Of a DNA stretch of 64,000 nucleotides, positions 1-64,000 are shown piece by piece. The stretch lies in assembly GCA_013115145.1 (NCBI GenBank), contig JAAPAO010000054.1, forward strand, positions 1-64,000, written 5' to 3'. The notes under the pieces were generated by a model, which saw only the letters and a program-made list of their open reading frames with translations, was not told the origin of the DNA and did not search any database. Each line of letters begins with the position of its first letter. Within the stretch, counting starts at the first letter, position 1. This DNA comes from Perkinsus chesapeaki. Taxonomy: Eukaryota; Perkinsozoa; Perkinsida; Perkinsidae. The translations under genes and the position numbers were made by a program.

Positions 1-663
1 TTTACGAGCTTGGCGACGTTGCTGAGCAGTAATCGGACCATCAACCTCATCAAACGTTGGAATAAGACCATCAATAACCGGAGTAGTTGATGTAGTTGAC
101 ACACCAGACCTGATGTAGAGGGGGTTAACACCACTTTCCTCTCTCAATGAAGGCACAGGCAAGGACGTCGATTCAACAGAAGTGTCGGGATTGTAGAGCT
201 TGGCAAAAGACTGAGGGAAAGTAGGAGAAAAGAAACTGCGCGGATCGTAGGCCAAAAATTTGGTCGCATTGATCTTAACATGTCTAATCTCCCTAAGTTC
301 CGATTCAGAAGGTTTGTCAGCAACTACATCGGAAGATACCAGAATCGGATAAAGCGAAAGACCCAGATTCAACCTGAACTCCTCACAGTCTTCCACACCA
401 AAAGTCTCACAAAAATAGTCAATACTATCATTCAAGTACTGCTTCACCAAAGAGGTATTAATACCGGCCTTAAGCAAAAGCTCAGAAGGGATACTTTGTA
501 GACCTTTATAAACCACCGAAGCTAATCGAGTCGATACAAGAGAGGCCTCAAGGCACTTGCCAGCACATACACCAGTTAAACAGTCGATCACGAGCTCATC
601 CAAAGCGGACACGGGAAGAGGCAATTCCTTGCCTTCGAATAAGGATACAGCCCGAGGTGCCAT
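1..663 (-). CDS. Partial protein of unknown function (3' end outside window)
   Basis: An uninterrupted reading frame of 221 codons runs from an ATG at 663 down to base 1 with no stop, so the gene continues past the left edge. The protein begins MAPRAVSLFEGKELPLPVSA; its first third is Leu/Ser-rich and the last third is rich in Ser, Thr and Pro (for example GVSTTSTTPVIDG). I see no transmembrane segment, signal peptide or known catalytic motif. It is divergent from the plus-strand gene starting near 824, so the 160 bp between them may be a shared promoter region. I do not recognise the family; a retroelement gag-like protein is possible but nothing here proves it. Confidence 0.5.
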   Translation of the reverse strand, partial: MAPRAVSLFEGKELPLPVSALDELVIDCLTGVCAGKCLEASLVSTRLASVVYKGLQSIPSELLLKAGINTSLVKQYLNDSIDYFCETFGVEDCEEFRLNLGLSLYPILVSSDVVADKPSESELREIRHVKINATKFLAYDPRSFFSPTFPQSFAKLYNPDTSVESTSLPVPSLREESGVNPLYIRSGVSTTSTTPVIDGLIPTFDEVDGPITAQQRRQARK

Positions 664-823
664 ATTAAGAGCCAGAACCCAACCTTACTAAATATTAGAG
701 AGACTTATTAGTTAATCTGCATTACAAACTAGTAACTTAAGCGTAACACAGCTAAAGGAGCTATGGAGCAAATCTATAAGGAATCTATAAGGGGACAGAA
801 TACACAATCCTTCACACACAGCA

Positions 824-2497
824 ATGGATGTTCGAGGGTCTACAGATAATCTTTTCGCGGAGGGCGCCTTTCGGCGCCTCTACAAGACATGGTGCGCCGG
901 CACAGTACCTATCCGAGATTCTGCATCTTAGATTCGAGGATCAGAGCAAACCAATCCTTAGACGGCTATTTCAAGTATCGGCTAGTTATTCATCCGGTGT
1001 CCACTATGTAGCCTTGAGTCGATACAAGGCAGATACCAGAAATCACATCGAAAACCGTCAGCCCGTACCCCGAAAAGTGGAGATAGTCATGCTGTGACTG
1101 TGACAGTGTGACAGGAGCAATGTCTACGATGGTTCTTAAACAATACTATTGTTGAGTTGAGTGAATCAATATATTAACACGACATTTGTGGGATTATCGG
1201 CTTTACCATTCATCCGCAACCAGAGCAGGAGCTTAGACGACTTCAAGATGAATGTTCAGAGCTTTATCAAGAGCTACGACTTCGATGGAGTTCTATTCGA
1301 GGTTTGGACGACATCATTCCCGCAAGGAAAAGACTGGTACGTAGTACGCAAACTGGGGAATGCAACCAAGTCACTAAGAACGGGTAAGGGTGCTGCTGTA
1401 ACAGCATCGCTAATGTAATAGCCAACAGGAAGGCAGTCGAATATTTGAGTACTTCATATAGGTTTATGGCGGCCAACTTTACCACCTCAGTTGCGTTGTG
1501 GGATGACTTGAAGGCTTATCAACCATGGATGTACATGGACGACAGCCATGCTATTTTCGACTCTTTGGATGTCGATTTCGAAAAGCAAATCACCCTAGAC
1601 TGGACACAAGACGTTGTGACTCGTCTCATGAACTACACAATGAAGCCTTCAAGACTATCTCTTGGTGTAAGATCACCGACTATCTTTCCTGTATTTCGTA
1701 TTTGGTCAGATCATCCCTGAGGCCCTCAGCCGCACTAAGCCTTCTGATATCTATCGCCATCTCGTTGATCTTGGGGCACCTACATATGGTAATGGACATT
1801 TCGAAGACTACTATAATAATACACAAAAGCAAATAAAGGAGAAGCGTGATCTTGAGAAGAAATTAGGTCTCCGTGGTCTAAGCTTCATTTTCCCTAGTTT
1901 CGACTTACCTTCTTATAATACATCATCTCTGATAATCGCCGCTGCCCAAGTACGTAAGTTATCTATCTAACAATAAAGATTGAGGAACAGCTGCCAGTAA
2001 ATTCCTATGAAAAAACTATGACAAACGACACGAATGCTTGGTCTTGCAGCGACACTATTGTCTTGTTCGCACAGGATACTTCTACAATAATCGTCGTCTA
2101 CTCGTATATCAGCCGAGAATCCTTTTTCATAGTTCCCCTTCCTTGTGCTGGGTGTGGCTGGCTAGGCGACAGTTTTTTGCTCGCTAACTTTTACGAGCTT
2201 TTCACACGACCATCTTGTGGTTGCGTTCAAGTGAAACTTCCACTGTATAACCGTAGAGCTGCTGTGACAGCAGTGCTGTCCGTTGACGACGGTTTGCCGC
2301 CGCATATATGTTTAGACTTCAGCCTTGTAGAACGGCTGTCGGAAATAGTCAACCAGTTAGTTCGGTCAATTAGAATAGCAGTTGGCGAACTTGGACAGAA
2401 TTTGTCGTCGTTATCAGCCTATGCGGGCTCTTGCCAATATACGTTATCACTGGACAGGACGAGCAGGAAGAGTCAGAAACGTGGTCGAGCTTCTTGA
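824..2497 (+). CDS. Multi-exon hypothetical protein
   Basis: The supported exons are: one ending at 1383 (charged, coiled-coil-like, with EQELRRLQDECSELYQELRL), 1462-1666, 1710-1949 and 1979-2497 (stop TGA). The introns 1384-1461, 1667-1709 and 1950-1978 start GTAAGG, GTAAGA and GTACGT, end in AG, and their phases close exactly. Recognisable stretches are YQPWMYMDDSHAIFDSLDVD and DIYRHLVDLGAPTYGNGHFE. A candidate first exon starts at the ATG at 824 (MDVRGSTDNLFAEGAFRRLY), but its junction is unresolved. The last exon looks less protein-like after about 2090 and may hold a further intron. The function is unknown, and a decayed mobile-element ORF cannot be excluded. Confidence 0.4.
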
Positions 2498-5097
2498 AGA
2501 TAATATTCCTGTTCAGGAACCCCACTCCAGACGCATATATCTCAAGTGGGAGATCGCAATTGGAGAACGAAAACTTAGAAAAAATAGCATTGTCATGTTC
2601 AAGGGGAAGCTCTGACAGCAATTGGGGTGCAGGACGCTAGCGCATCCTTGTCGCTGTACCAATCTTCTGTAGCACACAATGGGTCTGTCCCGGTGTTAGA
2701 AGGTAGAAGCTAAGCTAAGGCTATGAAGATGATGCAGTTCTATCGAGTGATGATTGGCTTCTTACTAGGCTTTCCTTCCCTATATCATCCAGTGCAGTTT
2801 TATCGCAATTAGCAAATCACTAGCATGGGTCAGCTTCCGGCAATCCTTTATGGTACCGACACCATAAGCTGGGCAAGTTTCTTACAGTGCAATGCCTGAA
2901 TACGATATTCGGTATAACCAACTACCGAACGCAATGCATGTAAGGGAAGTGTCACAATGCCATCCTAGCGAACTCATGCCATGTTGTACATGAATCCTTA
3001 CAGGGATATCACTCGAAGCCATTATCAAACTTGCCAAAAGGGTGGTCTGTCCTAACTTCGTTAGGCATTGCAACTTGGAGGTTGCCCAAGTGGCCGGGGT
3101 TAACTCCCGCATGACGTGACAATGTGTCGGGGAAACCTGCGTTCGCCCCTTCCTGAACGTTGAGTCCTTTTTAAGCTAGAGCACATCGAAAAACCCTACC
3201 TCGGAGACTGTCGATGATGCAACAGCCAGCCCCCAGGCTATTATAAGCATCAAAGGCCCTTCAACCGCAAGCACGGCTACTAGGAGTTCGCCGCTGGGGA
3301 AGGCATATGTGGTATACCTAGGTAACCCACAAGATATATAATTGCCTGCGCACTGCTCTTGCTTACCAATCGCTAAAAGGGGTTAAGCCTAACCATATAA
3401 GAGCTACAATTCCAATTATCCCCTTCCCTCGGGGCAGCTTCAAATCTTCTGACGTATGCGATGCAATCAATGAAGCAAAGATCCTCTGTGCAGCTAAAAG
3501 CCTGGAAACCACCAAAATGAAAGATAGTCGCCTGAGCAAATTAATCTCTAGCGATACACTTGAAAGGTTACAGGTCATTCTCTTTGATCATTGGCCATGG
3601 GACGAGCAAAAATCTATCACTCGCAGATTCTCCTTCTTTGAGAAGGCAAACTATATCAGCGGCGACTATGCCAAGCACCTGCGTATCAAGCTCCACGTTG
3701 TCCGACACGCAAGGCTACCAACCCGTAGAGACAAATCCGGTCCTGGCTGCTGAGCACATGCCGTAAGTAGCAGCACCGATGAGATTCCGCAATCGCAGAT
3801 CACTGCAAGCATGTGAGATATGAATGCCAGTATCGGCGATCCGAGACCGTCGCCTGAGGAACAGATCCGGCAGGGTTATCACTAGGGAGCCTCCACTAGG
3901 GAGGTTTTGCTGGATGAACGCTCGCAATGTTGACCTCCACACCAATCTGAGGTAAATGGGTTGTCGACTCACTTCCGTAAATCCTAATGTGAATCCAAAA
4001 TAAAAGAACATGCAACTGCCAGCAAGCAGCAAAGAAGGTAAAGCCGGACATCAGACCTGTCCCCGCCGATGGTAGCCGATGGCATCTGGCACCACGGAAC
4101 CATCTAATCGAGGCCTACTCAGCCACTTACAAATAATACATAGGAAGAATCAAACAGGAAGCCATAACGAGCCCTAAATTCGCAAGGGCCTCAATCCAGT
4201 AAACGAACTCGCAGCTGAAGTGGCTGCCGTATGAATGATGAACATGCGGGGACCATGCAGAGATATGAGTGGTAGCTGAGGAAATCGAATCAAATACTTT
4301 ATATATTTTATATTTTTCTACCTTCGGGTTGTTTGAATACAACAATATACTCCGAGTCGAGTCCTGAGATACACATCTGTGCCTAATCGTCCTCAGCAGC
4401 ACCAACCTCTTCCATCGCAGTTCACGAGAACTGCCGTTGACTTTTTGTTGTGCAGCTTATGATCAACACTCAAGACGAGGTCGAACGCAAAACCTTCATT
4501 CGCTGAAGCATGCACTTGGCTCCTATATATGGCCATACCCTCCTCACCTGCGCTCATTAGATCAGCGTTGTTATTGGATTGCCGCTTTGGATCGAGTCGC
4601 TCTACAAGGCGCGCTCCCTTCACGAGTTGGTCACATGGCAAGCTATCGACCTGTAATGAGTGCGTACGCGTGTGAGGATCGAACGCTTTACTTTAGCCGC
4701 CACGGTCTCATTAAGCAGAAGCAACTTCGTTCCGGGGGCTCTCACTATGTTACGAGCGTGCAGTAGCCCTCTGGCTTGAGGGCTGGCCGATGCTGGCCAC
4801 GAGTAACAAAACGACCCCAGGTTGTATCTATACCGTATCAGTCACGGTACGGCTTATCATTGGTAACTAGCGTTGTTTACCTGTCCGTCGTGGGATCTGA
4901 TGTGTTTTGAGAGTGTGCCGAGGGATACGACCTCGCCAACCCGATCACGGCTTTTGATCGTGCAATATTAGTGAGCGCAGCTATCAGTGTTATACCGTAC
5001 GCGAATCGTGCTAGCATTATGGCGTATTTTACACTGCGAAGGCACTCCCAGACAGAGTAACACAAAGCTGCTGCTGATCGTTAATATTGACACCGGA
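2498..5097. other. Interval without a confident gene
   Basis: Apart from the exon-like block at 3322-3753, I find only short overlapping frames with no family motif. A minus-strand frame at 4393-4641 has some protein-like composition but no identifiable start, splice sites or domain. The 3' end of the CFAP57 gene bounds this interval on the right. Confidence 0.4.
3322..3753 (+). CDS. Exon-like open block, unknown product
   Basis: A stop-free stretch of 143 codons begins directly after a splice-acceptor-like TACCTAG and ends at TGA (3751-3753). It reads as plausible protein, for example IPIIPFPRGSFKSSDVCDAI and LERLQVILFDHWPWDEQ. No ATG-started upstream exon could be joined to it with confidence, so this is reported as a likely terminal exon rather than a whole gene. 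No family is recognised. Confidence 0.3.
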   Translation, partial: VTHKIYNCLRTALAYQSLKGVKPNHIRATIPIIPFPRGSFKSSDVCDAINEAKILCAAKSLETTKMKDSRLSKLISSDTLERLQVILFDHWPWDEQKSITRRFSFFEKANYISGDYAKHLRIKLHVVRHARLPTRRDKSGPGC

Positions 5098-8000
5098 TCA
5101 TGCAAGAGCTCCATTGTCAAGGGGAGGTAGAATTTCTCGTTTCACTCCAGCTGATCTAGGCACCGATTGTTCGATCTCTTCCAGCTGCTGCCTCAATATT
5201 TCTATCTCCTGAGATGAGAAGAGTACCGAAAGCCGCTAGAGAATATATTGCAACCCGGACGTGACGGTAGCAAAGCTATCGTTTTGTGCGAAATCGATCG
5301 TGAAGCCATGGCGGTTCAGCGAGTGAGCAAGATATGGAAGTTGACTGTTCAGCATGCTCACCCTCCGCTGCATAGCAGCTTCTTTTTCATAGTTCGCCAA
5401 GTCGTCAACTGATGAGCTTGCAATCTCAGAATGCACCGTGCTACCAGCCGAACTAAGTCGATCGTCGGCTGCACTTTCATTCTTATGGAGGGCCAGTTCC
5501 CTTCGTAAGTTGTTGATTTCTCGTATTAGTGCCACGTTGTCTTGCATCACACGCATGTTCGTAGTCCGATGAACCTGACACATGTCGACTACGCTCAAGG
5601 CTGTTCGGGGCAGCCTCTTTAAATAGCCGCGTGGAGCTTCTACTGTGGTCCAATCGGACACCTTACCTCAGCGTCCTTTGCAAACTTCTTCTTCAATGTT
5701 ATCATGCACTTCTCAAGATAGTCTCTCTGCCTATTAAACGCTTTTTGGTAGCTGTTAGCTGAGAAAAATTCGGCGAGATCACAGGCAATCGCGGGATCAT
5801 TCGCCAAGTGGAGCGTCAACTGCGGTGCGCAAAATCTTATTATGAAAGCCCCGACGGAGCTCACCTTGGCAATCCTGCTCATCAAGTGCGTCACCATTCA
5901 GGCTTTCGTCTCTATCTTTCAAGCCGTCATTCAGTATCAGAGTATGGTAAAGTCGAGTAACATTTTTCTTCAACTTTCGAGGATCCATAACCTCGCGATA
6001 AGACTCTCTCACAGCGATTTGGGATCCCTAAAGACAAGCGACGCGGGAACTAGGAGGGCACTTAATATTAAACCTTTCGGTTAAGGTATGGAAACACTTT
6101 ACTAACATTATTAATTACCCACTCACTGCCAATAGCAGTGACTAGTGTTGATGAAATGTAGGATATCTCTAATTTAGGAAGTTCATCTTGTTACTCAAAC
6201 CAGTCCACTGTGCTCTGGTCACCAAGGTCTGATGCTTGACCCGATTGGCAAGCGGGCAAACGGGAAGATTCAGATGAACTGCTCAGAGAAGGTCCTTCTC
6301 AAAAGGGAGATGAACTATACTTTTCTGGTCGCTTACTTCGTGGCTGAGATGCTGCTCTTTGATTTTACTTTGTTGTTCTTTGATCTCTAGTAGCAGCGCC
6401 TACCAGAGAGAAATAGGAAGCCAGAGAGTGAAAGGCTATCATACCTTTTGTTTCATGTTCATCTCGGAAACCTCCAAGCTCAAATTCTTATTTCGTCTCA
6501 TGCACCTGAGAGTGAAGCGAGACTCCATATCTGCTGTAATGACCGTCGCTGACAATGGTTCACTCAAAGTCTATTTTCGGCAGATTTTCACTTCGTTCAT
6601 CCCCGACGCGACTACTAGCGGGGTCGTCCCTAGCTACAGAGTTCATTTTATTCTCGTAACAGAACGTAGCTAGTAGCGTGCCTATATTTCAGGCCCTAGG
6701 ACGCCTCAACTTTCACGCACCAACTTCTGGTCGGATGGTGGCTGGCACTTACTCCTCAATTTCGGCATCCATGGAATGCGTCTGGACCTTCATCTTTGCT
6801 ATTTCATCAGCCTTCGGGTCGACTTGTTCCTTCAGTTCCTACGAGCGAAGAGATTATTGCGAGCTCAGCCATCAGCTTTAGAAGCACCCTTATCTTGTAG
6901 TCCAAAACGAACTTGAACTTTTCGAGCTCCTGGTTTTGCTTTCTCAGTTCGGACATCCGTCTGTCCTTATCTTCGATCGTCTTTTCTCTCTCTTCCATCT
7001 CCTTAGCGTTAGCTTCTTGTTCTTTCACCAACGCCTCTATCTTCTCTTGCCGCCGCTGCGTCTAAATAACTTTCGTCACTATCGCGAATCAGTAAGCCAG
7101 AGATCTCCTTGCCTGCTGAATTGAGCTCTTCAAACTCTCTTCCTTATACCCCATTTGTCGCTTAAGGTCTTCGTGATGCTTCCTGAGCACCGTAAAGTCC
7201 TGCTTGTCGGGCGTAGATGACACCTACTTGTGAATGCCCGCTTGCCCTCGGAGCCTGACCTTCTCGTCCTTCTCGTTACCGAGGAGCGCTTCGTATCTTC
7301 CAAATAGTTTCGCGAGACATATTGGAGAGTTGTTAGCACCTTCGCTTAACAGTTTCTATCTCATCATCAGCTTCTCTCTCGATGGCCCTGACAAGGGTGG
7401 CAGGAATTTCGAGCTATATCATCATCGGGCGTGTGGTGTAGGGGTATCACGTCTGCTTCGCATGCAGAAGGACCCGGGTTCAATTCCCGGCACGTCCATA
7501 TCCTACTTCAATTTTTGATGGTGCTCGGCAAAGTCCTTGTCCTTCGCTTCCAGTACGACCGCTCTCGCTTCTCTATTCTTTCGTCGCTCCTCCTCGAAGA
7601 CTCTCTCCATCGCCTCCGTGATATCTAACAACAATCGGAGCTTCAAAACCGTTTAACAATCTCATCAATAGTATTGTAGACATAACACCAACAACAAGAA
7701 TAACAAGTCGTTGTCAACAAGAACATTGCAACAATGCCTCTATGCCTTCAAAAGCAGCACGGAAATGTTAACTGAAACTAGCTCTCAGGGTTATCACAAG
7801 CGAGTCGCGTTTCATCATAAACGGGAAACCCTTACTTTTATGTTTTGTCTCGATGGTCTCCCTCATAATGGCCCACTCCATAGACTCTTTCTGTGAGCTC
7901 GAGTTGAGTTCATCCAAGCTAACACATAACAATTGTGGCTCCTAGGTTTCGATTTCCTTAACACCGTTGGTTCTCAAGGGCCATCTTGTGCTCAAAAGTG

Positions 8001-11000
8001 TCCTTCAGTTCCTTCAACTGATCCTCGTGGGACTTATCGAGCTGGAAGAGCTCCTCTTCATAACCTAACAACCCTCCAACATTGGAACCACGACGTGCAC
8101 ACTACTGTACCGTTGGAATGACATTCTCGAAGATAACAATTAGAAAGTGTAATCCTGCATACCGATTCTCCTTTCAAAGCCTCTAGAATGCGTGGTAACA
8201 CTCCCACAATTCAATCTGCGATGATGACCGTGCCAGCTGCTCACCTCCCTGCATGATGTTCTTGTCTTCTTTCAACTGCTCATAGCCCTCCACTTCTGCC
8301 TTCATCAAATCTGAGTATTCACTCTCCAGTTGGGAAGCCTTCTCTCGATGCTGCTCATCTCGGAGCCTAGCAACAACAACCCACATGGCCGCACAACCAT
8401 AAAACACTGCAGAAGTCAGCGTGGTTGTTCTTCCCGAGTGTATCGGACTATTCGAAGGCGCGCAAGAAAAACTAACTTCCATCAATGATTCTCGATGCAC
8501 CTTAGCGATCACTAGAGGATCTTCAAGCATTCCAATATCCTCCCCTCAAAACCGAGCTTAAATTCTTCGAACCTTGTCACCTTTCGTAGAACAGGCAAAT
8601 ATCATCCTTTTCTGATCGTTTTGTGACCCCTGATCGGTTGAAGGAGAGCAGTTTCAACCAGCGCACAAAGTGTAAATTTTGATTTGAAATGTAGAATTGG
8701 GAACCCATATGGCATAATGATGAGCGATGATGTCCTCTCGCTGGAGTTGCTGACCTTAGCTGATAATCTATTTGGTGGCGAAGCTCTTCAACTTGTCTGT
8801 CTAGCTCCACGAGCACCCCTTCCCTCTTCTCAAGGTAGGCTCTCGTAACAAGCGCCTCTTCAGAACGCGGCAAAGCTGGTGGACCGATGGCGGCCTTACG
8901 CAGATTCCCATCTGGACCTGACTAGTGGTTCCTAGCTCAACACTGTGACGAATCAGACTCACCGGATTTCTTAGTTGCTAACAATGTCGCACGATTGACC
9001 TGAGTACACAGCAACTGACATAGGCTTCGATGGCGTCGTCGATACAAGAGGGCCCGTACGGCAAGCTAGCGTACGGGAATATGTTTGAATCTTCTTCTCT
9101 CATTGGAAAAATATTTTCTGAAAAACTTTCCCTCCGCATCTCAGAGGTAGAAACACCCTCTGTCCTTCGAGGAACATATTTCTGACTTTTGGATGGTAAA
9201 GACGCCGACTCGAGACAAGTAGGCACGTACATTTTGTATATTCTAATATGAACTATAATATTGTATATTAATAATATATATACCACTCTATATATATAAA
9301 AGAAGTAATAGTAAATCTTAATCTTAGACAGCTATATATCCATACAAACTCCCATCAAGGACCAACTAGTGCTATCAGTGAACTTCAGTGACACCACACC
9401 TCTCGCGGAAGTGTCAATGCAATCCCGATACGCTTAAGCCCTTACTGGTGAAACTGGAGTTGGCTCTTGTATGGATGCTGTTGCCATGTGAGGAAGCCAG
9501 ATTTGGAAGATGATCAATGAACCGTCTTCCGATACCGTAAGGAGATGACCGTCATTGTAGGAGATGATCATGCGACTAATACCGCCGCGGTGTGCCTGAT
9601 AAAGGAAGGCATATTGGCTCTTAAACAGGTAACAGAACCGCACCTCAAGCTCCATAAAGGACTTCACTAGCCCCGACTGTATGTGACGCTTGGAGGACCT
9701 CTTCGATGAGAAGCTAGGTACCGTGAAGACCTGATTCAAGAATGCTGAGCTGTATTTGGGACTCTGACAGGGACGAGTGTGCTAAACGAAGGAAAGGATG
9801 AAATGTTCAAGTCAATCGAGTACTCAACCGGGTTAAGTAATCGATAGACTTTAACATTTGAGGGTTAAGTTAACCCTTAAACGGCGACGCCAACTACGCA
9901 AAGTTGAGTGCAAATTATAGAAATTCGCAAAGTGGGAGGGTATGCTCACCTTGAGTGTGCTGGGCAGAAGTACCTTGCCATCACGGATTGCCTCAGAGTC
10001 GGAGTGATCCTCCAGCATGGCGCTGACTGGCAGTGAAAGTCCAGGAGAAGGACGATGAGACGCTCCCAGAGATTTGGCAATCATCAGGGATGAACTCCCA
10101 AAGAGCAGCATTGGTTTTGATGACAGTGATGTGGGTACGACAAGTGGGTGAAGGCTCGGCATGGCAACTTGGGGCACTCCACTTTTAGTCTTGAAAAATG
10201 ACACCATCCACAAAAATAGTTGCGATCGACTCACCTTGGCCATTCGATCGATCGGAGTTAGTCCAGCAGCATCATTCATACCTCTTCGACTCAGCTCATC
10301 ATCCCAGAAGCTTCGCATTGCCGTGCTTACAGAGGGCCGCGTATCATAAGTTGTCTCCTTAGCTGTAGATGGGTCGCCGGTCCGTCCGACTTCTACTATA
10401 GTGCCATCGGAGCAAGTTATATAAATAACATTTTTCGACGAATGACGCTGTCGAGGAGCAGTAGGTTGTTTTGTGCCAAGGGAAGAACTTGCGCCCTGAA
10501 TATAGCAACAAGGGTACTTGAAGAGTCCATAAAATTATTCGCCTAGGCGGTCGTAGGTTCAATCCCCGCCCGAGGCATTTTTCTAACTTACGGTGGAGCT
10601 CATTCCTTCCGCCGTTACGTTCGCTCCTTGCAGTCCCTGAAAGTAAAGACCTCATCTTGCATTAACCGAGCTCCCCTACCGTCACGGCACCATGCGGTAT
10701 CGTTGTATCTTGCGACTTCGCCGGTACCAAAGCCAGACCGACAGGGCGAACGCCTTTGGTCTTTGGACGCCATTCCCGGACACTCCTACACATTCCCCCC
10801 ACACCCTCCACGCCCAGCAAAGCATACTCATATCTGGGCAGAAGGATGACTAGTGGGTGGAGGGAGGACCTTACACTACACCATCTGAAGTGATCACCGC
10901 AATTGTCGTGTCGTCTTCGCTGAACTCCATCACTTGGACCCGCCTAGCAAGCAGGAGTTGCGCGAATGAATCAATGGCCGGCAGCGAGCTGTGCGTTTGG

Positions 11001-14000
11001 AATAACAAAAGCATAATGAATGCCACATAGGGTTCTTTAATGTTCAGTGAGCACCATTAAACTCCACCATCGGGAACCCAGTTGAAAACATGCCACTGGC
11101 CAGACAAACAGGCAGACGCTCTCTGAGTAACGTCAGGTACATTGAAGCCTACTCTCCCAGTCCAGCGGCTGCCAACGCTCCTTGGACACCAGCAGTTGCT
11201 CGCATCGATGCTCCGCCTCCCGTCACCGTCGTACAAAATAGTTCTCCACTATATGATTTATATATCTGGAAAGGAGGTTATCGGAAACGGTAGGCGCGGA
11301 ACTATTAGCTCACTTGGACTTGGTTCGCCGAAACAGCTACAGCGAAGAGATGACCGCCATGGGAGTATTTCACCTCCTTGCAGCCCTTCAATGGAAGCTC
11401 TTTATACTCCTTTATGTCATCCATAAGGATATTCATTATCCTAACAGATTCGATCAGTCCAGTCTCTACTCAGTCACGAAAGAATTAGTGCAACTATAAT
11501 TAAGCTCCAGTAGTATCAGCCATGATGGAGATACCAGTGTGATGCATCGTCACTTCAGCCCCGTACAATGCAGATAATGTCGGCTGTGAAACTATATTTA
11601 ACACGTCACGACCCGCATTGAAGTTGAATACGGCGCAACTGGTCCGAATTGAACTCCGTTACTTCTGGTTCTCTTCAGGCCGGCAAAGATCACACATGCT
11701 TAACTGCTGTAGTGACTGGGTGTTCCCCACAGAAAGGTCGAATTTTTCGGCTGTAGGAAAGATTTAGTAAACCCTTTCCGTAAGGCAAGTCGTTTAACCC
11801 ACTCACGAGGTCAGTAACTCCGTGAAGAAGGCCTACTTTATTCGATCGGCAAATGCCACAATGAGACCAAAACCACTCGGATGCATTGACACACAGTTGA
11901 CCTCTTCCTTAAAGGTCTTCGCTATATCACAGGTCCGCTCCATATAGTTCCAGATTCTCACCTATATCCTAGATACACAAGGGCACAGGTTCGACCCCGG
12001 CAGCCTACACTTCTATCCACTCCGCAAGTGGCAACAAGAGGCTTCCTCACGCACATACTCAAGCCCGTAATCGGCCCAGTGTGGAGAGGAGCCAGAAGGA
12101 GCTCCAAAACCCCTTTACTAGCGGTCTCTTTCCCGCCGCTAGGGAACGCCTCCTCATCGTCTGAAACGGTAGAGATATTGAAGCTCAGTTGGCGAATTTG
12201 AGGGCGCTTAAGTCCAGGAAGACCCGATGATCTAGTGGGGTTCTCCCGGTTTGATGCGTTACTTTCTGAGGCATCTGCTGACTTTTCTAACTACTATGTT
12301 CGCGCTCCGCCGCCACACGGGAAAATAGTGACGGAAATCGCAGAGATTTCTGTCTGATTTTCGGTGGCCAATGTACGGAGGGGTTGGAATCAGCTCTTTG
12401 AACTGGTGCGTACAAGCTCTTAGGTGGGACAGGAAATAAAAGGCATCGAGATTCCCTTACCGATTTTACGTGCCTTTGCACTGAAGGGTAGCCACTACTA
12501 GCCTAATACTTAGGAAAACTGTAGGATTTTCCTAGACAACGTGCGATATGTTCAAGCTGGTCATGGTGTAGAGTATATCATCTATATAGCCAATCACTGT
12601 GATACCTTCATCTTCATTTTCTTCATCATCTTCAGAGCTATTATCATCTGCGTTCAAATGTATAAGATACATTTGGTGATTGGAGATGCCAGCAGCCACC
12701 GCAGCACCGTTGGGGGATAAGGCCAGGGCCGAAACGAACCTAGGCCGCCATCAGATGAAATGACTCCGAACTGCCAGTAAAAGTGAAACATCATTGATTA
12801 TAAATAAGTTACTGATTTAGTAAGATATAATGTCATGTTCGACGGAAATCATTCTCCTGTATGAGATTCGCTGGGCGCTGCACAGCAAAATTTTTCTTAA
12901 AAAATGCGATTTATCGCTCCTTTATAGTAAACGAAGCGGTTTGTGAAAAAATGGTTCGTTCATGTCCCAACGAACGGCACCTCCTTGTGAAAAATGCCCA
13001 ACATGTATCCTCGCGTAAATGATCGTTCACCTGTTGGCCCTCTCAATAGCCTCTGGTGCCACGTCTGCAGACTCTCTGGAAGCTTCTCGAGATCTCCGTT
13101 CTCTGCCTTCTTCCTCATCGTCCCTCGTTGGGAGGCGCTTAACCGGTGACAAATCGACACGGAACTCCTTCAACAGGAGATACCCCTAAGATAACCAAAC
13201 TGGATATTGCTGACGGCGCGCCGCCACTGACGAAACGGTCATGACAAAACACGTAATTTTGGTAAAATTATTCGCAATGAGAGTTAAAAGGAGCTCTTTC
13301 TCAATCTCACCTCCTTCGAGTCCAGACTTCTTTCATATATCCTTATCATCGAGTCGATTCCACCAAGTAGAAATCCTTTACTTGTGCTTACTGCACACAG
13401 GCACGCCCTATAAAACTATGAAAACAGCATGTACGGCAGTGTTTAGTGACCTACCTATGTTCGCCAGGCCCCGGAGATACTGGGCCTTTATATTCCCCAT
13501 TATTCTCGTACAGGAACAAATCGCCACCTTCAGTCCCGACAAGTAGTCTGACAACGACACAAGGCTCACACTCGTGGGAAGGTGAGACTCAGTCATTGAT
13601 GACAGGGGACACTAATTGATAGGGGTCATAGTGGGCTTTTGATAGGATAGATAATAAGGGGCACGAAGTATTCCCAGAAGGAATGCGCTTTGCTTTCCCT
13701 TCCACTCTCAGAAAATATCTTCCAAAAGATCTCCGGAACAGTCGAGTCGATGGAGCTCGACGGCCTAACACATTTCCGCGAGGCCAGATTAATCCCCAAT
13801 TTCATGAAGCATTGATTAGTTATTAAACTCTTCTTATGACCATTCGAGCGATGATACATGCACCGCTGTGTAAACGGTGGGAGATTCCTAATCTGTCCTA
13901 CGGTAGAACATTGATGGGTCGAACTTCTACCCATTAATGTCGAAGCGCGGAGAAACTGCGAGAGTTTAATTTCGCAGCATGTGTTGCTTTCGTTTAACGA

Positions 14001-16766
14001 GCATCGACGCAGTGACTTGGCGTATTCTTACCTTCCGTCTGACAGCCAAGTTTGACAGGAAAAGTTGGTACCAGTGAGGCTGCCATTTTCGCCGTCTCGC
14101 CCTTTTCCCGGAGGCTGGATCGATACCGGCTTCATCAGGCCATCACCGATCCTGCAAAAAGAAGACCGTAGAGAACGCACAACCTTTGCTCAAAATGAGA
14201 AGTGTGCAATAGCATTCTATCGCAGGAACGGCTCTATGCGGGTGGGTCTCCGAGTGAGTCTCGTATTGTTAATAATCAATCCATCGGAACCGTCCAAATC
14301 AAGTGCGGACGAACCTCATCAGAATAATAGAAGAATTAACTCTTTACCGCATACGTGAACTATACTGTATAATTGTTGATATTATTGCTTTGAATATTTG
14401 ATTATTTAAGTGTTCAAGTGGTAGGTACAGACATATAGGTCCTGCGAGGGTGTCCTATTCGATACTATTGATACAATAGTACGAAGTTTGAGCAACTTTC
14501 CGCAGACAGACAGAGAGAGCCTTAGCATGCCTTTGTTGGAAGGTCTATATGCTTTGCGATTTCCAAGTTCGCCGAACTCTAACACCCTTTTCATAATTCC
14601 ACATACAGTATGCGGTGTATCTCCTAGACACCCATTATTGCGCACCTCCCTGCACGGGCTGCTACAGTAGAGCGCGGCCCCAGTTTAAGAACCGACCCAA
14701 ATGCATTATGGCACTCACCGATATATCTTCAGTATGCCGTCTCCGACGACAGAGACAATGGAAGTGTCAGTGGGATGGCAGGTTACGTCATGGACAACAG
14801 CGACATCGCTGTGACTACCGCCCTAAATAAAAATACCTGTCCTGGGAATTGAACCAGGGACCTTGTTATCCTTACTCGATTGCCCTTTCCCGGAGACGAT
14901 GTCAAACTTGTTCCCGACGCTCGTCTGGGTGCTGACATCCGGCGATGGCCTCCTTGTGTCGCTGGTGAAATCTGGAAGTAAGATTTAGAGGCGATTAAAG
15001 CATCCCTTCCAAGTTCAGTTTGACTCTAATAATAACAAATTATAGTACTGCCCAGACTAATCGTCTGCGACTTCCTTTCCAAAGAAGTTTCCAGTTGAGA
15101 TGGTCACGGGATCATCAAGCCTCACGGAAGTACCCAAGAGCGAATATACCCGTGTATTGACTTTGTAATATATAAACTTCATTATCGTTAACAACAGGCA
15201 TAAAACTTTCAAAGCCTCGGATCGTATTTACAAACACGTCGATAAATTCGGAAGATCGGATAATTTAGATCAGCAATGAGATGCGAATCACTGTCTTCCT
15301 TCGCCACGAAAGCGGCTGGCCATCACTTCGATGTGTCATTGCCTATGTGCCTCCCAGTGAGAGTCTCACAAGTGATACTCCATCGGCGAGCTTACACATT
15401 CATCATCTGGGTACAATAATAGAAAGCTCCACGAGAATCTTTCTCTCGGTCATGCTCTATAGAATCCTCACCTTGGTCCATGCCGACAACTTCGTTCCGC
15501 CTCCGGAAGGCTTATCCAGGTTCCAGTGCGCAATCCAGCAGCACACCGTTGATGGTGTCTCGGCCGCTGTTGCCGCGATGGTCACGAGTGACTTGTCATC
15601 AGCTGCAAACGACATGCCAGTGACGCAGCCACTTGTTGGCCATGAAGTCCCCCGGTTGCTGCCCGACTTGCCTGCTACCTAAAAAGCAGGGCTAAGGTCA
15701 TGACTCGTCACAAGCAGACAACTTCGTATTCCTCAATATGATCAACATTCATACCGCTACACTCGTGCACTCGAGCACTAGTAGTCGACTATGTTGTAAT
15801 ATTTGTACGCAATTGTACGGAAGACGTGTCATGACGTATGAGCAAGTTTCTGGAGCACGAACCTCGCAAAATTAGGAGCCACGGGCTTTCGAGAGAGCGA
15901 ACTGCGGTTTAACTGTTTATATGTCGAAGTCCTTACGGCAGTCTTCAAATCCGGTCTCACCTCAGCTTCCGTATGGTTCCGTGGATGAATAGATATGACT
16001 CGAGATTTCCTTATTGAACCGCTCTTGGCTTGCAGGTCATAAATCGTCACCGTGGGCACAGTAGGTATGGTCTCGTTTGCTCTGAAGTCAATCGTGACAA
16101 TCGATATTTCTCCCAGTAGTTTACTCCTCGTGTTGGTCTTGGGCTAGGAAGCTCTCGGCCACTGCAAGATAACGCTTACTTGGACTTGCCGCCAAACAAG
16201 TGACACCTGAGTACCCCGCTAGCGGTATGTTAATGTTCATGTCTCTCCCTTGGAATTTTGGAAGTCCGTATCAAATTCTACCTTCGAACTTTTTGCGAAT
16301 TCCCTGTTTTTCCTGATTTCATCGCTTAAAAAAGTGTACACACTGAATCTGTTTAGTGGGGAAAATTAACGGCTCAACAGAGATGCCTGGCACATCCTCG
16401 AATCGCTCTCAATCAGAATACTGCTTCAATAATCGTCCTACATAAACTCGCGAATGCTCATCGCCAATCCGATAGGGACCTATCCGACTGACCTAGACTT
16501 GCAGTATGGCACGGCAGTAGCCTCTGATGCTTGGTCTCGTTATTGTACAACACCACATAGTGTCCAGCTACGTATGCTACTGTAACGTCGTCAATATAGA
16601 TTAGGCCATTTCTGGTCTGACAATAGAAGCTCGGAAGCCCTCTCAGATCTGATGGCTTTACTTGTGCGTTAAAGCCGAATATGTGTTTCGGTACGACTTC
16701 TATCCCGTCAGTTCCAGCGTCATTATTTTTCTGTACTTCCAAGCCCTTGCCTGTGCTGACCGCCAT
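5098..16766 (-). CDS. CFAP57: Cilia- and flagella-associated protein 57 (WD40 + coiled coil), intron-rich
   Basis: CFAP57/WDR65 is an axonemal protein tied to inner dynein arms. The start ATG at 16766 opens with VPKHIFGFNAQVK and VAGHYVVLYNNETK, as in the family. Exons resolved by splice phase: 16766-16493, 16206-16125, 16081-15961, 15678-15472 and, at the 3' end, 6027-5865, 5758-5667, 5574 to about 5250, 5208-5098 (stop TGA). WD40 blades include VGTEGGDLFLYENNG (about 13,500), VRIWNYMERTCDIAKTFKEE (about 11,900), LKGCKEVKYSHGGHLFAV (about 11,370) and LLTVSEDGSLIIFQI (about 9,540). The coiled coil carries family hallmarks: EALVTRAYLEKREGVLVELD (about 8,840), RRYEALLGNEKDEKVRLRGQ (about 7,270), NQELEKFKFVLDYKIRELKE (about 6,920, across an intron) and HRTTNMRVMQDNVALIREIN (about 5,550). 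About 25 introns are implied; not all exons are placed. Frame continuity near 7,030-7,250 is not clean. Confidence 0.9.
7427..7498 (+). tRNA. tRNA-Ala (anticodon CGC)
   Basis: The 72 nt fold into a full cloverleaf. The acceptor stem GGGCGTG pairs with CACGTCC and includes the G3:U70 wobble that identifies alanine tRNAs; the discriminator is A. The anticodon stem TCTGC/GCAGA encloses the loop TTCGCAT with anticodon CGC, which reads codon GCG. The T arm is CCGGG-TTCAATT-CCCGG, with a good B box. CCA is not encoded, as expected for a eukaryotic nuclear gene. A T5 run at 7512-7516 can serve as the RNA polymerase III terminator. The gene lies antisense inside an intron of CFAP57. Confidence 0.93.
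10541..10577 (+). other. Mini tRNA-like element (acceptor plus T arm only) in a CFAP57 intron
   Basis: GCCTAGG at the 5' side pairs, with one mismatch, with CCGAGGC at the 3' side. Between them lies a T-arm-like segment with a B-box-like GGTTCAATCCCC. No D or anticodon arm fits in the 37 nt. A T5 run at 10578-10582 follows, as after Pol III genes. It could be a deletion relic of a tRNA gene or of a tRNA-derived element. Confidence 0.45.
11981..12008 (+). other. tRNA 3'-half-like fragment (B box)
   Basis: The segment contains AGGTTCGACCCC, a good Pol III B-box match, followed by a possible acceptor strand GCAGCCT. I find no matching 5' acceptor strand, D arm or anticodon arm upstream, so this is at most a tRNA relic inside a CFAP57 intron. 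Confidence 0.3.
14835..14862 (-). other. tRNA T-arm-like fragment (minus strand)
   Basis: On the minus strand CCTGG and CCAGG flank TTCAATTC, a T-arm-like hairpin with an eight-nucleotide loop rather than the standard seven. It is followed by GACAGGTATTTTT, a possible acceptor strand and a Pol III-type T run. No 5' half was found, so it is probably a relic. Confidence 0.3.
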
Positions 16767-17389
16767 TTAATAGGGAAAAGCTAGAGGTGTCAGAATGAAA
16801 AAGGCTCACACTATTGCTTCATGTTCGCTTTGTTCCCTGCTGTCATGTCGAGCTTCAATCCCGAGCATGCTCGGAGAAATCTTTCCATTCAGTATCCGGA
16901 CTCATGCAACTTTTCATGATTGATTACGTCTCTTCTCCAGCAAAGGCTCGAGTCACTCGCTTGTTCGCGTTCGAGGTTTATTCTTTTAATCAGAGCTCGT
17001 GGCTTAGCACTGCTGAAAGGTTGTGTCATCGAGTCCAGGTTGCTCGACTTGTTGCTTTTATAGCGATGCTGCGCCTTAACACTCAAACCACCATATAGGG
17101 GACCGTAGAGCAGGAACATCAGGTGCTCCAGAAGGAACGTATTTGAGGATTTTTATAAGTATTTGCGTCCAGAGGCTCTCTGCCCTAGTGACGTATTTCC
17201 TGTCAAAATCTCCGCAATTTCAGGCTCTCGATGAACACTAACCCGTGGGGCTGTATGAGTCCCCATAGACTAGTCCTCAAGAGACTCCATCGTCTGAATC
17301 GCTCAGACAGAATCTCGCATGGTGGCGATTCCCTATATGACAACCAAACAGTGGGGAGTAGGAAACGTACAACACATCTTCAATGAGCT
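16767..17389. other. Intergenic, no gene recognised
   Basis: This lies between the 5' end of CFAP57 and the 3' end of the oxidoreductase gene, both on the minus strand. Two overlapping antisense frames (16814-17098 and 16889-17119) show no domain or usable splice context. The interval presumably contains the CFAP57 promoter and the oxidoreductase 3' UTR. Confidence 0.4.
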
Positions 17390-18574
17390 TCATTCATATC
17401 GGTCCCCTCGAGCCCATTTACGGAGCCAAGGGTTAACTTCGCTATCCTTTCCTTGGGCGTAGAGAGCTGCTCCTTCTGCACACTTATAAAAGAGAGGCAA
17501 ACCGTTACCGTTGAAACCAGCGCAGACGACTACACCGTGTCGCTCAGTCAGGGGCCCAACTAATGGCAGACCGTCCGAAGTGAAGCAAAGATATTCCGAC
17601 CACATGTCGACTTCGCTGACATCGGACGCTCTTTCGCTAGAATGATCCCAAAGATACTTTTCGAGGTTGCTTGCACCTTCTTCCAAGCTCGAGGCGCCTT
17701 CACCACCGAGTATGATTCGCTCAGGAACCGGTCTCGACATATAAAGCGTATCGTTAACAGCAGCAAGCGTACATTCTCTGAGCCTTGTATCATCATCGCT
17801 GCACGGTACCGCAATAAGGTGGCTCATTTTAGTGGTAAAGTGGTTCCTGAGCTCGGGAAGAAGCTCCCCCGTGAAGGCGTTGGTGCAGACCAATACTGCC
17901 TTATTTGCACCCATTTTTCTGCCACCTTCAACCGTCACTGAAGGGGAAACAGTTGCAATGTGTCTGACAGCAGTATCGAAGCCAAAGGCCACGTTTCCGG
18001 TGTCGGCAGCTCTCTTGGCTATTGCATATGTCAGGTCGACTGGATTGACACTGAATGTGTTCGGTTGCCTTATTCCACCAAATGCATCTTCATCGGGCAC
18101 GAGGCCAGCTTCCAGCCAGCCTTGGTCTTCACAGATGAGCTCAACTCCCTGGAGAGAGGCTGTGTCGTCAGCGAAGAGCTCTCGCTGAGCTTCACTCTCT
18201 TCATTGGTGCTAGCAAGCTCAATACTGCCGTTCTTATTTCGTCTGGTAAGATCAGAAATCGCATTCGCTCCGCTCATTTCAAACTGCAGTTTATCGATTC
18301 CACCTTCATCGGAATCAGCATGACTGCTAGGCCACACATGACCACCATTGCGTCCAGATGCGCGCCAAGCTGGACAAGCGCCAGCCTCAAGCACGAGCAC
18401 AGTGCCCCCAGCACATCCGAGATGGTAGGCTGCCGCTACCCCCGTCAAACCAGCACCAATAACAATGTAATCATACAGGCGATCTTCGGCTGAGGGTAGA
18501 TCAACCTTTGTGGTGCTCTTCTGCCAATAAGACCGTCCACCCGGAAGGTCAAGTAGAGATCTATGCGTCGACAT
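17390..18574 (-). CDS. FAD-dependent oxidoreductase (DAO family)
   Basis: A 394-residue protein in a single exon. Residues 35-45 (DYIVIGAGLTG) hold the GxGxxG dinucleotide-binding motif (40-45) of a Rossmann fold, followed by the acidic end of beta-2 (VLVLEAG). The motif ASGRNGGHV about 30 residues later is typical of the D-amino-acid oxidase/PuuB-like FAD family. The C-terminal FAD-binding block DGLPLVGPL with CAGFNGNGLP is also present. The length fits the family (about 370-450). The N-terminal SYWQKS resembles the substrate-side start of gamma-glutamylputrescine oxidase-like members, but the substrate cannot be inferred. There is no signal peptide, so it is probably cytosolic. It is divergent to SAR1, with 104 bp between the start codons. 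The lack of introns contrasts with its neighbours. Confidence 0.85.
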   Translation of the reverse strand: MSTHRSLLDLPGGRSYWQKSTTKVDLPSAEDRLYDYIVIGAGLTGVAAAYHLGCAGGTVLVLEAGACPAWRASGRNGGHVWPSSHADSDEGGIDKLQFEMSGANAISDLTRRNKNGSIELASTNEESEAQRELFADDTASLQGVELICEDQGWLEAGLVPDEDAFGGIRQPNTFSVNPVDLTYAIAKRAADTGNVAFGFDTAVRHIATVSPSVTVEGGRKMGANKAVLVCTNAFTGELLPELRNHFTTKMSHLIAVPCSDDDTRLRECTLAAVNDTLYMSRPVPERIILGGEGASSLEEGASNLEKYLWDHSSERASDVSEVDMWSEYLCFTSDGLPLVGPLTERHGVVVCAGFNGNGLPLFYKCAEGAALYAQGKDSEVNPWLRKWARGDRYE

Positions 18575-18678
18575 AATCGATTAGCTGGGCGCGCGCTTTT
18601 TACAGATGCGACTACGTGCTGCGCAGAGACTAGCTTTACTACCTTATATTCAAATATAATTCATTCAGGTCTTTCATA
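18575..18678. promoter_or_regulatory. Short bidirectional promoter region
   Basis: Only 104 bp separate the start codons of the divergent oxidoreductase and SAR1 genes. The interval is AT-rich near SAR1 and includes TTCATTCAG at about 18,661-18,669, nine bases before the SAR1 ATG, which would suit a 5' trans-splice acceptor if this lineage uses a spliced leader. No core promoter element is evident. Confidence 0.4.
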
Positions 18679-19278
18679 ATGTTTCTCGTTGATTGGTTCT
18701 GGGATACACTTAACTGGCTCGGGCTCACTCACAAGAACGCCAAAATCCTTTTCTTGGGACTCGACAATGCCGGCAAGACGACGCTGTTGCACATGCTTAA
18801 GGACGACAAGGTTGCCACCCACGTCCCTACGCTTCATCCCTGTTCTGAGGAGCTCTTGATCGGCAAAATCAGATTCAGAACCTTCGATTTGGGCGGTCAT
18901 GAAACTGCCAGAAGAATCTGGAAGGACTATTATGCGACCGTTGATGGAATCATTTTTTTGGTCGATGCCGCTGACCGTACAAGATTCCCCGAGGCTGCCG
19001 AGGAGCTCAGACACCTGATGGAGAGCCCCGAGCTGCAGAACGTCCCCATTGTGGTGCTTGGCAACAAGATCGATGTTCGGACGGCTGCCAGCGAAGAGGA
19101 GCTTAGACAGGCACTTGGGCTTTACTCTCACACTACCTTCGGCAAGGATGTCAACAAACAGATGGTGAAGAACGCTCAGGAGGCCGGCATTAGACCAGTC
19201 GAGGTGTTTATGTGCTCCGTTGTTAAGAGAATGGGTTATGCTGAAGGTTTCAGATGGCTCTCTGAGTTCTTGGAGTAA
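18679..19278 (+). CDS. SAR1: SAR1 small GTPase (COPII coat)
   Basis: A 199-residue intronless gene. SAR1 starts COPII coat assembly at ER exit sites by GTP-driven insertion of its N-terminal amphipathic helix and recruitment of Sec23/24. All signature motifs are visible: hydrophobic N-terminus ([16 protein letters not shown]), G1 GLDNAGKTT (27-35), switch-I threonine in VPTLHP (Thr51), G3 DLGGHE (70-75) with the catalytic histidine (74), G4 NKID (129-132), and a C-terminal G5-like CSVV followed by the family ending FRWLSEFLE. The length matches the family (about 190-200). There is no myristoylation glycine at position 2, which separates it from ARF. Key residues are intact and the gene looks functional. 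Confidence 0.97.
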
Positions 19279-19449
19279 TATAACAATTTAACAACATCAA
19301 CAACTGTACTGTTTTCAACTACGAAATTGATACACTAAAATAGGTTAAAGGGTTGTTGTTGTAAATAGAGGAATTATTGGTCGATCGTTGTTCTTAACTG
19401 ATACCATTTTCATTCCATTTTTTTATGTCTTGGACTCTTAGTAGTCAAT

Positions 19450-21071
19450 TTGAACACGGTCAGTCCTTTGTCTCAAATGTCTTCAGCGAGGAACCGAGGA
19501 TACACCCTCCCAGAGCTCTTCGCATCCCTCAATCCGAATGAAGAGCCATCCTTGTTGGAAAGGAAGTCTGTTCAAGAGCAACTAGCTTCGCTAGAGTCTG
19601 CAATGGCGGAGGAGCTTTCTCAACGGGCTCGGCTCGAGGCCAGTATAGAACGGCTTTGTGACGCCAAAATCCGGACAGCAATGGACCGTATCGGTGATGC
19701 CATTGAAGCGGAGATGTTCAGAGTGTCCCGGAAACTCGAGGTCGCCAGCATTGGCCTCGGAGGCCTGTGGAAAAGACGTCCTTTTAGAGTCTTACCGAGG
19801 AGCGCGTCGAGAAGCTTTCGAGAATAGTCGTGGATGCTCAGAGACTATCGTCCCGCCAGGAACAGCAAATTGGAGCTTTGATGCAACAGCGGGGGGAACT
19901 GGCTGCCGGGCAAGCAAAGTAAGCATACATGGAGAAAGCAGTGAAGAGTGGTTCAGGCTAGAGCGACGGGTGATGCAAATGGAGGAGAAACTATATGAGT
20001 TGGAAAATGACAAGCTGAAGTAATGTAAATATTTTACTGTGTTGGAGGATTGTTGGCGATTTAGAAATATTGTTGTTGATCTCTTTGAGAGGAAAAAGAT
20101 ATGTATTATGTCGGAAATGAAGGAATCAATGGAACGTGATAAGGACAAGACGATAAAGAGGCTTGCTGAGCTACAGGAGAGGCTGTGTCGGTAGTACCAG
20201 GGAGGATGATGTAATCTTTAAGGTAGTGGAGGAATCTTGTGGCCTTCTTTTGATGTTGGCCTAATGCATGCCTTGAACAATAAGCCTTTTCTCGGTACTC
20301 CTGTGACAGGAGGGCAATGCCTTCTGTCAGTTGGTGATGGAATCTTGAACCCCAAGAGTCCTCCCTCGTAGTTGAGGCTTTGCTGTCTTACTTTTCTGCT
20401 GGAAACGTTCTTGGTTGACTTTTAGTATGTGCCTTGTTTTTTGCGCAATCTATGATGAAGTGTTTATTCTCCTTGATGAACGGTTATCAGATATCTAATA
20501 GTTATTGATAGTAATTCCCTATGACTCATTGTCAGTGACTAAATAAAGTCGAAGATCATTGTTATCGAAAATGACTTGTCCTCACTTCTTCATTTCTTAT
20601 GCTCTAGCTGTTTTTGTAATGTTTTTAGATAGCTACTATGAGAGGTGCTACTGTGGTAAAATAGCATCTTGTGGTGTTGATCTGGTCCGGCCAGGTCATT
20701 TAAAGTTGCCTCATCGACGCTCAGATGGTTTAAATAAATGGAGTATTTGGAGTATTCAAACTTAATATGGCTTCGTGAGCTGCCAGCTCCCTAGTTTGTT
20801 CTGCGTAAAGAGAGAATGGCAATCATTTCGTGCCATCTGCCCTACTCCGGAAGCTCTCTAGGAAGTGTTGACTGAGTTTCGAGGGAATATAGGAACATAC
20901 GTTCCGCTCAGGGTCGAGGCCTCCACCAATGCATCGTCGAGTGCAAGAGAGGACATTCTGGAATTGCGGCAAGCATTGGAGAAAGAGATAGCCACCCGAG
21001 ATGAGTCTGATAGGGACGTGGTTGATGTCCTCACACACTATGCGAGGATCATGCATAGGCAATTTGGATGA
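19450..21071 (+). CDS. Coiled-coil protein, SF-assemblin-like
   Basis: Five exons join with exact phase: 19450-19740, 19788-19918, 19957-20019, 20065-20190 and 20912-21071. They give 256 residues. The first three introns are only 47, 38 and 45 nt (GT...AG); the last is 721 nt and could hide an exon. The protein has a short Ser/Pro-containing head (RGYTLPELFASLNP) and then nearly continuous heptads (RLEASIERL, ERVEKLSRIVVDAQRL, LERRVMQMEEKLYELEND), ending ELRQALEKEIATRDESDRDV. Size, head-plus-rod organisation and the C-terminal Glu-rich end resemble SF-assemblin/beta-giardin proteins, which form striated fibres at basal bodies, but no decisive motif exists in that family. A second possible start is the ATG at 19477. 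Other coiled-coil proteins remain possible. Confidence 0.55.
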
Positions 21072-22578
21072 AGTCATTGGTGTCGTCTAATATGAAATGG
21101 CTTGTTTTATTTCTAAGTAGTTCAATTGAACTTCAATCATTGAAAGACAACACTGCAAGGTTGTGCAATATCAAGTTAGCAACCAAATCCTAGCTGCACG
21201 TGACCCTCGAACAATGGGAGAGAGAACAACTAGAATCATAGAACCGAAGGCTGCGGCCAGCAAAGAGGATCATTTTATATGCTCTCGTAAGATCAAGCTG
21301 GCGAGATTGTTCTCCCGATCTCGTAGCGTTGTTGGGTCGAGAAAAGCAAGACCGACACTAAATCCTTGGATCCCGTGGCAAGCATACATTTGACTTCATA
21401 TTTAAGCTCGGTTGCATAGACTGAGCTTATGCGCCGTCTTATGAAACAAGCAAGATATACTGGTGGCGAGCAACTAGCAGTAATACACTGCCTGGGCGAA
21501 TGGCTATCCCAGCCCTGGGACTAGTCGGTTGACTAATACTCTGGGTCGGAAAGTCAATCCCAATCGGGACGGAGTATCAGGTACAGCGGGTGCTGTGCTA
21601 CAGCCTTCACTGGCGTTTCTACGGGATTAATGCCGGTAATCGGTAACTTCTTCGTGAGCCAGAAGTTTTCATTCAGCACAGTGACGAATGTGGTCCCCTG
21701 TCCAGCGATCAATTTGAGTATTGTTCCCCAGAGTTTGGTGAGATGTTCGCTCTAATGGTTTACCCATTCAATGCCGCAGTCAGCCTGTCCTATTCAGATT
21801 CTTTTAGCTCGCTCTACTTGATATAGCGCTTCAACAATTGCCCTGACCATGCTCACTTTCTGGGCAGTCCGACTAGTCCATCTATAGTAGAGATGAAGTA
21901 GAAGCAGTATTTGAAGTAGAGACTCTCTACTTCATAATGCTTGCTTCGCACAGTTCACTTTAACATCAGGGATGTCTCGTAGTCCCTGCTACGGGCTCCC
22001 TAGAACAGCTTAGATTGTTGGCCTCAGCGACATCCATTCTTTGCCACCGTACAGTGTAGATCAACCTGGGAGAAATAACGCGCTGGTGGGTATTTCTTGA
22101 GGCCATGTGCTGCCGAACTGACTAGCATTCTTGAGGCCTCCTACAGTGGAATATGCTTTTTTCTTGCTGTGCTGCCTAGGCAGGCTTTGCCTCACTGTTC
22201 GTGCTCAGTGCCTTGGACGGGATGGTAAGTACCTTCCTTCTTGGGCGTGCCAACCTCGTTAATACTTCTTCTAGCACTATACGCATGGGGCCCGTGACAC
22301 GGGCATTCTTGTGAGCAGAATATCCTCCGCTTCGCTGAGCGTCTCTGACATTCTATTAGCGGACGAGCCGCTTCTCGCTCCGCTTTCCCCTTCGCGACAA
22401 CAAGTGTGGTGCTTGACTCCGCTCCTGAACTACACTCACTCCCCTCAGTGATCGCACTGCGATAATCGCAGTGTCCTGGTACGACTCTAGGGGCTTGTTG
22501 CGTTCTAATACAGTATTATCGGGTGAATAACGTGAAGGTGTCTATACGTCTTGTTAGCTTCTATGGTGCTAACAGGAT

Positions 22579-22671
22579 CACTGTAGCACCGTGACTGAGT
22601 GCTACAGTGTTTCAGCGTTTCTCAGCGCTTCAGAAACGCTGAGTAAACGCTCGGTGCAGCACCGAGCGTTT
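22579..22671. repeat. Three consecutive perfect hairpins
   Basis: Hairpin 1: CACTGTAGCAC (22579) with GTGCTACAGTG (22599-22609). Hairpin 2: TCAGCGTTTCT (22612) with AGAAACGCTGA (22632-22642). Hairpin 3: AAACGCTCGGTGC (22645) with GCACCGAGCGTTT (22659-22671), a 13-bp stem with a one-base loop. The stems have 11, 11 and 13 bp without mismatch and differ in sequence. Confidence 0.85.
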
Positions 22672-23422
22672 TCTCTCACAGGTGTATGTATGTCCTTATT
22701 TGTCCAACGAGTGCATGTTGCGCTTTTAATACGCAAACGAGTAGCTAAGCTGCTACTAGTGATTCATAGTGTAGACTGAACAGCCCTCGTATGCCACTCG
22801 AGACTAGTTCTAAATTAGAATTCCTAATGAGCAGTTACTGCGTTGGTACTGTATAATCCAACCGAACTAAGAATCGTCTAGGAGACGCTGGGAAGCTGCG
22901 GCGGCGGCTCAGAACAACATCCAGGCTCCTAGAACAATGACCAATAAACGATGCGGCGGAATAGTTGAACGCGCTCGCGTACCGGCGTACAGGGGACTGC
23001 CCATCATTGGTGAAGCACGATCATATTATTGTGTGTTCTCTCCGGCGAAAAGTTTCCGTTAAACTATAGTTCTCCAGGCAAGTGCATAATCTCAGTATCA
23101 GTACAATACTCGTCAACTTCAACGAATGTAGGAGATGTAATCTCGGCCGTACATCGAAGAATAAGATCATAGTTATGCTGTAATCAGCTCCTGCCAAAGC
23201 AGAGACAAAGGGTTGTATTCAGAAGACAAGGCATATTCAGACATTCTGAGGCGTAGAGGTTATAGTAACGTACATGATGATCAACATGATAGCATCAGAG
23301 AATGCTCTGCTGCGTGCTTTGCTATCACTACATGCTATAGCGGAAGCTCACTATCCTTTACGGTGTGTCAACGTATCTGAGATACACTTCTCCTACATAC
23401 CAAGTTCGTATTACCAACTCGT

Positions 23423-23530
23423 TACCCAAACCCGGTATCGGGTTTGGGTACCAATAACGGGTGCACCCGTTATCGGTCCCGACCGGGACGTTAGGTCGTG
23501 ACGGCTGTCTACGCCGGCTGTCTAGCCGGT
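23423..23530. repeat. Cluster of four inverted repeats
   Basis: TACCCAAACCC at 23423 pairs with GGGTTTGGGTA at 23440-23450. ATAACGGGTGCACCCGTTAT (23454-23473) is a perfect 20-nt palindrome. GTCCC/GGGAC follow at about 23476-23489 and CCGGCT/AGCCGG at about 23514-23529. Each stem has a different sequence. Confidence 0.8.
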
Positions 23531-23977
23531 ACTTCTAGGCTCGTCACCAGCGGTAGTTTAATTCTACCTAAGTTAGTCTCTCAGCGAGCCCCGGGCAAGA
23601 GGCATCTCACGAACGGAGAGGAGAACTGCTGCTTCCTCAGAGCCTGTTGCATCAGCGAGGGGTGTTCCTACTTCTCAGTCTACCCAACGCAATGTCGGAA
23701 CTCGACAGTGGAGTGTCAACGGTGTCTAAAGTTTTGTGCCTGACGATACCAACCTAATAGTATCGAACGTTTCGAGTACCGAGATTATTTTGACGGTGAA
23801 ACATCGCAAGGTCTGTCTGGTCTACGGCGAAATGATCAGCCATGATGTCCAGCGTGTATATAAACATTGTTGTGTAGATAATTAGGGTTCAATTCACAAG
23901 CGGAGGGAGCCTTCAGCGCCTTGGGGGGGGGCAAGCGAGCTGCAACTATCACTCAATACCCCCCATCGTTCTCAACT

Positions 23978-24546
23978 ATGGTGCGTCCCTCTATTGGCAT
24001 CGTGGCCTTCATTCTTGCTTACAGCGGTTATGCTGCGTTGCCTCCACCGCAGCCTACCGAGCCGCAGCCTACTGACCCTCAGACTACTAGACAAATGAGT
24101 AAGTTAAACTCGTTGAGTCTGCCGAATCATGACATAATCCTGAAGTGCTTCTATACCGATCCTTAGATCCGTACCAGCCTTACCTCGACCGGCCATGCTC
24201 ACCTAGCCTCACAAGAATTGCTTATACAAATTCTCAAGGGGCAATATTAGGCTACGCTTGTACTTTACCCTGCAAGTCGGACAGTGAGTGCCCAGCTAAT
24301 CTCGAGGGGAATGCTGAGCCTTACTGCGCTGCTACGAATCTAGGAGGATACTGCAGCCTCAAATGCTATTATGTAAGTCATATTCAAGAGTTGGATTCCA
24401 CTCGGTGAAATATCGTTACATGGCTGTGGCTTGTTCAAGATATTCACCACTGTATCGTCTTTCAGGGCCGTCTGAGTTGCCCAGAGTACATGGGTTGCGG
24501 ACTGAATACGAATGTCGGAAGGTCGGAATGCTACACACCAGTATGA
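23978..24546 (+). CDS. Secreted ten-cysteine protein, copy A (intact)
   Basis: Three exons, 23978-24098, 24167-24372 and 24466-24546, join in phase to 135 residues ending in TGA. Introns start GTAAGT and end TTAG or TTCAG. The protein has a signal peptide (MVRPSIGIVAFILAYSGYA), a Pro/Thr/Gln-rich spacer (PPPQPTEPQPTDPQTT), and a compact domain with ten cysteines: hallmarks LGYACTLPCKSDSECP, EGNAEPYC, YCSLKCYY and, in exon 3, CPEYMGC and SECYTPV. No transmembrane segment follows, so it should be secreted. It is one of five tandem copies. The domain is not recognised; the spacing vaguely recalls small disulfide-rich domains, but no function can be assigned. Family expansion with decayed copies suggests a lineage-specific secreted protein under birth-and-death evolution (inference). 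Confidence 0.75.
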
Positions 24547-25189
24547 CCTTAGGTTGGCAACTTTGCACACGGAAGGACACTTCCTCACGTGATGCTAACT
24601 CTATCTGTCATGATGATAGTGTCCTAGGTCCTGCTTTCGCGTCGAAAGTTTCGTCCTATCCCAGCCTATATCTGTGCCCATAGTGTCGCCGATTGGGTGA
24701 CCGCGACTGTCGGATATGCTGTGCTCGAGGGCCACTTCAGAAAATGAGTCTTGTTGTCGATCTCTCACACCTCCTGCGGGTCGAGTTACTATTCCCTTGA
24801 TCAACCGTTAACATTCGCTCAAGAACGCTACTAGTACTACTAAGAACTAACCCTCTGAACGCGGTGATCGTGACGGCTAAGCCGTCGCTTAGGAGTGCTT
24901 CGGCTGTTCTTCACGTTGACACTGAATTCGAAAGCGGGGATCAACCTTATCACGAGTCGGTCGTTCTACGTAGCGCATACTTTGCAGGTTGAGGAGTTTC
25001 GATCGTTTCATGTACAATAATACGCTGCTTCTCAAACATAAATGCTATTTGGGATATTTGACAACTGCAATTAAACAAAGCTTGACCGTAAGATGCTTGG
25101 CAATGCTATTGTGGTGGCAAATCTGCCACCTAACATGCGAGTTACTGGTAGCTCGCGTATGAGCTACATCAACACAGTTAAGTATCATC
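24547..25189. other. Intergenic, no gene recognised
   Basis: This is the downstream flank of copy A. Its first about 200 bp are homologous to the flank of copy C, including CGCCAATTGGGCGACCGCGA-like sequence at about 31,160. No open frame with domain features is present. Confidence 0.4.
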
Positions 25190-25620
25190 CGGCTACTCGA
25201 AAGCTGCGCTGTTGCAGTCTGGGCTAATCGTTCAAGATCAGGGACGGTATCTTCCCATATGGTTCCCTCAGGTTGAGCAATACCTTATAGAAAGAGCTTC
25301 GACTGGAGGATATCCCCAACACTTGTAAACCGAACTTTTCCAAGGGGATTCCACTGTCCAATTTTCCTGGAAAATTGGACAGTGGAATTGTACAATTTCC
25401 ACATCAGTCGAGCAATAACGAGTGTCATTTAGCCTGGTCGTACCGGCAAGGATCGTTTAGCAGTGACGGTTAACAACTTCAGCGAAGATGACGCCACCGC
25501 CAATGAACGGACACTTTGTGACACCAGAAAGATATCGGGAACACTACATCTAAACACTAATAACGAAGAAGACAATGAAGACTGATGGCCCGTATTTGCT
25601 CATATGCCAAATCACCCATC
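25190..25620 (-). pseudogene. TerD-domain gene relic (TerD-3)
   Basis: On the minus strand a decayed copy of the TerD genes can be read: GTIWEDTVPDLERLAQT at about 25,280-25,200 corresponds to GTIWKDTVPDLQRLVQT of the intact copy, preceded by a diverged version of the GNFGFHALGVSS block. The frame is broken, the 5' exons are missing or unrecognisable, and a 41-nt palindrome (25348-25388) sits at the point where homology to the intact copy breaks. Confidence 0.65.
25348..25388. repeat. 41-nt near-perfect palindrome inside TerD-3
   Basis: ATTCCACTGTCCAATTTTCC (25348-25367) is followed by a one-base loop and its exact reverse complement (25369-25388), giving a 20-bp stem. It lies where the reading frame of the TerD relic is interrupted. 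Confidence 0.9.
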
Positions 25621-26896
25621 ACAAGGATTAGCGGGAGGTGAGTTAGGAATATAATATTCCCACAATATATCCTCAATATTAATGCTACAAAATACGTAAG
25701 GTCCGGAACGCACTGATGCGCTGGCTGCAACACTCGAACAATCCTGCAACACGGTGTTTGCAAAAAAGGCATCAGGTGTTGCCAACACGCAATTTTTCTG
25801 CAGCGAGACGATCGAGTGAACTAGACGGACAACTGCTGGGCACAGAGCTTCTAGCAATTTGTTACTATTGGGTGGATATGTCGGTAAGCACGTGTATAAA
25901 TTCTACATACTCGGCCCGTTTTTGCACAACTGATCAAACGCACTTGAAAATGATTCTATCTGTGTGTGATTTTACAGTCCAACTCTATTCCACAGGCCCT
26001 AGGTTGCGCAAGTGAGCCCTGCTAGGATCTCTTGATACTAGTTATTCTTCTTCGGCGAACCATACAGTGACAATCACAGCGTAGACGACTAGGTATTAGT
26101 TACGCGTACTGCACACGCTATTGAGCACTCTTAGAAGTCTAACAGCTACTATGGCTCCGATTCCGCGTATTGAGAAGTCTTTGTAGCTCACGATTTATTA
26201 CATCGTAGTGTCCCATACGGACGAGCACGATACCCACAGAGAGGTGACCCTTACCTGACAGTTGTCCATCCCACAAGCTGCAATATCTCTTAGGTAGTTC
26301 AAATACCATGCTTGGTTCTGAAGTAGGTTTGTATTGCTTCCGCCATTGTGGCCTGACACCAGCATCTTATCAGAAACGATTGTGCTCCCTCGGAGTCCCG
26401 TCGGTCACCGCAATCCAATGACACCCTCGCTAGTATTCGATTCAATCAATTTAACTCCTATTCCACCACCCAGTTTCCGTTCATGTTTCAAACATGATGC
26501 TTGATGCGAGTGCGGTACCCAATAATAGACGAACACGACACAGGACTCTTCAAGTAGGAATCCTACTTTAGAAGCAATTGGGTGCATGTGAACATTCATA
26601 CAGAGTGTCTTTTTGCATGTACGCATGCACGAGAGTAGATATGACGAGCTTGCTTGAAAAAATGGATGCCTGGAGGACCAATGATGGTTCAGTGCAGTAG
26701 GACCACCGGTAAAGATGCGAAACACTAGAGTCGAAACGCGATGGTTTTGAATCGATCGCGGTACATGGCCATTAAGGGCAAGCCCTGATGGGACATCGTG
26801 ATGTCGCACGTGGACGCTAACGAACCCATGGGGGCGCTGAGTGAACAAGCAAAGTTGATTATCAAAAGATATCTCTCTTCGTCACCTTCAACAGTG
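25621..26896. other. Intergenic; 5' flank of copy B shared with copy E
   Basis: No gene recognised. The stretch from about 26,230 to 26,780 is a diverged duplicate of about 34,200-34,690; for example GACGAGCTTGCTTG at about 26,643 matches GTCGAGCTTGCCTG near 34,571. Copies B and E therefore share upstream DNA as well as coding sequence. Confidence 0.55.
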
Positions 26897-27443
26897 ATGC
26901 GTTACGCTACTATCATTCTGGGCCTCATCATCGTCCACTACAGCTATGGTGCGCCGCCGCCTAAGACTACGCCCCCGCCCCCTAAGACTACGCCCCAACC
27001 TACCCGTAGGTTCGCTGAATCACGGACAAATAGCTCAACGATGTGATAAGCCTTACTTCTTAGATCCGTACCAGCCCCCGAGGAATAAGCGATGCCCGCC
27101 TGGCCTCACGCTGTTTGGTTACCAAAAGGTCACCGGAGGGCCCATAATAGGCTACATCTGCACTATACCCTGCAAGTCCAGTCGGGATTGTCCACTTCCT
27201 CTCGAGGGGAATGCCATCCCTTACTGCCCACCGTACGTCGGATACTGCGCTCTCGCATGCAATTATGTAAGGATACATATTCTTGAGATGGATTTCATCT
27301 GATGCACCATCGTTACGTCAATGTTGCATACCCACGATATTCTTCATCGTATCTTCTTTCGGGGCCGCTATTCCTGTCCAGAGTACTTGGGCTGCGAGTT
27401 AGATACAAGCTCCAGAAGGTCGGAATGCTTCGCACCAGTGTGA
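26897..27443 (+). pseudogene. Secreted ten-cysteine protein, copy B (acceptor of last intron lost)
   Basis: Exon 1 (26897-27005) gives a signal peptide (MRYATIILGLIIVHYSYG) and a PPPKTTPPPPKTT spacer. Exon 2 (27064-27266) carries the Cys-rich core (IGYICTIPCKSSRDCP). The sequence corresponding to exon 3 (27363-27443; CPEYLGCELD, SECFAPV) has an open frame in the right phase, but the acceptor that reads TTTCAG in A and C reads TTTCGG here. No other nearby AG keeps the frame. Unless a non-AG acceptor is used, the last exon cannot be joined. All cysteines are conserved, so the loss looks recent. Confidence 0.65.
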
Positions 27444-28188
27444 CCGCAGATTGTGAATCTTGTTCCAGTCCAACAGGCAGAGGAAGACTTTCTCAAGTGA
27501 ACTCAGTTAGCACTATCATGACGGCAGTGCTTTAAATCCTACTGTCATATCCTACTTGCCCATCTGTCACGACGGCCAGCTTTGCTGTTCTCATGGGCCC
27601 ATTTCAGGATTCGTCAGTCCCTTTGTTGATCTCTCATGCCTCTTGTGGGTCGTGTTACTATGAAGTTCGTAAATGCCTTTCCAGGATAGGCTTTCCCATG
27701 GGCGTAGTCAAGGGGGGACATGGATGGCCTCATCCCCCGTCCTGAGTTTTGCCCCTCCGTTCCTGTTATGGCCTGTGCGTTCCGTATTAACGCAACAGAC
27801 TATGATGCATTGACGGGCACTACCAGAGAATACGGCTAACAGCAACTATGGGGGAGATATCACCCGATATGCGCTTGCGTGCTCACAGCTAATATCGACC
27901 CAGCTGAGATCGCGCGCAAAAGGATCAACATCGAACACTCCAGTGGGGTGACTCCACTACAGTTCCGCTTGTACACTTGTTACGCTTAGACGTTTCCAGG
28001 ATCTCTCGAATATACTGATTACGCGTACATCGACTACGATTCCTTCTTCGCATTTACACTTGATTCAAAAGCGTGGTACATCACGAGTCAGTTCAAACCT
28101 AGCAGGTTTATACTTTACAGGTTCACGAGTTCTGACCTTTACACTTACTACATGAACGCCACATTCGGAATGTAAGGATTAGACTGAT

Positions 28189-28705
28189 GTAAGGAACACG
28201 CTACGTTAATATAACATCACGCTTTCATTCACTGGAAAGCTTTACAAAATGTTTTATTCGAAGAAGTCACTAGGAAAGATCACATAATATTGCAGCACTG
28301 ATTCTGTGAATTCATTCGTTGAATGTAGCCTTGGTTAGGTTGGGGCCTTTGACCTTGGTAAGCTGATTGTGGAGGATACATCTGAATAGGTTTAATATCT
28401 TATGTTGTACCAGAGGAGCTGATTCAATTGTATGTCTCATACCAAAATATACACAAATGTCCGAACTTACCTGTGGGTTACCCGTGCCCGGCGGGTGAGC
28501 AGGAGCGGCACCCACAAGGTTGAGTGTCATCTGGCTACCCAAAAACTGAGCTGTTGGAGTCTGAACTAATCTTTGGAGATCAGGAACGGTATCTTTCCAT
28601 ATAGTTCCCTGAAGTAAGTCTACAACTAAAAACACTTTGATGAGGCTTACTCTCGAGGATACCCCCAACGCGTGGAAACCGAAATTGCCTGTGGGATTCC
28701 GCGCC
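28189..28705. repeat. Long direct repeat, near-identical to about 35697-36205
   Basis: From TAAGGAACACGCTACGTTAA onward this block matches the block starting near 35,699 almost base for base for about 500 bp, with a few substitutions and a 6-base difference. It covers the 3' exons of the TerD-1 and TerD-2 genes. The 5' parts match less well, so conversion or a recent duplication is likely. Confidence 0.8.
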
Positions 28706-29146
28706 AACTGGAGCAAAGGTGACACCATGTCTGAAAAACGGACACCTGAAGACACCAGCAAGGTATCGGGAATGTATAAATATTAATAACAAAGAATATA
28801 TTAAAGACTGATGGCCGAAATTGGTCCATATGCAAAATCACTTGCTCGTCATCGCCGCTTCCCTCACCAGTTAGATTGTCACCAGTATGCACCACCGCAC
28901 CTGACAGCAGCGCCATTGCATTTGCTTCATCTGGTGAAATTACTTACCAACTTAACTGCGGCGTCATTCGCTACCCAAGTTGTCGAAAAAGACAGTTTCG
29001 AGGACTTCACCTGAGTCGAAGGATTTGAGGATCACGGAAGAGTGATTGATAACTCACCAGGTTGGTCCATAGTTAGGCAACTGACGTCGAGGTCCACTTG
29101 TGCCGAATGTTGTGTCCCATTTCAATCCGCAAAGAACTTTCTGCGT
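28280..29146 (-). pseudogene. TerD-domain pseudogene (TerD-1)
   Basis: This copy parallels the intact TerD-2 gene. Present are VLCGLKWDTTFG (about 29,120), VVHTGDNLTGEGSGDDEQV (about 28,870), GNFGFHALGVSS (about 28,680) and the 3' exons to a TGA at 28280. It is broken in two ways: one extra base between the WDTTFG and VDLDVSC segments shifts the frame in the first domain exon, and about 150 nt covering the NPYCRVVDA to ELCRYRLN part of TerD-2 are missing. The donor of the second intron also reads GC instead of GT. Confidence 0.75.
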
Positions 29147-30454
29147 CTGAAAGGGACTCTGGAGCATAGCACCCGTCCTCTTGTTGTACCACTGGTGGTT
29201 CACCAAAAAGACCTCAAGGAGCCCAAAGTGATATACCTGTTATATTATAACATGAGCCATGTCACATGATATTTAATAATATTAAACTACAGAAAAGGTG
29301 ACGCAGAAGGTGGCTAGCACGTACGGTCCTAGTCAATGAACTCAACGGGAACGTTGATAGGCCGATATATCTAGCTACGGCCACTGGCTGATTCGTAACA
29401 CGAAGATACATTCAGGATCGTATTCCTTTACGTTAGCATCACGCTTCCATCCACAGGGAAGCATCGCAAAATGCTTGAGAGTTGGATATTCAACTTCACC
29501 GCGAGAGTTTAAGTATCCAACTTGGATGGATATTGACGGATACAGAAAACGCATAGTCATCCTAACTTCGTTGAAGATGCTCTTGGAGAAAAGGGTCATT
29601 GAGGAAATACTTCATCAGTCACTTCAAGTTAATAAGTATAATAGCACTTGAAGAGCATAGTTCTCGGCCGGAGATCGTACATAATTGTGAATGGGTACAG
29701 CTCTGTATTAAGTTGATGAAGGTGCATGCTACTGTATAATAATCTGTGGCTAAACGGGCGGCGCGGCCGCTTGTCGCCTGCCCTCAGAGCAACGGCCTTG
29801 GTGTGCGTACTTAATTATTACTATGCAGTATGACCGAGCTTACTAGCCCTCAATGTTTCTACTGTTGTGTCTGACACATATGAGCTGCACTTTCCATATA
29901 TACCATTACTAATGCCAACTTGCCACTCAAGCCCAATAACATGTGCCACCTTCGGGGACATTGAGTCGTGGCGGTTGTCTACATCTGGCTGGTACCTTCA
30001 TGCTAAACATAGTATGCTCTTCATCAGCGATAGTCTAAGTTAATCTATCCAAGCTAATGCCCAGGCGGCCCTTGGCAAGATCCATTTTACGACGACAGGG
30101 AGGCTACGCCTTTTCCAGAGAAGACGCAACGAAGGGCGTTCCTACTTCTCATGGCACAGTCTACCCAGACAATGTCGTGTAGACAACGGTGTCTAAAGGT
30201 TTTGTGCTCGTCGCTGCCTACCTAGTCTAATCAATCTTTCCGAGTTTAGAGATTATATTGAAGGTAAAACATCACCGGGCTCCCGTGGTCTACGGCAGAT
30301 TGTTAAGCGTGTACATGAGCAGTTGTCTAGAATCTAAACTCTAGATGATGAGGGTTCAATTCACAAGCGGAGGGAGCCGTAGGCGACTCGGGGCTACTAA
30401 AGGGACAAGCGTGTCACAACTATCACTTAATACCCCTCTTTATCGCTCTCAACT
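29147..30454. other. Intergenic; 5' flank of copy C shared with copy A
   Basis: No gene recognised. From about 30,060 to 30,450 the sequence is a diverged copy of about 23,580-23,975 upstream of copy A, with shared blocks such as CAACGGTGTCTAAAG and AGGGTTCAATTCACAAGCGG. This conservation makes it the best candidate for a promoter region of the A/C pair. Confidence 0.5.
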
Positions 30455-31020
30455 ATGGTGCGTCGCTCTAGTGGGATTCTGGATTGCATCCTTGCAATAC
30501 AAGTACTTGCAGTGCAACTTGCACACTGCCGTTATGCTGGGTTGACCCCGCCGCGGCCTACTGACCCTCAAACTACTTGGCAAATGAGTAAGTTGGATCA
30601 TGACAGAACAGCTCGGTGTTTCATATACGCCATTTTTTAGACCCGTACCAGCCCTTTCTCGGTCAACCGTGCCCACCTAGCCTCAAACTCGTTGGTTACG
30701 CAAATTCCCAAGGGTTTATACTAGGCTACGCTTGTGCTTTACCCTGCAAGTCGGATAGTGATTGCCCACCTACTTCTGAGGGGAATGCCGAGCCTTACTG
30801 CACTACTACGACTCTAGGAGGATACTGCAGCCTGAAATGCTATTATGTAAGTCATATTCAAGAGTTGGATTCCACTCGGTGGAATATCGTTGCCTCGCTG
30901 TGGCTTGTTCAAGATCTTCACCACTGTATCGTCTTTCAGGGCCGTCTTAGTTGCCCAGAGTACATGGGTTGCGAACTAAATACGAATATCAGAAGGTCGG
31001 AATGCTACACACCAGTATGA
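30455..31020 (+). CDS. Secreted ten-cysteine protein, copy C (intact)
   Basis: Exons 30455-30587, 30641-30846 and 30940-31020 join in phase to 139 residues, stop TGA. The structure equals copy A: N-terminal hydrophobic leader (LDCILAIQVLAVQLAHC), short TPPRPTDPQTT spacer, core LGYACALPCKSDSDCP, EGNAEPYC, YCSLKCYY, and the last exon CPEYMGCELN with SECYTPV. All ten core cysteines are kept; the leader has two additional ones. Splice sites are canonical (GTAAGT...TTTTTTAG and GTAAGT...TTTCAG). It is most similar to copy A in coding and upstream sequence. The function is unknown. Confidence 0.75.
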
Positions 31021-32538
31021 CCGTAGGTTGGCACCTTTGCTGCAGTGCAGCAAACGAAGGAAGAATTTTTCAAGTTATGCTAATTCCATCTGACAGTGTT
31101 TTTGACCTACCTAGTCGTCTATCGCTTGACACCAGATCACAGCTGTGCCTATAGCATCGCCAATTGGGCGACCGCGACTGGCAGCTATGCTTTTCTCAGG
31201 GGAACACTTAAGAATAGTATTTTTGTCGATATCTCGCGGGTCGAGTTGATAGTGAGTCTATTAAGGAGCCGTCAACCATTCGCTCAAGGAACTCTTGAAC
31301 GCGTTGATCATGACTGTGCACAAGCGCATCTGCCGGTCTCCAGAGTGACTGCGTTACATTCCACACGCTTGGCTCGTTCTTGGCAAACAGATCGAACTCC
31401 TGCCTCAGGATTATTCTGAAAACCTGACACCACCTCATACTGCTGGAACTTGCTGGAGCAAAGTCACATTAGCATGATCCTCGTTCGGAGGCTTACATCC
31501 ACTCATCGAGCTTGTGTTATACAGGTAGCCTCGTAAGGTAAAGCGTCCATTCCCTCAAGAGGAGAGAGGCGATGTGAAGTTGATTCATACGCCGGCGAAA
31601 AAAATTAGTATGTTTGGTGTGCTTCCCTGCTAGATGCAGCGAGTTCCCTTCGGGGAAATTCCTTGCAAATAACCACTCTCAACTAGAGCGTCTTCGGCGA
31701 GTCTTCACCGCGGACTTACTTTCACCGGAAGTCTTTTCTTCTTGGTTCAACGTGTTACGCTAAAAGCAAGCTTCCTGAACCTACTGAGTGGGCCCTATTC
31801 AAAATCTTGCCCACCGAACAAGCCAACCCTTAAAGTTGAGCCGCGCCGCAACGAGCGGGGAATGGCAGGACAAAGCAGTGAGATTCTTTTTTTGTGTAGC
31901 ACAAGATATTGTGCTTAGCGTAGAATACCGACTACAATTCGAGGAGTGCTCCTGTGTTCTGGGCTAAGACAGACTCACTGTGGAGTTTGGTGGATCTCGC
32001 TCGGCCTAGCGCGGCCTGCAAGATATCCACCCGTTGTTCACGAATTGGGTGGTGCAAGGCTGAGTTGCAATGTCGTCGGCCTCAACTCCTGCGGATGGCT
32101 TAAGAAATGGCACAGATAGTAGGCTATCTTCGGGCGCCATGCGCTTGATTTTTTTGCTTCGGTTCCGGGGAGGTGTCAGTGTTGCCTGCCATGCCAAGTT
32201 CACACCTGTATAGTCCTGTGACTATTTTGATATACGGTGGCAGCACACTGACACATGATGAGCAAGCGGTGCGTCACCCGGTGACTTACACCACTTGCCT
32301 CATCTTCTCCCACACTCCTCCGAAAAGAAGCGGTTTTACGAGAATGGTAATAACGACTAGCATTAGCTCTGCTCAAAGTATCATTACTACAATAACCATT
32401 CCATGAAGTCATGAGGATAAGAGCCGTTCAGAATATCGGGACAACTAACAAGTGGGAGAAGCTTCGGGAGCTACAAGCTCCGAGCTTGCTGGATGTATTC
32501 AGCAGCGAGTTACAACAAGTCATCTCTCCTCATCGATT
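31021..32538. other. Intergenic, no gene recognised
   Basis: The first part (to about 31,300) is homologous to the downstream flank of copy A. After that I see no coding block, TerD remnant or long inverted repeat. Short frames here lack motifs. Confidence 0.4.
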
Positions 32539-33030
32539 ATGGTGCGCCGCCCTAGTATCACCGTCAGCCTACTCATCCTCGTGCACTGCAGTTATGGTAG
32601 GTTGCCTCCGCCAGAGACAACTACGCCGAAGCCTACTACGAAAACTACGCCAATAAGTAAGCTTACCGAATCGTGTTCGCTAGGCTCAGCTGATATCTTA
32701 AAGATATGCAGGTGCGGTGCTACAAATCTAACAAAATATAACGGTGGAGTCTGCATACCATATTTCTCAGATCCATATCTGCCCCCATTCTTTCTGCAAT
32801 GCCCGCCTGGCTTAAAAAGAATCACTTACAAATCTCCTAAAGGGAAGCTAATTGGCCGTTTGTGTACTCTATCTTGCAGCTCCGATAGGGACTGCCCACC
32901 CCCTCTGGAAGGGACTGCTCAGCCGTACTGTGGTTCTGGAAATAAAGAGGACTTTTGCGCGTCCAATCGCGATTATGTAAGGTATATCCTCGAGATAAAC
33001 TCCGACTGCTACACTCCGGTATGGCAGTAG
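32539..33030 (+). CDS. Secreted cysteine-rich protein, copy D (last exon mostly deleted; readable through)
   Basis: Exon 1 (32539-32656; leader MVRRPSITVSLLILVHCSYG, spacer PPPETTTPKPTTKTTP) and exon 2 (32771-32976; IGRLCTLSCSSDRDCP) match the family. In place of intron 2 plus exon 3, the donor GTAAGG is followed after about 30 nt directly by the end of exon 3 (DCYTPV), so the CPEYMGC part is gone. Intron 1 (114 nt) has no stop and is a multiple of three, so the unspliced RNA is one open frame of 192 residues. Whether the product is the spliced, truncated protein or the read-through protein is open. Confidence 0.6.
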   Translation: MVRRPSITVSLLILVHCSYGRLPPPETTTPKPTTKTTPISKLTESCSLGSADILKICRCGATNLTKYNGGVCIPYFSDPYLPPFFLQCPPGLKRITYKSPKGKLIGRLCTLSCSSDRDCPPPLEGTAQPYCGSGNKEDFCASNRDYVRYILEINSDCYTPVWQ

Positions 33031-33429
33031 ATTGTAAGCCCTGTTGCTGTGTATCAGATGGAGAAAGATTTTTTCAAGAGAACTGTGTTAAAATAACGCT
33101 GTTGCAGGATAGATCCTCCAATCCTCTTACACTAGTCTCTCTGTGCCCCTCACGTTGCCATTTGGGCGATGAGGATTGCCCGTTGTGCGGTTCCCTTGAG
33201 AACCTCTGGCTGCTTCGGGGCCGCTCCAGAGTAGAAAACTCATTATTGATCTCTGTGAGACATCCTCTCCCGCCTCCTGCGAGTCGTGTTACAGTACTTA
33301 GCTCAAGGATCTCGTCATCGCGGTGATCGTGACAGATTACCAGCGCGACAGCCTGAACGTCAAATCGCCGTGGATGCCATGTACTCCGCCATTTTGAGAA
33401 TTGCAGCGTGCATCATTCGTTAACTGCAT

Positions 33430-33575
33430 GAACATCGCACTTAATGCGACTGTAAAGAAATTGCCGCATTGATGTAGCTTTACGCTTAGTAAGGCCTTAC
33501 AAAACTCTCTGTTTCGGAGATCGCGTAGTTTTGCAATACTGATTCTGTGAAATCACTCCTTGAATGTGACCTTGA
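33430..33575 (-). pseudogene. Short TerD 3'-end relic (TerD-4)
   Basis: A diverged match to the 3' flank and last exon of the TerD-1/TerD-2 genes, for example TTTTGCAATACTGATTCTGTG, equivalent to ATTGCAGCACTGATTCTGTG near 35,796. The rest of a TerD gene is absent. It marks a further, mostly erased module next to copy D. Confidence 0.5.
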
Positions 33576-34802
33576 AGATGCTCTGCCCTGGCTGTGGATA
33601 TATAGGCCTTATATTATAGGGAATGATGCAGGCCGCGAATGGTCTTTTGTAAGAATACAACCCCTGGTCATGATAATCGAGGATGCTGGCGGAGTTCCAG
33701 CTTGCTGCCGCACAGTCCGTGTATGTTTTAGCCTAAAACTTGCAGGAGATAACGGTCAGGCTCAGTTCTCGACGTGCCTGGGGAGCCGAAGGGTGATGTA
33801 TCATCGTTACTTATAGGCTGTCATGTCATTCGACAGTAAAAAGGTGACAGGAGATAGCAGCAAGACCAATTGTTGGAGGATATAGGAATGATAAGTGAAA
33901 CCTTGAAAATTGAAGTAAGGGAGTCAGCGTCGTGTGGAAGCTGCCGAGCAGCTGATTCTAGCCACTTCTTAGCCAACGCTTAGAAGGATGTGCTACAGTG
34001 ATGAGGTTGATCTTGTTGGCGTCAGAGAGCCCGGTCGCCCCCACGCAACTTTGACGCGTAAAAAATTCAAGGGGACTTCGTGGCTGCCTCGTAATTTCGA
34101 AGAAATAGAATGTCGTAGGGTTCTGGGCAGTCTTATGTGAAATTCCTATTGTGAATGCGTGCAATAAATTATAGCACGCCATATATCGAACGTACTAGTG
34201 CGATGCCCACAGAGATATGATGGTTTCGCTGAGAGTTAATATCCATACCTTAAGCTGCAATGTATCTAAGGCGGCTTAACTACCGTAATAGTCATTACCT
34301 AGAAACAGGTGTGTACTTACTTATATTTATTCTACCGTTATGGTCTGGTGTGAGCGGAAGGGACACTTTCGGCTACCGGGATCTGGTCACACTCTGGCTA
34401 TTAGTTGATTCAGTAAATCTTACTGAGTCATTTTACGACCTAGGTTCTGCTCACGTTTGTTTGCTTCGATGATGCATGTAAGGTATCTTAAGTTAGACAA
34501 ACACAAGGCATGATTCATACTTTGGATGTTGGATGCGTACATCGTACTTGTCGTTTCAGGAAGCGCATACGTCGAGCTTGCCTGTGAAAATGAATGTCTG
34601 AGGATCAGTTATGCTTTGATGCCGTAGGATCACGTTGAAAGGTGTCCGCACTAGGTTCGGAGAGTAATAGGTTTTGAACCGATCACCGTACATGTAACAT
34701 GTTCATACAGGGCCAGCACGCCACGCAAGGACGCTCAGGTGCCCGTTGCGGATGCGGGCGAGCGCGGTCGATTATAGCTAGAACTCAGCACCTCAAGCTG
34801 TC
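33576..34802. other. Intergenic; 5' flank of copy E
   Basis: No gene recognised. About 34,200-34,690 is the diverged duplicate of the copy B upstream region. An open frame at 33547-33816 has no family features. Confidence 0.4.
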
Positions 34803-35313
34803 ATGCGTTACGCTGGAAGTATTCTGGCCACCATTCTGGTATACTGCACCTATGGTGCGCCGTCCCACCCTGCCCGTGAGTTTGGACGCAGAGCTTAACG
34901 ATGTGATGTACTTTGTTTCTCAGATCCGTACCAGCCCCCGAGGAATGGGAAATGTCCACCTGGCCTCGAACTTTTTGGTTATATACTCGTCAAAGGAGGT
35001 CCGATAGTAGGCAACATCTGTACCATACCCTGCAAGTAGGACAGCGATTGTCCAACTCCTCTTGAGGGGAACGCTGAGCCTTACTGCCATCCTGCGGATG
35101 TCGACGGATACTGCAGTCTCAGATGCGATTACGTAAGCCATTGTCATGAGATTGAATAATACTTGATAGGATATATTTACGTCATTGAGGCTTAATTAAG
35201 ATATATAACACTGTATGGTCACTCAGGGCCGCCTAATTTGCCCCGAGTACATGGGTTGCGAGCTAAACCGGCACGTCAGAAGGTCGGATTGCTACACGCC
35301 AGTATCACGATAG
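34803..35313 (+). pseudogene. Secreted ten-cysteine protein, copy E (nonsense codon)
   Basis: Exons 34803-34875, 34924-35132 and 35227-35313 are all recognisable with canonical splice sites. In exon 2 the codon after CTIPCK is TAG (35037-35039), where other copies have TCG or TCC, so the protein ends inside the domain. The normal stop has also changed, extending the frame by two codons to TAG. The Pro/Thr spacer is nearly absent. Leader (MRYAGSILATILVYCTYG) and flanks group it with copy B. Confidence 0.75.
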
Positions 35314-35787
35314 TTAAGCAACTCTGTTGCAGTGCAGCAGAGAGAGTAAGGCATTATTATCAGATAGGAGGATATTAATTTATAGTATTAATGACAGCGC
35401 CTTAAATCCTACTATTATATTCTATTTATCTATCCCTGTGCCCACCTGTCACGGCGGCCAGCTTTGCTGTTCTCGTGGGCCCACTTCAGAACAGGTTAGT
35501 CCATTTGTTGATCTCTCATGCCTTTTGTGAGTCGTGTTACTATGAAGTTCGTCAACAACTTTTTAGAAAAGGTATTACCGTGGGCGTAGTAAAAGGGGAC
35601 ATGAGGGCCATCCCCCCGTCCTGAGCCTTGCTTTTCGTGAGTTTCGTGAGTTCTGACCTTTACACTTATCACATGAACACCACTCTCGATTAGAATGTAA
35701 GGAACACGCTACGTTAATATAACATCACGCTTTCATTCACTGGAAAGCTTTACAAAATGTTTTATTCGAAGAAGTCACTAGGAAAGA

Positions 35788-36798
35788 TCACATAATATTG
35801 CAGCACTGATTCTGTGAATTCATTCGTTGAATGTAGCCTTGGTTAGGTTGGGGCCTTTGACCTTGGTAAGCTGATTGTAGAGGATACATCTGAATAGATT
35901 TAATATCTTAGGTTGTACCAGAGGAGCTGATTCAATTGTATGTCTCATACCAAAATATCCACAAATGTCCGAACTTACCTGTGGGTTACCCGTGCCCGGC
36001 GGGTGAGCGGCACCCACAAAGTTGAGTGTCATCTGGCTACCCAAAAACTGAGCTGTTGGAGTCTGAACTAATCTTTGGAGATCAGGAACGGTATCTTTCC
36101 ATATAGTTCCCTGAAGTAAGTCTACAACTAAAAACACTTTGATGAGGCTTACTCTCGAGGATACCCCCAACGCGTGGAAACCGAAATTGCCTGTGGGATT
36201 CCGCGCCAGTCGAGCAATAACGAGGGCATTCTGTTGACCAGCGTCATTCAGCCTGTAACGGCATAACTCCGCTCCAGTGCCTACACGGGCTGCTAGTCAA
36301 TAACTCAATCTCTCCGGCTTACTTGCATCAACCACACGACAGTAAGGGTTAGCAACTTGAGCAAAAGTAACACCACGGCTGAAAAACGGACATCGGAAGT
36401 CACCAGCGTGACATCGGGAGTCTTACGTATAAATATTAATAACAAAGAATATATTAAAGACTGATGGCCCAAATTGGTCCATATGCAAAATCACTTGCTC
36501 GTCATCGCCGCTTCCCTCACCAGTTAGATTGTCACCAGTATGCACCACCGCACCTGACAGCAGCATCATTGCATTTGCTTTATCTGTAGAAATTACTTAC
36601 CGACTTTACTGTGGCGTCTTTCACTGCGCAAGTTGCCGAAAAAGACAGTTTCGAGGACTTCACCTGAGTTGAAGGATTTGAGGACCGCAGAAAAGAAATC
36701 GATCACTCACCGGCTTGGTCCATAATTATGCAACTGACATCGAGATCCACTTTACCGAATGTTGTGTCCCATCCCAGTCCGCACACAATTTGCTGCGT
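35788..36798 (-). CDS. TerD-domain protein (TerD-2, intact domain)
   Basis: TerD proteins are calcium-binding stress proteins first known from bacterial tellurite resistance and also found in protists. Exons: 36798-36711 (5' part may be incomplete), 36663-36625, 36553-36427, 36378-36323, 36280-36153, 36110-35979 and 35889-35788 (TGA). Phases close at each junction. Motifs in order: CGLGWDTTFGKVDLDVSC, VFFGNLRS, VVHTGDNLTGEGSGDDEQV (Asp-rich calcium site), NIFFVINIYT, FAQVANPYCRVVDA, GAELCRYRLND, and GNFGFHALGVSS with DTVPDLQRL. A Gln/Pro-rich tail (YQGQRPQPNQGYIQ) follows. I could not place the first exon with the start codon. The gene lies opposite to, and just downstream of, secreted copy E. 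Confidence 0.8.
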
Positions 36799-39184
36799 CT
36801 GAAGGGATTCATCTTTAAGATACGATACGCTTGGCAATAATGCAGAGTAAAAGTATCTCAACACTGCTTGCCGGCGGCAAGTTGCCGCGCGACTATCTGC
36901 TATCTTAATCGGCATATGAAGCCAAGCGATAAGATTATCAGCTAGTGAATGCGCGATAATCGCGGCTTGTGTTGTAATAATCCCGCAGAAATAACGCAAA
37001 CAATGTCTCACTGTGAGACTCATAAAATTCATCGAGAAATCTAAGAGGATAACAACTGGAGTACATCAAGATGCAAAGTCTTAAGCGGCGTATGAAGCCA
37101 AGCAATAAGACTGGGGCAGTTGTTACGTGATGAAGAGGAAGACGCTTTAAGAACTGTTACGCCAGAGTTATTTCTTCGGCTCTTTTCTCGAAATATAATT
37201 AGACTTATCTTCAACCAGTAATCCCCGGTTCTTGTAGTCTCTTCGGTCGACAACCTTCGAAGGAAATGGATAACTTATACCCAGTAAATTATGGGTATGT
37301 AAATTCAATACTGCCGACGAATTCCCATTGACTAGATATGCAGCTAAGACAAACGTTGCTGCATCTAAAGTCTCTCTTCGTGCGCACGCGAGGAGGTATG
37401 TGGATACGTGAAATACCTGTTAACCTTTTTGTGTGCGCCCAGTAGCATGAGCGCACACAAGCTGCCTGGGGTTAACCTTAAGCGTCTTACACGGCCCAGA
37501 CTGCCTGCGAGGCTAAACGCCTCCTCAGCCGATACTGAGCTGCTCTGCATGCATGCCAGAAGCAGAACAACTTCTCGCAGTAAGTAGGACGCCTACTGTA
37601 GGAGTACTTCTCGCGGCTTCTGCGTGCCAAAATTCGAGGAGATCAGTCTTCTAACGTCTCTGAGACTTCACAGAAAAGTCACAGAAAAGCTGAACCTTTC
37701 CAAGAAAGCGTAGAGTCAGTAGTATCAGTAGCGTGAGGAGAGGGGGTACGACAACGAAGACCCCACAGCAAGTCGTCTGAGGCCCCCTTGGCTTGCCTCC
37801 TGGATCTCAACGTTACCGGCCATACCATGTTCAATTTGGAAGTATGCCATCACTTCCTCTGGCCACTTGCACGTTCCTCGGTTTTAGTATAGCGCGTGGA
37901 TCAAGAAACGACGCAGCCATATAGACGTGCCCAGTATTGCTGAGCGAGCAATATCATTGTTACCCACGACCGAAGCATCTTTGAAGTACTTTGAGAGGTG
38001 TGATGCGAGTCGCATCACACCTCTGATCACCAGCTCTTCATCAGGTGGGGATATCCTATCATTTGCCTTCATATGCCTACCTATCCTATCGGACGGTCTC
38101 AGACCGTCGGTCTGCGGTCCATGCATTGTCGCTGATACCTCGCCAATCCATCTCAATAGGTAGAGAACCAAGATAAAAGATAGAAAGTTTAATTCCACCC
38201 AGCTACAACATCTCTGGGTTGTCGAACAGAGAGAACTACAACACCACTAACTTGCGGCACTAAGGCTTCCACAGTTCATCTTAATCCTTTGGAAGCAACA
38301 AAGGCACTCCGTTCTCGGAACACCAGACGCTGAGTCTGACGGGTCGGCTCTCCTCCACTTCGGTACCCGAAGTGGAAATGAACTACCCGAAGTTCGGCTC
38401 TCAAGAAAACTTTTCTTGCGAATGGTAGGAGGCATTGTTGGAGACATTAAGAGGAAAACACTAGATAATCGATACAGTGGGTAGTCCTTCAACGCGTTAA
38501 CTGAGGCCCTTATGATAAGAGTCTCAGTAAACGTGTTATGATAAGGGCCTTATCCTAGATCTTGCAGTCTTCCCTGTCTTTGACATGCGAAACTTGCATG
38601 ACCCAATTACAAAATCACAAAATACACGTGAACCAAATTTCGCCGCAATTACTACGGCCCCGTAAAACGGGACGGTACGGATAGATTTCCGTAATCGTAA
38701 CCGTATATTACGGGCCGCAACCGTAATTGTGCCCATATATAATTTATTGCATGCCCGACTACCGTTTGAAATGCAAGCAGCGACTTGCTGTGCCGAAGGT
38801 TTCGAGGCTTACATTTTGGCCGAAGTCAAAGACGTTTCCCTTTTGCATTTGGAAGTTGACGGCACATACCGCATTTTGCCCAGATCCCGCAGCGCTAGGG
38901 ATATAACGACGAACCACCTGGGCAAAGCAGTACTACTTGAATAAGCACAAGTCAAAAGCGCTTAGCAGCGGACTTTATGGTGATTAATTTGCATCCATCC
39001 ATAATAATAGCGTGTAACAACTAGTTAGACTGGACAGTAGAAAAGACAATGCAAAGAGCAAGTAGAAGAAGCTCGACTCGGAGTGCCCCACTGTTCGTTC
39101 ATTAAAGATGGCTCGTTTTCCCAGATGTGCTTTGTAATAGTAATTCATAATATCAAACTGTCTTCATAGTGATACTATATCCTT
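36799..39184. other. Gene-poor interval rich in hairpins
   Basis: The first exon of TerD-2 probably lies here but was not identified. Inverted repeats are frequent: TTGTGTGCGC/GCGCACACAA (37429-37460), 37994-38024, GACGGTCT/AGACCGTC (38092-38108), TCCACTTCGG/CCGAAGTGGA (38354-38376) and AGGCCCTTAT/ATAAGGGCCT (38504-38550). A related pair of segments, about 36,910 and 37,090 (ATGAAGCCAAGC in both), indicates a local duplication. A 71-codon frame at 38729-38944 has no recognisable features. Confidence 0.5.
37994..38024. repeat. 31-nt perfect hairpin
   Basis: AGAGGTGTGATGCGA (37994-38008), a one-base loop, and its exact reverse complement (38010-38024), giving a 15-bp stem. Confidence 0.9.
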
Positions 39185-40516
39185 CTAAACGATAATAGTG
39201 GGATCTACCTGAGTGAGCGATGGCAGAACATCCATGAAGTGCTGGCCATCGCAAGGATCACTCAAAGCATCGAATGCAAACCCGCCAGTGGACGTCCCTG
39301 GAAATATAACACATTCTTAGCGGAGCGAAGTTATCCTTTACTATTACGATAGAACGCTCCAACAATCAAAGCTCTAAACTTACCGTATTGGCTCATAACA
39401 GTTTGGAAGACCTGGAAAAAGGCGTAAAGTAAAAGTCAACATTTCTGGTGCTATTACCGGTGCTCGGTTGACTTCGTCTGTGACTATCACCGTGCCACTT
39501 TTAACCTGTCCTAGGGACCCTCCGGTGTAACAAAAAACAGCTATAATTATTAAAGGGACGTTTTGGGGCATCTTGGCACTGAAAAGCATAGAAGTCGTGG
39601 CCACCCCCTCGGATGAAATACTGGGATGCTTGAAAATGCTCTAAGCTTATACCAAGTTGTCTGCTTTTTACCAACTCACTCCATTTTTCACCAATTTTTA
39701 CATTTTTACCAATTTATCCTAGCTAAGTAATATGGTATCACCAACTTGTTTGCCATTTTACCGATTCGTCCCGTATTATGAACCATTTGCAGTAGACAAC
39801 GGTGATAATAGACCTCATTTCACTGCCCACTAACCATAACCACATATTACAGATTTAGCGTCACTTTCTCATCCACTCCTTCTGTTTTCCCATCTAGTTC
39901 ATCTCCAGAATGTACCAGTGCCTTGCCCAATGCTTTAAGATTGTTATAATAAGCACAATCGACAATAACACCTGAATAGAATGTACGGTTCTGTGAATCT
40001 TACCAAGTTGACCTTCGAAATATCTTATCACAAAAAACCGCTATAGCAAATGCACTCTCAGTAAGTGAAAATCCATTTTTGTGAAATTGTCTTACTCCGT
40101 CGGTTGACGTAGGCGAGCACGTATACAATATTCAATCCTCTAGTCTTTTCAGACCCGAAAAAATTGTCCCTCAAATTCGCTCACTGATAGCCGCAAAATG
40201 TACTCTTCCCGACGTTAATAACGAAGAAAAATTCAGCGAAATTTTCCCGGAAAACCCGCGAATTTCCCCTCAGTAGTGCAACCTTGTCATTATATCTGCG
40301 TGGTTATGAAAGACACACTATGCTAGCTGCCAGTGCATCCTATGACCAAGAGTCGGGAAATCCCTCCTGTCCCCAGATGAGATTGTTTTTGGAATTTGCC
40401 TCACCTCTGTTATCGACAGCAACCGCCTGTATATCAACATCGATTGGCTGCCCATCGGCAAAGTCCCATAATACGCCTACTGAGTAGGAACCGTTAGGGG
40501 AGAGCAATATGGACAT
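39185..40516 (-). CDS. TerD-like protein, diverged paralogue (TerD-5)
   Basis: Four exons, 40516-40405, 39971-39851, 39578-39412 and 39297-39185, join in phase to 170 residues with a clear ATG and a TAG stop. TerD hallmarks: VGVLWDFADGQPIDVDIQAV (N-terminal strand pair), CAYYNNLKALGKALVHSGDE (equivalent of the NL...HTGDN calcium site), VDEKVTLNL, MPQNVPLIIIAVFCYTGGSL and CDGQHFMDVLPSL at the end. It differs strongly from TerD-1 and TerD-2 and lacks their Gln-rich tail. The first intron is 433 nt. Exon 3 taken alone looks like a small secreted protein with a signal peptide, but frame and motifs show it is the internal TerD exon. Confidence 0.78.
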
Positions 40517-41133
40517 TACGGTGGAGAAAATAGGAGCTAGAGAGAAAGCTTATTAACCGGAAAAAAGTGCAATTTTTATGCGTTAATTTCGGCGAGGCAA
40601 TGTAGATTCCAGACCGGTTGTCAACTTGTGCTTAGAAAAAGGATTTCACACGGCAATTTCAATTCAACCTACACACCACTACACCTAGAAGTAGAATGCG
40701 ATTTTGGGCGAGCGCTGAATTAACAACGCATTTTCGAGATAGGCGTCTCGGCGGAAATTGGGGGAAAGAGGAGGTCCTCGGCAATGCACTTATAACGAAC
40801 ACGATAAGGATTCGGAAAAGTTGACGATGATCGAAACATCTGCGCAAAGTCGGATAATCGCTGCGTGGTCGCTTGAGTCAGTGTAAGTAGTTGGCGCATT
40901 TTATCATGTCCGAATCAGTGCCTCGGCCAGGAGGTACCAATGCTAATGATCAATCAGCAACTACGGTAAGATCATGATAAAATACACAGCGATGGAGGGG
41001 AAAGCGGAAAAAATATGGGTGCTTGCTTAGAAAAAAACTGACGGCACAGATATGCCAACAGCGACCTTGAAAGTATCTTTGGTGAGACGACTTCCAGTGA
41101 AAAGTCGACTCTCTCAAGGAGGATATTCGTCGT
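40517..41133. other. Intergenic between divergent genes
   Basis: This lies between the ATG of the TerD-like gene (minus) and the presumed start of the channel gene (plus), so both promoters should be here. I see no further exon with support; minus-strand frames at 40659-40847 and 40950-41150 lack motifs. Confidence 0.4.
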
Positions 41134-44100
41134 GTGAATATCTCGGCCATTCTCCCGTTTAATTTACCTTTGATTTCTCCTATAGTGATGATTGCTAATG
41201 CACTTCACTCGTTAACTCGGGGGTGTAACGTTGATTCCTTTCGGCGAAAACCGAATAAAGTTAAACCCGAAAAATGCTATTGGTGTTTGTTGAAGGTAAA
41301 CATATCCACTTCGAGCGGTGGTGCACAGCAACCTCAAACAATCGTGATAGTGAGCGGGATGCCTGGAGTCAGTACATCACAAGTGGCGCCTCTTAATGTG
41401 TCACCACAGGTAAGCCTATCATCCAGGGAATTTAAATGATAAGGGGGGGGGGGGTTACAATATGCAATAGGGCTCTTTAGCATGGTAAAAGACGGTTGAA
41501 ACTGCCGATCCTGTCGTGGGTCTGAAAATTGGTAGATAAATTCTGCATACTGCGGCTGCAGCATTTGAAGGGTATATCTAATACTTGTGATATGTCATGT
41601 TGATCATAAATTACAATTAACAAACAAAGGAATTCATTGTGGTATCAGCTACTCTAGGACCGAGGTGCTTTCCTAAAATGGAGATATATATTCTTCTATA
41701 AAATATCCTCCAAAGGCAAACCGAACAACAATTATCTTTAATGGCTTCATCATCTTCTTTATCATTTCATCCGATATATAATTACTGTGATCGGTCGACG
41801 TTGTTGTTGTTGTTGCTGTAAAGATATATTCTCCCTTTCAGTCCTTAGCGGTTGCTCCAGGCAATGAGACCAAGGAAGTGCTAAAAGCCGATAAGGAAGC
41901 TGCGAAGCGACACTTAATGATGTAAGATATCACACCTCACTTCGTTCAGCGTTTTCGGACTTTATTATTCTATGCGGGTTTATAACGTGGGTTGAAAATA
42001 GCATTTAAATGTTAAATAGGAAGGAATGGAAAATATTTTTTAATGTCGTATATTAATAGTAACTCTTCATGATTCATAATCTACGAACCTTCAATGTGTT
42101 CTCTATGCCGATTTAACTTCCCTCGAGAAACTAAACTAAAGAGGGGAAAGCAGCTGATCACTATAAGGGTGTGTGTGGTTTGTGGAGCAAAGATATTTTT
42201 GAGCTCAACTTGATGGCACCTGTAATTCCTTCAGCACTTCCTGTACTACTAGAGACCGCGAGACTGATACGTATAAGTGGCGTTCGATCTGGAAGACCTC
42301 CAGAGCTGAACTGGTGAGTGATAATGTCCTCCGCATAAGTAACCGACTTTTTCCAGGGGGAGTTCGGCGTCGGCATTCAGCTATACTTTGACTTCCTCCT
42401 CTACCTCGGCATCGTTCTGCTGGTAAGTCACCTGGGATCTGGTCTCTGTACCGTCAAGAGTCGCTGCTACAGTAGTGGATATAAATGTGATGATTGTGGT
42501 TATGGCATTGGTCTGTAGAACAATTCGAGACGTAGTTTTTTATTGTATGCAATTCAGGACAGAGAATTTAAGTCTTAAATTTTAAGACTTTCTTAATTGG
42601 TAATTTCGATAGTGAAGCGGAAGTTTCGTCCTACCATTGACTTGTGCAGTTTCCGTAGGCCTGTGATTCAGGTAATGGCATGCATGGCGGCTCCTTTGCT
42701 CCATAAGGCAGCTCAAGGAGATCTAGCCGGAGTTGGTGCCAACATTATGGTCAAGTCTTCGATAGGAAATATTGGTGAATGTGGAAGATTCGGAGAGATC
42801 TGCACAGATGTTACCTACGTAAGCTCTCCCCCCCCTCCGCCCGCATCACGATCATGTCATCACTCAGATTCCGTATCGTAAACTCAATCCTGGTTCGGAC
42901 GTTATGTTAAGGGAACGCACTCCTCTCTATGGTGGTTTGGACTCTGGTAAGTGTCGTGAATTTCGTGGCGCGCGGTCAAGTTGTTATTAGGTGCAATTGT
43001 GGTGCTGCTTTTATTTGCTTTTGTATTCTACTCGGTGCATATAAAAAGAACTGTCAGAGTAAGCCGGAAATTTAGGAAAAATTCTTGGGAAAATTTTTTC
43101 AGCAACAAGACGAGGACAATGTTACTCCCAGCGACTTTGCGATTCACGTGATGGACTTGCCGAAGCGTGTTGGCAGCACACCACAGGAGCATGCTCTTTA
43201 TGCCGAAAAATTGAAGGAACATTTCGAAAAGTGAGCAGCAGACCGAACATAACTACAGTCTTTGTTGAAAAAATAACTTAGCGGGATTCCTTGGCGACTC
43301 TGTGGGCATTTTCCTACACTTCTTGTGAATGGCGACGCCTGATAAGGTTGGAATACTTGAACTGTTCCAGTTTAAAGCATATGCGATGCTCACTAGAGCA
43401 GTAGCACATGGGACGAGCCGTCATCTTAAGGTAGTTGAATTTTCAATAGCACATTCAGTTTTGAGAGCTTTTACTTCCACTTCACTAATTTTTATTTTTA
43501 CTCGGATTTTTAAGCTTTTCAACGTGAATACAATAAGCTGTTGATAAATACATTATACGGTGATGAGCGGATTTATATGGTTAATGTGGTCGTTCGTGAC
43601 TAGAGAGGAGCCTTAATAAGGTGCCTTATTATTTCTCTTCTATTGTCACAGTATGCTGCAGGATCTTATCTTGTAGGTTGGTCAAGGATATGCCTGATGA
43701 CGGCGTCGAGAGAGATCCCGATCAGCCGGTCGTCTGCGAGGTCGCTCTCGCCAGGGACTACGATGGAGCTATTCGCAATTTCCTGGGACAAGTAGGGTTA
43801 GAAAAACGGCTAAGTTGATTGGCCTTCCATGAACAGGGGAAACTATACATTGAAAAACGTGAATTGGAAGCACAAGCGGCTGAGCTGTATTCGACAGGGA
43901 AAGCGGTAAGTCGTCTTTGACTGTAATTCATTGACGTATCGACATGCGTAATTTGGGCCGAATCTTAAGGCAGCAGCCAGCGACACTTGTGGCACTTTTC
44001 ATACTCGATAAGTCTGTTCGTGGATGGTCGTGATAAAATCGCCGTCTCTGAGTTGAAGGTCCTCCAGGCTTGTTTGAGGCTCCTCCATGAGCTTGACATT

Positions 44101-47100
44101 TCACCTGTCTCCTATTTGACTCGCTCTTGCTGTCAGTTTACTAGAGGCAAGTCTGCGTGAACTTTTAGAACAACTATAATTCAATGTATTAGCTATAGTT
44201 CATGGATTAATCATTATTAATGGTTCCTCTCAATCTGATTCGGAGAGCTCATTATGTTAGACATGTCGCGTTTCTTGTCATGTGAAATCTGAGCTATGAC
44301 CTATTACGGATTAGTTCCGTAATGAAAGGCTTGCGGCGGGGTTTGGATTTCAGTGGTATGCAGCAGTTCTGTCCATGTGCAGAAAAAAGCAAGGAAACTC
44401 GAGCAGAAAATTGCCGCTATCGACGCCAAGTTGGAAAAAATGAGTAACAATGTTAAGTCACAGAAGGACAAGATGGATGTTGAGCGAGACGTAGGAGGTC
44501 GACGTAAGATACGCTATACGAAGCTGTTCTTCTTTTCAGGTCTGCCAGGCTCATGTCATCTTCAACGAGGAGGCGTATAAAAAGTTCATCTTACATCGAT
44601 ATCGCTTCTCTGGCTCTTGGCTTTGGCGCTTGGTAAGTTGGTGCGCCGATTGTTTTGTTTCGGAGAAAATCTTAAAACTTTTAAATCTTAAAAAAGATTT
44701 CCTCCGAGAAAGTGACAATTGAGGAGATCGATGAAGCTTTTTCTTTCTTTTACAGCAGGCTTGCATTCCTTCTTCCCCTAAATTTCGCGGAACTTTCTCG
44801 GATATCTTCGCATTCACGATGTATGTTTGAGAGATCCCTCCAGCCTGCTGAAAATCGAGGAGTTGTCGAACTCTATGTTATCCACATAATGTAGAGATTC
44901 ACGTTGGAGCGTCCGAAGGTATATTGCATTGGTTATTGGTTTTTCAGTGCCAAGCTCGCGTATTGCGCTTTGAAGGTCAAGCCTTGAACGTGAAGCAAGC
45001 CTACGAGCCCAGCAATATATACTGTGAAAATCTTGATTTTAACCAACGCAGTGCGAGCAGGAGGAGAACTTTCACATGCTGTATAAGCTTCTTCTTACTT
45101 GTCATATCATGCATTCTACTCGTTATAGCCAAGAGTAAGTTGAGGCGCGGTCCGCGGAATTAGGCGGCCTAATTACAATTCAATCCTCGAACCTCCCTCC
45201 CAATCGCCGAACTATACAGGCGCCCAATGCGATAGTTTGCAGAAATTCTTACCTACAATGTCATTGGCCGTGTGCGGTCTCGATACGGTTTGCGGTTTTC
45301 CGAAGGAGTGACTCTACCGTCTGTGCCATAGACTCCATGGAAATAGTTATAGTACTCTTCGAGGAGCACCATTAGTAAAAACTGGCATTGGTGGCGTGAT
45401 GAGCTGTGTATTGCTGTGTATTGGACAAGTTTGACTACCCTTTTTCTAGGGTTATATCAACAAGATAATTTGCACGACGATTGCTTCTCGCACCTTTTTG
45501 TCTCATCGTCGGATTTCGAGCACGATTCTTCTTCAGTCGCTGGTATACCTAGAGACGCTGCTCCAGTCGGAAACAAAGATATCTGGATCATCGGAAATTA
45601 CAGTCGTCCAGAAGGTGATGGATGCTTTGAGATATGTGACGTACAGATGTACTCTGATGAGAATTGTCAAGATAATTTATTTGGCACAATTGGTGTTGAA
45701 AAGGTAAGAATTCCGGTGTGAAATAGACACTTCGACGAGATACATTACCGGACGATGAGATGTTGCCGATCGGCTCCCCTTGTAGAAATAATCCATTTCT
45801 TGGCCTTCAGTATTAACGATTCTAGCGTGAACTATTCACCTTTTCTAACAAACGCGAACTACTGTAATGTATCGGTTGTTCCAACTCACCCAGGACTCCC
45901 TCCCTTGCACCCATTATTTGACGGCCGTAATTGTTTGTGTACACATTTTTTTCAGGTTTTCGACTCCACCGGTGATATCAAGGTTATGAACCCCATGTCA
46001 CATGAAGCGGTTGATGGTGTTGGTTTCAACAGTCTAACTAACGCTGTTAATAACTTATCCATCTGCAGCAGTACAACCTGGTCTCCTCGGACATGTGAGA
46101 TTTTCTGCATTCTTATCACGTATTCACGTCCTCGTTAGGTGTTGAACCAGATGAACTGGATACCCTTAGGAGGCGTCGGTTATCGCCGGTCCGTGAACTG
46201 TCAGGGAGCTTCTTGGAGATGAAACCCTTAACAGGATCTTTCAGGCAACCGAGAGTAAGGGGCAATTACGTGTTCTTGAAAAGTCCTGCATGACGCGAAC
46301 ATGGTATCCTTCAAAGTGGTCAATAGACTTTTAATTCTACGCAATGTCTTTGAGATTAAGCCTGAAATAGGCTCTAGTACGCGTTGAGGACGTCACTTTT
46401 TTGTGGGGCGAGAAAGTGTCGAAACTTAGTTGCCAGGCACCGGTCAAAAACCCCATTGAGTTACTCGACACCGTCAGCGTCGTCTCGGTGGTTAGCAGGT
46501 AAAAAAAAGTGCGAAAATTCTACCGAATTCAACAAAAATTTCAGACCGCCTAGGCCGCAGCGGCGTCGCTGGGGAAAAGTAAAATCCCGACGCAGACGCA
46601 CTCAAGAGACCTATGAGGAATACGCCACCGCACCGGACCCGCTCGAGGGAAAACACATGACACTTCGAATGAGCGGCCACATCCCGGATCAGGGTGCAAT
46701 TCGCAATGCTATCAAGCGCGGATTTGGACCGTCTGTCCATATCGAAACCAAACACCACGCGGGTACCCCTTTGAATGACGACGACTTTACACTTGAGGAG
46801 ACACCACAGGAACCCGCTGCCGAAACCGTTTGCTCGGAGAAGCAGCTTGCCAACGAAATTACCTTGCTCGATGCCGGCACGGCAACTGACTTTGCAAGCG
46901 CTGAATTCGTTGACGTTGAGCTTACGGTCTGCGGCAGTATAGAAGCCATCACATGTGCCGAAAGAAAACTAACTATTGCGGACGAGACAATTATGGCCTC
47001 CACTGTACTGTACGGTGGCATCGCTACTTTCAATGTCTCGTACGAAGTGCTGGACGGGTGTCCAGTCTCTCATGATGATACCGCAGGCACTCCCTATGGG

Positions 47101-50100
47101 CCTGATCCTTACCCCGATTCTAAGCATGTGAATTTCAGCATTCGAGGATCATTGGATCAGTCTGCGACCCGTGATGCGTTATACCAAACGTTTGGTTCAC
47201 ACGTTCACCTCGAAGCCCATTATGTGGTTGGAAATGAGCCTGCTAGCTTGTGGATGAGCGAGACTGAGAGTCTGTCTGGAGAAACCGGAGATGACCTAGC
47301 TAACTTTTCCTGTGACGTCAAATTGCTGGCCACGGCGCTGACGTCGCTGAAAAGTGCTCCCGCTGGCGACTTCACGTTTGATCAAGCTGACATCCTCTTG
47401 ACTGCATGTGGGCCCGAGGTCGTGATAAGCTGTATCGAGCAACAAGTGGAGGCTGCTAAGAGCGAACTTGAATTACAGAGCAGTGTATCGTATGCCGGAA
47501 TCGAGAACATTTCTATCGACTCTACCCCTACAGACGGGTGTCCTGGAGAGGGGCTCAATGGTCCTCAACACCCGCATGTGGAAGATCCTAACTTCCCGTC
47601 GAAGCACGTCAATTTCAGCATTCGAGGATCATTGGATCAGTCTGCGATCCGTGATGCGTTATACCAAACGCTTGGTTCACACGTTCACCTCGAAGCCCAT
47701 TATGTGGTTGGAAATGAGCCTGCTAGCTTGTGGATGAGCGAGACTGAGAGTCTGTCTGGAGAAACCGGAGATGACCTAGCTAACTTTTCCTGTGACGTCA
47801 AATTGCTGGCCACGGCGCTGACGTCGCTGAAAAGTGCTCCCGCTGGTGACTTCACGTTTGATCAAGCTGACATCCTCTTGACTGCATGTGGGCCCGAGGT
47901 CGTGATAAGCTGTATCGAGCAACAAGTGGAGGCTGCTAAGAGCGAACTTGAATTACAGAGCAGTGTATCGTATGCCGGGATCGAAAGCATCTCCTTGGAG
48001 TCTACCTCGCTTGATGGATGTCCTGGTGATATAGGCCATTTCTATAATGGTACCGAACCTCCATATGATCCCTACTTCCACTCGAAGCATTTGAATTTCA
48101 GCATCACTGGACCACTAGACCAGTTTGCAATTTACGATGCCCTTCATAAAACGTTCGGTCCCCAAGTTCGTCTTGAAGCTAAATACATGGCCGGGTACGA
48201 GCCCAGCAGTCTGCCGATGACCCAACTTGAGGAGGGTGCCGGTGGAGTCGGCGAGGACCCCCCTCCTTTCGTATGTGACGCCGAATTGCTTGCCAGCACA
48301 CTTACATTGCTGAAAAGCGCCCCACTCAGTGACTTCACATTCGACCCCGCCAATGTTGTTTTCACAGTATGTGGTCCAAACGACATCGTAGATTGCATAG
48401 AGCAACAAGTGAAGACTGCTAGTAGCACACTATTGAGTCAAACTGATATATCTTATGCTGGGATCGAGAGCCTTGCTCTCGAATCCGCAGCCATAGACGG
48501 TTGCCCAGGAGACTTCCACAATGGCCCTGACTATCCGAACATGGACATGTTCCGGAAACATGTCGAGTTCGAGCTCCGGGGATACATGGATCAAGCCTCC
48601 GTGAAGCATGCTTTCGAACAAGGTCTAGGTCCATCAGTTTGGCTCGACGCGTTCCCAATCGAGGGCCACATGCTCGACTTGCCTCCTGAGGAGTTCAACT
48701 CCACAATGCCTATGGATGAGGGCGGTTACTCTGCTCTAATATCAAATTCCACAACCTGCGCACCTAATTCTTTGGTTAAATCCCTAGAGGTGGTTAATCG
48801 TGGGACAGAAGAAGATTTTAAGTCTGGTAACGAAATGCTACATATGAGGGTAACCGCCTGTGCCACAGAGGAGGAAGTTGGCTGTTTGCTTGAGAAGCTA
48901 CAGCTCGCCTCCGACTTAGTGGCCAATTCGGGAGATTCGCTCTATGCTGGGATAAGTATGATGCACGTTAATGACACTGTATATGAAGGATGCCCGAATA
49001 ATCCTCACGGCGAGGAACCTTATGACCCGTACGAATGGCCTGAGGGTGTTCAGAGTCAGAAGTTTGTTGTGAAGGGGAATATAAATATGAAAGATGAGGC
49101 AATCGGGAACGCTTTCGACACTGCAATGGGGCATTTCGCCGGCTTCCAGGAAGACTACTCCTCACGTGCGTACGGCAACCGAAGGCTTTCTAAGATCGGC
49201 AGGCGTCTTCAGAGCGCTTCTGGAGCATTCGAGTGCAATGAGACCGCTTTGGAGAAGGAACTCATGGGCTTACAGCTCATCGCCGCGACTGACGCGGCAA
49301 TCCAATGGCCGTACGTCGAGCTCCAGATAGTGGCATGCTCTATGGAAAGTGAGTGTGTGACAAAACAGCTGCAGAATGCTGCGACCATGCTGGCAAAATC
49401 ATCATCGGCGGGTAATACATATGCTGGGTTGTCGGCCATTGATGTCGATGGTGTGATTACTAATGGATGCCCACATATATATGACCCATATCCAGGTGGT
49501 GAATATCCCTATTACGAGAATATGAGCAGTATCAGACTTACCGTTGTCGGCTCGTGGGACGAGGAAACCGTTAAGAATTTGGTGGAAAACGCCTTCGGTT
49601 ATGACATTTTCATGGATGCCATTCTTTTGCCTGCCGATGACAAGTCGAATGATCCAATCCCATACGCCGCATCTGAAGAGGCTGTTGGTGATACGCAAAA
49701 TCCAGAGTGTGAAGAGGATACACTTGTCAAAATGATGGAGAGCCTTCCCGTGGGAGCTCCTGGCACTGGTGGACGCAAGAAGGCGGAGATAACTGCATGT
49801 GGTGAGAAAATGAAGATCATATGCATAGGCAGAATGCTAGAAAAAGCGCGAGAATACTCGTCGAGCTTATCGAGCGAATTTCCTGGTGGGATTGAGCTCA
49901 TGGCAGCTCTGGGGCCTGTTGAAGATGGGTGCCCTCTAGATTTTGATGACCAAGGGCCTTACGTGCCGCCAGCTCTGGTCGGGCAAAAGCTTACCAGCCT
50001 CTCTTGGGTTCTGAGGGGATATCATGATATCGATGGCCTAGGTGATATGTTCCACATGGTAACTGGTGAAAACGTCATCTCCCGAGCCGATCCTTTCTAT

Positions 50101-53100
50101 CCTCCGGCTGATGGGAGCAGCATTGCCGAGGCAGCGGCTTCGAGCAGCAGTTCCCAACCTATCGATACTTCTGTTTGCGCGATCGATGCTATGGTACGCG
50201 CTACCGAAGTATTATCGCCAAAGACCGAAGCGGAGGCTAAGAACCAAAATCAAGCTTACTCGGAGCATATCGTCACGGCATGCAGCCTTCCTGAGCAAAC
50301 TCGCTGCATCTATGCGCAAATCCAGCGAGTATTCAATATGACCAAACAACTCTCGAATGGAGCTTTGATTGGCGGCTTGTCTGGTGGCTTTATACTAGCT
50401 CCGGGAATACAAGACGGTTGTCCCCTGATCGATATGCCTGCCAACGACAACGCCACGGACTCGGGTTCCCAAGAACGAGAGGGCGCGCAAGTTCTCGTTT
50501 TGACTGGATATTACCTCGAGGAAGAAATGTCGGCCATTTTCCAAACCGCTCTTGGAGGTCTGAGGATGCAGGTGGAAGGCGGCAGCGTTGACGATACTGA
50601 TATGAATGTCCCGGTTGCAGGTGAAATAGACTCGGGGAATACAATTTCGGAAGGGGAACTTCCTCGAAGGACGCAACTGACTAGCTGCGAGTTCTCTACC
50701 CTCGCGAAGGCGCTGCGAACACTTCCTATTGTGAAGGAGGAAGTCATTGCTAGCCAGCGCAAGTACAGAGAAACCAGAGTAGTCATCTGCGGTAGTGTGG
50801 AGCAACTCGCGTGCCTAAAAAAGAAAGTTGCTGCTGCGCAAAGTCTGATGAATGGACTCGATGGTGCGCTCTATGGAGGGCTAGTTGAGCTTACCTTTGA
50901 TGGTGACGGACTTCCGGTCTGCCCAATGGATGGGCCCATCGAGTATCAGCCCACAGCTACGTTATCATCCAAGAGTATCGAATTCACCATTGATGGTTAT
51001 TTGCAAGTCCAAGGGATCGCCAAGAATCTACGAGAAGCATTCGGTAGTTCAGTGCAAGACGTGTTCCTCGTCGACGATGGTGGCGATGATGGTACATCTA
51101 CAATGGAACCCGGTGAAGTACCCCAACCAACAGTCACAACCGCAATGACAGACATCACGGGAGAATTCGCTAAAACGACGGCCCCTACTGTAGGGACAGA
51201 AGACATGGGGGAATTTACCAAAACGACGGCCCCTACTGTAGGGACAGAAGACATGGGGGAATTCACCAAAACGACGGCCACTACTGTAGGGACAGAAGAC
51301 ATGGGGGAATTCACCAAAACGACGGCCCCTACTGTAGGGACAGAAGACATGGGGGAATTCACCAAAACGACGGCCCCTACTGTAGGGACAGAAGACATGG
51401 GGGAATTCACCAAAACGACGGCCCCTACTGTAGGGACAGAAGTCACGGGGGAAATTACCAAAACGACGGCCCCTACTGTAGGGACAGAAGACATGGGGGA
51501 ATTCACCAAAACAACGGCCCCTACTGTAGGGACAGAAGACATGGGGGAATTCACCAAAACGACGGCCCCTACTGAAGGGACAGAAGACCTGGGGGAATTC
51601 ACTGAGACGACATATCCTACTGGAGGGACACAAGGCACAGGAGAAGTCTTTACGACTACAGGGCCTAGTGCAACCTTTGAGACAACAATACCTTCGAGCA
51701 CTACCCCTCCTGTGAGAATTCTTTCCGACCAACGTTGGTTGCAAGACACAGCAACAACATATGAATGCTCGGAGAACGCCTTGGCTTCTGCTATAAGCGA
51801 TCTGAAGCGGCAAGCTGAGAGCACGATGACTCTGAAGCGTGTTGAGCTTAAGCTACGGGCCTGTGCTAAGCCAGCAAGGGTGGAATGCATAAAGAAGCAG
51901 ATTGAAGCTGCTTCCAAGCTCCTCTCTTCATCTGGCAGCGAGTTGTATGGTGGAATAAAATCCATACGAACCGACGGAGTTGTCAGGGAGGGTTGTGATA
52001 CGTCAGACCGAATTGACACTGGTGGCGTAGGGGAAGTGTCGATAGCGGCGACGAACTGTTTGAGCACACAGACAGCTTGCTCTAACGATCCCGATCGCCG
52101 CTGTTATGACTCGTCGAAAAGATGCGACCGCACTTGGTTCTGCCCTGGCGGAGATGATGAGATGAGCTGCACCTATCAGTGCTTAGCAAGCGAAGTTCGC
52201 TGCCCGGCAACTGGTCTATGTATTCCGAAGGATCTTCATAAAGGAGGATGTCAAGAATGTGCTGATGAAGCTTACGCTGAAGAGGAGACGTGCCTCTTCC
52301 TTAAGCAAGAGAGAGAATCTTTGCTGGATCTGAAATCGTGTAACGCTGCCTTGGTCAGCGAGATTATCTTTGCTCGTTACGGAGCGGGTTGCACTTTCGA
52401 TGTCGACCCTTGCTGCGTCATGGACAAGGTAGCACTTGACGAGACCGCAACTGACGCTCTAAAGTGCGATGGATATACCTACAGACCAAGTCTCATTGCA
52501 GCCGGGACTACTCTTCTCGTATGGGGCCGAGCATATTGTGAGAACTTCCAGAGAATGCAGAGTGCGACTTCATGCACGGTCGATGACATCGACGTCCTGA
52601 GATACTCTTCGATGAGTTGTGAAACTTTCCTTCTGAGTGGCTCGCTTGCCTGCGAATGCTTCGCTGACCTCGGTGGAATCCTGCAGGAGGACCGCGATAT
52701 CCTGGAAAGCTGCGACACATTCCGGGCTGATATGAAGCTACCTGGAATCACAGATGCTGAAGTCCGATCGGCTATCAGGCGAAATCTCGGAACAACTGAG
52801 CACCGGATGGCCTGGGACTCGGTGAAAGCGAAGTGTGATGCCCAAGGTGGTCTGCAAAAGCTCGCAGCTACACAAAGTCTTATAAGCGACGAAGAGAAGA
52901 ATCCAGTGAAAAAGTTGAAGTCAAAGCTGACCCTCGGTGGTGACTTGTCGAGCATCAAGGATGATCCTGCGGCATATTCGGCGTTCAAGGAGAGCTTCAA
53001 GGCCACTTTACTGGATATCATCGGAAGCGACAAGCTGACTAAGGATTCCATGATAGTGAATGGTATTGTCATGGCGGAATCTAATACGGTAAGTTGGAAT

Positions 53101-56100
53101 GAGGGGTCTTCCACAAGGCACGGTCTCTTGAATATGTCTAGTCAAACTTTCAATGGTACTATCAAATCACACTTTACATCCAGGTAACCACTACAACAGC
53201 TGCACCACAGGGCGTTACTACTACTACTCAAGCACCACCGAGAAGACTCCAGACGAGCACCAGTAGCGGTGTCAGCTTCGAGGTAATTACACCCTCCTGA
53301 GAATGAAATGCACAACCCTCTCGCTCAGCTCACGGTCGATAGTGGTTCAAGTTCTGGCACACTAGCTGATCGAACGGCCGGGGCAGCGACGGCGGCTACA
53401 AGTGTGGCCGGTGCGCTTACAAGCCTGAATTCGGACCCATCAAGCCAGTCATCGTTATTGACCTCTCTCCAAGCTTCAGTGCCTAACATGCCTCCTATCA
53501 CATTCCTGGGTCTAGCTGAACCACAGGTGACATTCTATCACAGGATGATGACATGATAGGGTTGACCACAGGTTCGAGACGCGATTGAACAGCTGTGTTT
53601 GTCTCCGAAGTTCAAGTGTCCTGTTACGGGGACTTGTATAGAGGAGCGATTTGTCTGCAACCAAATCCCTGAATGCGAGGTTATCGAGCCTGGTGAAACT
53701 GTGGCTGCGGATGAGAGAGGGTACGCAATTACCATGGAGACTGAAGCTAAGTCGTCCGGTCGTTCAGGTGCACATTCACAACTCCTGCTCCGGGGGCACA
53801 GTGTAAAGATACCCAGTTCCAGTGCGGATCAGGCGAGTGTATTGAGGATGTGTTCTACTGCGACGAGTTCAACGATTGTGCTGATGCATCTGACGAAACT
53901 CACCCGGAATGCGTGGCACAGTTGGAAGCTCGCAGAGAGATGGAAGCGGGTAAGCCGTAAGGCATATCCAAAGGCACATTACGTCTTGTAGCCACGGCAT
54001 CCCAAGCCTCCGCGGTCCCCGTGACCCTGGTGAAGGACTGGTTCGGTGTCATGTTCGCGACACCTGTTACTGTTAAATGCATCAAGTTCATGCAGCCTAT
54101 CGATAAGGTAAAAAGATGACGATGATAATTTTTGTGGTTAAGTGGTGTGGTCAGATGGTAGCTGATATTAAAATGTTTGCCTGTGACGAGAGCGAAGTCT
54201 TCCGTGATGGCGTTGGTGTTGTCCTGAGAAAGCCGGAAACAAGTTGCAAATCCATGAAGGTTGATCAACTTTAATTCCAGAGTTTCATCCTCTTAGCGCA
54301 GGTCATCACCTTGGTCGATACGGAGACCAATCTGCTCCAGCACAGTGTGACTGTGGATACTACCACAACTACTACCACCACGACACCAACGACAGCCTCT
54401 GGCCAGTCACTCGCGTACAGCGCAGCTTCGGCGGCAAGAGCATGCTCGTCGGGCAACTGTGATGTGGTAGGCCGTCTTAATGCTCTGGTGTGCTCTGTAG
54501 CTTAACGATATTAGGTCATGATGAATACAAATTACGAATGCTATGACGCTACAGGAGAGATTGTAGACTCGGACGACATCGGCAGTGGCGTCTGTAAGGT
54601 GCCACGACCGGGAGATGCTTCGACGAACAAGGTTGAGGACGACGACCGTTGTGATATTTCGGTATGTCTGAATGGTCAATTTTAATGAAGATATTGAACG
54701 CTTCGCAGCTGCCCATCTCACTGGCCCGAGTGAAGAAGATTCGGGCTGCTAACGTGGACGACAGCGATCTGCTGGAGGATGACACTTACAAGTGTTTCTG
54801 TTATCAGCAGTTGCAGTTCAACATCGCCAACGGCAATACAAGGTCGTTCCGAGATTGCTCGGGGGCTCCAGCTTTTACCACCTTCACAGATACTTCTTTC
54901 CACCATATAGCGGCGAAGCCCAGAAGCTATGCGAGCCTTATCTTTTACAGAAGGTGTGCTGCCCCTCATAAGATTCATCATAGGACGAGTTCATTTCAGC
55001 TATTCGAATTCTTCATGGCAATTGTGGCCGTGTTGTCTGTGAGTATCTTGAATTGGCTCCTGAAGGCCATCATATACTTTTTGGTGGACATGGAGAAGCA
55101 TACATCAGTGAGTTGACGGAAAGCAACAGGGCTGGCCAATCCCAGTGTTCGGGTTCATTGCTGGCTTAAAGACACGAATTTTTAGTAAATGTTGAAGCTG
55201 TTATTCTCGATATAAAAGTGACATGAAATGAAAAACAAGTGAGGTTGGTCGCCTCCCGTCTTAAAGCACGCATGCTCTCGGGCTGTTCACCCTTCAAATG
55301 AGACGGGGGAGCCGCGACACTAAGTGCTTCGTTGTCTGATACCTTCCAAGGTATATGCTGTAGCAGGCTGAAGATTATGTACCCATTTTTGTGTACATGT
55401 CGTGTCGCACAGGTGACGACCAAAGAGATGTCTCTGATGAAGAAACTCTTTCTGGCACAGTGGATCAATACCGGCTTAATCATTCTGTTTGTGAATGCCC
55501 AACTCCATGGAATGACAACAGATATACCAGTGGTGAGTATCTTGTGATTCGGTTTTATCACGTTCACCATGTATTTTAACATTCAGGTCGGCACCACACT
55601 CAGAATCGGTGACGGTGAATACGACGATTTCACATCTACTTGGTACAAGGCTGTCGGCATCGGTCTCAGTATTACGATTGCCGTTCAAGTAGGGATACGA
55701 CCAACCGGCGGACTACTATCAGTCTGGATTCTTAGATCGCCTCGGCTGCCTTGCCTCCAATTGTCGCCGGCTTCCTCAAGCTTGTGATGATGCCTTTCAC
55801 TGGAAAGAAGAAGAAAACACAAGTGTGTCATTTGGTTACTATCTTGCATAATAATCATGCATTTGCAGGATGCTATGAATCAAGTTTACAAGCTACCAGA
55901 TTTCAACTTGGCTCTACGTCTCGCTCAGACGATGAATGTCCTCTTCTGCACCATAATGTAAATGCCCGTGGTGCACTATTCTGAGATATCTTCTATTTTC
56001 AGGTATTCGTCGAGCATGCCGTTGCTTCTGATCATCGGTGCTGTTTACTGCTTCGTCGCGTACTGGGCTGATAAGATCTGTCTTCTACGGTAGGCCCCAG

Positions 56101-56883
56101 TTGGCCTTCATTGCGTCCGAGTTCGTTCGCAGATTCTCGGCAAGGCCACCCGCTTTCACCCAGGAAACCGTTATGGGCGCCATCAAGCTGTTCCCTCTGG
56201 CAGCACTGATGCATTGTCTCCTCGCTTTCTGGATGTACGCTCGTGCAGTTTTCAGTTCCGTGCAGACATTCAATATTGCTGATTTCAGGTTGAGTAACCA
56301 GACTGTGTTCCCAAGTGATTTCTTTTCGGATATGACAGAAGCACGGTAAGCTTGATGAAGCATCTTTTCGCTTTCGGAAGGTAACACTATCAGTTACGTG
56401 GAGAGGTATATGAGTGGAGCCAATGCGAAGCGATACGAACAGATTATGTTTAAAGGTGTGCCCACTGGTGACTTTGAGTCTTTTAAATGGTATGTTGGAG
56501 CTCGTATTGAGGACGGCTTCCGAAAGGCCACCATTGGCGAGTTTATCGTTATGATGCTCATTGTAGCCTACTTTGGCATTTACCTCTTCTACAATATATT
56601 CGGTACGCACATTATGGCATGCTTAAGGGCATGCTGGCAATGCTGTCACACCAAGAAGGGTAAGCAGATGAGTACCATAACGAGCGAGACCTACACTGAT
56701 TCGGTAAATGAGATGATTCAATCTGGTATGATTCACTCATATGAATTGAAGAACAATCATCGCTATGACCTGGCTTACACAGCTATATCTGAAATCGAGC
56801 AGAAGAGCCGAAATAGCAAAGTCGGGCTGCAATCACCTCATCCACAGCAAGTGGTTGTGGTAGTTCAGCAGCAAAAAGAATAA
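41134..56883 (+). CDS. OSCA/TMEM63-like channel with giant repeat ectodomain
   Basis: One gene of more than 25 exons; the start is uncertain (41134-41300). In order: SGGAQQPQTIVIVSG; membrane segments GVGIQLYFDFLLYLGIVLL (42,364) and IVVLLLFAFVFYSV (42,994); a cytosolic RNA-fold-like block TPSDFAIHVMDLPKRVG, then VCEVALARDYDGA, a coiled stretch KKARKLEQKIAAIDAKLEKM, and VIFNEEAYKKF; then AYEPSNIYCENLDF, the family's A-x-EPS-x-I-x-x-ENL signature, and membrane segment CCISFFLLVISCILLVIA (45,080). An ectodomain of well over 2,000 residues follows (45,430-54,950). Membrane segments resume: FFMAIVAVLSVSILNWLLKA, EKHTS, SLMKKLFLAQWINTGLIILF, FNLALRLAQTMNVLF, YSSSMPLLLIIGAVYCFVAY, and the end FIVMMLIVAYFGIYLF with HSYELKNNHRYDLAY. 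The exon 46543-53089 is a huge internal exon. Superfamily assignment rests on remembered motifs. Confidence 0.7.
47131..47980 (+). repeat. Recent 480-bp internal duplication (modules 2 and 3)
   Basis: About 370 nt at 47131-47500 recur at 47611-47980 with only about five substitutions, at an offset of exactly 480 nt (160 codons). The other modules are far more diverged, so this copy arose recently or was homogenised by conversion. Confidence 0.9.
51163..51642 (+). repeat. In-frame 48-nt minisatellite, ten units
   Basis: Ten 16-residue units of the type EFTKTTAPTVGTEDMG. The central units are nearly identical at DNA level; the last two have drifted (TEGTEDLG, TYPTGGTQGTG). The unit length is a multiple of three, so copy-number change leaves the frame intact. 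The Thr-rich units are likely O-glycosylation substrates forming an extended stalk (inference). Confidence 0.95.
52055..52170 (+). other. LDL-receptor class A-like module 1 (ectodomain)
   Basis: Reads TACSNDPDRRCYDSSKRCD and then WFCPGGDDEMSC: the spacing of cysteines and the final Asp-Asp-Glu before the last Cys fit an LDLa repeat with its calcium-binding acidic end. It lies between module 10 and the membrane-proximal helical region. Confidence 0.65.
53798..53920 (+). other. LDL-receptor class A module 2 (ectodomain)
   Basis: CKDTQFQCGSGECIEDVFYC followed by DEFNDCADASDETHPEC matches the LDLa pattern closely: six cysteines, the F-x-C-x-x-G-x-C-I core and the D-C-x-D-x-S-D-E calcium cage. 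It is encoded in an exon separate from module 1. Confidence 0.85.
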
Positions 56884-57655
56884 TTTCATATGTTTATTTT
56901 ATATGCATTTATGTGTGTGTGATTTATTCATCATCTTATATCTTATCATGACAGCTTACCAATCCATTTATTCACATGATACCTAAGTGTTGTCTAATAA
57001 CTTGGCCTTGGGTTGACAGAGTGATACGTTCCCCGAATAATGTAGAAAAGCAAGCCCCTTTGGTGTCCACCGTGATAGGGAAGATTCCTGTAACAATTAT
57101 ACAAATCCGTGTCTAGCGTGATAAACTCGTAACCTAACAATGCCACATTCACTGGTGTGATAACAATGGGGTGCCCCCGCCCAGGACTACAGAAGTAGCC
57201 TCCTCCTAACAGAGCCCGGAAATACCGCGTGTGTATCGATCTCGCACTGTTCAGCAGTTTTTAATTTGTATTTTTTTGTTTGCTAAATAATTTGAGCATC
57301 GCTTTGTTAGAAGCAATGATGCATTGTTCGATGTGTCTCCATTGGTGTATCACTCGTTACAACTAAACACTGGCAATTGAAAGAAAAAATTCGCCACACA
57401 TGCTCCCCAAAAGAAGAGGGATACAAAATAATCAGAATGGCTCCGGAAGGTTCAATCGGATTCGATAGTCGATGGAATCTCCCTCATGTCCACCTTCACC
57501 ACTCGATAGTGCGCTCCAATTGGGCGGTATATTCGCGGCCTGCCATGACGCCTGTGGGGCTAAATAGCTAAGCGCCCTCTCACTCGTGTTCCTCTTCATG
57601 CTCGGTCGGCTCCGTATGATCTCGTTTCCGTCTAGAATGAGATCTATGCATTCCC
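56884..57655. other. Intergenic between convergent genes
   Basis: This holds the 3' flanks of the channel gene and of the PFK gene. No additional coding block was found. The alternative last exon of PFK (stop at 57580) would extend into it. Confidence 0.45.
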
Positions 57656-60600
57656 CTACCTGCCTGCGCTGGGTCGCTGGAGGCTTCTATCGCCGACGAA
57701 CACGAGCTCTGAAAAAAAATTATTATGTAGCTAAGTTCGTGAACAAGAGAGGGAGGAACCCCAGTCGAAGGGAACTCACGGTATCTCCACTGGAGCTTGA
57801 CGAACCTTGACCTCTCGAGCTCTTGAGCTTTAGGGACCGTACACATTGCCTAGAAACCTCTGGGATGCCGTATTGCAACTGAGAGATGGATCGGAAGAAA
57901 ACATAGCGTTCGGCTCACTGGTCCGATATTGACGAAACGCCGTTTACTAGGCTCGGGCAGATCGCACATGACCCTTGGTACGTGGTTATTGCTGATGTCA
58001 GAGAATACGCGTAATGCTTCCTGTTCAATACGTATCTTAAACGAACATGAGGAGCACGCTTCGAGCTCAGTGGAGCTTACTTGGCATTCGGAGTTCTCCG
58101 CATCGAGCTTGACGCTAACCACTGATGTAAGCGGCACCTGAGACTACATAGGACCGTACCACAAGACCAGTACCTACCCCAACTATGGTCCAATCTTCAA
58201 CATCTTTCTCTAGCCCTTCAGCGCTAACCAGCAGCCCTGTCTTACCGGCATGAATGAACGCACCGGCACCATAACCAATGCTATATCTGACGAGGGATAT
58301 AATACCTTAGTAGATCGAATAGTTCCAGGCAGTAATAATAAAATACGTAAAGGAGGAACTAGTGAAAGAAGTAATACCATCGATCACCTTTGCACTGGGA
58401 AGAATGATTAATCTTCCTCTATAATCCCTTCCAACGTACGGAATAATTAAAGGTTATTAAAATAGGTTCCATTATTCTCGAAACAATATTGAGATATAGA
58501 GAATAAGTGCTCCCTTCACTAAGTTCCCCTACGACCCTGGCCGCACAGCTCACCCGAGGTCCGAGTCGAAGTTGGATGGCATGGCACTTCGCCCTTGTAT
58601 GTGCAAGCTGTGAGTATGACAGCATGCCGCAAAGTCATCAATGAGTCGGTTCCCCGATAGGCGGGGGAGTGTGTGATCAGCTTGGAGCAACTTTTGCCTG
58701 CCAAATGATAACAGTGACCGATTGCTTTCCTCAAGGATACCTTTTTCTTGGAAGCTCTCGAGCAACCAGAGATTTCAACAAAAGTTCGGATTCGAGATGG
58801 GGCAATTCAAACTGCCCATCAGGCGGGGTGGCCACGTATCTGTCGAGGGGCTTCTTTTGAGATGTGGAATGATGTGGAGATGGCTTACTGCTGCCATAAC
58901 GCATACTGTATCCTATCCGGTAGGGAGTCGTATCTGAGACAAATGTCATAAAGGAATACCGGAAATTTCTCGCTGTCTATTGCGTTCTCGACCGCTACGA
59001 ATAACAGAGTGATCGGCAAACCCATCTTCTGAAATGAGGGAAGATTCCATTATCGCTGGCTCTCACAATTGCTTTGCTGAAAGATGGACACCAATCCATC
59101 TTCAGTTGAGCTTAAAGCCTCGCCTGTTGACTTACAGATCTCTAGCGCTCGGGCTCAAAGACTGGAAGAGTCGTTGGTGAAGCATACTGCTTGGTTTTAC
59201 CCCACTATAGGACTTCCTCAGCAGCTTGTGCTCTTGCACGTGCATGAAGTCAATCTAGTACGGAAGACGCTAACTGGGCGAATTGATAGTGTTTGGAGGG
59301 TACCTCATTTTCAAGCTCTTTCAGTTCGTCCAATGCATCAGTAACGGACTCAGGGATGAGGACCTGAATTCACTCTACAGTTCTCTATAATATACTATAT
59401 CTATTATTATACATAGTAATATTAATTTATATAAATAATGTATTCCCATCTCTAAAGACATCTTATATTATCTTGTAATAGCCATCTACATTAATCTATC
59501 AAATGTGAGCGAGCGAGTTATAAAATGTTAAGATTTCCACAAGTCACAATCGCCACATGAACTCACCACACCATAGTCCATCCCTTGCTGACATCGCTTG
59601 AGAATGACGTCACATACCAGTGTGATGAGATCTTGTAGGGTCATATTACGGGCACGTACCTCCTCGGAGATAAGGAACTAATAACAACAACAACAAGAGC
59701 ACAGATTCGATAGGCGATTAAATATTGTAAAATGCGTTTCTAAATCCCCTGCTTTATGAGAATCTACATTCCGTTCGTTTGGTTAGGGAGATAACAGCCA
59801 CTGAATGGCTTATGAAAGAAAGGATTATGAACCAGCAAAATAGGTCCCAGAGCTCCACAAAGGGGAAAACGAGAACCGTGATTTGGCCCAGACCGATATT
59901 TTATTATGCGTGCATTACACGGGTAACACGTTTTGCGGGAAAATATATGGAACCAATCGTCATCAGCCTACACCATCATTTTCTAAGCGGATTTTTCAAG
60001 TGGCAGAAAACGCTTACCAGATTGGGATGCGCATGAAGGGCACATTCGGCTGCGATGTGGCTCATAGAGCGTCCACAAATACGAATGAAATACCTGCGCA
60101 GGGCATACCAGCCGACGGCAGCGGAAAACACACGCTCACCATTCTCGAGTGCCACTGGCTGCTAATGTAGCTATATTGCCTATGATATTCGAGAATACTT
60201 TACAGGCTGTATCATAACCAAGAGTCTGCTCAATGAGAGGGATGTCATTCTCGACCGATGCTGGAACCTGTGCGCCAAGTCGGTCTTGATATGGGGGAAA
60301 AGTCGACGGGACCATACTTGACCTACCCCAATAACTTTCGTTGGTATCTGCATTCTGGCCATAGTCTCAGCCAAGAGAGCGGTATCCGCATGAGTGCCCA
60401 CACCGCCAACAACGACTACCCCATCCAGCGACAGCTTTCGGCACGTTCCTAAATAACAGGGCTCCGAATGAAACCGTCGTGGCGAAGCTTACGGGCGCAA
60501 GCAATGAGATCTTCGTTCGTTCGCAAAGTGAGATCGGTTCTGCCGAGGAGGTCCAGACCGGCTTGATTACGATAGAGGGAAAGTAGCTCGTCCGAGTCCA

Positions 60601-63600
60601 ATACAACTGTATACCCCTTCACCTGGGAAAATGGTTCATCAATAATAAACTAGTGATGACTTACGAAACCCAGAGCACCGAGAGCGATGCCAATCAGAGA
60701 CCCACCCGGGTGGGCATCTACATAAGCCTTAAGGCCCCAAGCAACATTATGGCACCCCGGAGACTGACGACCCATGAACACGATACCAATGCGGAGGCCG
60801 CCTCCCTTGTATCTGAAGAGTGAGAAATTTCAAGCGGTGGAACAATGCCCGCACCAGGTGGGACTTTTCCCCCGAATAGGCGCGAACCGTGGCGGAAATT
60901 TCGTGACAATTTCGGCAAGTTATATTTTTTCTTGTGCCAAACAAGTGCTTACAGGCTGAATAAGCTGGCCTTCCTCATGATACCGTGCTTGGCAGTGTGG
61001 CTGGGGGAGAGTGGGCATTCACCTGAAATGAAAGTGGAAGCAGCGATAAATAGCAGATATTCAAGAACAACAGACCCCTGTTGTTCTTGCACGATGGCCT
61101 CAAATATATATGTACATCGGAGCACTCGACATGCCCCTCTAGGATTCAAGGAGCCATTCCGTACCGTCAAGCTCATGAGAAAAACGCCATCTGTAGCTAG
61201 GAGCTCTTCGACGTCACTCCTTCAATTCCCGTCCGGCAATTATTCTTCCCAATGGGGCGAATTTGCATTGCACACACTTGAGACCATATTGTGACGTAGT
61301 GAGACTGGTGTGGATTATACTGGCTCAGACTTATTAGGAAATGGTTCCCTAGGACAGAGATCACCTTCGTCCTCCTCTGTTATTTTCGGCAACGGCGATG
61401 GTGGCTCGGACTCAGTCATTTCAGTCTGCAGGAACGCTACCGTCTGCGATCGTACCTACAAACATGGTGCAAAAACAAACACCAAAAACGCGCTACTTTC
61501 CTCCCCATCGGCGAGAAAGCCTTCTCAGCTCGATTCTGCGGGCTTACCGCTCCAGCGATATCCGTAGGGACTTCACCAGCATGCTGGTGCTCAATTCGCA
61601 CTGCGACCACATTGGACCTGGTCAAAAGCTAAGCCACCGGTATAACGTGGAGACCTACGTGTGTGGGAATGCCAGATGTAAAAGGTCCATAGAAGCCCTT
61701 CGCGGTGTTACCGGCCTGTCCACTATAGCGTATAGGCCGCTTGTCAGAGTCGTTGGTAGGACAGGCTGATACCTTATAGAAAAAGGGATCATCACTATCA
61801 GTGGCCTATAATACAATATTATATATAATAATATTCTAATAATAACGGCATTAAGCACATCTTGGCCACTGACAAATCCCTGATCTAGCCCGCCATAAGG
61901 AGCATACGAATTTGGAAGGCTTAGCAGCGCTCAAGACCGACCGGCTGCACAATGCTCTTCAAAGCTGTTGCGCAATAGTCGAAAATGCGACCTCTTATAC
62001 GCCTGCTACGTAGACGCATCCCTACCCGCTCCTTTCCTTTTGTAGGGGCGATGAGCCACCGTATCTCCATGGAAGTGATATTATACCAGTTCTTGTACCT
62101 TACAGAAATAACAGCATGATTAAGACATTATAGCATTTATACATATGGCATACGCCAAAAAATCCCTGACATGATACTCACAACATTACGGTCAATATAT
62201 AGCGAAAAGGCGGACGTACCGCATCCATGCCAAGATACACATCAAATGGTGAAGGAAGAAGAGTTAGGCGTCCAGAAAATATAATGTCCTATTGTATAGT
62301 AGGTAATATTAATAAGCTATGGGCATATAATATATTATATAGATCATTAATAGTTATATATACCGAAAATTAAGCGGTTAAGCGCAATTCCCGCCCTACC
62401 AGCAAGCAAGCCGCTCCTGGAGGTGATATGAAAGAAAGTCTTCCTTGTCGGCACCCCTGGCTGAATTGATGGCAGCTCCATTGAGTGTATAATTTCTAAC
62501 AAACAACACCTTGAAGAAGCTTTGTAAAAAGATACTATCGTACCTTCTGCCGACATATACGCGGCCAATAACGATATGGTCCTGCTATCTGAGAGTGGAC
62601 CGTCGAACTGGTAGGGCCCCGGCTGACGACTGTGAGCGGCCATACTGAGAAAACAAGTGTGTAGGGGTGGTGTGGTGGCGTGACCATTACGTGTCTCCTT
62701 CCCTGAGCTTATTGTAGATGTTCATAACATGGTCATCTCTAGTCTAAGTACAATAACAAAATGGAGCACGCGAGCAAGGTTATGAGATGGTAACGCATCA
62801 CATTCAGTGTAACCTACAAACTGTTTTAACTTTCAAGAACCACTTCTATGCCACTTCCTCATTACATTTATATATTATTTTTATGCCTCCACTTTCTCAT
62901 TACATTTATATATTATTTTTTATGCATTCACTTTCTCATTACATCCCCCTCTTCCTACACATATTTCCCTCTTTGACACCAGCAACACTTTGGCTTCCCT
63001 CTTCAGCCGTTGATTCGCCCTATAAACTGCTTCCTTGTTCTCCGCTATCGCTGGTATAGCAATCAGTTCGGGATCCTTTTGCCTGAGATGATTCACAAAT
63101 AACACGCCATTAATTTCCGGAAAAAGCAACTTTCCGAACCTCAAAAACGTTATGATCGCCCTTGGCAATGGCCCGACAAGGAAGACTAAGCGCCACTTCC
63201 TCAAAAAGGGAACTCCTCGACAGTGTGGTATATGAGGAGGTAGCCTCCTGTCTTACTTCCGCAGTAGTGGTGCTAATGGTATGCCTCCCAGGCCCCACTC
63301 GGTGACGTCCTGCAGTAGATCGGTGACTACAGCTATGTATCCGTTATACCTGGCATGACGCAAGGATTAATGACAATGAGGAAAATGATTCGTTTTCATT
63401 CAGATTGATTTTAATTTAGTAATAATGAAATGATTTTGAATGATAGTTATATTCTTTATATTATTTATTTCGAATGAATACCATAGTAGAGCTTATGTCT
63501 CATTTATATACTAGTAAAAACGGATATATAGTAGACCTTCTGAAACCTCTGCCGCCTGATTAGTAGGCCATCAATCTCCTACGGGGAGACTCCAGCGACC

Positions 63601-64000
63601 GGGAGATTTCGGAGGCTTAGGACTCGTTCGATGAAAAATATTTTTCTATACGCAGATAGACGCCAGACACAACTGCATTTTCGCATTGCAAACCGAACCC
63701 GGATTTTTCCCCCAATCAGAAACTGTTCAGATACACCTTACTTGCCACGAGGCGCCAACGCCAACGCTGCTGCGGCCTGTCCAAGTGCCCAGCCAAATTC
63801 GCAGTCAAACTTGGTAGGGAGAGGACAACGAGCCTCCTGGCCGAGATAGTGGACACGCAGGCAGGGTATAGGGAACTGAAAAATAACATGTGTATTCAAA
63901 AAACGCTTCGCTCCGCTAGACTGACCTCATCTTCCAAGTCATGTATAGAGTCCTCATCGTAGCTCTCGGTGCCAGCTAGACTGCTGCCAGCCTGCGACCC
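57656..64000 (-). CDS. Two-domain (fused) phosphofructokinase, PPi-PFK-like; 5' end outside window
   Basis: PFK makes fructose 1,6-bisphosphate in glycolysis; apicomplexans carry fused two-domain PPi-type enzymes. First domain (C-terminal part only): 63875-63742 with LPTKFDCEFGWALGQAAA, 63349-63257 with YNGYIAVVTDLLQDVTEWGL and GGIPLAPLL, KDPELIAIPAIAENKEAVY (about 63,050) and RQPGPYQFDGP (about 62,630). Second domain: RIGIVFMGRQSPGCHNVAWG (about 60,790), YRNQAGLDLLGRTDL, LDGVVVVGGVGTHADTALLA (about 60,400), VPASVENDIPLIEQTLGYDT (about 60,250), RICGRSMSHIAAECALHAHP (about 60,060), EEVRARNMTLQDL, VLIPESVTDALDELKEL (about 59,360), GRSAMPSNFDSDL (about 58,570) and YSIGYGAGAFIHAGKTGLLV (about 58,260). 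The last exon ends at TAG 57656 in the phase that fits; the other phase would end at 57580. Some linker exons (61,000-62,500) are unresolved. Confidence 0.85.
62847..62944. repeat. Tandem repeat, about 40-nt unit, 2.5 copies
   Basis: The unit TATGCC(T/A)CCACTTTCTCATT plus ACATTTATATATTATTTTT occurs twice in full and once in part. It lies in a PFK intron or inter-domain region and is AT-rich. Confidence 0.85.

Follow-up and report, generated by a model that had tools for sequence, protein, structure and literature searches.

A Perkinsus chesapeaki gene for a predicted ten-helix protein of the OSCA/TMEM63–TMEM16 superfamily with a very large loop between TM3 and TM4

The window, that is, the whole stretch of DNA analyzed, comprises 64,000 nucleotides of Perkinsus chesapeaki. 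Its forward strand carries a predicted gene whose product would be a ten-helix membrane protein of the OSCA/TMEM63–TMEM16 superfamily. Elsewhere in the window, a frame at 17393–18580 (reverse strand) matches FAD-dependent oxidoreductase (DAO; 137.5 bits), and a frame at 18634–19275 (forward strand) matches an Arf-family GTPase (201.5 bits). The gene consists of the following features, where P0006 and P0007 are two full-length metagenome relatives:

40906–56883, + strand: whole gene, 38 exons, 3,702 aa (public counterpart FOL47_008427, 3,636 aa)
42235–43058, + strand: N-terminal membrane part, exons 4–8 (hydropathy; P0006/P0007 alignment)
43103–45070, + strand: cytosolic linker (IL2), exons 9–14, ending in AYEPSNIYCENLDF (alignment, motif)
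45071–45127, + strand: TM3, aa 444–462, missing from the public gene model (hydropathy, alignment of the relatives)
45450–46498, + strand: TM3-side loop end, exons 15–18, motif CFEICDVQMYSDENC, weakly resembling both P0006 and P0007
46545–53088, + strand: giant exon 19, 6,544 bp, with the modules, stalk and Cys-rich region (stop-free frame, gene model)
46648–50967, + strand: modules 1–9, 156–165 aa each, with 4 invariant cysteines
50968–51996, + strand: module 10, split by the stalk (repeat alignment)
51159–51634, + strand: Thr/Pro stalk, a 48-bp repeat in 9.9 copies with 93% matches (repeat finding)
51997–53088, + strand: Cys-rich region, LDLa-like stretches below the cut-off
53572–53949, + strand: LDLa (PF00057), exons 22–23, best stretch in exon 23 and a second, by eye, in exon 22
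53992–54842, + strand: TM4-side loop end, exons 24–28, DDTYKCFCYQ near its end (gene model, alignment of the relatives)
54890–56883, + strand: TM4–TM10 and cytosolic tail, exons 29–38 (RSN1_7TM and Anoctamin above cut-off)

The N-terminal membrane and cytosolic exons, the 6,544-bp exon, and the C-terminal membrane exons form one open reading frame with compatible phases, as a sequence-only reading of this DNA had proposed; that reading started the gene at 41134, and the start moves to 40906 in the 38-exon model. All 37 introns are GT–AG, and 25 of them are 42–54 nt long. The stop-free frame spans 2,269 aa, versus a longest frame of 135–234 aa per shuffle in 20 mononucleotide shuffles of the window (three frames, one strand). 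Joined at the public splice sites, the window DNA yields a protein identical to FOL47_008427 across all 3,636 residues, hence, the one-protein annotation is already public. A full-length protein search with the first model, in which 2,026 candidates were scored, listed one protein, this same FOL47_008427 (P0005); public databases describe it as a hypothetical protein, and its UniRef name starts with "CSC1/OSCA1-like 7TM region doma". P. marinus PMAR015591 (P0002) backs the splice sites between exons 30 and 38, and P. olseni FOZ62_021809 (P0001), those from exon 33 onward. One gene with one frame is thus established at the level of a gene model, matched by the public annotation.

That two or three separate genes have been joined in error is very improbable. 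PMAR015591, annotated as just 283 aa of the C-terminal part, would fit separate genes; however, the junctions are uniformly GT–AG and in phase, the public model is a single protein, and relatives carry both membrane halves in one protein. Moreover, the middle part shows by hydropathy no clear signal sequence or membrane helix (maximum 1.47), which is unlikely for LDLa modules. The PMAR015591 annotation starts at a methionine in TM4; the N-terminal half and any ectodomain of the P. marinus protein may have been assigned to separate models or left unannotated.

The 38-exon and public models differ at a single place, where our junction is 45134/45450 and the public one, 45023/45537. The public junction drops 66 residues, FTCCISFFLLVISCILLVI among them. 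Hydropathy peaks are seen at aa 125–143 (TM1) and 208–226 (TM2), and the 19-residue windows of TM1–TM3 score 2.25–2.91, the upper value, the highest found in the protein, falling within the dropped residues. As a hydrophobic stretch occupies the TM3 place in both P0006 and P0007, directly after an EP..[DN] ... EN[LM] motif, TM3 was kept in our model. The internal donor and acceptor of FOL47_008427 (45023–45537), which remove TM3, are probably an annotation error, misleading for topology predictions. The form lacking TM3 is, admittedly, the deposited one (P0005), and if TM3 were absent, the modules would not lie in the outer loop of the topology proposed here. That it is the true form is the least probable reading we consider, given that the skipped residues are open, in phase, and contain the top hydrophobic window, and that a helix directly follows the same EP ... 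ENL/ENM motif in both full-length relatives.

Alignment with the two full-length relatives places the loop between the predicted helices TM3 and TM4, in agreement with the earlier expectation of a very large loop after the first helix past the cytosolic linker. The loop is 2,804 residues long and contains 92 cysteines as well as 17 N-glycosylation sequons; it runs from about 170 residues on the TM3 side through modules 1–10 with the stalk, the Cys-rich region, and LDLa to about 220 residues on the TM4 side. Hydropathy reveals no clear membrane helix in it, the best 19-residue window being 1.47 and cysteine-bearing. Due to the LDLa match, the cysteines, the sequons, the lack of a clear loop helix, and the cytosolic linker preceding TM3, the loop is predicted to face the cell exterior. 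The same loop is 264 aa long in P0006 and 243 aa in P0007, and this points to a later acquisition of the giant ectodomain. The question of orthologues and of when the ectodomain appeared is answered in part, by these two relatives. The loop ends are only weakly similar to those of P0006 and P0007, with DDTYKCFCYQ corresponding to DATYSCFCLQ in P0006. An F5/8C discoidin domain was considered for the loop ends; no Pfam family matched any of three loop pieces at E ≤ 10, in a search whose filters drop most weak matches.

The ten modules (aa 690–2472, window 46648–51996), the Thr/Pro stalk, and the LDLa modules had all been anticipated, and repeat alignment, repeat finding, and profile scores bear them out. 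Modules 1–9 share eight invariant columns, four of them cysteine. Module 2, with nine modules as the alignment, is predicted, with fair confidence, to adopt a ferredoxin-like beta-alpha-beta ... beta-alpha-beta fold (pLDDT 82.8, pTM 0.81); structure searches returned no close solved relative of this fold, the ferredoxin-like arrangement being a common one. Modules 2 and 3 (window 47119–48081) differ by one base across 307 (ungapped positions 73–379 from the module start), which makes a recent duplication or conversion probable. The stalk comprises nine TTA[PT]T[VE]GTE units; as a 48-bp coding repeat, it likely varies in length, and the repeat is a possible length marker among isolates. Exons 20–28 score 44.0 bits against LDLa overall, in two matched stretches, and an overlapping second piece, 52.3 bits (cut-off 24.1); the end of the giant exon, at 9.8 bits, is below this cut-off.

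Membership of the OSCA/TMEM63–TMEM16 superfamily is established by Pfam matches. The C-terminal piece (first exon draft) scores 39.2 bits against RSN1_7TM (PF02714; cut-off 28.7), and P. marinus P0002, 38.6 bits. Anoctamin (PF04547; cut-off 28) is matched by the window protein (32.6 bits) and P0002 (29.9 bits), and falls below the cut-off in P0003 (22.7 bits) and P0006 (15.7 bits). PHM7_cyt (PF14703; cut-off 27) is above the cut-off in P0006 (29.0 bits), below it in P0007 (19.5 bits), and without a match at E ≤ 1 in the window protein, whose N-terminal half has no Pfam match above cut-off. The profile check envisaged for the membrane part thus yields the OSCA-family RSN1_7TM and Anoctamin over cut-off; the TMC profile (PF07810) does not appear among the matches at E ≤ 1. 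Structure comparison of P0006 is compatible with the superfamily assignment: its predicted structure (pLDDT 40.6) gives Foldseek matches of the TMEM16/OSCA kind, although no Foldseek match reaches E ≤ 0.001 (best E 0.016) and TMC-1 chains are found at ranks 16 and 20.

The assignment to the OSCA/TMEM63 type made in the sequence-only reading stands for the superfamily and fails for OSCA/TMEM63 proper, which is the wrong class, since both TM0 and the TM6 acid are absent. No TM0 was found, the best 19-residue hydropathy window starting in residues 1–95 being 1.16. In a low-identity alignment, the TM6 acid column (E531 of OSCA1.2) holds Glu in all three OSCAs of the genome, and Thr in the window protein, P0002, P0003, and P0006, or Val in P0007; eight columns further on, P0002 carries an Asp. 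Acidic residues of TM7–TM8 form the calcium site of TMEM16. Compared with L026, an anoctamin fragment of the same genome, EYLE of TM7, with two of the calcium acids, lies opposite a gap, and VEFRLDA of TM8 is aligned to VAYWADK, with one Asp retained and one Glu lost. SYELKNNHRY, previously given as an OSCA/TMEM63 motif, belongs instead to the protein's own clade: it is seen in five of six members tested (the sixth, P0002, stops before it), and was not found in the three OSCAs and the anoctamin fragment of the same genome.

Identity of the C-terminal query is 71% with P. olseni P0001 (71% of the query covered), 78% with P. marinus P0002 (66% covered), and 42% with a metagenome relative (93% covered). 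We searched the 35.4-Mb assembly, possibly incomplete, for further copies, scoring the best candidates only. Among these, no second copy of the giant exon, the membrane part, a single module, or the Cys-rich region was found. The other matches were, for the giant exon, part of its own sequence in antisense (E 8.7e-4); for the membrane part, one true OSCA (E 0.018, 26% identity); and for the Cys-rich region, one stretch with stops (E 0.66). The single module has seven places, all inside the giant exon. The three OSCA genes (L001, L002, and L003 on contigs C676, C347, and C383) carry RSN1_7TM within stop-free frames of 780–848 aa, apparently with few or no introns around it, versus 38 exons for the window gene.

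Our leading reading, held tentatively and at somewhat less than even confidence, is that this single-gene, ten-helix superfamily protein with its outer TM3–TM4 loop acts as a self-tethered sensor, in which a pull on the loop would move pore helices. For OSCA1.2, the structural report takes TM3–TM7 as pore-lining and the TM2–TM3 linker as cytosolic (PMC6235563); carried over by homology, TM3 and TM4 would line the pore here as well, and the chain would leave one pore helix (TM3) and return to another (TM4). If the homologous helices are indeed pore-lining, any force on the chain would be passed straight to TM3 and TM4. Together with the Thr/Pro stalk, the modules may form an extensible tether that attaches to a ligand, to host tissue, or to the wall of the parasite; under load, the tether would strain TM3/TM4 and open an ion or lipid path. 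A bolder version, which we regard as unlikely, is a gating spring spliced into the pore: ten cysteine-locked modules and a length-variable stalk would run from TM3 to TM4, pulling or unfolding would open the path, and, in a separate OSCA–TMEM16 clade, an alveolate parasite would have made a tension channel into a receptor for touch or contact.

Several observations weigh against the self-tethered sensor: TM0 and the OSCA TM6 acid are missing, and only some of the TMEM16 calcium acids remain; the P0006 model has low pLDDT and a best Foldseek E-value of just 0.016; the N-terminal half lacks a Pfam match above cut-off; the loop ends resemble those of the relatives only weakly; and the public model without TM3 would alter the topology. 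Without the TM6 acid, the protein may instead be an anchor that does not conduct; its superfamily also allows for a scramblase.

As an anchor, the protein would serve in surface adhesion or attachment to the wall, its ten-helix part not conducting and merely holding the ectodomain in the membrane; we consider this doubtful, if less so than the spring. Thr/Pro stalks, LDLa, and tandem modules are common among adhesins; the absent TM6 acid points the same way. However, relatives that lack the giant loop are also missing the acid, meaning that it was not lost along with the ectodomain; in addition, the membrane part is conserved in both Perkinsus relatives and the metagenome relative, and one helix would be enough for anchoring. 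A lipid scramblase of the TMEM16/TMEM63 type, with an ectodomain that regulates it or brings in a partner, shares its superfamily with the TMEM16 scramblases and has a precedent in TMEM63B, described in PMC13332465 as a mechanosensitive lipid scramblase; the partial retention of the TMEM16 calcium acids speaks against it, and we rate it as slightly less probable even than the spring.

A relative whose two predicted pore helices are joined by some 2,800 residues would offer a natural experiment for asking if the fold can also be opened by an outside pull; the authors of the OSCA1.2 study seek the tension sensor in the bilayer-contacting parts (PMC6235563). The protein would also be a candidate contact sensor for a marine parasite lineage, here a single-celled clam parasite, and would represent a clear case of an enormous gain within one loop of a multi-helix protein. 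In the parts of the literature searched, we found no published account of FOL47_008427 or of an OSCA/TMEM63-type protein with such a loop.

Compared with known systems, the window protein resembles OSCA/TMEM63 proteins (OSCA1.2, OSCA3.1, TMEM63B) in the RSN1_7TM region and, by alignment and the P0006 fold match, in helix order, and TMEM63B in a cytosolic TM2–TM3 linker finishing in an EP/DP ... N-I-Y-x-E motif; it differs from OSCA/TMEM63 in lacking TM0 and the TM6 acid. OSCA1.2 showed no structured extracellular domain apart from short linkers, which its authors attribute to flexibility (PMC6235563), in contrast to the 2,804 aa predicted here. The TMEM16 proteins/anoctamins share the Anoctamin profile above cut-off, the absence of TM0, and the P0006 fold matches, whereas the window protein has a large TM2–TM3 linker and, relative to L026, only part of the calcium-site acids. 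FOL47_008427 is the same gene, with 66 residues including TM3 skipped in the public model. P0006 and P0007 share the membrane plan, TM3, and the motifs QxxFPSD[FW] and SYxxKxNxxYxxAxxA[IL], and differ in the short TM3–TM4 loop (264 and 243 aa), with no LDLa match at E ≤ 0.1. Finally, Chlamydomonas PKD2 is described, in PMC10846610, as a channel attached to a long extracellular structure, the mastigonemes; the joining of a channel to such a structure is the likeness, while the tether there is a separate polymer (MST1) and in the window protein would be part of the same chain.
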